DNA of 50,362 nt from Orenia metallireducens. GTDB taxonomy: Bacteria > Bacillota > Halanaerobiia > Halobacteroidales > Halobacteroidaceae. The position numbers and the translations under genes are program-made. The notes beneath the pieces are model-generated. The model had not been told where the DNA came from and searched no databases. It was given only the letters and a program-made list of their open reading frames with translations. The stretch is from the NCBI RefSeq assembly GCF_001693735.1, contig NZ_LWDV01000010.1:1-50362 (forward strand), in the 5' to 3' direction. Each line of letters begins with the position of its first letter. Position 1 is the first letter of the stretch. Shown here one piece after another: positions 1-50,362 of the stretch.

Positions 1-200
1 TTAGTATATCAAAATTACTAAATCCCGTCAAGAGAAAGTTAAAAATAAATAAATGTTTTCTAGCACATCTAATAATCTAACATTTTTAATCATAATTGTC
101 AAGAAAAGATTAAATTTACTCTTTTCTTGTAAATAACAAATAATATAATAACATTTACATTTCAAACTGTCAAGCATCTATTTATAATAATTTAAAACTT
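1..200. other. AT-rich intergenic start of window
   Basis: Very AT-rich stretch with no open frame of useful length, no convincing hairpin followed by a T run and no RNA gene that I recognise. It lies downstream of the minus-strand methyltransferase gene. Confidence 0.5.
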
Positions 201-716
201 TTATAAACCATTCTTCTGATATAAAAACACAACACTTCTTTTAGAAGAGTAGTCTTTCAGTTTTTCAAAATTACAGTTTAATATAAAATTATTCAACTCT
301 TTCTTAGTAAAGGCTTTAGTACAACCTCTTGGAGTTCTTTCAGTCCTTCTTCTTACTTCTAATAACAAATAACCCCTCTTCTTTAAACTATTATAGGTAT
401 TTTTGATATATTTTAACTTATCATTATCATCTTCAATTATATTCAAAACATAATTAGATACAACCAAATCAACATTCAATCTATGAGACATCAACTGACT
501 TTCATTAATCAAATATGGAAACTCATTAACCTCCATTAAAGAATTAATTTTTCTAATCTGCTTTTCTGTATCACAAGCATAGACTTTAAATCCTTTGTTG
601 AGTAAATAAATTGAATTTCTCAACTTCCCAGCTCCATAATCCAAAACCTTTACTACTTGATTATCTTTAAAGAACTGTACCAAATCAACTATACTTTTAC
701 ATGGTTGAGATAACAT
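201..716 (-). CDS. class I SAM-dependent methyltransferase
   Basis: A 171-residue soluble protein with the Rossmann methyltransferase signature near its start: VLDYGAGKLRNSIYLLNKG (SAM-binding motif I), then VYACDTE, whose acidic residue normally binds the SAM ribose. The central VDLVVSNYVLNII matches the motif IV position, and YLLLEVRRR the following strand. It is short for the fold, so it is a minimal methyltransferase. The substrate cannot be told from sequence. The start has a good ribosome binding site (AAAGGGGAG, 5 nt upstream). It lies after a probable terminator of the upstream Fe-S operon (770-789), so it probably has its own transcript. Conserved methyltransferase fold: confident. 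Function: unknown. Confidence 0.75.
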   Translation of the reverse strand: MLSQPCKSIVDLVQFFKDNQVVKVLDYGAGKLRNSIYLLNKGFKVYACDTEKQIRKINSLMEVNEFPYLINESQLMSHRLNVDLVVSNYVLNIIEDDNDKLKYIKNTYNSLKKRGYLLLEVRRRTERTPRGCTKAFTKKELNNFILNCNFEKLKDYSSKRSVVFLYQKNGL

Positions 717-769
717 TAAAACTCCCCTTTAAAAATGAGTTATTAATTATTATCCCCAAAAAAAGAAAT

Positions 770-789
770 AAAAGTCCCCAAGGACTCTT
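770..789 (-). terminator. intrinsic terminator downstream of the nifU operon
   Basis: Read on the minus strand, AAGAGTCC and GGACTTTT pair over 8 positions (one G-T) around a TTGG loop, followed by a T-rich run. It lies 130 nt after the nifU stop and just before the methyltransferase start. A second inverted repeat, TAGTGATGGT/ACCATCACTA with a 14-nt loop (865-898), sits between it and nifU but has no T run. Confidence 0.6.
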
Positions 790-918
790 ATTTTCAAAAA
801 CTCTTTACCTAGTTATTATTATTCATTTATTAAATACAATAAAATTACCTTATAAATTGAATAGTAGTGATGGTCAGAAACAACCTAAACCATCACTATT
901 ATCAAGTTATTCTCTTAT

Positions 919-1335
919 TTAAAATTCATCATGTCCATGATGATGGTGATGATCTTCATCTGAATCATCAGTTTCAATCCCTAAGTAATTATTAATAGCT
1001 TTCTTTAAAGCATCAGCGGCTAAATTAGAACAGTGCATCTTAGCAGGTGGTAGACCATCTAAAGCCTCAGCTACCGCTTTATTGGTCAATTCAAGGGCTT
1101 CCTCTACAGTCTTACCTACAGCTAATTCAGTAGCCATACTACTTGTAGCAATTGCTGCTCCACAACCAAAAGTCTTAAATTTAACATCAGTAATTATATT
1201 ATCTTCTACCTTAATAAACATCTTCATAATGTCTCCACACTTTGCATTACCAACTGTACCTACACCATCTGCATCAGAGATTTCTCCTACATTTCTTGGA
1301 TTTTGGAAATGTTCCATAACTTTATCTGAATACAT
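919..1335 (-). CDS. nifU: IscU/NifU-type Fe-S cluster scaffold with histidine-rich tail
   Basis: A 138-residue scaffold on which the cysteine desulfurase builds [2Fe-2S]/[4Fe-4S] clusters. The three cluster-ligand cysteines are in place: Cys33 in AKCGD (with the accompanying Asp35), Cys58 in FGCGAAIA and Cys102 in MHCSNLA. It has only the IscU-like N-terminal domain. The C-terminus, about residues 121-138, is acidic and histidine-rich (DHHHHHGHDEF), an unusual tail that could bind metal. It is the last gene of the Rrf2-nifS-nifU operon, 90 nt after nifS, with ribosome binding site AAGGGGTG. In clostridia this is usually the only ISC-type scaffold. Naming as nifU or iscU is a matter of convention. 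Confidence 0.93.
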   Translation of the reverse strand: MYSDKVMEHFQNPRNVGEISDADGVGTVGNAKCGDIMKMFIKVEDNIITDVKFKTFGCGAAIATSSMATELAVGKTVEEALELTNKAVAEALDGLPPAKMHCSNLAADALKKAINNYLGIETDDSDEDHHHHHGHDEF

Positions 1336-1425
1336 CTATAACACCCCTTTATTTTTCATTTTAAATTAGAGTTAAAGGTTAAGTTTAACTTTTGTCAAAC
1401 TTTAAACTTAGAATTTAGCTAGTAT

Positions 1426-2592
1426 CTACCCATTATAAATAGGCGACATTGCTCTTAAATCAGTTACTACCTTTGGTAGCACATCTAATACTCTATCTAC
1501 ATCTTCTTCAGTATTATATTTTCCTAAAGTCAATCTTAATGAACCATGGGCTACTTCATGAGTCAAGCCCATTGCTAATAATACATGAGAAGGATCTAAT
1601 GAACCAGAAGTACAAGCTGAACCACTGGAAGCTGCAATTCCTTCTAAGTCTAGCTTCATTAGAATTGATTCACCTTCGATATAGCGAATACTAAAATTAA
1701 CATTACCTGGTAGTCTTTCAGTTCTATGTCCATTTAATTTTACATAATCAACCTGCTCTTCAATACCTGAAATTAATCTATCTCTTAGAACTGTTAGCTT
1801 AGCAGACTTTTCATCCATAGTATTAAGAGCTATTTCACAAGCTTTACCTAAACCAACAATTCCTGGTACATTTTCAGTAGTAGCTCTCCTATTTCTCTCT
1901 TGGGCACCACCATGTAAGTACTTAGCAACTTTAGTCCCTTTTCGAATATATAAAGCCCCTATTCCTTTAGGAGCATTAAATTTATGCCCTGATAATGATA
2001 ATAAGTCTACATTCAATTCATTAACATCAACTGGAATAGTTCCAACTGCTTGTACAGCATCAGTATGGAAGGTTACTCCAGCTTCCTTTGCAATTTTACC
2101 AATCTCTGCAATTGGCTGAATCGTTCCTACTTCATTATTTGCCATCATTATAGTAATCAAAATTGTATCTTCCTTGATTGCATCCTTTACATCTTGAGGG
2201 TTGACCATTCCATCTTCATCTACTGCTAAGTAAGTTACTTCAAATCCTTTTTTCTTCTCTAAGTACTGACAAGTATGTAAAACTGCATGATGTTCTATAG
2301 AAGATGTAATAATATGTTTACCCTTCTTTTCTAAAGCTTCAGCTACACCCTTAATTGCATAATTATCAGATTCTGTTCCTCCACTAGTAAAGACGATCTC
2401 TCTAGAATCATCAGCACCAATTAGCTTAGCTACACTATCTCTAGCTTCAGTAATAGCATTTCTAGCTTCTCTTCCAAAAGAATGAAAACTAGATGCATTT
2501 CCAAATATATCAGTAAAATAAGGTTTCATTGCTTCTAAAATCTCAGGATCAGTTGGAGTTGTTGCTCCATTATCCATATATACTCTCTTCAC
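1426..2592 (-). CDS. nifS: cysteine desulfurase NifS/IscS
   Basis: A 388-residue PLP enzyme that converts cysteine to alanine and hands the sulfur to the scaffold encoded next to it. It starts with the family hallmark YMDNGATTPTDPEILEAM. The TSGGTESDNYAIKG segment contacts the PLP phosphate, SGHKFNAPKGIGALYIRKG carries the PLP lysine, and SSGSACTSGSLDPSHVL carries the catalytic cysteine on its mobile loop, as in group I NifS/IscS proteins. Length is normal. It lies between the Rrf2 regulator and nifU on the same strand, so sulfur delivery for Fe-S assembly is the likely main role, with possible extra supply to tRNA thiolation. Confidence 0.95.
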   Translation of the reverse strand: MKRVYMDNGATTPTDPEILEAMKPYFTDIFGNASSFHSFGREARNAITEARDSVAKLIGADDSREIVFTSGGTESDNYAIKGVAEALEKKGKHIITSSIEHHAVLHTCQYLEKKKGFEVTYLAVDEDGMVNPQDVKDAIKEDTILITIMMANNEVGTIQPIAEIGKIAKEAGVTFHTDAVQAVGTIPVDVNELNVDLLSLSGHKFNAPKGIGALYIRKGTKVAKYLHGGAQERNRRATTENVPGIVGLGKACEIALNTMDEKSAKLTVLRDRLISGIEEQVDYVKLNGHRTERLPGNVNFSIRYIEGESILMKLDLEGIAASSGSACTSGSLDPSHVLLAMGLTHEVAHGSLRLTLGKYNTEEDVDRVLDVLPKVVTDLRAMSPIYNG

Positions 2593-2678
2593 TTTTCTTC
2601 CTCCTTTATTAATTATCAGTTATTGAAAATCAGTTACTGGTACTTGCTTATTTATTAAGTACAGCTAAAGTTCAACTA

Positions 2679-3137
2679 TTATATATGATACATGTACCCA
2701 TGCCTATTACCTTTTTGTTGAGCATTAATCGCTTCTTGTCTCAAATCTTCTAAAGTAATTGAATCAAGCACTTCATCAATACTATCCTTTACCTTCTTCC
2801 ATATCATCTTTACAACACAGTCAGGGCTATTTCCACATTCATCCTTTAGTTCATCAGAAACACAGTCAGCAGGAGCAATTGGACCTTCTAAAGACCTAAT
2901 AATATCTCCAATAGTTATCTCTTGAGGGTCTTTAGCCAATAAATAACCTCCATGTGCTCCGCGAACACTATTTACTATACCGGCTTTTCTTAAAACAGCA
3001 ATCAACTGTTCTAAATAATGTTCAGATATATCCTGCCTTTCTGCAATACTCCTTAAAGGAATAGGACCATCACCTTGATGTAAGACCAAATCAAACATAG
3101 CTCTTACTCCATAGCGCCCCTTTGTAGATAGTTTCAT
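2679..3137 (-). CDS. iscR: Rrf2/IscR-family transcriptional regulator
   Basis: A 152-residue regulator with an N-terminal winged helix (MKLSTKGRYGVRAMFDLVLH and the wing GAHGGYLLAKDP) typical of Rrf2 proteins. Three cysteines, Cys92, Cys101 and Cys107, are in the region that ligates a [2Fe-2S] cluster in IscR, though spaced 8 and 5 residues apart rather than 5 and 5. As first gene before nifS and nifU, it very probably senses Fe-S status and controls its own operon. A good sigma-A promoter with imperfect dyad sequences lies directly upstream. Equivalence to E. coli IscR is likely but the altered spacing leaves room for another Rrf2 subgroup, so the symbol is tentative. Confidence 0.85.
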   Translation of the reverse strand: MKLSTKGRYGVRAMFDLVLHQGDGPIPLRSIAERQDISEHYLEQLIAVLRKAGIVNSVRGAHGGYLLAKDPQEITIGDIIRSLEGPIAPADCVSDELKDECGNSPDCVVKMIWKKVKDSIDEVLDSITLEDLRQEAINAQQKGNRHGYMYHI

Positions 3138-3185
3138 ATAAGAGCCTCCCTTAATCCCGAGTTTTCTTGTTGGTATTATAAATTA

Positions 3186-3214
3186 ATCATACCACACAAC
3201 TTGGTTTTTGTCAA
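3186..3214 (-). promoter_or_regulatory. sigma-A promoter of the Rrf2-nifS-nifU operon
   Basis: Minus strand: TTGACA (3209-3214), 17-nt spacer, TATGAT (3186-3191), about 50 nt before the regulator start. The spacer holds the partial dyad ACCA-n7-TGGT, and the sequence just downstream of the start site (ATACC...GGGAT) is a second weak dyad. Either could be the autoregulatory operator. The promoter is seen directly; the operator is inference. Confidence 0.65.
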
Positions 3215-3350
3215 TTTAACAAGAGAAAATAATTGACAAAAATCTTATCTACTTTATCTATCATTATTAGCATTCCCTAGTATTATTATGTGTTTTATAA
3301 CCTAAATCAGAATTATAGTGATCACTATAATTAATTTTTTCTACGTTAAA

Positions 3351-3951
3351 TTAAACACTAACCTCCTCCTGCTTCCTAGAGAAAAGATTCATTAACCTTA
3401 AAGAAAATCCCACAATAGGACCTATAATAAAAGCGCTTAAAATAGTACCAATACCTACAGGACCCCCTAATAAGTATCCAATAATTAAGATAAAGACTTC
3501 AATACTAGTCCTAATCCAACTAATATCAACATTTAACTTCTTATCCAATGCTACCATCAAACTATCTCTAGGACCAGTTCCACATTGAGCAGAGATGTAA
3601 ACTCCAACACCAAAGCCAAATACCATTAGTCCCAAGAATAAGTAGATATATCTAAAGATTAAACTAGCAGGATTAGGTAATAACAACATCACTATATCTA
3701 TTATCAAACCAATCACTACTATGTTAATTACTGTTCCCGAGGTTGGTTTAATTCTAGCCATCAAGAAGCTGAGTATTATAATTACAAAACCAGTAATTTG
3801 GCTGGCCCAACCTACAGTTATATTAAATCAAACCGATATGAAATACATTCCACGGTGACACCCCTAAGTCGGCCTTAATAGTAAATACTATACCAATACT
3901 CACAATAACTAAGCCCAGTATAAATTGCAGCCAAGCTTTCATTGATTTCAT
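3351..3951 (-). pseudogene. YczE/YitT-type membrane protein gene, frameshifted
   Basis: Translation from the ATG at 3951 gives a typical N-terminus, MKSMKAWLQFILGLVIVSIG then TIKADLGVSPWNVFHIGL, and then hits TAA near 3825. In the next frame the protein continues without a gap: NITVGWASQITGFVIIILS, then MARIKPTSGT and the rest (GPRDSLMVALDKKLNVD, GGPVGIGTILSAFIIGPIVG). One extra base around 3824-3832 explains everything. The intact product would be a 4-5 segment membrane protein of about 200 residues; the family includes regulators and transporters of unclear substrate. The start overlaps the yigZ stop as TAATG, so the two were translationally coupled. The downstream piece alone (from 3764) could be made from an internal Met but lacks the first two membrane segments. 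A sequencing error is possible. Confidence 0.8.
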
Positions 3952-4577
3952 TATCTAAACTTCTCTCCTTTTTCTTCAAAGCTAGCTTCTCCTCTAGTAG
4001 CATCGGTTATTCTCTTCTTAAAAGCATCTATATAACTTGGTTTCATAACAGCTATTATCTCAACTCCATCATTCATATAATTGATAGTTTCAATCTCTCC
4101 AGCATGACCTTCTAAATCATTAATAACCTCACCCATCCTATCATAAGAGACTGAAATCCCCAACTCTATGTACCTTATCTTCTCTATAATCCCAGCTTCT
4201 CGAATAGCCTCCCTTGCTGAACCACCATAAGCCCTAATCAATCCTCCTACACCATGCTTTACTCCACCAAAGTAACGGGTAACTACTAATGCAATATTAG
4301 TAACCTCTTCCCCTTCAATTGCTTGCAAGGCAGGAGGACCTGAAGAGCCAGCAGGTTCTCCATCATCACTACACCTCTTAGTTGCCCTATCTTCTATCCC
4401 AACTTTGAAAGCATAAACATTATGCCTAGCATCAGCAAACTCTTCATTAATCTCTTCAATAAACTCTTCTGCCTCTTTTACAGTATTAACATTCTTAACT
4501 GAGGTAATAAACTTACATTTCTTTATTTTAGCTTCTATTCTAAGGTTTCTTTTAATAGTCTTGTAGCTATCTGACAT
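3951..4577 (-). CDS. yigZ: YigZ/IMPACT family protein
   Basis: A 208-residue protein of the UPF0029/IMPACT family. The N-terminal domain has the family signature: RHNVYAFKVG, then the stretch around DDGEPAGSSGPPALQAI and VVTRYFGGVKHGVGGLIRAYG. The C-terminal ferredoxin-like half corresponds to DUF1949 and may bind nucleic acid. The exact function in bacteria is unsettled; eukaryotic IMPACT modulates the translation stress kinase GCN2. I chose the Met at 4577 (MSDSYKTIKR) because AAAGGAAG lies 7 nt upstream; an in-frame Met 6 codons earlier has no such site. The stop codon overlaps the start of the broken YczE-type gene. Confidence 0.88.
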   Translation of the reverse strand: MSDSYKTIKRNLRIEAKIKKCKFITSVKNVNTVKEAEEFIEEINEEFADARHNVYAFKVGIEDRATKRCSDDGEPAGSSGPPALQAIEGEEVTNIALVVTRYFGGVKHGVGGLIRAYGGSAREAIREAGIIEKIRYIELGISVSYDRMGEVINDLEGHAGEIETINYMNDGVEIIAVMKPSYIDAFKKRITDATRGEASFEEKGEKFR

Positions 4578-4646
4578 ATTACCGCTTCCTTTCAACCTCT
4601 TTTAAACATTATACCTATTTTAAATTTTAGTAGCAAGAGTTATTGG

Positions 4647-5957
4647 TTAATCTAAATTTTCTAAAAATTCTTTTATCTTCTTCTCATAACCATTTGTTGT
4701 TGGCTTATAAAATTTATTATCCAACAATTCATCAGGTAAATACTGTTGTTTTATATAATTGCCAGGATAAGAATGGGGATATTTATAGCCTTTCCCATGC
4801 CCTAAATCCTTAGCCCCACCATAATGGGCATCCTTTAAATGTGCTGGTACCCCTGAAGTAGATTCTGATTTAACTAATGCTAAGGCTTCATCAATAGCCA
4901 TAACTGCTGTATTACTCTTAGGGGCAGTCGCTATATATAAAGCTGCCTGAGCTAAAGGTATTCTAGCCTCTGGCATACCTACATACTCTAAAGCCTGAGC
5001 TGCTGAAACTGCTACCATCAAGGCATGGGGATTAGCATTTCCAACATCTTCAGCTGCATGAACAATCATTCTGCGAGCAATAAATCTTGGGTCTTCTCCT
5101 GCCTCAATCATCTGAGCCAACCAATAGATTGCAGCATTAGGATCAGAGCCTCGTAAGCTCTTAACAAAGGCTGAAGTAATATCATAATGATTATCACCAG
5201 ACTTGTCATATCTAATTGCTTTCTGTTGAATACTCTCTTCTGCTACTTTTAAATTTATCCTTCTAACCCCATTATCTTCAGGAGTAGTTAACACAGCTAA
5301 CTCTAAAGCATTTAAAGCCCTCCGAGCATCTCCATTTGCAACCATTGCCAAATGATTTAAAGCCTCTTCACTTATTTTAACTTCATATCCCCCCAACCCC
5401 CGTTCCTTATCTTCTAATGCCCTAGTTAAAACTTTAATCAAATCTTCTTTATCTAACTCCTTTAACTTAAATATTCTAGAGCGAGATATCAGTGGTGAAT
5501 TGACCTCGAAATAAGGATTCTCCGTTGTTGCACCTATTAAGATAACAGTCCCATCTTCAACTGCTGGTAATAAAGCATCCTGTTGACTCTTATTAAAGCG
5601 GTGTATCTCATCAATAAAGAGTACTGTTCTCTTATTATACATTCCCCTTCGCCCTTCAGCCCGCTTAATCACCTCTCGCAAATCTTTTACTCCAGAAGTA
5701 ACTGCATTTAACTTCTCAAATTCTGCCTTGGTACTATTGGCAATAATCTGGGCTAAGGTTGTCTTTCCTGTCCCTGGTGGTCCATAAAAGATAGCCGATT
5801 GCAATCGATCAACTTCAATTGCCCTTCTTAATAGCTTCCCTTCTCCTATAATATCCTCTTGTCCAAGAAATTCATCTAAAGTACGTGGCCTCATTCTAAC
5901 TGCTAATGGCTTATCTTGACCATTTTCTTGATAGTTCTGACTAAATAAATCCATCAT
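4647..5957 (-). CDS. rarA: replication-associated recombination protein RarA (MgsA) AAA+ ATPase
   Basis: A 436-residue clamp-loader-like AAA+ ATPase acting at stalled replication forks and DNA gaps. Motifs in order: PLAVRMRPRTLDEFLGQE at the N-terminus, Walker A GPPGTGKTTLAQ near residue 60, Walker B LFIDEIHRFNKSQQDALLP, sensor 1 GATTENPYFEVN, the arginine-finger region LISRSRIFKL, and the C-terminal tetramerisation part with AHYGGAKDLGHGKGYKYPH. Length is normal. Two Met codons are adjacent; the second (5954) is slightly better placed relative to the GGGGTG ribosome site. It stands upstream of yigZ on the same strand with a 70-nt gap. In many Firmicutes rarA lies near aspS and 6S RNA, as here. 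Confidence 0.95.
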   Translation of the reverse strand: MMDLFSQNYQENGQDKPLAVRMRPRTLDEFLGQEDIIGEGKLLRRAIEVDRLQSAIFYGPPGTGKTTLAQIIANSTKAEFEKLNAVTSGVKDLREVIKRAEGRRGMYNKRTVLFIDEIHRFNKSQQDALLPAVEDGTVILIGATTENPYFEVNSPLISRSRIFKLKELDKEDLIKVLTRALEDKERGLGGYEVKISEEALNHLAMVANGDARRALNALELAVLTTPEDNGVRRINLKVAEESIQQKAIRYDKSGDNHYDITSAFVKSLRGSDPNAAIYWLAQMIEAGEDPRFIARRMIVHAAEDVGNANPHALMVAVSAAQALEYVGMPEARIPLAQAALYIATAPKSNTAVMAIDEALALVKSESTSGVPAHLKDAHYGGAKDLGHGKGYKYPHSYPGNYIKQQYLPDELLDNKFYKPTTNGYEKKIKEFLENLD

Positions 5958-6048
5958 TACACCCCACTTTTAGATTTTATAAATATGCTTTTAGCCTGTT
6001 ATGCTAGCTTAATTACAATATATTTCGTATCGAATTATGGAGATAAAA

Positions 6049-6380
6049 CGATACTTTTTAACCCCAGTGTATAGTTGAGAGTTGATAGTTAAGTTCTTTA
6101 AAAGCGAAAAGAATTATTGTTTGAACGAAGCAAAAATTGAGATAAAATTTTAATTAGAGAATCTAATAATTGCTAATTCTTATTATTTTAATTGCGTAGT
6201 GAGTTTTAATTCTTTTCTAGACTGGGCTGGGTTTGCCACGGAGAGTTTTTTGTTCTATAAAAACTCGTAGGTTTGGTGACTTTTGCGGCGATGGCAAAAG
6301 TCACTCGGGAAAAAAGCTGATAAGCTTTCCCGAAAGATGTTTTAGTAATTTTATTAACTTTTAACAAGTAAAAGTGTCGC
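6049..6380. repeat. dispersed intergenic element, copy A (332 bp)
   Basis: Left end CGATACTTTTTAAC, right end AAGTAAAAGTGTCGC: imperfect inverted terminal repeats, with looser similarity extending about 25 nt outward (a GTATC motif). Inside it shares TTGAACGAAGCAA with copies B and C and TTAATTCTTTTCTAGACT (about 6205-6222) with the reverse complement of copy B. It also has two internal hairpins, GTGACTTTTGC/GCAAAAGTCAC (6276-6304) and TCGGGAAA/TTTCCCGA (6305-6333). No open frame. Looks like a non-autonomous, MITE-like element. Confidence 0.75.
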
Positions 6381-6443
6381 ATCATCCTTCTACTGTATCA
6401 CTATTTCTATTAGCACAAAAGTGATTTTATATTATTATATCAT

Positions 6444-6477
6444 AAAGATAGCGTCGGAATATTCCGACGCTATCTTT
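6444..6477 (-). terminator. intrinsic terminator of the HAD phosphatase gene
   Basis: Perfect 34-nt palindrome, AAAGATAGCGTCGGAAT and its complement, 27 nt after the stop of the minus-strand HAD gene. In that direction the stem ends in CTATCTTT, with a mixed A/T tract after it. It would also work partly in the other direction. Confidence 0.75.
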
Positions 6478-6504
6478 TAATTAATTCATTTACATTTTTA
6501 ATTA

Positions 6505-7293
6505 TTACTCTGCAAGAAATCTCTCTAAAGCATAAGCTACTCCATCTTCTAAGTTAGTCTTAGTAACAAAGTCTGCCTTCTCTTTTACCCCTTCAGGAGA
6601 GTTAGCCATTGCTATAGACAGCCCTGCTATCTCAAACATAGCCACATCATTGAAGTTATTACCAATAGCAATAACCTCTTCTTTCTCTATATTCATTCTA
6701 TTCATCATGTATTTTAAAGCATTTCCTTTAGACACCTCTAGATTCATTACCTCAACATATTCTTCATCAGATTGAGTAATGTACAGTTTATCCTCATACC
6801 TTTCAGCTAATAAAGCAAAAAGTTCTAACATCTTTTTAGGTTCACCAGAGAATAGAATTTTTGTCGGCTCTTCTCTTAGCTGATGCTTTTCTTCAATAAT
6901 AGCCGTTATACCTTCTAAGTCATTATGTACTTCAGCTATTGACTTCTGATTGGTAATTACCTTATCTCCAAAGTATAAGCTCATCCCATAAGAGTTATTA
7001 TAACCATACTCTAGTATCTCTTCAGCTAATTCCAAAGGAATCTGCTTATTATGGTAAATATTCTTAGTTAAAGGACACTTGACTATTGAACCATTGGATG
7101 TAACCAAAGGTAAATATACCTCTAATTCCTTAGTATAAGGGTACAAAGATTGATAAGGTCTGCCGCTAGCCAAAATAAAATTGACACCTTGATTAGCAAA
7201 CTTATTAATTGCCTCTCTATTCTTATCAGAAACCTTATGATCATCATTAAGTAAGGTTCCATCCATATCTACAGCTACTAACTTATATCTCAT
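6505..7293 (-). CDS. Cof-type HAD hydrolase (sugar or cofactor phosphatase)
   Basis: A 262-residue haloacid-dehalogenase phosphatase of the Cof/YidA (IIB cap) type. Motif I is DMDGTLLND with the nucleophile and acid-base aspartates near the N-terminus; motif II is the serine of LASGRPYQS; motif III the lysine of VSKGNALKYM; motif IV reads AIGNNFNDVAMF. In most relatives motif IV begins GDNxND, so the first Mg-coordinating aspartate is Asn here while the second Asp remains. Activity is likely but could be altered. Substrates of this family are promiscuous sugar phosphates or FMN. It is a single-gene unit with its own terminator. Confidence 0.88.
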   Translation of the reverse strand: MRYKLVAVDMDGTLLNDDHKVSDKNREAINKFANQGVNFILASGRPYQSLYPYTKELEVYLPLVTSNGSIVKCPLTKNIYHNKQIPLELAEEILEYGYNNSYGMSLYFGDKVITNQKSIAEVHNDLEGITAIIEEKHQLREEPTKILFSGEPKKMLELFALLAERYEDKLYITQSDEEYVEVMNLEVSKGNALKYMMNRMNIEKEEVIAIGNNFNDVAMFEIAGLSIAMANSPEGVKEKADFVTKTNLEDGVAYALERFLAE

Positions 7294-7568
7294 ATTATCA
7301 CCTCTTATTTAGTAATGTCCAATTTGTATACTTCTTTATTCTTTATTAAAATCCTCTTATAAAAGAATAATTTTGTTATCTAATAAAAAATCAACAAAAT
7401 AATTTTTAATTTATATATGCTTTAGCTTCTTCTATTAAATAATAAGCAGAAAAGAAACTATACTTATCACTAATTATTTATCGGTTATCAATATATTTTT
7501 ATATATAGAATAAATTTTAACCTTTAAAATTAACTTCATAAATTCATTTAAAGGATGAATCTAAATTC

Positions 7569-8147
7569 TTAATCATTACATATAATCTCTCTTATATTAC
7601 TTAGTATCTTATTCATTTTAATATCATATTCATCAACTACCACCTGCTCGATAATTTGAAAATCAAAACAGATAGCTACTCTATTAATAGTTAAGTCTTG
7701 AGATAATAATCTATCATAATATCCTCCTCCATATCCCAAACGATTCCCATCCTTATCAAAAGCAAGTCCTGGACAGATAACCAAATTAACCTCAGGAAAA
7801 TTTACTAATCTCCTGTATTCTTTCTTAGGCTCTAAGATTCCATAACTACCTCTGATCAATTCTCTATCATAATCCTTCAATTCTGATAATTCAAGCTTAT
7901 TCTCCTTTAAATTAGTAATTGGAACAACTACTCTCTTCCCTAGTTTAAGAGCCTCTTTAATCATTGCTTCAGTTTTGACTTCATTCTTAAAGGATATAAA
8001 GAACATTATCGTTTTAGCAGCTTTGAACTCTGCTAAATTAAATAGTTTAACTTTAATTTTATTACTTTTATCTATTATATCTTCTCGATTAAGTTGACTT
8101 CTTAAATTTAACATCTCTTGTCGCTGCTTTTTTTTGGTTTTTTTCAT
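7569..8147 (-). CDS. 5-formyltetrahydrofolate cyclo-ligase
   Basis: A 192-residue ATP-dependent enzyme that turns 5-formyl-THF into 5,10-methenyl-THF, returning a stored and inhibitory folate to one-carbon metabolism. The basic N-terminus (KKTKKKQRQEMLNLR) is usual, and the C-terminal signature is complete: PGLAFDKDGNRLGYGGGYYD, the ATP/Mg and folate-binding loop. Length is normal. It is the next gene downstream of the 6S RNA on the same strand, as ygfA follows ssrS in E. coli, but a repeat element (copy B) now lies between them. It corresponds to the ygfA/yqgN/fau family. Confidence 0.93.
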   Translation of the reverse strand: MKKTKKKQRQEMLNLRSQLNREDIIDKSNKIKVKLFNLAEFKAAKTIMFFISFKNEVKTEAMIKEALKLGKRVVVPITNLKENKLELSELKDYDRELIRGSYGILEPKKEYRRLVNFPEVNLVICPGLAFDKDGNRLGYGGGYYDRLLSQDLTINRVAICFDFQIIEQVVVDEYDIKMNKILSNIREIICND

Positions 8148-8265
8148 TGATTAGCATCCTCTACTTTTTAACCTTTATTATAAGGGAAGTGATAGTTAAT
8201 TGCAAGAATAATGGGCAACTTCTAATTAAAGATCAATATAGATAATGATGGTTAATAAGGGTATT

Positions 8266-8758
8266 GCGATACTTTTACTTTTTGAAAAGCAGACAAAATC
8301 TTAGGTTGTAGCCCAAGACTACTTTCTACAGGCGCGCCTAAGGGCGCCTTACTTTTGGCATTGCCCCAAAAGCAAGCAAACCTACGGGTTCATTCTTAAA
8401 TTTATTATGAAAGGTTTTTAGTAAAAACCTGTAGAGAACCCTTCGTGATAAACCTAGTCTAGAAAAGAATTAACCTACAGGTTAAAGGGTAAACCCTTCG
8501 TAGTTCCCCAACTAAGACTCTTCGTGGCAGAGCCTACTCACTCCGCAACCAATATCTATTGAGGTTAAAAAATATAGAAATTCTACTTCAAAGATTCCAT
8601 TGTTATTGTTTTTAAGAGTACTTGCTTCGTTCAAACATAAAGAAAACTTAGTGAAGTAAGTGTTTTTCTTACTAAACTTTAGTTGAACTTATCCTTTAGG
8701 GCTAATTCTTTTCGCCTTTAAAGACATGAACACTCTAGGTTGATATAAAAAGTATCAC
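8266..8758. repeat. dispersed intergenic element, copy B (493 bp)
   Basis: Left end GCGATACTTTTACTTTTTG, right end ATATAAAAAGTATCAC, imperfect inverted repeats of the same family as copies A, C and D. Its reverse complement matches copy C well over about 90 nt (8545-8636 against 37925-38019), including TTGAACGAAGCAA and AGATATTGGTTGC, and also near the end (AACCTAAGATTTT followed by AAAAAGTAAAAG). It matches copy A at TTAATTCTTTTCTAGACT (8456-8473 reversed). Longest copy, GC-richer than its surroundings in places (GGCGCGCCTAAGGGCGCC). It separates 6S RNA from the cyclo-ligase gene. Confidence 0.75.
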
Positions 8759-8850
8759 ATTATCTCTCTACTGTATCATCTATCTACTAAAACAAAGTAT
8801 AGTATATATTGCAAAGTCAACCTCTTTATCCTATTACAAAAAATAAAAAA

Positions 8851-8870
8851 ATCCAGCATTTCAGCTAGAT
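8851..8870 (-). terminator. intrinsic terminator of 6S RNA
   Basis: Minus strand: ATCTAGC-TGAAAT-GCTGGAT, a 7-bp stem with one G-T pair, followed by TTTTTTTATTTTTTG. It begins 6 nt beyond the closing stem of the 6S RNA. Confidence 0.75.
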
Positions 8871-8876
8871 AAAAAT

Positions 8877-9053
8877 TGTCCCGCAGTGCCGTACTAGATT
8901 TTGTATTTTGCTCTTAGCTTCAAAGTGGGTGCCCTCCCATCTGCTTTATACTTCCTCTCTAGTTGGAGGCTTGTACGCCACAAATGAAGTCCAGGCTCCC
9001 TTATATTATGGTGTTGGGCAAAATATTAATCCGATCTCGAACACCGCAGGACA
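8877..9053 (-). ncRNA. ssrS: 6S RNA
   Basis: On the minus strand the transcript begins TGTCCTGCGGTGTTCG and ends GTACGGCACTGCGGGACA. The two ends pair (TGTCCTGC with GCGGGACA) as the closing stem of 6S RNA, and the nearby GGTGTTCG and GGCAC sequences are typical of firmicute 6S RNAs. Length is about 177 nt, within the usual 180-200. The middle can form the long imperfect rod interrupted by the promoter-mimicking bubble. 6S RNA binds the sigma-A RNA polymerase holoenzyme and down-regulates transcription in stationary phase. A terminator follows. Position between aspS and the rarA side is like Bacillus bsrA. Exact ends are estimates. Confidence 0.88.
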
Positions 9054-9207
9054 TTTATATTAAGTTTTTTTATGTCTTCCCTTAACTCTATTAAGATAAT
9101 AACATACTTTGATATTTATCGCAAGTGAAATTGCTTAATAATTTATGGAAAATTAATCAATTATCTAGTAATTATTACCAGTAGGGTTGCTTACAGATAG
9201 ATATAAT

Positions 9208-10989
9208 TTAGTCTATCTCTATCTCTTCTTCTACCTCTATACCTAGCTCTTCTAATTGAGCTTCTGCTACCATTGCTGGTGCTTCTGTTAATAGACAAGT
9301 AGCTCTTTGAGTTTTTGGAAATGGAATTACGTCACGAATAGTCTCTAGTCCACCAAGTAACATTACAAGTCTATCAAGCCCAAAAGCAATTCCTCCATGT
9401 GGTGGAGCACCATATTGGAAGGCTTCTAATAAGAAACCAAACTTCTCTTCAATCTCCTCTTCATCCATATTTAATAAATTGAAGATTTTAGCCTGTAATT
9501 GACTATTATTGATTCTGATACTTCCTCCCCCAATCTCAATACCATTCAATACCAAATCATAAGCTTGAGAAAGAACCTTGCCAGCGTTCTCCTTATCTAA
9601 TAAATCGATATCCTCTTCTCTAGGCATTGTAAATGGATGATGTAATGCAACATACCTCTTAGCATCTTCATCCCACTCTAATAATGGGAAATCAGTTATC
9701 CAAACAAATTTAAATTCATCTTGGTCAATTAGATCTAACTCTTTTCCAATCTTCAATCTTAAGTTACCTAAAGAAGCTGCTACAACCTTTGGAGTATCAG
9801 CTACAAATAATAATAAGTCTCCTGTCTCAGCTCCCATAGCATCTAACATATTATTTAATTCTTCTTCAGCTAAAAACTTAGCTATTGGAGACTGTACTCC
9901 ATCCTCTTTAATCTTCATCCAAGCAAGACCTTTAGCACCATAGATTCCAGCAAAGTCAGTCAACTCATCGATATCCTTGCGGGAGAAATCTACTCCACCT
10001 TTGACATTGATACCTTTAACCTGTCCACCTTTAGCAATGGTACCACTGAATACTTTAAACTCTGCATCTTTAACTACCTCAGATACATCGATCAACTCTA
10101 AACCAAAGCGGATATCTGGTCTATCACTTCCAAAGCGTTCCATAGCTTCATGATAGCTCATATGTGGAAATTCCGTTGGAGCTTCAAATCCAGCAACTTT
10201 AAATATCTCTTGGATCATACCTTCAATTAAATTCATAATCTCTTCTTGGTTCATAAATGACATTTCCATATCAATCTGAGTAAACTCTGGTTGACGGTCC
10301 GCCCTTAAATCTTCATCTCTAAAGCAACGAACTATTTGATAGTATCTCTCTAAGCCTGCTACCATCAATAACTGCTTAAATAACTGTGGTGATTGAGGTA
10401 GAGCAAAGAATTGCCCTTTGTTGACACGACTTGGTACCAAGAAATCTCTTGCCCCCTCTGGAGTACTCTTAGTCAACATCGGTGTCTCAATATCTAAGAA
10501 GTCCTTGTTATCTAGATAATTTCTAACAGCTTGCTTAACCTTATGGCGCAAGATAATATTATCTTGCATCGGCTTTCTTCTTAAGTCCAGATACCTATAC
10601 TTTAATCGCATCTCTTCACTGGAGTTGATATCATCTTCAACTTGAATTGGAGGAGTTTGAGCCTTATCTAAGATATGTAATTTTTCAGCATAAATCTCAA
10701 CTGCTCCAGTTGCTAAATCTTCATTAATCATCCCTTCAGGTCTAGCAATAACCTCACCAGTGATGGCTATAACAAACTCTTTTCTTAGTTCATCTGCAAC
10801 CTCAAACATCTCTTTAGATACTTCTGGACTAAATACTACCTGTACTAATCCGAATCTATCCCTTAAATCTATAAAGATTACTCCTCCATGGTCTCTTCTA
10901 CGATTAACCCAACCCATTAGAGTTATCTTCTCTCCTACATGCTCTCTTCTCACATCGCCACAATAGCAGCTTCTCTTTAATCCTTTCAT
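9208..10989 (-). CDS. aspS: aspartyl-tRNA synthetase
   Basis: A 593-residue class IIb synthetase that charges tRNA-Asp (and perhaps tRNA-Asn, if the organism uses the amidotransferase route). The N-terminal OB-fold binds the anticodon (ITLMGWVNRRRDHGGVIFID). Motif 2 is the FRDEDLRADRQPEFTQIDME loop. A bacterial GAD insertion lies around residues 290-410 (AGIYGAKGLAWMKI), and motif 3 is GIAFGLDRLVMLLGG. The insertion and length make it the bacterial type; whether it is discriminating cannot be decided here. Directly downstream of hisS with an 18-nt gap, the standard hisS-aspS pair of Firmicutes. Confidence 0.97.
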   Translation of the reverse strand: MKGLKRSCYCGDVRREHVGEKITLMGWVNRRRDHGGVIFIDLRDRFGLVQVVFSPEVSKEMFEVADELRKEFVIAITGEVIARPEGMINEDLATGAVEIYAEKLHILDKAQTPPIQVEDDINSSEEMRLKYRYLDLRRKPMQDNIILRHKVKQAVRNYLDNKDFLDIETPMLTKSTPEGARDFLVPSRVNKGQFFALPQSPQLFKQLLMVAGLERYYQIVRCFRDEDLRADRQPEFTQIDMEMSFMNQEEIMNLIEGMIQEIFKVAGFEAPTEFPHMSYHEAMERFGSDRPDIRFGLELIDVSEVVKDAEFKVFSGTIAKGGQVKGINVKGGVDFSRKDIDELTDFAGIYGAKGLAWMKIKEDGVQSPIAKFLAEEELNNMLDAMGAETGDLLLFVADTPKVVAASLGNLRLKIGKELDLIDQDEFKFVWITDFPLLEWDEDAKRYVALHHPFTMPREEDIDLLDKENAGKVLSQAYDLVLNGIEIGGGSIRINNSQLQAKIFNLLNMDEEEIEEKFGFLLEAFQYGAPPHGGIAFGLDRLVMLLGGLETIRDVIPFPKTQRATCLLTEAPAMVAEAQLEELGIEVEEEIEID

Positions 10990-11007
10990 CCTTCAATTAC
11001 CTCCCAA

Positions 11008-12270
11008 TTAGTCTATACGCTTTGTCATCTCTTCAACTAGATTTTCTAATTTAATTTCTACTTGTTCACCAGATTTCATATTTTTAATAGTAGCTACTCC
11101 GTTATCCAACTCATCTTCACCTAAGATAATACTATAATTAGCATTACTTCTATCAGCAGCCTTCATTTGAGATTTGACACTTCTACCTAAGTAATCCATC
11201 TCTACCTTCAAGTCAGCCTTACGCAGCTTAGCTAAATACTTAAAGGCTTCCTCTTCTGCCCTCTCACCAATAGTAGTAATAAATAAATCTATACTATCAT
11301 CTATTGGTAGCTCAATGCCTTGCTCTTCTATGGTTAACAAAATTCTCTCCATACCCATAGCAAATCCTATCCCCGGGATATCCTTGCCACCAATCTCTTC
11401 AGCTAATCCATCATAACGACCTCCACCAAAGATAGTATCTTGAGCACCCAATCCTTTATATATTACTTCAAAGGCTGTTTTAGTATAGTAGTCTAATCCT
11501 CTTACTAAATTAGCATCAAGGATATAATCGATCCCCAATAAGTCTAAGTGCTTCTTGACACTAGCAAAATGTGTTTCACACTCTTCACATAACTCTTCAT
11601 AAATCTTAGGTGCTTTTGCCATAAACTCTTTATCCCTATCTGCTTTACAATCTAAGATACGTAAAGGATTTCGTTTATAGCGATTTTGGCAATCAGAACA
11701 TAGCTCTTCAAGATATGGCTTAAAGTAATCCACCATTTTCTCTCTATATGCCTTCCGACATTCTGGACAGCCCACACTATTTAAATGTAACTCTAAATCC
11801 TTCAAACCTAACTCCTCTAATAAATGAATACCTAAAGAGATAATTTCAGCATCTATTGCTGGATTATCTGCCCCTAACACCTCTGCTCCTAATTGGTGAA
11901 ACTCTCTATAACGACCAGCTTGTGGTCTTTCATATCTGAACATCGAACCTATGTAAAAGTACTTAGTTGGTTGAGCTTGTCCATAAATCTTATTTTCTAA
12001 AAATGCCCTTACTACAGAAGCTGTTCCCTCTGGACGCAAAGTGATACTTCTACCACCTTTATCTTCAAAGGTGTACATCTCCTTTTCTACAATATCAGTA
12101 GTCTCTCCAATTCCTCGTTGAAACAATGCCGTCTCTTCAAAGATTGGTGTTCTAATCTCTTTATAGTTATAGCTGCTAAATATTTTCTTTGTTAAATTTT
12201 CTAGATACTGCCATTTGACTGTATCTTCAGGGAATATATCCTTAGTTCCCCTTGGGGCTGTAATACCCAT
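11008..12270 (-). CDS. hisS: histidyl-tRNA synthetase
   Basis: A 420-residue class IIa synthetase. Motifs: the N-terminal ITAPRGTKDIFPED, motif 2 MFRYERPQAGRYREFHQLG, the histidine-specific LVRGLDYYTKTAFEV, motif 3 GIGFAMGMERILL and a C-terminal anticodon-binding domain. A four-cysteine insertion (CPECRKAY...CSDCQNRY) is common in clostridial HisRS. I start it at 12270 because AGGAGGGATAAG lies immediately upstream; an upstream in-frame Met would add 11 residues inside the leader. It is followed closely by aspS and preceded by the parvulin-TPR gene, with a 12-13 bp perfect hairpin in the gap. Confidence 0.96.
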   Translation of the reverse strand: MGITAPRGTKDIFPEDTVKWQYLENLTKKIFSSYNYKEIRTPIFEETALFQRGIGETTDIVEKEMYTFEDKGGRSITLRPEGTASVVRAFLENKIYGQAQPTKYFYIGSMFRYERPQAGRYREFHQLGAEVLGADNPAIDAEIISLGIHLLEELGLKDLELHLNSVGCPECRKAYREKMVDYFKPYLEELCSDCQNRYKRNPLRILDCKADRDKEFMAKAPKIYEELCEECETHFASVKKHLDLLGIDYILDANLVRGLDYYTKTAFEVIYKGLGAQDTIFGGGRYDGLAEEIGGKDIPGIGFAMGMERILLTIEEQGIELPIDDSIDLFITTIGERAEEEAFKYLAKLRKADLKVEMDYLGRSVKSQMKAADRSNANYSIILGEDELDNGVATIKNMKSGEQVEIKLENLVEEMTKRID

Positions 12271-12314
12271 CTTATCCCTCCTAAAATATTGAAAATAGTA
12301 CATAAAATTTAGTA

Positions 12315-12342
12315 GTAGGGGCGTAATAAATTACGCCCCTAC
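12315..12342. repeat. perfect inverted repeat between the foldase gene and hisS
   Basis: GTAGGGGCGTAAT and ATTACGCCCCTAC, 13 bp each with a 2-nt centre, lie 8 nt after the foldase stop and about 35 nt before the hisS ribosome site. There is no T run after it on the minus strand, so it is more likely an mRNA-processing or partial-terminator hairpin, or a small palindromic repeat, than a full terminator. Confidence 0.65.
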
Positions 12343-12349
12343 CTAAAAG

Positions 12350-13909
12350 TTACTCTGCACTCTCTTCTTTAGTTTCTTCCTTTTTTGATTTTTCTCTTTC
12401 TTGTTTTGCTTCTTCTTGCTTCTTGCTTTGGATTTCTTTTACCTTCTCCATTTGGGCTTTTGCTTTATCTTCAAGACCCATTTGGCTATAGATATTTACT
12501 AATCTATATTGAGCCATGATATCATCACCAGCTAGTTTGGAGAATATTTCATACTGCTTAAGTGCTTTCTCATTATTCTCTTGGTTTCTATAAGCATCAC
12601 CTAACGCTAAATGTAACTCAGCATTATTCTCATTATTGGCTAATCCGTTTTGATAAACTTCAATCGCTTTATCAAATTTTTCATCTTTTGAATATAGGTT
12701 AGCTAAGCTTACATAAAAATCAACTTGTTCAGGATAATTTTCAATCGCCTCTTGGTAAGTTGAAATTACCTCTTCTTGATTTCCATTCTTTTGATAAACT
12801 TGAGCTAAATTATGATATAGATAGTATGCCCCTTGATTATTGGCAATAGCAGCTTTGTAGTTATTAATTGCTGTTTCAAAATTACCTTTTCTTGCTGCAT
12901 CAAAGGCATTGACCTCTTGGTCTTCAATTACAATTTTAGCATTATCTCTAACTTCTTCTAACCAATTATTAACGGCTTCTTTCTCTTTTTGAGCCACTAA
13001 TTTATCTTTTAGCTCTTCTTTCTTCTCTTCGAATTCTTTTCCAGTAGCTTCTTTCTTATCAGTTACCTTAATAATATGATAACCAAATTCTGTCTTAACT
13101 AAATCACTGACTTCTCCAACTTCCATAGAGAATGCAGCCTCCTCAAAGGGCTTAACCATTCTACCACGAGTAAAGGAACCTAACTCTCCACCTCTAGAAG
13201 CAGATGGTCCTTCTGAATAATCCTTGGCCAATTTAGCAAAGTCTTCTCCAGCTTTAGCTTTTGCTAATACTTCTTCAGCCTTGGCTTTAGCTTCTGCATC
13301 TTCTTTATCATCAGTCTTAATTAAAATATGGCTAGCAGTAACCTCTTCATATTGTTTAGCAAGCTCTTGATCACTTACCTCTACATTAGCTTTTACTGCA
13401 TCTAACATTGCTTCAATTCTCTTTTGAGTAACCATATTCTCTCTAATATTATTCTTTACATCTTCAATTGTTTGTCCATTCTTCTTAATGATTTCTTCAA
13501 ATTCTTCTTTAGAAGAAGCATAATACTCAATCACCTTATCTAATTGAGTTTGAACATCTTCATCAGTAATCTCTGGTTCAATATTCTTCTTCTTAGCTTC
13601 TTGAATAATTAGCTTTTGATTAATTATATTGTCTAAAATATTAGCCTTTAATCCTACTACTTGATTTGGAGCAATCTGTCCTTGGTATTGGCGTAAATAA
13701 CCTTGTAATTGATAAGCATATTCTTCATAAGGTACCTCTTCACCATTTACAGTTGCTACAGCTTTATCAAATTTTTGAGCATAAGCCTCTTGTTGAACTC
13801 CACCCTTTCCCCCTGGAGTATTCAAATAAACCAATGCGCCTGTTGCAACAAAAGCAACCACTACTACATAAATTATAGCTTTTGTATGCTTTCTTAATAA
13901 ATCCATCAT
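12350..13909 (-). CDS. membrane-anchored parvulin-type peptidyl-prolyl isomerase with TPR domain
   Basis: A 519-residue protein. Residues about 10-30 (AIIYVVVVAFVATGALVYLN) are a signal anchor without a lipobox cysteine, so the rest should face outside. Next comes a SurA/PrsA-like N-terminal helical domain (VNGEEVPYEEYAYQLQGYL), a rotamase (parvulin) domain starting VTASHILIKTDD and ending TEFGYHIIKVTDKKE, then four to five TPR repeats of 34 residues (for example GAYYLYHNLAQVYQKNGN) and a highly charged Lys/Glu tail. It probably helps secreted proteins fold after translocation. The parvulin plus TPR combination is not the Bacillus PrsA layout. It precedes hisS; cotranscription is likely but the biological link is not. 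Confidence 0.85.
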   Translation of the reverse strand: MMDLLRKHTKAIIYVVVVAFVATGALVYLNTPGGKGGVQQEAYAQKFDKAVATVNGEEVPYEEYAYQLQGYLRQYQGQIAPNQVVGLKANILDNIINQKLIIQEAKKKNIEPEITDEDVQTQLDKVIEYYASSKEEFEEIIKKNGQTIEDVKNNIRENMVTQKRIEAMLDAVKANVEVSDQELAKQYEEVTASHILIKTDDKEDAEAKAKAEEVLAKAKAGEDFAKLAKDYSEGPSASRGGELGSFTRGRMVKPFEEAAFSMEVGEVSDLVKTEFGYHIIKVTDKKEATGKEFEEKKEELKDKLVAQKEKEAVNNWLEEVRDNAKIVIEDQEVNAFDAARKGNFETAINNYKAAIANNQGAYYLYHNLAQVYQKNGNQEEVISTYQEAIENYPEQVDFYVSLANLYSKDEKFDKAIEVYQNGLANNENNAELHLALGDAYRNQENNEKALKQYEIFSKLAGDDIMAQYRLVNIYSQMGLEDKAKAQMEKVKEIQSKKQEEAKQEREKSKKEETKEESAE

Positions 13910-14141
13910 AATTATATTTTCCTCCCTCTATATATTTAATTAAAAGCTTTACCATAAACTGTAGCCTATAGCTTATAGCCTTAAATTCTCATAAATAGGC
14001 TGCTAATAAAGAATCTTGAAATAAGACAACTAAGTTATATTGTAACGTATCAAAGTTAAGATGTCAATTTCAGCTATTTTGATAAAGAAGATAATTCAAC
14101 CTTGAGAAGATGATTATGGTATAAATAAGCAAAAATAACAC

Positions 14142-15632
14142 CTATTTAATATAAAATCTCCTCAATTTGCTTATTTTTTGAATTGTTCTTTCTTCAATTT
14201 CACTACTATATTGTTCAGGAAATTTGGGGTTATATAACCGCTCTAAAGACCAGTTCTCAGGATTAATTAATTTAGTTATTGCTCCACCACCAAGTCCGAT
14301 TACCGTTTCTCTCTCTTCCATCATTATAATATTATAAATAGATTCCTCTCCAGGTTTAGCATATCCCACATTCTCTAAGTTACCTAAAATATGCTTCTGT
14401 CTATACATATAATAAGGTATTAAGCCTAAATTCTTTGCCAACTCTTCTGTTAAGTATATCATCTCTTCTACTTCCCTAGCAGAAGATAAGTCAGTATCAT
14501 CTAAATTCTTCTTTAAACGAGAAGCACGTTTAATTGCCAATGTATGTACAGTGAAACTATCAGGTTTAAGCTTTTCAATCTCTTTTAGGGTATGTTTAAC
14601 ATCAGAAATATCTTCATCAGGAAGTCCAATAATAATATCCATATTAATATTATCAAAGCCAATCTCTCTAGCTAAATTAAAGGACTCAATTACCTCTTCA
14701 ACAGTATGTCGTCGTCCAATCTGATCTAAAGTTACTTGATTCATAGTTTGGGGATTGATACTTACTCGCTTAACCCCATGGTCTTTTAAGAGTTCTAGCT
14801 TAGCTTTATCAATTGTATCAGCTCTACCTGCCTCAACAGTAAATTCTCTTAATTTAGGATGAACAAAATACTCCTTTAATAATCTTATCAGCTTATCTAG
14901 CTCTCTAGTAGATAAGACTGTTGGAGTTCCCCCTCCAATATAAAGGGTATCTACCTCTAGCCCTAGCTCATTAACCACTTTACCTATCTTTTCTATCTCA
15001 TAGCAGAGAGATTCTAGAAAATCTGGCATATATCTTCTATTCTTTTCGATAGGATAGGAAGCAAAGGAGCAATAATTACATCTAGTTGGGCAAAAGGGGA
15101 TTCCTACATAGATACTGACTTTATTCTTAGCATCCTTTGGATTAGGAAGATAGTTACGTTCTAACTTAATCACACCTAGTAGTAAATCTCTCTTCTTCTT
15201 AGATACTCCATAGATATCCTCTAAATAATTATCTATTGTCTGATAATCTAGTCCCCTATCTAATAAATAATGTCCAATTTTAGTTGGACGCACCCCAACT
15301 AGAATCCCCCAAGGGCTTATCTTTTTCTTTAAATATTTACTCAATAATCTATAAAGACTTAATTTAAGCCTCTCTTTAATCCTTTTAGAAAAATCATCTT
15401 CACTATAGATATCAGCTAGAATCTCTTTATCTTTAATATTCTCCTCTAAAGGATTATCGCCTTTAAGGTAACTATTAACCTCAATTCCATCAGAAGTATC
15501 TAGTTCACAAATAACTGTTACTCCATCTATTTCTTCCTCTATATAGTGCAGTTCTACTTCTGGCAATAATATCTCTAATGTGTCTTTAACTGATTGATAA
15601 TATTTTGGATTTATATCTAGATTTACTTTCAT
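14142..15632 (-). CDS. hemZ: oxygen-independent coproporphyrinogen III dehydrogenase-like radical SAM protein HemZ
   Basis: A 496-residue radical SAM protein. An N-terminal extension of about 165 residues, typical of HemZ rather than HemN, precedes the radical SAM core: GIPFCPTRCNYCSFASYP provides the CxxxCxxC ligands and the following Cys. VDTLYIGGGTPTVLS and INMDIIIGLPDED are the HemN-family strands. HemZ-type proteins are linked to haem synthesis or haem handling but their reaction is less certain than that of HemN. In Clostridia this gene sits between relA/MBL genes and hisS, as here. Ribosome site GAGAGGAT lies upstream of the ATG. Confidence 0.88.
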   Translation of the reverse strand: MKVNLDINPKYYQSVKDTLEILLPEVELHYIEEEIDGVTVICELDTSDGIEVNSYLKGDNPLEENIKDKEILADIYSEDDFSKRIKERLKLSLYRLLSKYLKKKISPWGILVGVRPTKIGHYLLDRGLDYQTIDNYLEDIYGVSKKKRDLLLGVIKLERNYLPNPKDAKNKVSIYVGIPFCPTRCNYCSFASYPIEKNRRYMPDFLESLCYEIEKIGKVVNELGLEVDTLYIGGGTPTVLSTRELDKLIRLLKEYFVHPKLREFTVEAGRADTIDKAKLELLKDHGVKRVSINPQTMNQVTLDQIGRRHTVEEVIESFNLAREIGFDNINMDIIIGLPDEDISDVKHTLKEIEKLKPDSFTVHTLAIKRASRLKKNLDDTDLSSAREVEEMIYLTEELAKNLGLIPYYMYRQKHILGNLENVGYAKPGEESIYNIIMMEERETVIGLGGGAITKLINPENWSLERLYNPKFPEQYSSEIEERTIQKISKLRRFYIK

Positions 15633-15698
15633 GTTAAAAATCCTCTCTAGTATAAATTAGCTACTAGCTGATAGCTAATAGCCAATAGCATTTATTAC

Positions 15699-16322
15699 TT
15701 ATATATATGAGTTCTCACTTCTAGCACGATTTAAAGTACTCTCTGGACCATGACCTGGGCATATCTTTAAATCCTCTTTAAATTCTAATATTCTTTCTAT
15801 AGACTTCCTTAAAGCAGAGTAAGAACCCATTGGAAAATCGGTTCTACCAACCCCTCTAGCAAAGATAGTGTCACCTGTAAATAGGATATTCTCTAACTTA
15901 AGGCAGATACTACCTGGTGTATGACCTGGAGTATGGATTACTGAAAAGACTAAACTACCACACTCTATCTCTTCACCATCCTCTAACAATCTATCAGCCT
16001 TAGGACACTCCAACTGCTGCCCCATCTCCCCTATAAAGAAGGATAAATTCAACTCTGAATTCTGCAGAAATTCAGCATCATCCTTATGAATCAATAATTG
16101 AGCATCGGTTTCCTCTAATAATTGAGAATTAGCAGCAATATGATCATTATGCCCATGAGTATTGATAACATACTTAACCTTTAAATTATTATCATTAATA
16201 ACCTTTAAAATAGCCTTTGCTTGTGCTCCAGGATCTATCACAACCGCCTCTTTACTCTCTTCATCAGCAACAATATAACAGTTAACACTTAATGCTCCTA
16301 CAGCTAACCTCTTAATAAACAT
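15699..16322 (-). CDS. MBL-fold hydrolase, glyoxalase II-like (YqgX type)
   Basis: A 207-residue metallo-beta-lactamase fold enzyme. The di-metal motif is intact: NTHGHNDHIAAN (HxHxDH), HTPGHTPGSICL (third histidine) and FTGDTIFARGVGRTDFP (bridging Asp). The last histidine is in CPGHGPES. The protein is shorter than true glyoxalase II and lacks its C-terminal substrate domain, so it is of the YqgX/YcbL class, acting on thioesters or related substrates not defined here. Its place between hemZ and dtd is usual for Firmicutes. Confidence 0.88.
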   Translation of the reverse strand: MFIKRLAVGALSVNCYIVADEESKEAVVIDPGAQAKAILKVINDNNLKVKYVINTHGHNDHIAANSQLLEETDAQLLIHKDDAEFLQNSELNLSFFIGEMGQQLECPKADRLLEDGEEIECGSLVFSVIHTPGHTPGSICLKLENILFTGDTIFARGVGRTDFPMGSYSALRKSIERILEFKEDLKICPGHGPESTLNRARSENSYI

Positions 16323-16346
16323 CTCCCTACTCTTTCCTCCTCAAAA

Positions 16347-16796
16347 TTAAAAATCTTTCTTACTATCTAATAGGATAGTAACAGGACCATCATTAATTAA
16401 AGTAACCTTCATATGGGTTTTAAATTCACCAGTCTCTACCCTCAACCCAAAAGTTTTAATATAAGAAAGAAATTCTTCGTAAAGTTTTTCTGCTTCTTGA
16501 GGTGGAGCTGCTAAATCAAAGCTAGGTCTTCTTCCTTTACGACAGTCGCCATATAAAGTAAATTGGGAGACAACTAACAGCTCTGCACCTATATCTAAGG
16601 CAGATAGGTTCATCCTACCATCTTGACCAGAAAAGATTCTTAGGTTAACTATCTTATCTACTAAATAGTTAATATCTTCTACATTATCATCTTTTCCTAT
16701 TCCCAAGAAAATAAGTAAACCCTTCTTAATCTCTCCTACCTTCTTAGCTTCCACTTCAACATCACTAGAACTTACCCTCTGTAAAACTGCTCTCAT
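16347..16796 (-). CDS. dtd: D-aminoacyl-tRNA deacylase
   Basis: A 149-residue proofreading enzyme that removes D-amino acids (and glycine mischarged on tRNA-Ala) from tRNA. Both active-site motifs are seen: [19 protein letters not shown] (SQxT) and [12 protein letters not shown] (the Gly-cisPro loop, NxGPxT). Length and ends match the family exactly. It lies 18 nt downstream of relA on the same strand, the usual rel-dtd pair of Firmicutes, so it is probably cotranscribed. Confidence 0.95.
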
Positions 16797-16813
16797 TTAT
16801 CGTCCTCCTATAA

Positions 16814-18970
16814 TCAAGCAGGATTTGCCCGTTGTACATTTAGTACTCCATCAATATCTTCTAATTTACGGATAATATCCTTCATATGCTCTAAGCTGCT
16901 TATCTCTAAAGAGAGGTTAATATAAGCTAGCAGATTCTTAGTAGCGCGGGCATTAATTGATGTTATATTTACTTTAGCTTCTGAAATAACAGTAGTTACA
17001 TCATTTAATAGTGAGTGCTTATTCCAGGCTTCAATCTTCAACTCAACCTCATAAGAGGTCTGTTGGTCTACATACCACTCTACTCCAACAATTCTCTCTT
17101 CTTCAGTCTCTTCTAAGTTCTTAAGGTTAGGACAATCTCCTCTATGAACAGATACTCCACGCCCTCTAGTAATATAACCGACTATATCATCACCAGGAAC
17201 TGGATTACAACATTTAGAGATTCTAACTAAAAGACCATCCATCCCTTTAACCTTAATCCCTTTGTTCTGACGTTTTCTCTTAATAATTCTCTTCTTTCTT
17301 AATTTATCAAGCTCATATTCTGGACAATCTTGTTTTTCTGGTGGGATTAATCTTTTGACTACCTGAGAGACTGAGAATTTATTATAGCCAATCCCTGCAT
17401 AGAGACCCTCAACATTAGCAACCCCTAGTTTCTTAGCTATCTCTTCTAACTTTTTAGTCTTTTCTGCTTCTTTTAAAGTAAAGTTCTCTTTTTTCAATCG
17501 TGATTCTAACATCTCTTTACCCTTAATACTTGACTCTTCTTTACGTTGCTCTTTAAACCAATGCTTAATCTTACTCTTAGCTCGAGAGGTCTTAACAAAA
17601 TTGAGCCAATCTCGACTAGGTCCACTATTATTAGAGGTCAATATCTCTATAATATCACCATTTTTTAAACGATATTCTAGAGGAATAATCTTCCCATTAA
17701 CCTTAGCCCCAACACAAGTATGACCTATATCGGTATGAATATTATATGCAAAATCTACAGGGCTAGCACCATAAGGAAGAGAAATTACATCACCTTTAGG
17801 GGTAAAAACAAAGACTTCATCTTCAAAAAGATCAATCTTTAAGTTCTCCATAAACTCTTTAGCATCATTTAAATCCTTCTGCCACTCTAATAATTGGCGT
17901 AACCAAGAAATCTTCCTTTCAAAATCTTCGTCCTTCTTATTCCCTTCCTTATAACGCCAGTGGGCAGCAATACCGTATTCAGCAGTACGATGCATCTCCC
18001 AAGTTCTAATCTGAATCTCCAAAGGTTCCCCCTTAGGACCAATTACAGTCGTATGAAGGGACTGATACATATTAGATTTTGGCATAGCTACATAATCCTT
18101 AATTCTACCTGGCATCGGATTCCACAGTTCATGGATAATCCCTAAGACCTGATAACATTCCTTAACAGAAGTAACTATTACCCGTAAAGCAGTTAAGTCA
18201 TAGATTTCCTTAAACTCTTTTCCATATTTAATCATCTTTTGATAAATACTATATAGATGCTTTGGTCTACCATAAAGGTCAGCTTCAATATCTACCTCTT
18301 TAAGCTTGTCATTTAAAGTAGATATAATATTTTCAATATATGCTTCCCTTTCTGCCCTATTTTTAGCTACCTTTCTAGCTAATTCATAGTAATGATTAGG
18401 CTCTAAATATCTAAAGCTTAAATCTTCTAACTCCCACTTCAAATGAGAGATTCCTAATCTATGAGCTAAAGGAGCATAAATTTCAAGGGTTTCAGTAGCT
18501 TTTATAATCTTCTTCTCTTTAGGTAAGTATTTTAATGTTCTCATATTGTGAAGTCTATCAGCTAATTTAATTAGAATTACTCTAATATCCTTAGCCATAG
18601 CCAAGAACATCTTACGCAAGCTCTCAGCTTGATGCTCTTCACGAGATTTGAAATCTATCTTACTTAGCTTTGTAACACCATTAACAAGCAGCTCTACCTC
18701 TGGACCAAACTCTTCTCTTAATTCCTCTGCAGTTACTTCAGTATCTTCAACTACATCATGTAAGATAGCAGCGGCAATAGAGATTACATCAAGCTCTAAT
18801 TCTGCCATTATTTTAGCTACTTGTAAAGGATGACTAACAAAAGGTTCACCAGAAACTCTATATTGACCTTCATGGGCATCTTTAGCAAAGTAATAAGCCT
18901 TCTTGACCAATTCGATATTCGGGTTTTCAGTATAACTGCTTATTTTTGCTAATAATTGTTCTAAAGCCAT
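16814..18970 (-). CDS. relA: bifunctional (p)ppGpp synthetase/hydrolase Rel
   Basis: A 718-residue RelA/SpoT homologue. Order: HD hydrolase domain (SHPLQVAKIMAELELD, ILHDVVEDT and DRLHNMRTL), synthetase domain (YGRPKHLYSIYQKM, YHSLHTT-like YQSLHTTVIGPKG, EIQIRTWEMH), TGS domain (VFTPKGDVISLPYGASPVDF), a zinc-finger/helical region (RISKCCNPVPGDDIVGYIT) and a C-terminal ACT domain. The hydrolase HD pair is intact, so it can both make and destroy the alarmone. It controls the stringent response and, through GTP levels, sporulation and stationary phase. Lies between apt and dtd in the standard firmicute order. Confidence 0.96.
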   Translation of the reverse strand: MALEQLLAKISSYTENPNIELVKKAYYFAKDAHEGQYRVSGEPFVSHPLQVAKIMAELELDVISIAAAILHDVVEDTEVTAEELREEFGPEVELLVNGVTKLSKIDFKSREEHQAESLRKMFLAMAKDIRVILIKLADRLHNMRTLKYLPKEKKIIKATETLEIYAPLAHRLGISHLKWELEDLSFRYLEPNHYYELARKVAKNRAEREAYIENIISTLNDKLKEVDIEADLYGRPKHLYSIYQKMIKYGKEFKEIYDLTALRVIVTSVKECYQVLGIIHELWNPMPGRIKDYVAMPKSNMYQSLHTTVIGPKGEPLEIQIRTWEMHRTAEYGIAAHWRYKEGNKKDEDFERKISWLRQLLEWQKDLNDAKEFMENLKIDLFEDEVFVFTPKGDVISLPYGASPVDFAYNIHTDIGHTCVGAKVNGKIIPLEYRLKNGDIIEILTSNNSGPSRDWLNFVKTSRAKSKIKHWFKEQRKEESSIKGKEMLESRLKKENFTLKEAEKTKKLEEIAKKLGVANVEGLYAGIGYNKFSVSQVVKRLIPPEKQDCPEYELDKLRKKRIIKRKRQNKGIKVKGMDGLLVRISKCCNPVPGDDIVGYITRGRGVSVHRGDCPNLKNLEETEEERIVGVEWYVDQQTSYEVELKIEAWNKHSLLNDVTTVISEAKVNITSINARATKNLLAYINLSLEISSLEHMKDIIRKLEDIDGVLNVQRANPA

Positions 18971-19009
18971 AGCTTATTGCTCCTTTATCAATAGATTAAA
19001 TGTTTCTGT

Positions 19010-19528
19010 TTATTCATCAATAATTAAAGAAAAAACTTCATAATCTCCTATCTTCTCTCTACCATCTAAAAATCCTAGTTCCATCAAAAATGCAATCTCA
19101 ACAACCTCTCCACCTAACTGTTCAACTAAATCTACGGTAGCCTTTACAGTTCCACCAGTAGCCAATAAATCGTCAACAATTAAGACCTTCGCACCTTGCT
19201 CGATAGCATCTTTATGTATCTCAATAATATTACTTCCATATTCTAGATCATATTCAGTCTTAACTACATCACCAGGTAATTTACCTTCTTTTCTAACTGG
19301 TACAAATCCTTTATCTAATTTTAATGCTAGAGGAGCACCTATTAAAAATCCTCGTGCTTCTATCCCTAAGATCAAATCGATATCTTTACTTTCATATCGC
19401 TCAGCAATTCTATTAATAGCCTCTTTGTAAGCTGCTGGATCTTTTAGTAAAGTAGTAATATCCTTAAAAGCGATACCCTCCTTAGGAAAATCTGGAATAG
19501 TTCTTATCTTATCTGCTAAATTCAACAT
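19010..19528 (-). CDS. apt: adenine phosphoribosyltransferase
   Basis: A 172-residue purine-salvage enzyme that joins adenine and PRPP to AMP. It has the N-terminal [18 protein letters not shown], the flexible-loop sequence [15 protein letters not shown] and the PRPP-binding motif [16 protein letters not shown]. Length is normal. Its start overlaps the 3' end of recJ by 20 nt, and AAGGGGAG lies within the recJ coding sequence, so it is translationally linked to recJ. The recJ-apt-relA order is typical. Confidence 0.97.
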
Positions 19529-22500
19529 TCTTCTCCCCTTTCAATTTTATAAACCTTTTTGGATAAATTGGTTGGTTAATTAAATTTAATAGTTTCTCTG
19601 GTGATTCTTGTAAAGCAAACCTTTTAAACTCAACAAAAGCCTGCTTATCTTCAATACCTTCATTATATCTTATTGAGCTGCTTAAGTCTAGTTTTACCTC
19701 AGGTCTTGGATGTAGTTGAATTATTCTGCCCCCTTCTTGAATTCTAGTTAGAAGCTTCAATTCCTCTAAAATCCCTAATCCTGCAGAAACAGTACTTGCT
19801 TGTACCGCTTTCTTTATCTTCTGATTTATCTCATCGGCTAACTCTTGGTTAGTAGCAAACACCTCTCTATCTTTGGTCTGCAATTTATTTAAAACAATAT
19901 ATAATTGAGCTAAAACTTCCCTATCAGGAGCCATAATATCTAAGATAAACTCATTGATTCTAGCATCCTGCTGTCCATATAAGAGGTGAATATATGACTC
20001 TTTGCCATCACGTCCAGCCCTTCCACTTTGCTGATTAAATTCAGTTCGATTGAAGTTCAAATGATATAAAATAATATGCCTAATATCAGGGATATCAATC
20101 CCTTCACCAAAAGCACTAGTAGAGATAACCACTTTTATCTCTCCATCTCTAAATTTCTCTTCTACCAATACCCTCTCTTGATTGGTCAATCCAGCATTAT
20201 AAAAGACAATCTGTTGGGCTAAGAAGGGATTAATTTCCCTTAATTTAGTAGCTAGTTCAATACTCTTTTCTCGGCTATTGACATAGATAATAACCTTCTC
20301 ACCTTTAGCAATTATATCATCAATATAAGCATCTTTATCAACAGCATTTCTGTTATCAATTAACTTTAGATTAGTACGAACATGAGGGTCAATTATCAAA
20401 TTATCTATCTCCAAAGAGTTGACTATCTCTTTGGCAACCTGATCATTAGCAGTAGCTGTTACCGCTAAAACTAAAGGGTTTTCTAATTCTGCTAATAGCT
20501 TAGGTATCCTCTTATAAGTTGGTCTAAACTGATTAGATGCTAAACCAATATGATGGCTCTCGTCAACCACAAAGAAGCCTATTCTATCTTTAATAGTTTT
20601 AAATCTGTCTAAATTATATTCAATAAATTCAGGAGTAGTTAGTAGTACATCAACTTGGTTACTATTTAGAGCTTGATTCAACTCTTCTCTTTCTTTTATA
20701 GTCAATGATCCATTTCCTTTATAGACTCTAAGCCCTAAAGGTGCTAACTTATCCTGTAACGAGCTATATTGGTCATTAACTAAGGCCCTTAGAGGATAAA
20801 TGATTATTGTCATCAAATTAGATTTTATAGCTTGAAAAGCTGAAAAGCTTTGAAAGACTGCTGATTTGCCCCTTCCAGTTCCAAAGATAGCTAAAGTATT
20901 ATTTCCTTTGAATAAACTATCAAGAGCTTCTGCTTGTTTTGGTCTAAAACTATAATCTCCAATTAATGACTTTCTAATCTCTTCTAAAATTTCAGCTTCG
21001 GATTTGGTAGCAAGTTTAGCTCGATATAATCTAAGCTCTGCATCCTCTTTCTTATCAAAATAATCTGTATCCTTCTCTATAAATAGATTGACACCTAAGC
21101 TTCTGCCATCCTCTCCCCCTGTTATATCAGAGACAATAGCTTTATATTTAATTCCATTATCTAAATAAGGGGCTAAATGTTTAGCCAACTCAGCTTTAAG
21201 AAAGCCAATCTGTTCTTTACTCTTTGTCAATACTTTAATAGCATTAGAGTCATATTTATTATCTGGCTCTCTTTGTAAAGATAGTAGATCTCCTTTATTG
21301 ACTTCTCTTTTAATTATCTCTTGCCTACCCTCAAAGGTAACACCTACTACTTTAGTATAGAAAGAATCACTATCTCCAATTCCTCGATAAAAGTCATCTT
21401 CTAATATCTCTTTACTTTTAGCAAATAATTGGTCCACAAAGGATAACTCTGGGAACTTAATATCCTTGATAGTCAAGCTGACAGTTTCTTCTCCACCAAA
21501 GTCATTGATATCCATAGTAAATGCCAAAGATATATCCTCATTCTCTGTTTGAAGCTTCTTTCTTAGCTCTGCCATTCTCCAACCAATAGCCTCTACACTT
21601 CTACCACCTTGGGCAAAGTTAATCTTAATATGGCTCTCTTCTTTACCAAAAAGATAAAAATTATCTACAGCTAACCCCTTTAAAGCAAACTTAGGACGAG
21701 GGTTTGCACAACCATAAGGCTCTAATTTAGCTAATTGATAAACCAAATCCTTTGAAACCTCTTCCATACTAATTACCTGTTCTACTTTCAGTTTATCTAT
21801 TAGGTCTTCCTCTGTTAAGACCTGATCTGCATACTCATTTATCATTCTCCGTAATTGAGGAATATTTTCCGCTTGCAAGGAACAACCTGCTGCCTCCTTA
21901 TGTCCACCAAATCCTTCAAAGCACTCTTCACAATACTTAAAGGCTTCATAGAGATGGAAATTGCGGATACTCCTAGCTGAACCCAAGACTCTACCATCTT
22001 CAGCATAGGTCAATAAGATAACTGGGCGATAATACTTCTCTTGAATCTTAGAAGCAGCATTCCCTATCACTCCAGGGTGACCTTCAGCTAAAGGAATTAC
22101 TAACACCTTCTCTTGTTTTAAATCAATCTTCTGAGCAATATACTCTTCAGCCTGTGCTAAAATTTGAGTAGTGATCTCTTGTCGATCAGCATTCATCTCT
22201 CTTAGGTGTGAAGCTAAATCATCAGCTACCACTATATCAGTTTCGGTAAAAATCTGTACACCTAAATAAGCCTGTCCCAATCGACCAGTAGCATTAATAC
22301 AAGGTGCTAGATAATAACCTATTCCTCCAGCAGTAATATCCTTATCTTTATAACCAACCTTACTCTTTAAGATTCCTAAATTAAAGTCCCCTCTTCCAAC
22401 AAAAGCATTAATACGCTTTAGACCATAATAGACTATTATTCTATTCTCCCCAATAAGAGGAACAATATCAGCAATAGTACCAACTGCTACTATACTAATA

Positions 22501-23177
22501 TACTCCATTAAGTGATTAAGATCTGTTAAATTCTTTAATCTAGCCAATAAGGCATGAACCAATTTAAAGGTTACTCCTACTCCAGCTAGTTTCTTAAAGG
22601 GATATCGGCAGTCCTCCTGCTTGGGATTGAGTATAGCTATAGCCTCAGGAGTTAACGCTGGTACTGTATGATGGTCAGTAATAATCACATCAATACCCAA
22701 CTGATTAGCTAAAGCAACCTCTGCAACTGCTGAAATTCCACAGTCAACAGTTATAATCAAAGCAGCACCTTTATCTGCTAAACTCTTCACAGCCTCCTGG
22801 TTCAATCCATAGCCTTCTTTTAGACGATTAGGTATATAATAATCAACATCAGCACCTAAATCCTTTAATACCTTAATTAATAAGGAGGTACTAGTAATAC
22901 CATCAGCATCATAATCTCCATAAATGAATATCTTCTCTTGATTCTTAATAGCCTGCTCTACTCTATTAAAGGCTAACTCCATATCTTTCATCAGAAAAGG
23001 TTCATGTAAATCCTCTAAGCTAAAATCTAAAAACTCCTCGATTTCTTGAGGAGTTTTTAAACCTCTATTGGCTAAAATTCGCACTATAACTGGATTTATA
23101 TCCAAACTATCAGCTAATTCATCAACATCATCTTGATTTATTTCTTGAAATGTCCATATCTTTTCTTGATCTAGCAT
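19509..23177 (-). CDS. recJ: RecJ exonuclease fused to HIRAN domain and superfamily 2 (RecQ-like) helicase
   Basis: A 1,222-residue protein about twice normal RecJ length. Residues 1-575 are a complete RecJ: DYDADGIT (88-95), DCGISA (145-150), DHH (168-170), the DHHA1 part with [14 protein letters not shown] (421-434) and an OB-fold. About 604-700 is a HIRAN domain ([29 protein letters not shown]). About 740-1070 is a helicase: FGTGRGKS Walker A (765-772), DESH box (872-875), TATA (907-910), and [10 protein letters not shown] motif VI (1049-1058). The rest is a RecQ-like tail. I start at 23177 ([10 protein letters not shown]) because GGGGGA precedes it; the frame is open further upstream but the extra residues look random. 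Expected role: 5'-3' ssDNA resection coupled to unwinding in recombination and repair. Confidence 0.93.
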
Positions 23178-23353
23178 TGTTTTCCCCCATCTTTTGCAGA
23201 TTATAATCAGCAATACTGATATACATTCTTCATAAAAATCGGTTTTCCTCCTTAAAAATTTATGTAATCTTCTTTTAATTACTACTGGCAACTTAATAAT
23301 GACCAATAAGCTATCTCTAAGTTCTAACTTTAACTCTTTTACAGTAAAATATA

Positions 23354-25024
23354 CTAAAATTTTCCTGAACGCAAGATAGATATTACCAGCCAAATTCCTA
23401 AAACTACAGCAATTAGATAACCTGATATCCCCACAACAGGAAACCCTAAAAACTCTGGACCTTTATCAGCTACCATAATTAAGGAGGAACCAACAATCAA
23501 AGATGCAATGATTAAAGAAATAGATAGGCGGTTACTAACAATATCCAATTTAGAGGTCAAAGGCTTAATTCCTACATGGTGAAACTTTATCTCTAACTGA
23601 TCCTCTTGCATTAGATTAAATATATTATGTAATTCTTCAGGTAAATCTATTATATATTTACTAATCTCCTGTAATCGCTCTAAAGTATCTCCCATTAATC
23701 GCTTAGGGCTTAGCCTCTTTTTTATTATATCATAAGCGAAAGGTTTAGCTACAGTTAGGATATCAAATTTAGGCTCTATTTTCGATACTACCCCTTCAAC
23801 TGTAATTAAGGCTTTGACCAATAAGATGAATTCTATTGGTAGTCTTATCTTATATTTGAAGGTCAAATCCAAAAGCCTATTCATAACCACCGATAACTCT
23901 ACCTCTTCTAAAGTTACACCATGATAATCCTCAATCAATCTAGCAAAATCTCTCTTTAAGGATCTCATATCTATCTCTTTAGTTACCATCCCTAAATTTA
24001 ATAGCTCTTCAATCGCCTTATCTGTATCTTTTTTAATCAAGGCTATAAATAAATTGGCTACTCTCTCCTTATCATCTTGAGTCAGCTGACCTACTAAACC
24101 AAAATCAATCCAAGCCACCTTATAGTCTCTACTGATAATAAAATTGCCAGGATGGGGATCTCCATGGAAGAGTCCATCAATCATAATCTGTTTCATAAAG
24201 GATTTGCTGATTATCCTAGCAAGACTATCATTTTTAGAACTATCCTTTAATTTATTAATATTATAGCCAGGAATAAATTCCATAGTAAAGATTCTCTTAG
24301 TCGTTAAATCCCAAAAGACCTTGGGAATGATAATATCATCTTCAGAAGCAAAATTTTTACGAAACTTCTTGGTGTTTCTGGCTTCTATTCTATAGTCAAG
24401 CTCTTGCTTAATCATATTAGAGAAGTTATTTACTATCTCAATAGGATCGATAAAATCATCACTAAAGACTCGATTCTTTAATAAACCTGCTAAATTAGTC
24501 ATAATATCTAAATCAGTCTCTATAGTAGACTGAATCCCCTTCCTTTGAACTTTAACAACAACCTCTTCTCCATTCTTTAGGGTAGCTTTATGAACTTGTC
24601 CAATAGAAGCACTTGCTAAAGGAGCAGCAGCTACTTTACTAAAGTATTCATTATAATCTCCATTTAACTCTCTATTTAACTGTTTGATTACATCTTCAAA
24701 ATTCATAGCTGGAACTTGATCTTGTAACTTCTCTAACTCTTCTATATAAGTGCGAGAGATCAAATCAGGTCGAGTGCTAAGTAGTTGCCCTAACTTGATA
24801 TAGGTAGGTCCTAACTCCTCTAATACCTTCCTAAGCCTAATCGCTCGAGAATCCTGTTGGGGATTACTTGGTTTTAACTTCTTGATTCTCTTACTTAAAG
24901 GTAAGAATTGGCGCAACTCCATCAGTTCTATCAAATACCCAAAGCCATGTTTAATCAAAACCTCTACTATATCTCTATATCTTTTCATATTTCTATAATG
25001 TATTCCAATATCTTTAAAGAGCAT
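23354..25024 (-). CDS. AarF/UbiB-family protein kinase-like membrane protein
   Basis: A 556-residue ABC1/UbiB family protein. Signature KxGQ motif: LGPTYIKLGQLLSTRPD; the alanine-rich nucleotide loop PLASASIGQVHKA replaces the usual glycine loop; VVVKVQRKG gives the lysine; HGDPHPGNFIISRDYKVAWIDFGLVGQ gives the catalytic and DFG-like residues. Two C-terminal hydrophobic segments anchor it in the membrane. The family has ATPase/kinase-like activity tied to isoprenoid quinone or lipid metabolism, but this organism may lack quinones, so the substrate is open. Start at 25024 rather than five codons upstream because GGCGGTGG lies before it. The next upstream genes encode DUF456 and a phasin-like coiled coil. 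Confidence 0.88.
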   Translation of the reverse strand: MLFKDIGIHYRNMKRYRDIVEVLIKHGFGYLIELMELRQFLPLSKRIKKLKPSNPQQDSRAIRLRKVLEELGPTYIKLGQLLSTRPDLISRTYIEELEKLQDQVPAMNFEDVIKQLNRELNGDYNEYFSKVAAAPLASASIGQVHKATLKNGEEVVVKVQRKGIQSTIETDLDIMTNLAGLLKNRVFSDDFIDPIEIVNNFSNMIKQELDYRIEARNTKKFRKNFASEDDIIIPKVFWDLTTKRIFTMEFIPGYNINKLKDSSKNDSLARIISKSFMKQIMIDGLFHGDPHPGNFIISRDYKVAWIDFGLVGQLTQDDKERVANLFIALIKKDTDKAIEELLNLGMVTKEIDMRSLKRDFARLIEDYHGVTLEEVELSVVMNRLLDLTFKYKIRLPIEFILLVKALITVEGVVSKIEPKFDILTVAKPFAYDIIKKRLSPKRLMGDTLERLQEISKYIIDLPEELHNIFNLMQEDQLEIKFHHVGIKPLTSKLDIVSNRLSISLIIASLIVGSSLIMVADKGPEFLGFPVVGISGYLIAVVLGIWLVISILRSGKF

Positions 25025-25138
25025 AATACCACCGCCCAATATTTTCAGTTTACCATTAAAGTATAGTGACTAATAATGAATAACAGTAATCGGTATATTA
25101 CGACATATCTTATACTAGCAGAAGAGGTTATATAGCTA

Positions 25139-25612
25139 TTAAAATACCCTAACTAATAGTAAGATAGTCATCAGTATTGAAATTAGAAAGGATATTATTG
25201 AGCCACTTACATTACCTACAATTGTACCTACTCCAACCTTTAAAGCCTCTTCAAACTTCTTACCTCTTAATAATTCTACAATGATTGCTCCTAGAAGAGG
25301 TCCTATTACCAGTCCAATTGGTCCTAAAAATATTGTAGCTAATATTCCACCACCAATAGCTCCAATAATTCCAAATCTACTTGCTCCAAAATATTTGGCT
25401 CCTAAGACACTTGCTAAATAATCTAATCCCTCAGCCAATATGCTCAATAAGACTAATATACCAATAAACCCCCAACCATAAACAGCAAAATTACTAGTAA
25501 ATCCATAAATTAATGCACCTAATAAAATTAAAGGGGTACCAGGAACTGCTGGTACTAAGGTTCCCAAAACCCCTACTGTTGATAAGATTGCAACAATAAT
25601 TTTAACTGTCAT
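25139..25612 (-). CDS. DUF456 membrane protein
   Basis: A 157-residue protein made almost entirely of membrane helices rich in Gly, Ile and Leu. It contains the DUF456 glycine-rich motif, PAVPGTPLILLGALIYG, and a second region, IIGAIGGGILATIFLGPIGL, with a repeated turn GPLLGAIIVELLRGKK. Its function is unknown; the glycine-zipper-like segments are all that can be said. Its start overlaps the end of the coiled-coil gene by 11 nt, so both are translated as a pair, and it is followed after 100 nt by the AarF-type gene. Confidence 0.8.
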   Translation of the reverse strand: MTVKIIVAILSTVGVLGTLVPAVPGTPLILLGALIYGFTSNFAVYGWGFIGILVLLSILAEGLDYLASVLGAKYFGASRFGIIGAIGGGILATIFLGPIGLVIGPLLGAIIVELLRGKKFEEALKVGVGTIVGNVSGSIISFLISILMTILLLVRVF

Positions 25613-25958
25613 CTTCAGCTACCTCTATCCCATCATTCTTTAAGCTTTGTATCTCTCTTTCTAAAGACCTAACATGTAATTCCAATTTAACAACTTTATC
25701 TTTTAACTCTTCTACTTCCTCTTTTTTCACAATTCCTACCTTATTAAAACTATTCTCTATCTCTGTTTTAATCTTATCTCTCATCTGCTCCTGCTGCTCT
25801 TTAGCTTTTTTTGTCATATTATTAATCAGTTCATTGGCTTCCTCTTTACTTACCTTCCCTTCTTCAACGAGTTTTTGAACCATCTCTTCAACTTTATCTT
25901 TGGTCAAAAACAATGCTCCCAGACCAGTTACCATCATCTCTTTAATAAAGTTTAACAA
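25602..25958 (-). CDS. phasin-like coiled-coil protein
   Basis: A 118-residue protein resembling the phasin/PhaI-type polyhydroxyalkanoate granule protein family found next to AarF kinases in Firmicutes. A short hydrophobic N-terminus (FIKEMMVTGLGALFLTKD) is followed by VEEMVQKLVEEGKVSKEEAN and then heptad-patterned charged helices to the end. This organism shows no sign here of PHA synthesis, so a role in membrane or AarF regulation is as likely. The best ribosome site (GGAGG) fits a TTG start at 25958 with 8-nt spacing; two GTG codons just upstream are too close to it. It overlaps the DUF456 gene by 11 nt. Confidence 0.7.
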   Translation of the reverse strand: MLNFIKEMMVTGLGALFLTKDKVEEMVQKLVEEGKVSKEEANELINNMTKKAKEQQEQMRDKIKTEIENSFNKVGIVKKEEVEELKDKVVKLELHVRSLEREIQSLKNDGIEVAEDDS

Positions 25959-26155
25959 ATTCACCACCTCCAGAAGTTGTTAATAATTATATCACAACTC
26001 TTATATTTTTCCAAATACTACAAATCTAATACTAAGATATGAAGACTTTTTGTATATATAACCTATTTAGCGTGATTAATAATGATACTATATGGATATA
26101 AAGAGACAGTAACATCTCTATATTATTTAAATATACATTAAACCTAAAATAAAAA

Positions 26156-26184
26156 CAACCCCCAGTCTTTAAAAACCAAGGGTC
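26156..26184 (-). terminator. intrinsic terminator of the secD-secF operon
   Basis: On the minus strand AACCCTTGGT pairs with the CTGGGGGTT arm, with several G-T pairs, followed by GTTTTTATTTTAGG. It lies 15 nt after the secF stop. Confidence 0.65.
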
Positions 26185-26198
26185 ATTTGATATAAATA

Positions 26199-27047
26199 TT
26201 ATTTAGCTGATTTTCTTTCATCCCACTCTACTAAGATAGGACTGGCTACAAAGATTGAAGAGTAAGTTCCTGATAATACACCTACTAATAGTGCCAACAT
26301 AAAGTTTTGAATAGTTGTACCACCTAAGAACAAGATAGCTAAAATAGGTAATAAGGTAGTAAGTGATGTATTGATAGAACGTGGTAAAGTCTCTACAATT
26401 GCTTCATTATTCAATTGAGCAAAGGTCTCTTTTTTAGCCGTTCTCATCTTTTCCCTAATTCTATCAAAGATAACTATTGTATCATTGATAGAGTATCCAA
26501 CAATAGTTAGTAAAGCAGCCACAAAAGGACTGTTAATCTCGATTTGTAATAATGAAAAGACCCCTAATACAATTAAGACATCATGTAATAAAGCTAAAAT
26601 AGCTGCAATAGCAAATCTAAACTCAAACCTCATACTAATATAAGCCACAATAGCAAGAGCAGCCAGTAATAATGCCCAAAAAGCCTTATTTCTTAACTCT
26701 TTACCAATTGTCCCTCCTACCTTCTCTGTTCTTTGCATCTTACCAGAGTACTTAGCTTCAATCTTCTCTTCAATCGCAGTTATCTTTGAAGCCGGTAGCT
26801 CTTCCATCCGAATTAGAACACCATCTTCAGTCTGTTGAATTTTAGGTGCTTTAGTCAAACCAAATTCACCTAATGTATCTCTAATCTCATTATTAGTAAC
26901 CCCTTTATAGAAAGTAAATTCAATAATTGTTCCACCAGCAAAGTCAATTCCTAGGTTCATACCTTGAAATAAGATAGAGATTAAACCTGCTAGGATAATT
27001 ATTCCTGAGATCGACATCCATAATCTTCTTTTACCGATAATATCCAC
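26199..27047 (-). CDS. secF: protein translocase subunit SecF
   Basis: Membrane subunit that, with SecD, uses the proton (or sodium) gradient to complete SecA-driven protein export. It has the first transmembrane helix, the LGIDFAGGTIIEFTF motif, a short periplasmic-type domain and five more helices with SINDTIVIFDRIREKM and SINTSLTTLLPILAILFLGG. About 282 residues, normal for Firmicutes with separate SecF. A GTG at 27047 is 7 nt after GGAGGT, whereas an upstream ATG at 27053 is only 2 nt from it, so I prefer the GTG. The ribosome site lies in the end of secD and the secD stop overlaps that ATG (TAATG). Confidence 0.95.
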   Translation of the reverse strand: MDIIGKRRLWMSISGIIILAGLISILFQGMNLGIDFAGGTIIEFTFYKGVTNNEIRDTLGEFGLTKAPKIQQTEDGVLIRMEELPASKITAIEEKIEAKYSGKMQRTEKVGGTIGKELRNKAFWALLLAALAIVAYISMRFEFRFAIAAILALLHDVLIVLGVFSLLQIEINSPFVAALLTIVGYSINDTIVIFDRIREKMRTAKKETFAQLNNEAIVETLPRSINTSLTTLLPILAILFLGGTTIQNFMLALLVGVLSGTYSSIFVASPILVEWDERKSAK

Positions 27048-27052
27048 TACCA

Positions 27053-28270
27053 TTACCTCCTTGCCCAACCAAAAACTTTTGGTTTATTTACTAGATTAGT
27101 ACTTAATAATAAGTTCAATAACATTCTAGTCACTACAATAGCTGTAAACATACTTACTAAGATACCAATACTTAATGTAATTGCAAAACCTCTAACTGTT
27201 CCAGTTCCTAAATAACCTAAGATAGCAGCTGTAATTAAAGTTGTTATGTTAGAGTCTAAAATAGTTGTAAAAGCACGATCAAAACCAGATTTTACTGCTG
27301 CTTTTACTGTCTTACCTTGGCGATATTCATACTTAATTCTTTCAAAGATAATTACATTAGCATCTACTGCCATACCAATAGATAAGATTAAACCTGCAAT
27401 ACCAGGTAAAGTTAAGGTAGCATTTAAGCCAGCTAAGATACCTAAAACGATTACACTATAAAAAGCTAAAGCAACTGCTGCTACTGCTCCTGATAACCAA
27501 TAAGTAATAATCATAAAGATCACAATTAAAATTAAACCAATGATTGCTGCTTGAACACTCTTATCAATAGATATCTTTCCTAAAGTAGGTCCAACAGTTC
27601 TATTCTCTACTACCTCTACTGGTACAGGTAAAGCACCTGCTCTAAGTAATAAAGCAGTTTGTTGAGCATCTTCTAAATCTCTAAATCCTGTAATTTGACC
27701 TTTACCTCTAATTTCACTTTGTACCGTTGGTGCAGTTAATAACTTATTATCTAAATAGATTGCAATTACTTTACCAATATTTTCTCTTGTGATTGTAGCA
27801 AATTTTTTACTTCCTTCTTTAGTCAATTCAAAACTTACAACTGGTTGATTAAACTCTCCACCATAAGCAGCTGTTGCATCTTTTAATGCTTCACCAGTCA
27901 TTACAATCTCTCCAGCCTGATTCTTAAACTGTAATTGGGCTGTCTTTCCAATAGTTTCAATAGCTTGATTAGGATCTTCAATCCCTGGTAACTCCACAAT
28001 AATTCTTCTAGCTCCTTGCCTTTGAACAAGTGGCTCTGTCAATCCTAACTCATCAACTCTACGATTAATAACATTTACTAATCGATTCATAGCATCATCA
28101 TCAACTTCAGCAGTTTGGGTATCCTGTGCTTCTAATAGCACATGGGTTCCTCCTTGTAAATCTAACCCTAATTCCATACTTTCATTCAATGGATATAAAA
28201 AGTATACTGCCAGTCCTACTAATGCTAAAATTAGAACAAAATTAAACATTCTTTTCTGTTTCCAGTTCAT
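27053..28270 (-). CDS. secD: protein translocase subunit SecD
   Basis: A 405-residue partner of SecF. N-terminal helix, then MELGLDLQGGTHVLLEAQD (D1 motif), the P1 head domain (NVINRRVDELGLTEPLVQRQG and RRIIVELPGIEDPNQAIE), and a C-terminal block of five helices with LPGIAGLILSIGMAVDANV and IIFERIKYEYRQG. Length is typical of a compact firmicute SecD. Ribosome site AAAGGAGAT. Unusually there is a leader of about 310 nt between it and a perfect sigma-A promoter upstream. Downstream genes after secF are separated by a terminator. Confidence 0.96.
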   Translation of the reverse strand: MNWKQKRMFNFVLILALVGLAVYFLYPLNESMELGLDLQGGTHVLLEAQDTQTAEVDDDAMNRLVNVINRRVDELGLTEPLVQRQGARRIIVELPGIEDPNQAIETIGKTAQLQFKNQAGEIVMTGEALKDATAAYGGEFNQPVVSFELTKEGSKKFATITRENIGKVIAIYLDNKLLTAPTVQSEIRGKGQITGFRDLEDAQQTALLLRAGALPVPVEVVENRTVGPTLGKISIDKSVQAAIIGLILIVIFMIITYWLSGAVAAVALAFYSVIVLGILAGLNATLTLPGIAGLILSIGMAVDANVIIFERIKYEYRQGKTVKAAVKSGFDRAFTTILDSNITTLITAAILGYLGTGTVRGFAITLSIGILVSMFTAIVVTRMLLNLLLSTNLVNKPKVFGWARR

Positions 28271-28629
28271 AACCTTATCTCCTTTCTTTTATTAAAATCA
28301 AACTCATCAAAATATATAACATTCCCTTCTTATAAAGGCTACATACCTCTAGAAATGTTATCTATAAGATAAAACAATTTCTGGTCTAGTAGCAGATGTT
28401 ACTAAACCTCGCTTCAATTATCCATCAGTATAGTACCTTCTTAAAATAGGCTTATGTAAAATCTTATAAATACTAACCAGAGAATAAATATAATACTAGC
28501 TATTAATTATTGGCACTAGATAATTGCCTAGAATATATTATCAAATACCAAAAATAATAACCATATATAATATTAGACAGCATATCTATTATATCCTTTT
28601 AAAAATTCCTTGTCAATCAATCAAAACCC
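28271..28629. other. 359-nt region upstream of secD; long untranslated leader
   Basis: No convincing gene. A perfect promoter (28588-28616) lies at its far end, so about 310 nt should be transcribed ahead of secD. It includes an imperfect hairpin, AGAAATTGTTTTATCT with AGATAACATTTCT (28352-28383). A 26-codon hydrophobic frame (MLSNIIYGYYFW...) begins at about the transcription start but has no ribosome site. Confidence 0.55.
28588..28616 (-). promoter_or_regulatory. consensus sigma-A promoter for secD-secF
   Basis: Minus strand: TTGACA (28611-28616), 17-nt spacer, TATAAT (28588-28593). It lies about 12 nt after the HD hydrolase stop and points to secD, 318 nt away. Confidence 0.75.
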
Positions 28630-29313
28630 TTATAATAACCTAGTATCATTAATTATTAAATGGAAGTTACACTCTAAAGTTCTTGCTGCTTTTCTAGCCA
28701 TCAACATCCTTGTTAAAAATATCTCAAAATATTCTATGACTGAAATAATCTTTAAATCAATCTCTAATTCCAAAGTAATCGTCTTATCATATTTATTTAC
28801 CTTAATAGTCGATTGTTTAGCAGCATAGTTGACCCTGTCATGGATATCAAAGGTAGCAAACTCCTTGTTTCTAACTCTAGTATAATGAACATCAGATTTA
28901 TCAGCTATAATCAATGCTGCTGATATTACATTGACTGGTTCACCAAAATTCTCATCATGATTTCCTATAGCACCAATAATCATTGCAATCTCTTCATAAT
29001 CCATTCCCATCTCCCTTAATAGATTCTCAGCAATTATAGCTGAATGCTGATCATGGTCATGGCGATTAATCACATTTCCCACATCATGTATATAACCAGC
29101 AATCTTACCAAGCTCTATAGTTCTTTCAGAGTAGTCCAATTCTGTTAAGATATCACCTACTAACTTAGAGATAAGTCCTGCATGTCTAAACCCATGCTCA
29201 GTATAGCCCATTGAAGAGAGGTGTTCATTTGCCTTTGAGATATAAGCCTTAATTAAGGGGTGCTGCTTAACCTCTTCTACTGTAATTAATCTTTCAATAG
29301 TTAGTTCGCTCAT
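28630..29313 (-). CDS. HD-domain phosphohydrolase
   Basis: A 227-residue protein with an HD fold. The metal motif is present: GFRHAGLISKLVGDIL gives the first histidine, IAGYIHDVGNVINRHDHDQHS the HD pair and the following histidines, and IGNHDENFGEP and IIADKSDVHYTRVRN the remaining ligands. The pattern is close to HD proteins acting on nucleotides or cyclic nucleotides, but it lacks the GYP motif of HD-GYP phosphodiesterases, so the substrate is unknown. Start chosen at 29313 (MSELTIERL), which has GAGGAG upstream; an earlier in-frame Met has none. It is just upstream of the secD promoter and probably forms its own transcript. Confidence 0.85.
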   Translation of the reverse strand: MSELTIERLITVEEVKQHPLIKAYISKANEHLSSMGYTEHGFRHAGLISKLVGDILTELDYSERTIELGKIAGYIHDVGNVINRHDHDQHSAIIAENLLREMGMDYEEIAMIIGAIGNHDENFGEPVNVISAALIIADKSDVHYTRVRNKEFATFDIHDRVNYAAKQSTIKVNKYDKTITLELEIDLKIISVIEYFEIFLTRMLMARKAARTLECNFHLIINDTRLL

Positions 29314-29575
29314 AATATAATCCACTCCTCTATCTAATAAATTAAGGTTCAACCACAAATTTTGCTATTAAAAGTTTGTTTAGGCTAAATAAATTCAAGA
29401 AAGTAAATTCTTTGCTCAAATTTAAGCTTAGACTTAACTTGAATCTATAAACTGAATCTGCTAAAATTATAAATCTTCTCAGCCAATTAGCAGAAGAACC
29501 CAAATTAAATAGTTCTTAATAGTTTAATCTTAACTTAGTATGGATTTATTCTGATAATATATTCATAAAGTGAAA

Positions 29576-29600
29576 TAACCACCCATTAATTAGGTGGCTA
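29576..29600 (-). terminator. terminator of the iron ABC transporter operon
   Basis: Minus strand: AGCCACC-TAATTAATG-GGTGGTT, a 7-bp stem with one G-T pair, 13 nt after the ATPase stop, followed by ATTTCAC. The T run is weak, so termination may be partial. Confidence 0.55.
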
Positions 29601-29612
29601 ACTATTTATTTA

Positions 29613-30329
29613 TTAGGAGAAGAGAGCTGCCACATAATCAGAAGCTGGATTAGAAATTATATTCTTCGTCTTTCCCTGTTGAATAATTTTCCCATCTTTT
29701 AAAACTACTATCTTATCTGCTATACTGATAGCATCCTCCTTATCATGGGAGACGAAGATTGAGGTTATAGCAGTCTTTTTTATAATATCTTTTAATTCTT
29801 CTCTGATTCTAGACTGTAAACTAGCATCAAGGTTACTAAAAGGCTCATCCATCAATATCAGTGAAGGCTCTATTGCTAAAACTCTCGCTAATGCTACTCT
29901 TTGTTGCTGCCCTCCACTAATCTGATAGGGATATCTATCATGTAAACCTTCTAAACCTACTAGTTTTAATAATTGAGCTAGCTTTTCTTTCTTATACTTG
30001 CTACTCTTATTCTTCACTCCAAAAAGTATATTCTCAGCTACTGACATATGGGGAAATAGTGCATAATCTTGAAAGACCACACCTATCCCCCGTCTTTCAG
30101 AAGGTATAAAGGTTTTGTTATCAACTATTATCTCACCATTAAGCTTAATAACCCCATTATTTGGCTCTTCAAGCCCTGAAATCAAACGTAGTACTGTACT
30201 CTTTCCACTTCCACTCTCTCCTAATAGGCAGACTATTTCTCCAGCATCTACAGCAAGATTAAAGTTCCTTAAAGTATCAACCTTAGAATTATTATATCTA
30301 AAGTTTAAATCTTTAATTTCAATTAACAT
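29613..30329 (-). CDS. fbpC: ferric iron ABC transporter ATP-binding protein
   Basis: A 238-residue ABC ATPase that powers iron import by the adjacent permease. Walker A GESGSGKSTVLR, Q-loop FQDYALFPHMSV, signature SGGQQQRVALARVLA, Walker B LILMDEPFSNLDA and the switch histidine in SIFVSHDKED. It is much shorter than classical FbpC (about 350 residues), because the C-terminal TOBE regulatory part is missing, as in the short versions of the family. Start at 30329 with AAAGGGGAG; it overlaps the permease gene by 11 nt. An alternative substrate such as thiamine or putrescine is less likely given the Fur site and binding protein upstream. Confidence 0.88.
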   Translation of the reverse strand: MLIEIKDLNFRYNNSKVDTLRNFNLAVDAGEIVCLLGESGSGKSTVLRLISGLEEPNNGVIKLNGEIIVDNKTFIPSERRGIGVVFQDYALFPHMSVAENILFGVKNKSSKYKKEKLAQLLKLVGLEGLHDRYPYQISGGQQQRVALARVLAIEPSLILMDEPFSNLDASLQSRIREELKDIIKKTAITSIFVSHDKEDAISIADKIVVLKDGKIIQQGKTKNIISNPASDYVAALFS

Positions 30330-31947
30330 CTGTACTCCCCTTTCCCGCTCCAAGCTTATGAATTCCATATATAGCTAGACAACAGATAAAAATTATAATT
30401 ATAGATGAAATAGCAGCCTCATGTATCATCTCATCACTTGCATATTCAAAAGCCTTGCTAGCTAAGGTATCAAAGTTGAAGGGTCTTAAGATTAAAGTTA
30501 AGGGTAACTCCTTTAGAATCTCAATTAAGACCAGAAGGAACCCACTGATTACAGCTGGCTTAATCATTGGTAAATCAACCTTAAAGAAGGTTTTAGTTAT
30601 TCCTAAACCTAAGGTCCTAGATGCTTCAAAAAAACTCTTACCCACTTTATCAAAGCCAGATTCTATAGAATTGTAACCAATAGCTAAAAATCTAATGATA
30701 TAAGCAAAGATAAGCATCAATATAGTAGAAGTTAAAATCAATTTACCAGAACCTATAAATTTATCTAACCCTATAAAGAATAATAGGATACCTACAGCTA
30801 TAACAGCACCTGGAATTGAATAACCCAGGATCGCTACCTTTGAATATACTTTGGCTAATATATTATCACTGATTCTTACAGTATTAGCTACAATTATTGA
30901 GATGATTATAATTAATATTGAAGCAAGTAGTGCTACAAATATAGAGTTAAAGGAGAAGATAAAGAAGTCTACATCTAAAATCTTAGCATAACTCAACCAA
31001 CTCCAATAAAGTAGTTGTAATGTAGGGATTAAGAATCCAATGACAAAGATTAATGAACAGAGAGCTGATACTAGAAAAGCTTTGATTCCTGATAGTTTTG
31101 TTCTAGAAAGGGGTCTAACCTTAGTAGTACTATAACTAAACCTCTTTCCTCCCCGTGAAAACTTCTCTATTAATAGAACCCCAAAAACAAAGATCATCAA
31201 TAAAGCAGATAACCTTACTGCTGAAATTAAATCTCCCATCCCAAACCAAGTCTTAAAGATGGCTGTACTGAAGGTTGTAATTCCAAAATATTTAACGACA
31301 CCATAATCATTTAGAACTTCTAAAACAACCAAACTACCCCCTGCTACAATTGCTGTTCTAGTGATTGGTAAGATAATATACCAGAAAATTTCAAAAGAGC
31401 TCCTTCCTAAAGTCCTAGCAGCCTCTACTAAAGAAGCACTCTGCTTGGCTAAAAATGACCTTGTAATGATATAAATATAGGGAAATAGGAAGATAGTATA
31501 GATAAATATTGCACCTTTGATATTCATAATATCAAAATAAATTGGATTTACACTAATCCCAAAATAATTTCTTAAGGATGTCTGGATAACTCCTGTATAA
31601 TTTAATAATCCATTATAGGTATAGGCACCAATATAAGGAGGGATTGCTAAGGGTAAAATCAACGACCATTTAAAGAAGTTACGGAAGGGAAACTGATATT
31701 GGGTAATTAGCCAAGCTGGTATTAACCCTATCAAGATAGAAAAGAATCCTGTAAAGAGAACCAAAACAGCTGAATTAATTATATAATCTTTTAATAAGTA
31801 TTCTTTAATATGATTCCAGTTTTGATTTGCTGGCTTAAAAATATTTAATAAAATATTCGCATTAGGAATTAACACAAACATAATAATAATAAGGCTTGAA
31901 ATTGACCAGATATTAAACAGAAATTTTAAGTTTCTTCTCTTTAACAA
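30319..31947 (-). CDS. fbpB: ferric iron ABC transporter permease (double-length)
   Basis: A 542-residue inner-membrane permease with two homologous halves, each with about six helices and an EAA-type loop: LVEAARTLGRSSFEIFWYI in the first and FFEASRTLGLGITKTFFKV in the second, both facing the ATPase. This fused layout is standard for FbpB/SfuB iron permeases. It probably starts at a TTG preceded by AGGTAGG, and its end overlaps the ATPase gene, showing tight translational coupling. It follows the binding-protein gene after 58 nt that contain a hairpin. Confidence 0.9.
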   Translation of the reverse strand: MLKRRNLKFLFNIWSISSLIIIMFVLIPNANILLNIFKPANQNWNHIKEYLLKDYIINSAVLVLFTGFFSILIGLIPAWLITQYQFPFRNFFKWSLILPLAIPPYIGAYTYNGLLNYTGVIQTSLRNYFGISVNPIYFDIMNIKGAIFIYTIFLFPYIYIITRSFLAKQSASLVEAARTLGRSSFEIFWYIILPITRTAIVAGGSLVVLEVLNDYGVVKYFGITTFSTAIFKTWFGMGDLISAVRLSALLMIFVFGVLLIEKFSRGGKRFSYSTTKVRPLSRTKLSGIKAFLVSALCSLIFVIGFLIPTLQLLYWSWLSYAKILDVDFFIFSFNSIFVALLASILIIIISIIVANTVRISDNILAKVYSKVAILGYSIPGAVIAVGILLFFIGLDKFIGSGKLILTSTILMLIFAYIIRFLAIGYNSIESGFDKVGKSFFEASRTLGLGITKTFFKVDLPMIKPAVISGFLLVLIEILKELPLTLILRPFNFDTLASKAFEYASDEMIHEAAISSIIIIFICCLAIYGIHKLGAGKGSTDVN

Positions 31948-31972
31948 CTCTATTCACCTACCTTTTAGTAAA

Positions 31973-31997
31973 AAAGGGCAGCCCTTGGCTACCCTTT
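31973..31997 (-). terminator. attenuator hairpin between fbpA and fbpB
   Basis: Minus strand: AAAGGGTAGCC and GGCTGCCCTTT pair over 11 positions (one G-T) with a 3-nt loop, followed by TTACTAAAAGG. It lies 9 nt after the binding-protein stop. Partial termination or mRNA protection here would give more binding protein than permease, as is common in ABC importers. Confidence 0.7.
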
Positions 31998-32005
31998 AAA
32001 AATTC

Positions 32006-33049
32006 TTACTGCCATCCTATTTCATTGAAGATTTCAACTGCTTGTTGATTGAATTCACCTAATTTAGTTAAGTTGATATCTTGAGTTTCAAAGTCTCCCC
32101 ATGACTTCAATAAAGCTGAAGCCTCTACAGTTGGGTTTGCTGGGTATTCATAGTTAGCCTCTGCAAAGAACTTTTGTGCCTTAGCACTTGATAGAAACTC
32201 TATTAATTTAATAGCATTCTCTCTATTTTTAGCATGTTTAGTCAGACCTACTCCACTTACGTTAATATGTGTTGGCTCTAAGAAACGTACTCCTACCTGT
32301 TTTGCTACCTTTACTTCTTCTGGATTAGAAGAGTTTAACATCTTTCCAATATAATAAGTATTCATAATCGCTAAATCACCAATACCTGCTGCAACAGCCG
32401 TTGCTTGAGCTCTATCATTACCTCTAGGAGCTCTAGCCATATTATTTAAGACACCTTCTGCCCAGGCTCTAGCATATTTTTCGCCATTTAAAGCATATAG
32501 CGAAGCAAGTAATGACTGGTTATAGATGTTTGCTGAAGATCTTACTAATATTTTACCTCTCCATTTATCAGCAGTTAAATCTTCGTATGTAGATATTTCT
32601 AAAGGATTTACTCTATCTTTAGCGTACACAACAACTCTTCCTCTAACAGTTAAAGCAACCCACTGATTATCTTCATCCCTTAGATTAGCAGGGATATTAT
32701 TTAATACTGTCTCACTATCTATAGCTTGTAATAATCCCGCAGCCTTTGCTCTATGTAATCTACCTGCATCAGCAGTAATTAATAAATCAGCATTTGTATT
32801 CTTACCTTCTCTAGCAATTCTTTCGATTAGCTCATCAGAACCACCCTTTAATACATTTACCTTAATACCTGTCTCTTCTTCAAACTGCTTTAATAACTCT
32901 TCATCTGTATCGTAATGTCTATTTGTATAAAGATTAACCTCACCATTATCCTTTCCAAATAAGAAATCAAAAAACCCTGCTGATGCAGGTGCAGATGAAA
33001 CTGTTCCTACTAGTACAACTAAAGCTAGAATAAATAACGATTTTTTCAC
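32006..33049 (-). CDS. fbpA: ferric iron-binding protein (FbpA-type) of ABC transporter
   Basis: A 347-residue secreted substrate-binding protein. Signal peptide at residues 1-24 (MKKSLFILALVVLVGTVSS, cleavage near APASA-GFF); no lipobox cysteine, so surface retention is by other means or the charge. The mature part begins with the FbpA hallmark GEVNLYTNRHYDTDEELLKQ, where the tyrosines of this segment and of NTYYIGKML normally bind Fe(III). LLITADAGRLHRAKAAGLLQ and GVGLTKHAKNRENAIKLIEF are also family sequences. GTG start with AAGGAGTG. A strong promoter overlapping a Fur-like site lies about 190 nt upstream, matching iron control. Confidence 0.92.
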   Translation of the reverse strand: MKKSLFILALVVLVGTVSSAPASAGFFDFLFGKDNGEVNLYTNRHYDTDEELLKQFEEETGIKVNVLKGGSDELIERIAREGKNTNADLLITADAGRLHRAKAAGLLQAIDSETVLNNIPANLRDEDNQWVALTVRGRVVVYAKDRVNPLEISTYEDLTADKWRGKILVRSSANIYNQSLLASLYALNGEKYARAWAEGVLNNMARAPRGNDRAQATAVAAGIGDLAIMNTYYIGKMLNSSNPEEVKVAKQVGVRFLEPTHINVSGVGLTKHAKNRENAIKLIEFLSSAKAQKFFAEANYEYPANPTVEASALLKSWGDFETQDINLTKLGEFNQQAVEIFNEIGWQ

Positions 33050-33235
33050 AATAATTCACTCCTTAATAATATAGTTTCAATTTTAATGTTTTTACTAAAC
33101 CAACTAATCTAAGTCCATTAATAACTTGCTATCTAAATATAAGATTATCATCTTAGCACCATAATCGGTTCTACTTCTTTAGTAGTTATGTAAGGTTAAT
33201 TACTAGTTATAACAATAATCCTCCCTTCTAACAAA

Positions 33236-33296
33236 TGATAATGATAATAACTTTCATTTCCATATAAATTATAATAAAACCTATCTATTTTGTCAA
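33236..33296 (-). promoter_or_regulatory. sigma-A promoter with Fur-like operator for fbpABC
   Basis: Minus strand: TTGACA (33291-33296), 17-nt spacer, TATAAT (33268-33273), both perfect. Just downstream, across the start of transcription, TGATAATGATAATAA (33236-33250 on the plus strand) matches the 7-1-7 Fur consensus TGATAATnATTATCA at 12 of 14 positions. Binding of Fe-Fur here would block the promoter when iron is plentiful. Confidence 0.85.
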
Positions 33297-33565
33297 GTAT
33301 AAAAGAAAAATTAGTTCAAAACTTATTTAATATATAATAGCTAAAAATTATGCTTTTTAGAATAAATTTAAATTTAAATCATAATATTAATAAATAAAAT
33401 CGTATTTTCTATTAAATTATTGATTTCTCTGCTATGATACTTATCAATTAAGAATTGTTTTTGATAGATATAGAGGCTAAGAATAATAAGAGCGATTATA
33501 TGGACTATAGTGATGAAGTTAAATTCTTCTCTTTAAAATTTTATAAGATAATTATCTAAACATAC

Positions 33566-33601
33566 AAATGGTGGATATCTGAATTCAGATATCCACCATT
33601 T
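33566..33601 (-). terminator. perfect palindromic terminator downstream of the DUF134 gene
   Basis: AAATGGTGGATATCTGAA and its exact complement, 36 nt in all, 30 nt after the stop of the DUF134 gene. The T run on the minus strand is short (CCATTT), but the stem is long and could act both ways. Confidence 0.65.
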
Positions 33602-33630
33602 TAAATAGTTAATATTTTGTTTGACTTCTT

Positions 33631-34017
33631 CTAATCTAGACACTTTGGACACTTACTGTGATGATTACGATGTTTATGCTTGTGTTTAGGGCTAAACTTA
33701 TCACCACAAGAAGGACATTTAAATTTAGCCAGGCGATAATCTCCACCTTCAAAGCGGATTGCCTTTCCCTCTATTAAAGCCTCAGCAATCTTCTTTCTAG
33801 CTGTGGTTAAGACTCTCTGAAAAGTAGGTCTTGAAACCTCCATTCTTTCAGCTGCTTCTTCTTGGGTTAACTCTTCTTTATCCTTTAATCTAATAGCCTC
33901 TACTTCTTCTATCGTTAAATTAACTTCTTCTAAGCTTCTTTTAGGAACTCCAGCAGGTTTAAAAAAAGTAACCTTTGGTAGATATTCGACTCTACGTTTT
34001 TTCGTAGGTCTAACCAT
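33631..34017 (-). CDS. DUF134 helix-turn-helix protein
   Basis: A 128-residue protein of the DUF134 family (UPF0251). It contains a sigma-like helix-turn-helix: LTIEEVEAIRLKDKEELTQE, then EAAERMEVSRPTFQRVLTTA. The C-terminus is a treble-clef-like metal-binding tail: CPSCGDKFSP, a His/Lys cluster (KHKHKHRNHHSK) and CPKC, so it could sense a metal or redox state. These proteins are usually found with NifX/NifB-like, Mrp and DUF5320 genes in anaerobes, as here, and are a plausible local regulator. Starts at 34017 (MVRPTKKRR) with GAGGTG 6 nt upstream. Its own promoter has an extended -10 (TGATATAAT) and two TTAGATTTAAT sequences, different from the sites in the other two promoters. Confidence 0.82.
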   Translation of the reverse strand: MVRPTKKRRVEYLPKVTFFKPAGVPKRSLEEVNLTIEEVEAIRLKDKEELTQEEAAERMEVSRPTFQRVLTTARKKIAEALIEGKAIRFEGGDYRLAKFKCPSCGDKFSPKHKHKHRNHHSKCPKCLD

Positions 34018-34114
34018 AATATACACCTCGTTTCAGATTAAATCTAAACTAATTATATCATAGTTTAAGATAGATATTAAATCTAATTGATTATTTAATA
34101 AATCAGCTAAATAG

Positions 34115-34150
34115 TTAAAGGCTCACCTGTAAAATTAGGTAAGCCTTTAA
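34115..34150 (-). terminator. hairpin downstream of the DUF5320 gene
   Basis: TTAAAGGCTcACCT and AGGTaAGCCTTTAA pair with one mismatch around a short AT loop, starting 8 nt after the DUF5320 stop. Weak T run. Confidence 0.55.
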
Positions 34151-34157
34151 CTTTAAA

Positions 34158-34487
34158 TTAATCCTCTTGTTCGGTTTCTAATTTAGCAATTTGATTTTGA
34201 ATGTTTTCTAATTGCTCTTGTAAGAATTGAGCTTCCTCTTGAAGATAGTCAATCTCTTCATTAACTGTTAACTCGATATTAGGATTATAAGCTGAAGTAT
34301 TAAAAGCATAAGCTCCTCTTCTTCTAAAAGCAGCTTTCCGACCTTTTCTAGCAAAACTACGTCCAAAACCTCTCCCACCCCTTCTATTATCAAAACAACC
34401 TGGACCCTCATAACTAGCACAATAACCAAAACCTCTACCTGTCATAGTACCTAAACCTTCAGGACCTCTTCCATTTCCTCTAGGCAT
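34158..34487 (-). CDS. DUF5320 small glycine/arginine-rich protein
   Basis: A 109-residue protein of the DUF5320 type. The N-terminal half is MPRGNGRGPEGLGTMTGRGF followed by GYCASYEGPGC and a run rich in Gly, Arg and Phe, with two conserved cysteines that could hold metal. The C-terminal third is a short acidic coiled coil (EEIDYLQEEAQFLQEQLENI). Its role is not known; relatives are neighbours of NifX/NifB-domain proteins and Mrp ATPases in anaerobic bacteria and archaea. It has its own promoter carrying the same operator half-sites as the NifX/MinD operon, so it belongs to that system. Ribosome site AAGGAGTTGG. Confidence 0.75.
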   Translation of the reverse strand: MPRGNGRGPEGLGTMTGRGFGYCASYEGPGCFDNRRGGRGFGRSFARKGRKAAFRRRGAYAFNTSAYNPNIELTVNEEIDYLQEEAQFLQEQLENIQNQIAKLETEQED

Positions 34488-34515
34488 TTAAACCAACTCC
34501 TTCTTTGTTTTTAAA

Positions 34516-34564
34516 CATATGCTCATTACAATTATATTATAACTTCATTATGAACATATATCAA
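34516..34564 (-). promoter_or_regulatory. promoter of the DUF5320 gene with inverted operator half-sites
   Basis: Minus strand: TTGATA (34559-34564), 17 nt, TATAAT (34536-34541). One half-site (ATATGTTCATAA on the minus strand, about 34548-34560) sits between -35 and -10, and an inverted one (plus strand CATATGCTCATTA, 34516-34528) just downstream of -10. The same pair occurs in the promoter at 41622-41677. Confidence 0.7.
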
Positions 34565-34618
34565 TAATAAAATCAACTACACTGGTCCCTAAGAAACCAC
34601 CTCTCTAGATAAAAAGCT

Positions 34619-34646
34619 AAGCGTCCCTATTTAAATAGAGACGCTT
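34619..34646 (-). terminator. terminator of the flavin reductase gene cluster
   Basis: AAGCGTC-C-CTATTT and AAATAG-A-GACGCTT pair except for one C/A mismatch, 32 nt after the flavin reductase stop. On the minus strand it is followed by AGCTTTTTATCTAG. Confidence 0.7.
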
Positions 34647-34677
34647 GGTTTATATATTATTTATTTCTAAAGTTAAT

Positions 34678-35169
34678 TTATAAGAACTTAATCTTAAATA
34701 AATCAACTTCTTCTTCACTATCGACCAATTCTTCATTAACATGTACCTTTTCTACCTTTCCAATAAACATTTCATGGGAACCAGTTAGAATTGAATCAAC
34801 TACACTACATTCAATATTAACTGGAAAATCAACTAACAGTGGAGCATTAACCTCAGTTCCATCTTTAACTTCTAAATTTAAATTTTTAATTTTATCCTCA
34901 TCTCTACCACTATGACTACCTAGGTAAAAATATTCTTTCTCCAAATCTTTAGGAACTAAATTGACCACAAAAACACCTGTCTCTTTGATTATATGATAGG
35001 AATAGCGTGAAGGAACAATCCCTACCATCACCATTGGAGGATCATAGCTACAGTTACTTGCATAAGCTACAGCCAAAGCATTATCTCTCCCTTCTTGGTC
35101 ACAACATGAGACTATGACATTAGGTCTAGGATGTAAACAACTCTTAAAAGGTGCTAACTCTTTTTTCAT
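34678..35169 (-). CDS. flavin reductase family (FMN-binding) protein
   Basis: A 163-residue FMN-binding split-barrel protein of the HpaC/Flavoredoxin type. The flavin contacts are in CSYDPPMVMVGIVPSRYSYH and ETGVFVVNLVPKD; the N-terminus has RPNVIVSCCDQEGRDNA. It could reduce free FMN or carry electrons as in flavoredoxin. It has Cys-Cys and a surface cysteine, but no zinc or nickel motif. It is last in the likely operon MBL-DUF89-flavin reductase, 18 nt from the MBL gene, with a terminator after it. Confidence 0.82.
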   Translation of the reverse strand: MKKELAPFKSCLHPRPNVIVSCCDQEGRDNALAVAYASNCSYDPPMVMVGIVPSRYSYHIIKETGVFVVNLVPKDLEKEYFYLGSHSGRDEDKIKNLNLEVKDGTEVNAPLLVDFPVNIECSVVDSILTGSHEMFIGKVEKVHVNEELVDSEEEVDLFKIKFL

Positions 35170-35187
35170 TATGCTTCCTCCTCTATA

Positions 35188-36012
35188 TTAAAAGATAAAC
35201 TCTTCACCAACTTGCCTTAATTTAACTTTATCTTTAAATTTAGCTAACATAGCTTGCAAAGCATTAAATCCAGTACAATGTAAGGGGACAATCAACTCAA
35301 AATTAAGATGAGCTAAATAACTAACAGTCTCGTTAATTCGTTTTTGATTAGCATTAATTAAATGCATTCCACCAATAATAGCATGAATCTTTTGACTACC
35401 GCTAAGAGCTTTGATATGCTCTAAAGTATTAATTATTCCAGCATGGGTACAAGCTAATAGGACCACTAAACCCTTTTTAGTCTCAATAAATACTGCTTGT
35501 TCATCAGTAAAATTATCCTGTTGAATCTGCCCTGCAACCTCTCTTTTAAACTTATTAGACAGTTCTTCTAAGTTAGATTTTCTTGGAATCTCACCAGTCA
35601 TCCATAATCCTGCACTAATCTCAGTAGCCTTTCTAATGGGCTTAAAGTTTTGTATCTCCTCTTTCTTTATATTAAGTCCACGGGGGACTAAATTAACCTT
35701 TTTACCAGAATATTTGGGGATAAAGACCTCTGGATGAGCAAAAACTTCAAGTTCAGAATTTAAAGCTAGAATTTCTTGCAAGCCATTGCCATGATCATAA
35801 TGACCATGGCTTAATATAACTCCATCTATATCAGCAACTTTAATTCCTAAATTCTTCATATTATTGATCAACACTAGACCTTGACCAGTATCAAATAGAT
35901 AATTCTTTTCTCGATAACTAATCAAAAAAGAGAGTCCGTGTTCAGCTAATAAGTTCTCTTTTGCCACTCTATTCTCTACTAAAATCTTAACCTTGGTATT
36001 TTGTGAATTCAA
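35188..36012 (-). CDS. MBL-fold hydrolase of the MJ0296/COG1237 type
   Basis: A 274-residue metallo-beta-lactamase fold protein resembling archaeal dihydropterin-type proteins (COG1237). Motifs: AEHGLSFLISY, LFDTGQG, VILSHGHYDHGNGLQEIL (HxHxDH), LVVLLACTHAGIINTLEHI and the late histidines in HAIIGGMHL and IVPLHCTGFNALQAM. In methanogens a relative takes part in methanopterin synthesis; here a pterin or related phosphoester is only a guess. Starts at ATG 36012 overlapping the DUF89 stop by 4 nt (ATGA). Confidence 0.83.
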   Translation of the reverse strand: MNSQNTKVKILVENRVAKENLLAEHGLSFLISYREKNYLFDTGQGLVLINNMKNLGIKVADIDGVILSHGHYDHGNGLQEILALNSELEVFAHPEVFIPKYSGKKVNLVPRGLNIKKEEIQNFKPIRKATEISAGLWMTGEIPRKSNLEELSNKFKREVAGQIQQDNFTDEQAVFIETKKGLVVLLACTHAGIINTLEHIKALSGSQKIHAIIGGMHLINANQKRINETVSYLAHLNFELIVPLHCTGFNALQAMLAKFKDKVKLRQVGEEFIF

Positions 36013-36878
36013 GCTAATCGCTCCTTTTGCTTTTTAAATCTAAATACTAAATCACCTTCATTAACATCTAGTATCTGAGCAACCAAGCTACATTTTGCCT
36101 TTAATAAAAAGAAGATAGCTTCTTGAGCTGATGATAGTCCTTCTAAATTTCCTTGCCCTTTACTAATTATTATATCTGCTTGTTGATAAGCTAACTTAAA
36201 TTCTTCTATCGTATTATCAAGTATTGTACCTGGAGTTTTACAACCACTAGATATTAATTTACTTAGTTGATCAAGCCCTATCTCTCTAGCTTCTTTAAGA
36301 GTTACATCATTTAGAACAGGAACATCCCGAGTAGCATAAGTAACCTTAACCCCATATCTACTCAATTCTTCTATCAATAATTTATCAAAAACTGCTTCCC
36401 CAGCATTATCACCAATAATTAAGATTTTAGTATGAGGCTTTAATTTTTCTTTAAATAATTTAAAATCGCTTTGAACAAAACCATTCTTCAAAGCATCTTC
36501 AATCTGTTCTTCAATATTAACCTTAGCAAAAAGTCCAGCATCAATGGAATTACCAGTAGCAGCCATAATTAAAGCCCCTTGAAGAGGATCAGCAGAATCT
36601 TCAATTATTCCTTTAATCTTAGAATATAAATTTAAAGCTAAATTCATATGCTCTTCTTTAAATTTCTGATATGGATCTGCTGTCCCTGTCTTCTCCTTAA
36701 TTATCTGATGTACCTTTCCCACAATAGCAGGTGCTTTTTGAGTAGAATCAAACTGAGGTATCAGTTGTGCATACTCATTTAAAACCTCTCTAATTACTGC
36801 TTCATCTTTTGTTACCATTCTACTACCTTCTAATGTCTGTCTGAAAATACAAGGTAAACAATCCAATCTTAATTCCAT
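36009..36878 (-). CDS. DUF89/ARMT1-like damage-control phosphatase
   Basis: A 289-residue protein of the DUF89 family, metal-dependent phosphatases that remove harmful or damaged sugar and cofactor phosphates. N-terminal LRLDCLPCIFRQTL carries the CxxC pair seen in the prokaryotic subgroup. The family active-site strands are IIGDNAGEAVFDKLLIEEL and ISKGQGNLEGLSS, with the metal-binding Asp and Asn. I start at 36878 (AAGGAGAGAATTATG); the frame is open upstream but would overlap the deformylase gene. It overlaps the MBL gene by 4 nt, so a shared pathway, perhaps cofactor repair, is reasonable. Confidence 0.85.
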   Translation of the reverse strand: MELRLDCLPCIFRQTLEGSRMVTKDEAVIREVLNEYAQLIPQFDSTQKAPAIVGKVHQIIKEKTGTADPYQKFKEEHMNLALNLYSKIKGIIEDSADPLQGALIMAATGNSIDAGLFAKVNIEEQIEDALKNGFVQSDFKLFKEKLKPHTKILIIGDNAGEAVFDKLLIEELSRYGVKVTYATRDVPVLNDVTLKEAREIGLDQLSKLISSGCKTPGTILDNTIEEFKLAYQQADIIISKGQGNLEGLSSAQEAIFFLLKAKCSLVAQILDVNEGDLVFRFKKQKERLA

Positions 36879-36909
36879 AATTCTCTCCTTTTCTACATTA
36901 ACCTTAAAT

Positions 36910-37356
36910 TCAAATAACTTTATCAATAAATAAAATCCCTTGGAGATGATCAATTTCATGCTGAAAAGCTCTAGCTAAAGACCCTTTCCCTTCTAGCTTA
37001 ATCTCTTCTCCATGCCTATTTAAGGCTTTAACTGTAACTTTATAATTCCTTTCTACTTTTCCAGTCTGGTTAGGGATACTTAAGCAGGCTTCTTGATCTA
37101 TATAGGTTTTCTCTGATTTTTGAATAATCTGGGGATTAATTAGCTCAATTAATCCTTGTCCAATATCAATTACAACTAATTGCTTACTAATCCCTACCTG
37201 TGGAGCAGCTAAACCTACTCCATCTGCTTGATACATCTTTTTTGCCATGTTATCTAATAAATTTCTGATTTTATCTGTAACTTCTACTACTTCTTTAACT
37301 TCTGTTCTTAAAACTGGGTCACCTACTCTTCTAATTTGCATAGGCATAGTCATCAT
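36910..37356 (-). CDS. def: peptide deformylase
   Basis: A 148-residue enzyme that removes the formyl group from new proteins. Motif 1 GVGLAAPQVG, motif 2 EACLSIPN (normally EGCLS; the metal-binding Cys is kept but Gly is Ala) and motif 3 HEIDHLQG with both histidines and the catalytic Glu. Length is typical. ATG at 37356 has GGGGAGG 9 nt upstream; a TTG six nt earlier is too close to it. Short type I deformylase; perhaps a second copy elsewhere. It follows the thioesterase gene after 17 nt. Confidence 0.93.
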   Translation of the reverse strand: MMTMPMQIRRVGDPVLRTEVKEVVEVTDKIRNLLDNMAKKMYQADGVGLAAPQVGISKQLVVIDIGQGLIELINPQIIQKSEKTYIDQEACLSIPNQTGKVERNYKVTVKALNRHGEEIKLEGKGSLARAFQHEIDHLQGILFIDKVI

Positions 37357-37373
37357 CTTCAATTGCCTCCCCT

Positions 37374-37784
37374 CTATCTTAAATCACCAAAAAGAGTTGC
37401 CCAAACATCTGCTCTTTCCCGTTCTAAAGAAAAAGGTTTAAAGTCTTCATTAACAAAAGACTGTTTAGTACTAGCTAGCAGCAGCAGTTCTCCATCCTTC
37501 TTAATTTCATAGCCAAAAGTAATAGTCACTCGACTTAATTCTTTAATAAAAACCTTAATTGTTACTACATCATCATAATAAGTTCTCTGTTTATAAGAAC
37601 AATTAACTTCTATAACAGGTAATAGAATTCCAAGCTCCTCTAATTGTCGGCAACTAATCCCCTGCTCTCGTAGATATTCATTTCTTGCTTCTTCAAGCCA
37701 TTTGATGTAATTACTATGATGCACTATTCCCATCTGATCTGTTTCATGATACTGTACTCGATGCTGGTAGTGATGAACTTTCAC
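37374..37784 (-). CDS. YbgC/FadM-type acyl-CoA thioesterase
   Basis: A 136-residue hot-dog fold protein. The 4-hydroxybenzoyl-CoA thioesterase-like active site is clear: VQYHETDQMGIVHHSNYIKW, with the Asp and His, then LEEARNEYLREQGI. TSTKQSFVN is near the C-terminus. It probably hydrolyses short or medium acyl-CoA. A GTG at 37784 follows AAGGAGG with proper spacing and is the likely start; a TTG two codons earlier is weaker. Upstream lies repeat element C, so it may be read from a promoter in or near that element. Confidence 0.87.
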   Translation of the reverse strand: MKVHHYQHRVQYHETDQMGIVHHSNYIKWLEEARNEYLREQGISCRQLEELGILLPVIEVNCSYKQRTYYDDVVTIKVFIKELSRVTITFGYEIKKDGELLLLASTKQSFVNEDFKPFSLERERADVWATLFGDLR

Positions 37785-37790
37785 AAGCAA

Positions 37791-38166
37791 CCTCCTTACA
37801 TGAATAAATAATTTTAAGAGTAAAACCTAAATATGAGTTTATATAAAGATAACGCGACACTTTTTATAATTAAAAGTTAAGAATTAAAAGATTTTAAAGA
37901 TTTTTAAACTGAAGAAAATTAATGCTTGAACGAAGCAAATATTCTCGAAGAACAATAATTATAGCGTTATCTCTGAAGTAGAAGTACTATATTTCTGATT
38001 TTCAAGAGATATTGGTTGCTGAGAGAGTTAAATTTTCTTCTTGATTTTTTGGTTACTTTTTCATCAAGGAAAAACGTAACCTGCCCTTAGGCGGAACCTA
38101 AGATTTTTATTCGCTTTTAAAAAGTAAAAGTGTCGCTATATACCTATTAAGTATCACTCTAAAAAC
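37791..38166. other. 376-nt intergenic region holding repeat element C
   Basis: No gene. Almost all of it is copy C of the dispersed element (37854-38136), which divides the Mrp gene from the downstream thioesterase-deformylase-DUF89 genes. Confidence 0.65.
37854..38136. repeat. dispersed intergenic element, copy C (283 bp)
   Basis: Left end GCGACACTTTTTATAA, right end AAAAAGTAAAAGTGTCGC, inverted. Interior shares TTGAACGAAGCAA and about 90 nt (37925-38019) with the reverse complement of copy B, and the end sequence AACCTAAGATTTT. It also has an inner hairpin GGTTACTTTTT/AAAAACGTAACC (about 38050-38082). No open frame. Confidence 0.75.
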
Positions 38167-38973
38167 TTATCTCGCTCTTTGAGCAATAATTTTTTCAGCT
38201 ACAGCAATAAACTTCTTAGTAACTTCAGCTTTAGGATCAGCTATTACAACTGACTTACCTTGGTCACTACCTTGACGAATAGTAGCCATTAAAGGTAATT
38301 GGATTAACAATTTTGTATCTAACTCTTCAGCCATTCTCTGACCTCCACCTTGACCAAAGATATACTCTTTCTCACCACAGTTAGCACATTGATAATAAGA
38401 CATATTCTCTATAATTCCTAAAATATCAGAATCAAGCTGTTGAGCCATCGCTCCTACTCTACCTGCTACCTTAGTAGCAGCTACTTGGGGAGTTGTCACA
38501 ATTAATATCCCTGCATCTGAGATCTGCTGCATGATATTTAAGGGCATATCACCAGTTCCTGGAGGAAGATCAAATAGAAGATAATCTAACTCTCCCCAGT
38601 GAACATCCTTCATAAACTGTTCCAATACTCCCAGCAGCATCGGCGCTCGCCAGATAATAGCCTTATTCTCATCAATCATAGAACCAGCCGACATGACCTT
38701 AACCCCATTAACTTCTGGTGGGATAATCTCTTTCTCATTAAATGCTCTAGGCTTATCAGTTAAACCGATGATTCTAGGAATACTAAAGCCATGAATATCA
38801 GCATCAATAATTCCTACTCTTTTACCTAATTTATGTAAAGCTAAAGCTAGATTGACTGTTACAGTTGATTTACCAACTCCACCCTTACCACTAGCTATGG
38901 CAATCAACCCTTCATTAACAAGTCCATGCTCCAATTTAAACCAACCATCTTCTACACTATACATCTTTTCCAT
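38167..38973 (-). CDS. Mrp/NBP35-family Fe-S carrier ATPase
   Basis: A 268-residue ParA/MinD-like ATPase of the Mrp/ApbC group, which binds and transfers Fe-S clusters. Deviant Walker A AIASGKGGVGKSTVTVNLAL near residue 25, switch DADIHGFSIPR, DLPPGTGDMPLNIMQQ and the paired cysteines CANCGEKEYIFG near residue 200. Last ligand motif of the family is at the end. Downstream of the NifX/MinD genes and on the same strand, so it is probably the cluster-delivery ATPase of that operon. Ribosome site AAAGGAGGCGGG. Confidence 0.92.
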   Translation of the reverse strand: MEKMYSVEDGWFKLEHGLVNEGLIAIASGKGGVGKSTVTVNLALALHKLGKRVGIIDADIHGFSIPRIIGLTDKPRAFNEKEIIPPEVNGVKVMSAGSMIDENKAIIWRAPMLLGVLEQFMKDVHWGELDYLLFDLPPGTGDMPLNIMQQISDAGILIVTTPQVAATKVAGRVGAMAQQLDSDILGIIENMSYYQCANCGEKEYIFGQGGGQRMAEELDTKLLIQLPLMATIRQGSDQGKSVVIADPKAEVTKKFIAVAEKIIAQRAR

Positions 38974-39095
38974 TTATACCCGCCTCCTTTGTTTATTGCT
39001 TAATTTATGGCAAAAATGAAGAATGGAGCATTAAACTCTTCTAGAACTTAGCTTCTCCACTCTTCATGATTAACTATTATTTTTAATTGTCAATT

Positions 39096-39455
39096 CTAAT
39101 GGCTACACTCATGCTCTTCTGTATCATCATGATTACAGATATTATCTGTTAGCTCTAGATTATTGGCTAAATAGGAGTTAACTACATCTTTAACCAGTCC
39201 ACTTGCTCCTGTAACTACTTCAATCTGATTTTGATTAAATAAATCTACTGCTCTCTGCCCCATCCCTCCAGCAAGAATTACATTAACCTCTAATCCATGA
39301 AGGAATTTAGGTAAAAAACCAGGCTTATGACCAGGATTGGCTATCCTCTCTTCTCTGACAACCTCTTGATTATCAACCTCCACAATGGTAAATTCTGGAC
39401 AATGACCAAAATGACCAGCTACTGTATTTCCTTGACTAGGTATTGCTATCTTCAT
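39096..39455 (-). CDS. NifX/NifB-type cofactor-binding domain protein with His/Cys tail
   Basis: A 119-residue protein with one Di-nitrogenase iron-molybdenum cofactor-binding domain (MKIAIPSQGNTVAGHFGHCPE, then the HGLEVNVILAGGMGQRAVDL segment). The C-terminus is rich in His, Cys and Asp/Glu (CNHDDTEEHECSH), an added metal-binding tail. No nitrogenase genes are here, so this is the stand-alone family found in many anaerobes, function not established. Start at 39455 with AAGGAG. Last but one gene of the operon running from 41595. Confidence 0.83.
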   Translation of the reverse strand: MKIAIPSQGNTVAGHFGHCPEFTIVEVDNQEVVREERIANPGHKPGFLPKFLHGLEVNVILAGGMGQRAVDLFNQNQIEVVTGASGLVKDVVNSYLANNLELTDNICNHDDTEEHECSH

Positions 39456-39508
39456 GTTAATCACTCCTTGTTATTAGTTAAGAGTTAAAAGCTAAGAGTT
39501 TTTAACTT

Positions 39509-40381
39509 CTAACCTTTAAGTTTTAAATCACAGCTTACTTTTTCCCACAGTTCTTTAATAGCAGTAGTAACTTTACTCTCAGGAGCAGATTCTACTACCA
39601 GCTCCCCCTGTTGCATCGCTTCTACAATTACTTTGCTAAAAGGAAGCTTACCCACTATCTTGACTTGATTTTGCCGACAGAAACTCTCTATCTCTAAGCT
39701 AATCTCTTGATTTAAATCATACTTATTAATAGCTACTACAGCAGGCAGATTAAAATACTTAACTGTCTTTAAAACTCGTTTTAAATCTGCTAATCCTGAT
39801 TTAGTAGGCTCTGTTACAACTAAAACACTATCAACTCCATTAATAGAAGCAATTACAGGACAGCCTATTCCTGGGGAACCATCTATTAAAAGTAACTCCT
39901 TCTCTTCCTGTTGGGCTAAGCTTTCTGCTTTCTCTTTGACTTGGCTGACTAGCTTACCAGAGTTTTCAGCCCCTATCTTTAGCTTAGCATGTACCATTGG
40001 AGCAAATTTGGTCTGAGAATAGTAAAGATCTCCTGTCTCTTCTAACTCTAACTTTAGTGCATCACTAGGACATTTGGCTACACATAGTCCGCAGCCCTCA
40101 CAACGAATCTCATCTACTTTAAAATCAGAAGTAATAGCTTTAAAGTTACAGAGTTCTTTACATAGACCACACTCAATACATTTAAGCTGATCTTTGACAG
40201 CTACTTTTGCTCCTTTGAAGACTTCCGCTTCAATTACCTTAGGTTTCATTAATAGATGCATATTAGGAGCATCTACATCACAATCTGCTAAAATTAAATT
40301 ATCTGCCAAAGCTGCTAAGTTGGCAGTTACTGTAGTCTTACCTGTACCACCTTTGCCACTGATAACTGTTAATTTCTTCAT
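39509..40381 (-). CDS. MinD-superfamily ATPase with inserted 2[4Fe-4S] ferredoxin domain (copy 1)
   Basis: A 290-residue P-loop ATPase. Walker A VISGKGGTGKTTVTANLAA at the N-terminus, and the ATPase is interrupted by two 4Fe-4S motifs near residues 65-110: CIECGLCKELCNFKAI and CEGCGLCVAKCPSDAL. It resumes with LLIDGSPGIGCPVIAS (Walker B region) and TEPTKSGLADLKR. Such genes come in pairs beside NifX-like and Mrp genes; roles in Fe-S or metal cofactor assembly have been proposed, not shown. It overlaps the next ATPase gene by 4 nt and is probably its partner. Confidence 0.87.
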   Translation of the reverse strand: MKKLTVISGKGGTGKTTVTANLAALADNLILADCDVDAPNMHLLMKPKVIEAEVFKGAKVAVKDQLKCIECGLCKELCNFKAITSDFKVDEIRCEGCGLCVAKCPSDALKLELEETGDLYYSQTKFAPMVHAKLKIGAENSGKLVSQVKEKAESLAQQEEKELLLIDGSPGIGCPVIASINGVDSVLVVTEPTKSGLADLKRVLKTVKYFNLPAVVAINKYDLNQEISLEIESFCRQNQVKIVGKLPFSKVIVEAMQQGELVVESAPESKVTTAIKELWEKVSCDLKLKG

Positions 40382-41220
40382 CTAACCACCTGCTTTATTT
40401 TGGCAAAGACCTCTTGAAAATTCTCTTTCCATTCAGGCATCTCTTCTACAAAGGGAGTCCCTTGTGAGTACAATCTAGCAATCTCTCTTTTAAAAGGAAT
40501 CTTAGTTAAGATACTAACACCTTCTCTACTAGCATAATCTTCAATCAATTTATCAGCATCTTCTTCTGAACGGTTGATTATAATTCCACAAGGTTTGCCC
40601 AATTCTTTAACAACTTCTACTGCCATCTTTAGATCATGTAGACCAAAAGGTGTTGGTTCTGTTAATAAAATACAATAGTTAGCATCAGAAATTGCTGCTA
40701 TTGTCGGGCAGGTAGTTCCCGGTGGAGCATCGATAATTACAGTTTTATCTTCAGAAATCTTTTGATTTAAAGCTTCAATCACAGGTATTGCTGACGCTTC
40801 ACCAATATTTAACTCTCCCTGCCAAAACTCCATTCCTGCAACTGATTTATCGACTCTAATCTTACCTATTTCTTTATTCTCTTCTATAATTGCCCCTTCA
40901 GGACAAATATACTTACATCCGCCACAGCTATGGCACATCTCTTTAATGACAAGTACTTCTTCTCCTAATAGTACTAGAGCATTATATTCACAGAAATCAA
41001 CACAGCTTCGACAAGCCCTACATTTATTTTGATCAATTATTGGAACTTTTCTCAATACTTGTTGGTATCCTTCTCCAAAATCAGGTTTAATAAAGATATA
41101 TGAATTAGGTTCTTCTACATCTGCATCTAAAAATTGAACATTAGTTATGGACAAAGCTAAATTAGTTGCTACAGTGGTCTTACCTGTACCACCTTTGCCA
41201 CTTAAAACTGTAATCTTCAT
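40378..41220 (-). CDS. MinD-superfamily ATPase with inserted 2[4Fe-4S] ferredoxin domain (copy 2)
   Basis: A 280-residue paralogue of the previous gene. Walker A VLSGKGGTGKTTVATNLAL; ferredoxin motifs CRACRSCVDFCEYNAL and CHSCGGCKYICPEGAI; IIDAPPGTTCPTIAAI and TEPTPFGLHDLKMAVE follow as in copy 1. The two are only moderately similar, so they may form a heterodimer rather than being redundant. Start at the ATG 41220, three codons inside an open frame beginning with GTG; GTAGGTGG precedes it. First gene upstream is the NifX-like gene, ending 10 nt before. Confidence 0.87.
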   Translation of the reverse strand: MKITVLSGKGGTGKTTVATNLALSITNVQFLDADVEEPNSYIFIKPDFGEGYQQVLRKVPIIDQNKCRACRSCVDFCEYNALVLLGEEVLVIKEMCHSCGGCKYICPEGAIIEENKEIGKIRVDKSVAGMEFWQGELNIGEASAIPVIEALNQKISEDKTVIIDAPPGTTCPTIAAISDANYCILLTEPTPFGLHDLKMAVEVVKELGKPCGIIINRSEEDADKLIEDYASREGVSILTKIPFKREIARLYSQGTPFVEEMPEWKENFQEVFAKIKQVVR

Positions 41221-41229
41221 CTTAACCAC

Positions 41230-41595
41230 CTACATTCCAGCATGACCATTATTTGTTGGAGCAGCTACCTCTTTTAAATCATTATTTTTATACTTACTAA
41301 GTACTTCTTTAATTGTTTCTTTCTTAGCAGAATATACTTTAATATTAGCCTTACTTAAAACATTAAAGGCTTTTGGTCCAACATTGCCAGTAATTAATCC
41401 TTCAACACCTTGATCCACTATAGTTTGGGCAGCTTGAATCCCTGCTCCACCAGTAGCATCTTTGGCTGAATTATCAATAAAGTTAACTTTATCATTATCG
41501 AAATCAATTATTGCAAAATAAGGTGCTCTCCCAAATTTAGGATCAATTTTTACATTTAAATCAGTATTATTGCTAGCTGTTACTGCAACTTTCAT
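41230..41595 (-). CDS. NifX/NifB-type cofactor-binding domain protein
   Basis: A 121-residue single-domain protein: MKVAVTASNNTDLNVKIDPK, FGRAPYFAIIDFDNDKVNF and a central QTIVDQGVEGLITGNVGPKA. It has no cysteine-rich tail, unlike the second copy downstream. First gene of the operon NifX-MinD-MinD-NifX-Mrp. The role of the family outside nitrogen fixation is unknown. A strong promoter with the shared operator lies 60 nt upstream. Ribosome site AAGGGGGAAC. Confidence 0.87.
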   Translation of the reverse strand: MKVAVTASNNTDLNVKIDPKFGRAPYFAIIDFDNDKVNFIDNSAKDATGGAGIQAAQTIVDQGVEGLITGNVGPKAFNVLSKANIKVYSAKKETIKEVLSKYKNNDLKEVAAPTNNGHAGM

Positions 41596-41621
41596 CTCTG
41601 TTCCCCCTTTTTCATTATTAA

Positions 41622-41677
41622 CATATGTTCATAATCTGGTTTATGATTATTATAACCCACTTATAATCATATGTCAA
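41622..41677 (-). promoter_or_regulatory. promoter of the NifX-MinD-Mrp operon with inverted operator half-sites
   Basis: Minus strand: TTGACA (41672-41677), 17 nt, TATAAT (41649-41654). Half-site CATATGATTATAA (minus, 41661-41673) covers part of the -35 and spacer; the inverted half-site CATATGTTCATAA (plus, 41622-41634) is just downstream of the start of transcription. Same arrangement as the DUF5320 promoter. The promoter is clear; the repressor is inference. Confidence 0.78.
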
Positions 41678-41837
41678 TAACCGATTATGGTAATTTATTC
41701 ATTTTTCACAAGAGACACTTCGATATTTAGCTATGAATAAGAGGGTAGCTTGTTATAATAGGTATTGACTCTAAAATTATCAGGAATAATTTATGATTTT
41801 AGAGTTAAATTTAAATATGACGTTATAGATAGATAGT

Positions 41838-41962
41838 GCGACACTTTTTACTTCAGGGTACAGGGTACAGTTGATATTAAAGTCAAGTTCAAAGTCTCAC
41901 ACCTCACCCTAACCCTCTCCTATTCTTAGGAGAGGGTTAGGGTGAGGTGTGAAAAGTGTCGC
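41838..41962. repeat. dispersed intergenic element, copy D (125 bp), with 25-bp hairpin
   Basis: Ends GCGACACTTTTTAC and GAAAAGTGTCGC match copies A-C. The interior is different: a perfect 25-bp inverted repeat (41898-41922 and 41927-41951, 4-nt loop) built on TCACCCTAACCCTCTCC, a sequence like palindromic repeats widely found in bacteria. It is the shortest copy, perhaps an internal deletion or a hybrid. Confidence 0.72.
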
Positions 41963-42053
41963 AATATACCAATTAAGTTTAACTTTAAATTGATAGACCT
42001 ATATGCTATAATCATCTTGGTTTAGCAATAAAAATAACCTTTATTAAAAGGAG

Positions 42054-43316
42054 ATGAATATTATTAAAGAAAAATTCATAAAAAGGAGAATATCTGAAGA
42101 AGTAAAATTTAAACTCTTACTCCTTTACCCTATTTCATTAATATTATCTGCCTTTGTCTTTGAGCATCCAACAGAGATTAATCATGGATTTAAAAATATC
42201 ATCTTATCTAGCGATCTCCTAATTAGCGACTATTTAGGTATTGGAGGGGTAGGAGCCACCCTTCTTAATTCAGGCATCTTAGGACTATTCTCATTATTAT
42301 TACTAAAAGTAAACAAAGTCAGACTAACAGGAATAAGTATAGCTGCTATCTTCACTGTAATGGGCTTTTCTATGTTTGGAAAGAACATATTTAATATAAT
42401 ACCAGTAATTATTGGAGTAAAGCTATATTCCTTTTATCAAAAAGAACCTTTAAGTAAATTTATAATTGTGGCTTTATTCAGTACAGCCTTGGCTCCTGTA
42501 GTCAGTCAGAGTATTCTGTTCTTTGGTTTTACAAGTAAGGGGATATTATTAGCCACTCTATTTGGAATAGTTACAGGGTTTATCATCTCACCAGTTGCCT
42601 CCCATTTATTGAGTAGTCATCAAGGATTCAATTTATATAATATAGGCTTTAGTGCAGGATTAATAGGAACCTTATTGATGTCATTATTCCGCTCCTATGG
42701 GATCGAGTATAATAAGCAATTAATTTGGACAAATCAATACTCTAAAGAGCTAAGAATACCTCTGTTATTTTATTTCTTATCGATGCTTCTAATTGGATAT
42801 CTATTAAATAAGGAGTCCTTTAAAAGATTAAAGAAATTATGGAAGAGATCAGGTAGGATAGTAACAGATTTTGTAACCCTTGATACCTTTGCAGTAACAC
42901 TACTTAATATGGGCTTAATGGGTCTACTCTATATGTTGATATTAACTCTTATTGGGAGCCCTTTAAATGGTCCCACAGTTGGTGGTTTATTTACTATTGT
43001 TGGCTTTTCAGCTTTTGGTAAGCATCCCTTCAATACAATACCTGTAGCTTGTGGAGTATTGCTAGGCAGTGTCACAAAGATTTGGGGGCTTGCTGACCCA
43101 GGTCTGATCTTAGCATTACTATTCTCTACAACTTTAGCCCCAATTACAGGAGTATTTGGTAGTTTAAGTGGATTACTTGCGGGTTTTTTACATCTATCTG
43201 TAGTAATGAATATAGGATACTTACATGGGGGGTTGAATCTATACAATAATGGCTTTGCTGGAGGATTGGTAGCTATAATTCTCTTTCCCATATTAGATTC
43301 TCTAAAAAAGGAGTGA
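42054..43316 (+). CDS. DUF1576 integral membrane protein
   Basis: A 420-residue protein with about 10-12 membrane helices. It has two halves that resemble each other: TVMGFSMFGKNIFNIIPVII in the first and TIVGFSAFGKHPFNTIPVAC in the second, each after a LLNxG segment, so it arose by internal duplication like many transporters. The family function is not known. The ATG at 42054 touches the ribosome site AAAAGGAG directly, which is too close; an ATT codon at 42060 is at normal spacing, so the true start may be unusual. It is followed by a small gene with 5 nt spacing. Confidence 0.78.
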   Translation: MNIIKEKFIKRRISEEVKFKLLLLYPISLILSAFVFEHPTEINHGFKNIILSSDLLISDYLGIGGVGATLLNSGILGLFSLLLLKVNKVRLTGISIAAIFTVMGFSMFGKNIFNIIPVIIGVKLYSFYQKEPLSKFIIVALFSTALAPVVSQSILFFGFTSKGILLATLFGIVTGFIISPVASHLLSSHQGFNLYNIGFSAGLIGTLLMSLFRSYGIEYNKQLIWTNQYSKELRIPLLFYFLSMLLIGYLLNKESFKRLKKLWKRSGRIVTDFVTLDTFAVTLLNMGLMGLLYMLILTLIGSPLNGPTVGGLFTIVGFSAFGKHPFNTIPVACGVLLGSVTKIWGLADPGLILALLFSTTLAPITGVFGSLSGLLAGFLHLSVVMNIGYLHGGLNLYNNGFAGGLVAIILFPILDSLKKE

Positions 43317-43321
43317 TACAT

Positions 43322-43669
43322 ATGAAACATGAGAAGATGAAGATAATTAAGATTCTTGATGAAATCTTATCCCTCTCTTTTAATAATAAAGCAGATGAAA
43401 TAGATATTAAGATCAAGGTCAACCAAGAACAGACAATAATTAAATTTAAAGATAATTCTCTAAATCTAAATAAAGATAGAGTTGAAGAGATAGAAGAGAT
43501 GTTAAATATAGAGAAACAGCCTGAAGTAGAAGAGTATTATTGGGAATTGATTGGACAAAATGACTATTGTGATGAATTATCTGTAGTGGGTTTAATGATA
43601 GATAAAGCAATAATTACTTATAACCCCCAAGAAGGGCTTGAAGTAACCCTATATAGAAATAATCAAGAA
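43322..43669 (+). CDS. hypothetical small acidic protein downstream of DUF1576
   Basis: A 116-residue protein of no recognised family. It is charged and has no membrane segments: MKHEKMKIIKILDEILSLSF begins a helix, followed by repeated beta-like DIKIKVNQEQTIIKFKDNS and a pattern of Asp/Glu/Lys. Ribosome site AAGGAGTG and the ATG lie right after the DUF1576 stop, so the two are probably cotranscribed and may work together. The stop is at 43670-43672. Confidence 0.6.
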
Positions 43670-43672
43670 TAG

Positions 43673-43710
43673 AAAAGAGCCTTTTACTGTTAACAGTAAA
43701 AGGCTCTTTT
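43673..43710. terminator. bidirectional terminator between the small gene and sleB
   Basis: Perfect 38-nt palindrome: AAAAGAGCCTTTTACTGTT and its complement. It ends in TTTT on the plus strand and TTTTCT on the minus strand, and lies between two convergent stop codons (43672 and 43713). Confidence 0.9.
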
Positions 43711-43712
43711 AA

Positions 43713-44399
43713 TTATGCTGCAAAGAAATGTCGTCCGATTCTAGTAATTATTGGACGTGTATAAATCCAATAAGAGGTTACCTTAGCTGGATTATAATAG
43801 AATACAGCTCCTCCAGTTGGGTCCCACCCTTTTAAGGCTGCTTCTACAGCTTTAAGCATACTTGGGGCTGGATCTAACCAGAACTGTCCATCATGTACAG
43901 CTGTAAATGCCCAAGGTTGGAAGATTACTCCCTTAATTGTATTGGGGAAACGATTATCTAGTACCCTATTAATTACAACTGAGGCAACAGCTACTTGTCC
44001 TTTAAAACTCTCTCCTCTAGCTTCGGAATAAACTATTCTTAATAATAGTTCCATCTCCTCAGCAGTTACATTTAATCGATAATTTAAATTACTCACATTT
44101 AAATTATGATTATTCTTTAATTTATTAATAGTTTCATATCCTGCAAAACCATCAATTCTGAGGTTATAGTTTTTTTGGAATTCAATTACAGCCCTTTCTG
44201 TGATAGGACCATAATACCCAGTAGGCTCAACATCAAAATATCCTTTACTTGCTAACATACTCTGTAAAGCTTTAACATCCCTTCCACGACTACCGAAGTA
44301 TAACATTCTATTGCCTAAAACAGTTGCTTCGCCAACTGAGGTCACAGAAATCATCAAAGCTAGTATCATCACAAAAGTAATTGTAAATTTATTCTTCAT
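43713..44399 (-). CDS. sleB: spore cortex-lytic enzyme SleB
   Basis: A 228-residue secreted cell-wall hydrolase. A signal peptide (residues 1-26, ISVTSVGEATVLG) is followed by a peptidoglycan-binding domain (SRGRDVKALQSMLASKGYFD, GPITERAVIEFQKNY) and the SleB catalytic domain (LLLRIVYSEARGESFKGQVA, SVVINRVLDNRFPNTIKGVI, QPWAFTAVHDG) with the catalytic Glu of SEARGE. It is a lytic transglycosylase that degrades cortex during spore germination. Its presence is the main evidence for sporulation. No ypeB partner is adjacent. Ribosome site GGAGGTG. Confidence 0.93.
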   Translation of the reverse strand: MKNKFTITFVMILALMISVTSVGEATVLGNRMLYFGSRGRDVKALQSMLASKGYFDVEPTGYYGPITERAVIEFQKNYNLRIDGFAGYETINKLKNNHNLNVSNLNYRLNVTAEEMELLLRIVYSEARGESFKGQVAVASVVINRVLDNRFPNTIKGVIFQPWAFTAVHDGQFWLDPAPSMLKAVEAALKGWDPTGGAVFYYNPAKVTSYWIYTRPIITRIGRHFFAA

Positions 44400-44524
44400 G
44401 ATTCTTCACCTCCAAAGTTTAATTAACGAATCTAATTATACAGATATAGCCCCTATCATTCAACGGTATTTATTGTAAATAATTTTTGAAGTAAATAGAA
44501 ATAATATATTTAGGAGGTGAGAAG

Positions 44525-44892
44525 ATGTTTGCCCGATTGAATATACGATATATTATGGTATTTTGTTGGATTGTTGCTTTTATAATCTTATAAGCTATAT
44601 TACAGTTTTTTTACCAACTAAATTATTAGTTGACAACTTAAATAATATTGAGAAATTAATAACAGCTGATGATTGGAGTCTAGCCAAAAAGAATCTAAGT
44701 AACTTAGAAAAGAATTGGGATAATAGGTTAGTAATACAACTTAGCAATGAAACTGCAGAGATTTATGAGTTTGAAAGAACATTAGGTCAGCTAAGAACAT
44801 TAATAAAGCATAAAGAGGATGACTCTCTTGAACACTTAGGCCTTTTAAAAGTAATCTCACAAAATTTAACTGATGTCTTCCCACGTCCTTAA
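44525..44892 (+). pseudogene. DUF4363 protein gene, frameshifted
   Basis: From the ATG at 44525 (AGGAGGTGAG just upstream) the protein reads MFARLNIRYIMVFCWIVAFIIL, a membrane segment, then TAA. In the next frame the body starts within a few codons: ISYITVFLPTKLLVDNLNNI, then EKLITADDWSLAKKNLSNLE and the rest to 44892. That is the DUF4363 layout, an N-terminal helix with a helical extracellular part. A single-base change near 44588 explains it. The frame of the second part has no ribosome site of its own. Just before DUF421, a common partner. A sequencing error is possible. Confidence 0.72.
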
Positions 44893-44905
44893 AGGAGGGA
44901 TATAA

Positions 44906-45583
44906 TTGACAGATTTTCTCTCATATTCAATTAGAGTTTTATTAATCTATACCTTTACTTATTTTGGTACTAGGATATTATCTAAGAAAGCTATTGCTCA
45001 AATGACATCCTACGAAATGGCTGGTGTCATACTTCTAGCAACTCTTTCTGCTGAGCCCTTAATCACTAAAGTTACTACTAAGGCTTTATTTGGAACTGGA
45101 TTTCTTATCTTTTTAATAATCTTAACAAGTAGATTGACCCTTACCGAAAAGTTAACTCCAATTCTAGAACATAAACTAACAGTATTAGTTGAAGATGGAC
45201 AACTTGACATGGGAGCATTAAAAGGTATAGATTTAAGTTTAAATCAGATGAAAGGACTATTAAGACAAAAGGGATATAATAAGGTTGCAGATTTAGAGTA
45301 CGCTATATTGGAACCACAAGGACAGCTATCGGTTATTTCTAAATCACAAAAAAGATCTCTACAGCCTAGTGATTTAAATATTAGTACTCAATACGAAGGT
45401 TTAATAGTCCCACTAATTATTGATGGGATTATTATAAAGAAGAATCTTGAACACGTTAAGTTGAACTAAAGATGGTTAATTGGGAAGCTAAGAAAACAGG
45501 GAATAACCGATTATAAGAATCAAGTCAACTTAGCTGAATTAGATACTTCAGGGAATCTATCGATATCTAAAAATAATGCTTGA
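44906..45583 (+). pseudogene. DUF421 (YetF-type) membrane protein gene with in-frame stop
   Basis: Translation from TTG at 44906 (AAAGGAGGG upstream) gives a DUF421 protein: two or three membrane helices (FLSYSIRVLLIYTFTYFGTR, AGVILLATLSAEP), then LTVLVEDGQLDMGALKG and the family domain LSLNQMKGLLRQKGYNKVADL, ending at TAA (45467-45469). The same frame continues past the stop: RWLIGKLRKQGITDYKNQ then LAELDTSGNLSIS, to TGA at 45581-45583. That extra part is the second half of the C-terminal domain in relatives. So one codon, TAA, has broken the gene. A 187-residue shorter protein may still be made. Confidence 0.75.
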
Positions 45584-45753
45584 TCATTTATTTTTTTATT
45601 TATAAATCAAAGAGATACCTTCTGCTACTATTCTATATAAAGATAAGATTAATATCATTAATTAGAATATCAGTATAATTTATATAAAAAGATTAAAAAT
45701 AGTATAAACTATATATTAAAATAAGATTTAAATTTTCTAAAAGGAGGAGAAAA

Positions 45754-46221
45754 ATGAAAAAAAGCATAATTCTAATAGCAGTATTACTCGTTGGAACTTC
45801 TATCTTCTATGGATACTATAATTTAAACTTAGCAGAAGCGAAAACACCATCATGGTTTTGGAGTTTATCACCTACTACAAGGTTGATGGTTAACACTGTT
45901 CATGCTGAAGCTAAAGGAGAACCTTTTCTTGCCAAGGTTGCAGTAGCAGCAGTTATTATGAATCGTGTCAGAAGTCATAAGTTTCCTAATACAATTGCGG
46001 GTGTTATTTATCAGCCTTGGGCCTTTACCCCTGTAGCCCATGGACTTGTCTGGAGCCAAAGACCTACTGAAGATTCAATTAGAGCAACTCTTTCAGCTAT
46101 CAGAGGATGGGACCCTACATATGGCTGTCTCTACTTCTACAATCCAGCTACATCTACTTCTAGATGGATTTACTCTAGAAGAACAGTCCGTAAAATAGGT
46201 AAGCATATTTTTGCTAAATAA
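45754..46221 (+). CDS. SleB-like cell-wall hydrolase without binding domain
   Basis: A 155-residue secreted or anchored hydrolase. The signal sequence (MKKSIILIAVLLVGTSIFYG) is followed directly by the SleB catalytic domain (RLMVNTVHAEAKGEPFLAKV, AVIMNRVRSHKFPNTIAGVI, QPWAFTPVAHGLVW) with the catalytic Glu in HAEAKGE. The peptidoglycan-binding domain of SleB is absent, as in CwlJ/YkvT-like proteins. It may act in germination or in wall turnover. It has a separate strong ribosome site (AAAGGAGGAG) and its own terminator. It shares long matches with SleB at 43713-44399. Confidence 0.87.
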   Translation: MKKSIILIAVLLVGTSIFYGYYNLNLAEAKTPSWFWSLSPTTRLMVNTVHAEAKGEPFLAKVAVAAVIMNRVRSHKFPNTIAGVIYQPWAFTPVAHGLVWSQRPTEDSIRATLSAIRGWDPTYGCLYFYNPATSTSRWIYSRRTVRKIGKHIFAK

Positions 46222-46234
46222 ATTAGCTCTACTT

Positions 46235-46268
46235 AAATAGCCCTACTGAAATTTCAGTAGGGCTATTT
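46235..46268 (+). terminator. terminator of the SleB-like gene
   Basis: Perfect 34-nt palindrome, AAATAGCCCTACTGAAA and its complement, 14 nt after the stop and followed by TATTTC. A good intrinsic terminator on the plus strand. Confidence 0.88.
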
Positions 46269-46401
46269 TATTTCTAAGTATAACAGATTAATCTCTTATT
46301 TCACTATTCTTACTAGTAGCATAGACAACCTCTCTAAAATTCACTAATCCTTTTTCAAAGATATATTGACGCGTTATGCTAGTTAAATTTAAATAGAAAA
46401 A

Positions 46402-46470
46402 CCCCAGCAAAAGATGTTATCCTATAATAAATACAACCAATATTTAAAATAGGAGGATAACATATGCTGG
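46402..46470 (+). promoter_or_regulatory. hairpin that can hide the transposase ribosome site
   Basis: The upstream arm CCAGC...ATGTTATCCT (46404-46423) is complementary to AGGATAACAT..GCTGG (46454-46470), which covers part of the AGGAGG site and the ATG. A message coming from outside would fold up; one starting at the internal TATAAT between the arms would not. Confidence 0.6.
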
Positions 46471-47402
46471 AGTCCAATAACTATTATACCATAGAAATTG
46501 AAAATTTAAGAGACTTTATTACTATTATTTATGTTATAATTGATGACATTTATCAAGAAGTAACCCCAACACATATTAAAGAACGCCGTAATATTGATAA
46601 AGCAATCCTTTCTGATAGTGAGATAATTACTATCAGTATTGTAGGTGAATCACTTACTATTGATTCTGAAAAATCGTGGTTTAATTTTGTAAAAAAGAAT
46701 CTAAAGGATTTATTTCCACAAGTATGTCATAGGACTAGGTTTAATAGAACTCTTAGAAATCTACATACTGTAATAGGAGAAATAAGTAAAAAACTGACTC
46801 AAATTCTAAATTATCAGTATGATAATTATAGAATTGTGGATAGTATGCCTATTCCAGTATGTGAATTTGCGAGAGCACATTTTAATAAAACTTTCAGCGA
46901 AGCTGAATATGGTAATTGTGCATCTAAAAAAGAAACTTATTTTGGTTTTAAACTACATGCTCTTGTTACTTTAAATGGATATATTACTGATTTTAATTTA
47001 ACTCCAGCTAATGTAGATGATAGAGAAACTCTATGGGAACTAACTTCGCCATATCATTCTTTAAAAATTATAGGAGATAAAGGATATATCAGTAATGACT
47101 TAAATGATATCTTAAAAGATGAGAAAAATATTGATCTTATCCCTATAAAACGAAAGAATAGTAAAACTCCATATTCAGAGTCTTTTAAAAGAACAATCTC
47201 TAAAATCAGAAGAAGAATTGAGACATCTTTTTCTCAACTTACAGATCAACTTAATATATCAAATGTACTCGCCAAATCTCTTTGGGGATTAACAGTTAGA
47301 ATTAAAGTTAAAATTTTAGCACATAACTTGGGTTATTTTATTAATAAGTCTCTTGGGAAAACAGTTACTATAGGTCGTATTAAAGATTTAATATTTGGAT
47401 AA
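46464..47402 (+). CDS. IS982-family DDE transposase
   Basis: A 312-residue transposase, apparently intact. Motifs: LSDSEIITISIVGE in the N-terminus, IVDSMPIPVCEFARAH (first Asp of the DDE triad), KKETYFGFKLHALVTLNGYI, LKIIGDKGYISNDLND (second Asp) and ISKIRRRIETSFSQLTD (Glu). Starts at ATG 46464 with AGGAGG. No frameshift is seen. Base use is like its surroundings. A strong stem covers its start. Confidence 0.9.
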   Translation: MLESNNYYTIEIENLRDFITIIYVIIDDIYQEVTPTHIKERRNIDKAILSDSEIITISIVGESLTIDSEKSWFNFVKKNLKDLFPQVCHRTRFNRTLRNLHTVIGEISKKLTQILNYQYDNYRIVDSMPIPVCEFARAHFNKTFSEAEYGNCASKKETYFGFKLHALVTLNGYITDFNLTPANVDDRETLWELTSPYHSLKIIGDKGYISNDLNDILKDEKNIDLIPIKRKNSKTPYSESFKRTISKIRRRIETSFSQLTDQLNISNVLAKSLWGLTVRIKVKILAHNLGYFINKSLGKTVTIGRIKDLIFG

Positions 47403-47497
47403 AAATAACTTTTGGTTTATTCATAATTTCAATGTACTTTTTTTAGCTTTTTACCGGTAAATTTATCCATATGGTTTTTCTGTGTATTAGCACAATG

Positions 47498-47584
47498 AGT
47501 CAATATATATACTTTTATAACAATGAAAGAATACAATTGAAAAACGGCATGAGTCCGATTGAATATCGAATTCATGCCGCTTAG
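47498..47584 (+). pseudogene. IS3-family transposase remnant (C-terminus only)
   Basis: The reading frame ending in TAG at 47582-47584 encodes SQYIYFYNNERIQLKNGMSP then IEYRIHAA, the classical last 28 residues of an IS3-family orfB (integrase) protein, YNxxRIQ...GMSPxEYR. Nothing of the earlier part is seen between it and the IS982 gene, so the IS3 copy has been cut by the IS982 insertion or a deletion. The typical IS3-like tail GGAGTTTTTTTAACTGCCTA follows to about 47640. Confidence 0.8.
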
Positions 47585-47679
47585 GAGTTTTTTTAACTGC
47601 CTACTTGACAAGGGCACCTTTACTATGGGCATTTTTTTATTAATTTTTTATTTAGTTCAATTTAATTTTACAATGAAGC

Positions 47680-47994
47680 AATACTTCTTACCCAGGCAAT
47701 ATGAGAATAGATACTATCGATGCTTAAGCCAATTAATGAAGTATTTAACGCTTCAAACTTATCATAATTTCTCGAAAAGAAGATAAATTCAGTGGTACAG
47801 ACTGGGGTAAAATCAGAAGGATGAGAAAACAACATCCCCCATTGTCCCCGATAATTTGATGAAGAGATTTCTCCTTGATTAGTTGGAGCAGTAAAATCTG
47901 GTGCAGGTTGATTTATTGTAGGGAGTGTAGCTTCTTTACTTTCCACTTCCTGAGCATTATCTAATTTAAGCCCTTCAGTTAAGAAATTAGCCAT
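47680..47994 (-). pseudogene. peroxiredoxin gene, truncated by an IS end
   Basis: About 105 residues of a 1-Cys type (Prx6) peroxiredoxin that normally has about 210-220. It starts MANFLTEGLKLDNAQEVESK and has PAPDFTAPTNQGEISSSNYR and the active-site FSHPSDFTPVCTTEF with the peroxidatic Cys. It ends after LIGLSIDSIYSHIAWVRSI; then only ASL and a stop made by IS3-tail DNA. The C-terminal half of the fold is missing, so it is not a working enzyme. Confidence 0.82.
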
Positions 47995-48089
47995 ATGCTT
48001 TTCAATTCCTTTTAAAAATATCTATCTAAAACTTATTCAATTAAAAGGAGCTTTATATCTAACTTGAAAGTATATAAGTCTAAAAATAA

Positions 48090-48119
48090 AATACTCCCTA
48101 GTAATTACTAGGGAGTATT
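48090..48119 (-). terminator. terminator of the chemotaxis receptor gene
   Basis: Perfect palindrome AATACTCCCTAGTAA and its complement, 30 nt, followed on the minus strand by TTATTTTTAGAC. It lies 4 nt after the receptor stop. Confidence 0.85.
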
Positions 48120-48123
48120 AGTA

Positions 48124-49977
48124 TTATAATTTAAATCTAGCTATCTCTCCTTGTAAAATCTGTGCAATCTCAGCTAGTTCTTGAGAAGAATCACTGACCT
48201 GTTGTGACATAGCACTAATCTCATTGGAACCACCTTTTACCTGCTCACTATTCTCTGCCAAACTTTGAGTAGAGTGTGCCACCTCTTCAATATAGGCTGA
48301 TGTCTCTTGAATTGAAGTTTTGATTTGCTTGAAGAATTCACCAGTCTCCTCAACAATATTCTTACCTTCTTCAGTCTTACTCTCTACCTCCTTAACTGCC
48401 TCCAACCCATCTTTTGAATTTTTCTGTGTATTTTTAATCAAATTACTGATTTCACCAGTAGCCTTGGAAGTATCTTCAGCAAGGCTCCTAATTTCATCTG
48501 CTACAACAGCAAAACCACGACCATACTCACCAGCTCTAGCTGCCTCAATAGCTGCATTTAATGCCAAAAGATTTGTCTGTTCTGCTATATTATTAATCAA
48601 CTCTACAATCTTTCCTATCTCTTGAGAGTTACTATCTAAATTATTAATAATTCTTACAGTATTTTTTACCATCTGATTAATCTTATTCATACTCTTTACA
48701 GTATCTTCAACATTCTTATTTCCTAAATCTATCTTAGAGTCAACATCTTGAATATGTCCAGCCACCTCTTGACTGCCTGTAGAAATCTGCTGAACACTAC
48801 TTGTCATCTCTCTGATACCGTCATTGTTATTATCAATAGTTGCATTAGTCTCTTCAGCACTAGCAGATAACTCTTGGCTATAACTAGATATTCTCTCTAC
48901 CATATTTAATAATCCACCGAAGAATTGTTGTTGCTGAGAGGTTGTTTGATTAAAGGTCTCTGCTAACTCACCTAATTCATCACTACGGTCAATATTTATT
49001 CTTGTAGTAAAATTACCATTTGCAACCATCTTAATACCCTCTGCAACTTGGATAATTGGCTGACTAAAATTATTAGCTAACCACCAAGCTATTAAACCCG
49101 CTATAATGCCAGCAATTAAGACCATTAGTAAATTTTTAGAAATAAGACTATTGAGTGGTTTAAAGGCTTCTTCAGTTGTCTGCTGTGCTACCAAAGCCCA
49201 CCCTAATCCATCTAGATGTTGATATGACCCTAACATCTCTTCACCAAAAACATTCTCATAAATAATATATCCATCTCCTCCAGCAAGAGCCTTATCCACT
49301 GCTAAAGTTCCTTTTCCGCTCTTTTGAGCTAAAACTACATCATCAAATTGTGGATGAGCAATTGCCACCCCTGTACTATCAGTAATAAAGGCATAACCAG
49401 ATTCACCTAACTTCACTTCGCCTATCATAGTTTGTAGGACTTGAAGGTTAATATCAGCCCCTAATACACCTATAATTTTAGCACCTTTTCTGATTGGTAT
49501 AGCTATTGTAATACAAGGCTCTCCAGTCCCTTGGGATATATAAGAATCTGAGATATAAGTAGAACCTTCTATTGCCCCTTTAAACCAACCCCTATGACTA
49601 AAATCCTCACCTATATATTCAGTACTCTGATTCAGACTGACCAATCTACCTTCTTTATCAGCAACAAAGAACATCTCAAAGATAGGATTCTTATCTAAAT
49701 ATTTTTTAAATATTTTCTGGTGCTCTTTTAAATCCATAGACTGAACCTCATCTAAAGTAGCCATTAAATCCACAATCGTAACCTTCTCTTTAATCCTTTC
49801 ACTTACACGACTGGCCAATTGTTTAGCCAAGATATTATTCTGAGTAATAATTCCATACTTAATTGCTTCTCTTTGATTGATATAACTGAAAGTTCCATAG
49901 ATCAAAACTGGAATAATAGCCAATAACACCAGTGCTAAGATTAACTTCTGTTTTAATTTCAAATTAAATGATACCAT
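48124..49977 (-). CDS. methyl-accepting chemotaxis protein (dCache-HAMP)
   Basis: A 617-residue receptor. First membrane segment at residues 10-30 ([19 protein letters not shown]), then an extracellular dCache_1 sensor of about 250 residues ([41 protein letters not shown]), a second membrane segment ([20 protein letters not shown] near 290), HAMP, and a cytoplasmic signalling domain with the conserved hairpin tip [20 protein letters not shown]. It signals to CheA/CheW for taxis. dCache sensors often bind amino acids or organic acids, but the ligand is not known. It stands alone with a terminator after it and a 34-bp palindrome upstream. Confidence 0.95.
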
Positions 49978-50080
49978 AACTCTCCTCCCCTTATACCGAA
50001 ATGGCTCTTATTTTTCTTAGGCAGTAATCTATAAATTCTAGAATTAAATATCATTTTCCTGCTTTTTTATTCTATTTTCA

Positions 50081-50114
50081 TTATATGAAGATAATATATA
50101 TTATCTTCATATAA
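50081..50114. repeat. 34-bp perfect palindrome upstream of the receptor gene
   Basis: TTATATGAAGATAA-TATATA-TTATCTTCATATAA. On the minus strand its edge supplies TATAAT, which could be the -10 of the receptor gene 100 nt away, so the palindrome may be an operator. No T run on either side. Confidence 0.7.
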
Positions 50115-50191
50115 AACAATTTCCTATTTTTAACATTAAAATCTAGTTATATTTACTACTTCTTTCCTATAATTTTTAGACAAATTAAAAA

Positions 50192-50218
50192 AAGTTAGTC
50201 TATATTATAGACTAACTT
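50192..50218. terminator. perfect 13-bp hairpin
   Basis: AAGTTAGTCTATA-T-TATAGACTAACTT, a near-complete palindrome. It may be a terminator for a gene to the left or part of the IS boundary. On the minus strand it is followed by TTTTTTAATTTG, which would fit a terminator for transcripts coming from the IS side. Confidence 0.5.
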
Positions 50219-50220
50219 CA

Positions 50221-50249
50221 GGCTGTTGACAAAGTTATTGTCAACAGCC
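50221..50249 (+). repeat. left-end hairpin of IS1182-like element
   Basis: GGCTGTTGACAA and TTGTCAACAGCC, a perfect 12-bp stem with a 5-nt loop. Similar hairpins are typical of the ends of IS1182-type insertion sequences and can stop read-through into the transposase. A TATAAT follows at about 50266. Confidence 0.65.
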
Positions 50250-50305
50250 TTTTCTATTTATGGTATAATATAATTGACAATATATCTAAAAGGAGAAATA
50301 GAATT

Positions 50306-50362
50306 ATGTTTGTATCTCAAGAGAAAAAACAACAACAATATGAATTTGTAACAATAGAACAG
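50306..50362 (+). CDS. IS1182-type transposase, N-terminal part (runs off the window)
   Basis: The first 19 residues only: MFVSQEKKQQQYEFVTIEQ. The pattern (short start, KxxQQYEFV, then IEQ/IED leading to LVPEDHLLR in relatives) is that of IS1182-family transposases. Good ribosome site AAAAGGAG. The rest lies beyond the window. Confidence 0.65.
   Translation, partial: MFVSQEKKQQQYEFVTIEQ

Follow-up and report, generated by a model that had tools for sequence, protein, structure and literature searches.

6S RNA is abundant in stationary phase in the species that have been studied, and 5-formyl-THF cyclo-ligase (MTHFS; the ygfA/fau/yqgN family) mobilises 5-formyl-THF, a storage form of folate. 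In E. coli K-12 the two genes are neighbours, in the order zapA-ssrS-fau, fau following ssrS after a gap of 75 nt, and the reason for their proximity has been an open question from that organism. A dicistronic ssrS-ygfA transcript that is processed to 6S RNA has been described in E. coli (PMC7641849, citing Kim and Lee 2004, Chae 2011), and the two genes are paired widely across Proteobacteria (PMC7641849). In lactic acid bacteria, 6S RNA lies by rarA and is likely monocistronic with a terminator (PMC8414754). A further paper states that ygfA adjoins 6S in some beta- or deltaproteobacteria or Firmicutes (PMC9130861, citing Barrick 2005, Wehner 2014); this statement very probably covers the arrangement described here, and the adjacency of 6S and MTHFS is itself already in the literature. 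Our literature search returned no mention of 6S RNA together with Halanaerobi-. What is new here is the depth of the pairing, its explanation by ordinary synteny and its architecture of two units.

We have analysed a stretch of 50,362 nucleotides from Orenia metallireducens (the window), in which a 6S RNA gene lies upstream of the gene for MTHFS with a repeat, element B, in the spacer. We consider it highly probable, from a comparison of sequences across the class to which the window belongs (Halanaerobiia), that the two genes form an inherited neighbourhood of two separate transcription units, and not a shared transcript that the repeat has broken. According to this proposal 6S would be transcribed from a SigA-type promoter of its own and would end at its own intrinsic terminator, MTHFS would start from a promoter located after that terminator, and the order hisS-aspS-6S-MTHFS-rarA-yigZ-cymR-iscS-nifU would have been kept since the class ancestor, 6S and MTHFS being neighbours because the ancestral block was kept. 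A MITE-like repeat would then have inserted downstream of the 6S terminator and upstream of the MTHFS promoter, leaving both intact. The features of the region are listed in Table 1.

Table 1. Genes, putative signals and the repeat around the 6S-MTHFS pair of the window.
Feature	Position	Strand	Basis and remarks
nifU	919-1335	minus	Name from similarity and order
iscS	1426-2592	minus	Name from similarity and order
cymR-like regulator gene	2679-3137	minus	Name from similarity and order
yigZ-like gene	3951-4595	minus	Name from similarity and order
rarA	4647-5957	minus	Downstream flank; name from similarity and position
Cof-type HAD hydrolase	6505-7293	minus	TIGR00099; inserted between MTHFS and rarA
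5-formyl-THF cyclo-ligase (MTHFS; ygfA/fau/yqgN family)	7569-8147	minus	TIGR02727
Putative MTHFS promoter	8177-8205	minus	TTGCAA-17-TATAAT; consensus scan; gene side of element B
Element B, multi-copy MITE-like repeat	about 8264-8760		Inverted ends, non-coding
Intrinsic terminator of 6S	8851-8870	minus	ATCTAGC-TGAAAT-GCTGGAT then T7; sequence scan
6S RNA (ssrS)	8874-9055	minus	RF00013, 103.4 bits; sole copy found in genome
Putative SigA-type promoter of 6S	9096-9124	minus	TTGCGA-17-TATTAT, TG before -10 box; consensus scan
aspS	9208-10989	minus	Upstream flank; TIGR00459
hisS	11008-12303	minus	Upstream flank; ORF, gene order

The identity of both genes is clear. The 6S RNA matches RF00013 over the full model (positions 1-187) at 103.4 bits, where the gathering score is 46.4, and MTHFS matches TIGR02727 over profile positions 1-180 of 182 at 164.4 bits, where the curated cut-off is 84.9. 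As the sequence-only reading had seen, 6S is the next gene upstream of the cyclo-ligase and on the same (minus) strand, with a gap of 726 nt. A class alignment of 18 6S sequences contains 46 pairs, of which 19 show compensatory changes, and this covariation supports the long hairpin of a 6S RNA, with its closing stem, large central bubble and terminal stem. The window's gene is, on solid grounds, a canonical 6S RNA, which would be expected to bind RNA polymerase like its homologues. No second copy was found in the source genome, either by an Rfam genome search or with a class-specific model that scores 174 bits at the locus itself. A TG-TATTAT-like box is found at the equivalent position upstream of 6S in relatives from family f1. 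The pair is embedded in a minus-strand run of hisS, aspS, 6S, MTHFS, HAD hydrolase, rarA, yigZ-like, cymR-like, iscS and nifU, in which the insertion of the HAD hydrolase gene between MTHFS and rarA is shared, by gene order, with part of family f1.

The sequence-only reading had allowed that the pairing might be old or might be a coincidence. MTHFS is present in 44 genomes of the class, 42 of which carry 6S as well. Every one of the 42, which come from nine families, has MTHFS immediately downstream of 6S and on the same strand, and the MTHFS profile match begins 71-738 nt from 6S (median 136 nt). Within the window's order, 6S was matched in 11 genomes and MTHFS is the next gene downstream in all 11. 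The pairing is thus older than is evident from the window alone, and coincidence confined to the source genome, which has its bare possibility as its sole recommendation, has a practically negligible probability against this distribution and is rejected. Moreover, the order mbl-PrsA-hisS-aspS-6S-MTHFS-rarA-yigZ-cymR-iscS-nifU is almost entirely kept across the class, and the gap between MTHFS and the downstream rarA is commonly 30-50 nt. Since the whole block is conserved, the adjacency of 6S and MTHFS is what ordinary synteny would lead one to expect, and the pair is part of an ordinary, deeply conserved neighbourhood.

Genes can stay adjacent, even as plain synteny, without sharing a transcript, and the signals between the two genes point to separate units. 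In each of the 42 class pairs a hairpin with a T-run begins 1-37 nt beyond the end of 6S (41 found by script and the last, in G092, by eye, its loop being above the script's limit), where a shuffled control gives an expectation of ~1.6 terminators over all 48 tested regions; the terminator that the sequence-only reading had assigned to the window's 6S, a hairpin with T7, is one of this set. Promoter-like boxes, which are consensus matches only, occur upstream of MTHFS in most class members, including TTGACA-18-TATGAT in four f2 genomes and a TTGCAA-17-TATAAT common to the window and its closest relative, G012. Some members (e.g., G137, G138, G145) have poor boxes, and in these MTHFS may depend on read-through. 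For the class as a whole, we infer that strong read-through from 6S into MTHFS is lacking.

Set beside the proteobacterial zapA-ssrS-ygfA(fau) locus, with its short gap (75 nt in E. coli), the window has the same placement of 6S directly upstream of the cyclo-ligase on the same strand. However, the gene upstream of 6S is aspS and not zapA, and whereas the E. coli transcript is dicistronic and processed, an intrinsic terminator is predicted after 6S in all class members. The likeness is closer to the firmicute 6S-1 locus, where, as in the window, 6S lies between aspS and the rarA(-cymR-iscS) side, and which in lactic acid bacteria is reported as likely monocistronic with a downstream terminator (PMC8414754). 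The difference is that the window has MTHFS between 6S and rarA, whereas other Bacillota usually have MTHFS elsewhere, or tcdA after 6S. Judged by its gene order and signals, the window's locus appears to work as a 6S-1 locus of the firmicute kind in which MTHFS happens to lie, and not as an ssrS-ygfA operon of the E. coli type; a connection with the proteobacterial arrangement is not shown.

The spacer repeat noted in the sequence-only reading (493 bp there) has inverted ends of ~13-19 nt (TTGCGATACTTTT/AAAAGTATCACAT) and a length of 493-497 bp, depending on how its ends are delimited; if it were removed, the two genes would be ~230 nt apart by our computation, near the ~240 nt originally estimated. 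Element B has no signs of coding, 57 places in the source genome match fragments of it and several further copies, of 129-525 bp, have ends of the same type, so that it is MITE-like in being short, non-coding, bounded by inverted ends and present in many copies. It had been suggested that this element broke an ancestral shared transcript of the E. coli kind, for which the dicistronic ssrS-ygfA transcript (PMC7641849) and the 75-nt gap in that organism offer a precedent. This is very improbable from the arrangement of signals. Element B sits between the 6S terminator (8870-8851) and the MTHFS promoter boxes (8205-8177), and its insertion therefore left both signals in place. Relatives free of the element have the same terminator, most of them with promoter-like boxes before MTHFS; in G011, of the same genus, the 6S-MTHFS gap is 138 nt, the 6S terminator being followed by MTHFS, and this supplies the element-free interval that the sequence-only reading had proposed for comparison. 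The corresponding gap of G012 also carries an element, with similar ends and a partly different interior. With terminators in all members and promoter boxes retained on the MTHFS side of element B, we reject a broken shared transcript on these sequence grounds and favour two units that were separate before the repeat arrived, the order of these events being our reconstruction.

A different explanation is that the two genes are coupled functionally, in that coordinated expression of 6S and MTHFS at entry into and exit from dormancy was selected, separately in Proteobacteria and in the class, acting through leaky termination or local effects. This is consistent with the pair being adjacent in two unrelated contexts, zapA-ssrS-fau of E. 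coli and aspS-6S-MTHFS of the window, and with the locus in G138-G140 and G167, where aspS was undetected upstream of 6S and 6S-MTHFS-rarA is nevertheless intact. It is also consistent with a motif scan of named genomes that yielded 69 MTHFS loci, of which five, all proteobacterial, have 6S adjacent; none of the 69 loci has 6S adjacent to MTHFS in another phylum. However, the whole block is conserved and the pair needs no special cause, a terminator always stands between 6S and MTHFS, and each gene has been lost while the other was kept. MTHFS was not found in f74, G143 and part of f78, where 6S is kept and mostly adjoins rarA, and conversely 6S was not found in G006 and G007 when the whole genomes were searched with the Rfam and class-specific models, while MTHFS stays by aspS. 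Given losses of 6S alone and of MTHFS alone, either gene can go without the other. Functional coupling is thus a possible reading, if a rather unlikely one, and is not needed to explain the pairing. It is likewise unlikely that selection established the link independently in the Proteobacteria and in the class, as a sign that RNA polymerase sequestration is truly coupled to the mobilisation of stored folate at the end of dormancy, and that this coupling has been kept despite separate promoters and terminators. Were the link functional, the class would be a second, independently built case for asking why 6S and the cyclo-ligase adjoin. The repeated meeting of 6S and MTHFS, in Proteobacteria and in the class, may reflect either selection or chance, and the genomes in which only one of the two genes was found (G006 and G007 for MTHFS, f74 for 6S) provide natural experiments that separate them.

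These lineages can be described further. G006 and G007 are sister genera by gene tree and belong to the window's family; 6S is missing at L076 7460-7720 in G006 and between aspS and MTHFS at L077 in G007. A diverged 6S that had been missed was considered for these genomes and rejected, the class-specific model having found none in either. The aspS-MTHFS space of G007 (L077) contains a reverse-transcriptase ORF that resembles a group II intron. In family f74 (L187, L188, L189, L204, L205) 6S lies ~40-80 nt from rarA with MTHFS not found, and the cyclo-ligase appears to have been lost in this lineage.

Outside the class the pairing is sparse. Of 119 genomes sampled across the phylum, 92 carry both 6S and MTHFS, and the two are within 1 kb of each other (<=1 kb) in only 10, namely the four class members in the sample and genomes of f23 (three), f24 (two) and f35 (one). 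Among 20 other Bacillota 6S loci that were sampled, 6S comes right after aspS in 18, many of these continuing with tcdA and rarA, and MTHFS was absent from the ~8 kb read around 6S. Relatives with 6S by aspS and the cyclo-ligase elsewhere, which the sequence-only reading had named as the observation that would count against the pairing, are therefore absent from the class but the rule in other Bacillota, and because MTHFS is usually elsewhere in the latter, firmicutes in general do not have the pairing. The three outlying families have the order 6S-(tcdA)-MTHFS, a tcdA-like gene standing between 6S and MTHFS in G075, G033, G115 and G085; in the window's order the search for tcdA gave only partial ThiF-like matches, none of them near 6S. 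One reading is that the ancestral order was aspS-6S-tcdA-MTHFS-rarA and that tcdA was lost in the class and part of f23, and direct adjacency of 6S and MTHFS may thus have come about through loss of tcdA. Independent arrivals of MTHFS are also possible because the gene tree is weak: in this MTHFS tree of 191 columns the class does not form one clade, although a tree constrained to make it one is not rejected (p-AU 0.41).

Acquisition of an ssrS-ygfA cassette from Proteobacteria by horizontal transfer was also considered and is unsupported; 6S lies at the usual Bacillota site by aspS, and the class MTHFS sequences group, in the same weak tree, among clostridial and not proteobacterial sequences.

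Families f24 and f35 lack a separate hairpin after 6S; by eye, the closing stem of 6S is followed by a T-run, and the two together could serve as a terminator. Similarly, L084, L085 and L087 have tcdA directly after 6S and no separate terminator hairpin, and transcription may be ended there by the 6S closing stem and T-run. In a genome of Spirochaetota (L220 2602-4401), rarA and MTHFS adjoin without 6S, and a rarA-MTHFS link therefore exists on its own. Within the window, several blocks at 6040-6410, between the HAD gene and rarA, match element B in inverted orientation, and the conserved block thus carries two such insertions. A further stretch of 129 bp at 41836-41964 has the inverted ends of element B (GTGCGACACTTTT ... 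AAAAGTGTCGCAA) and is therefore a short member of the same family.
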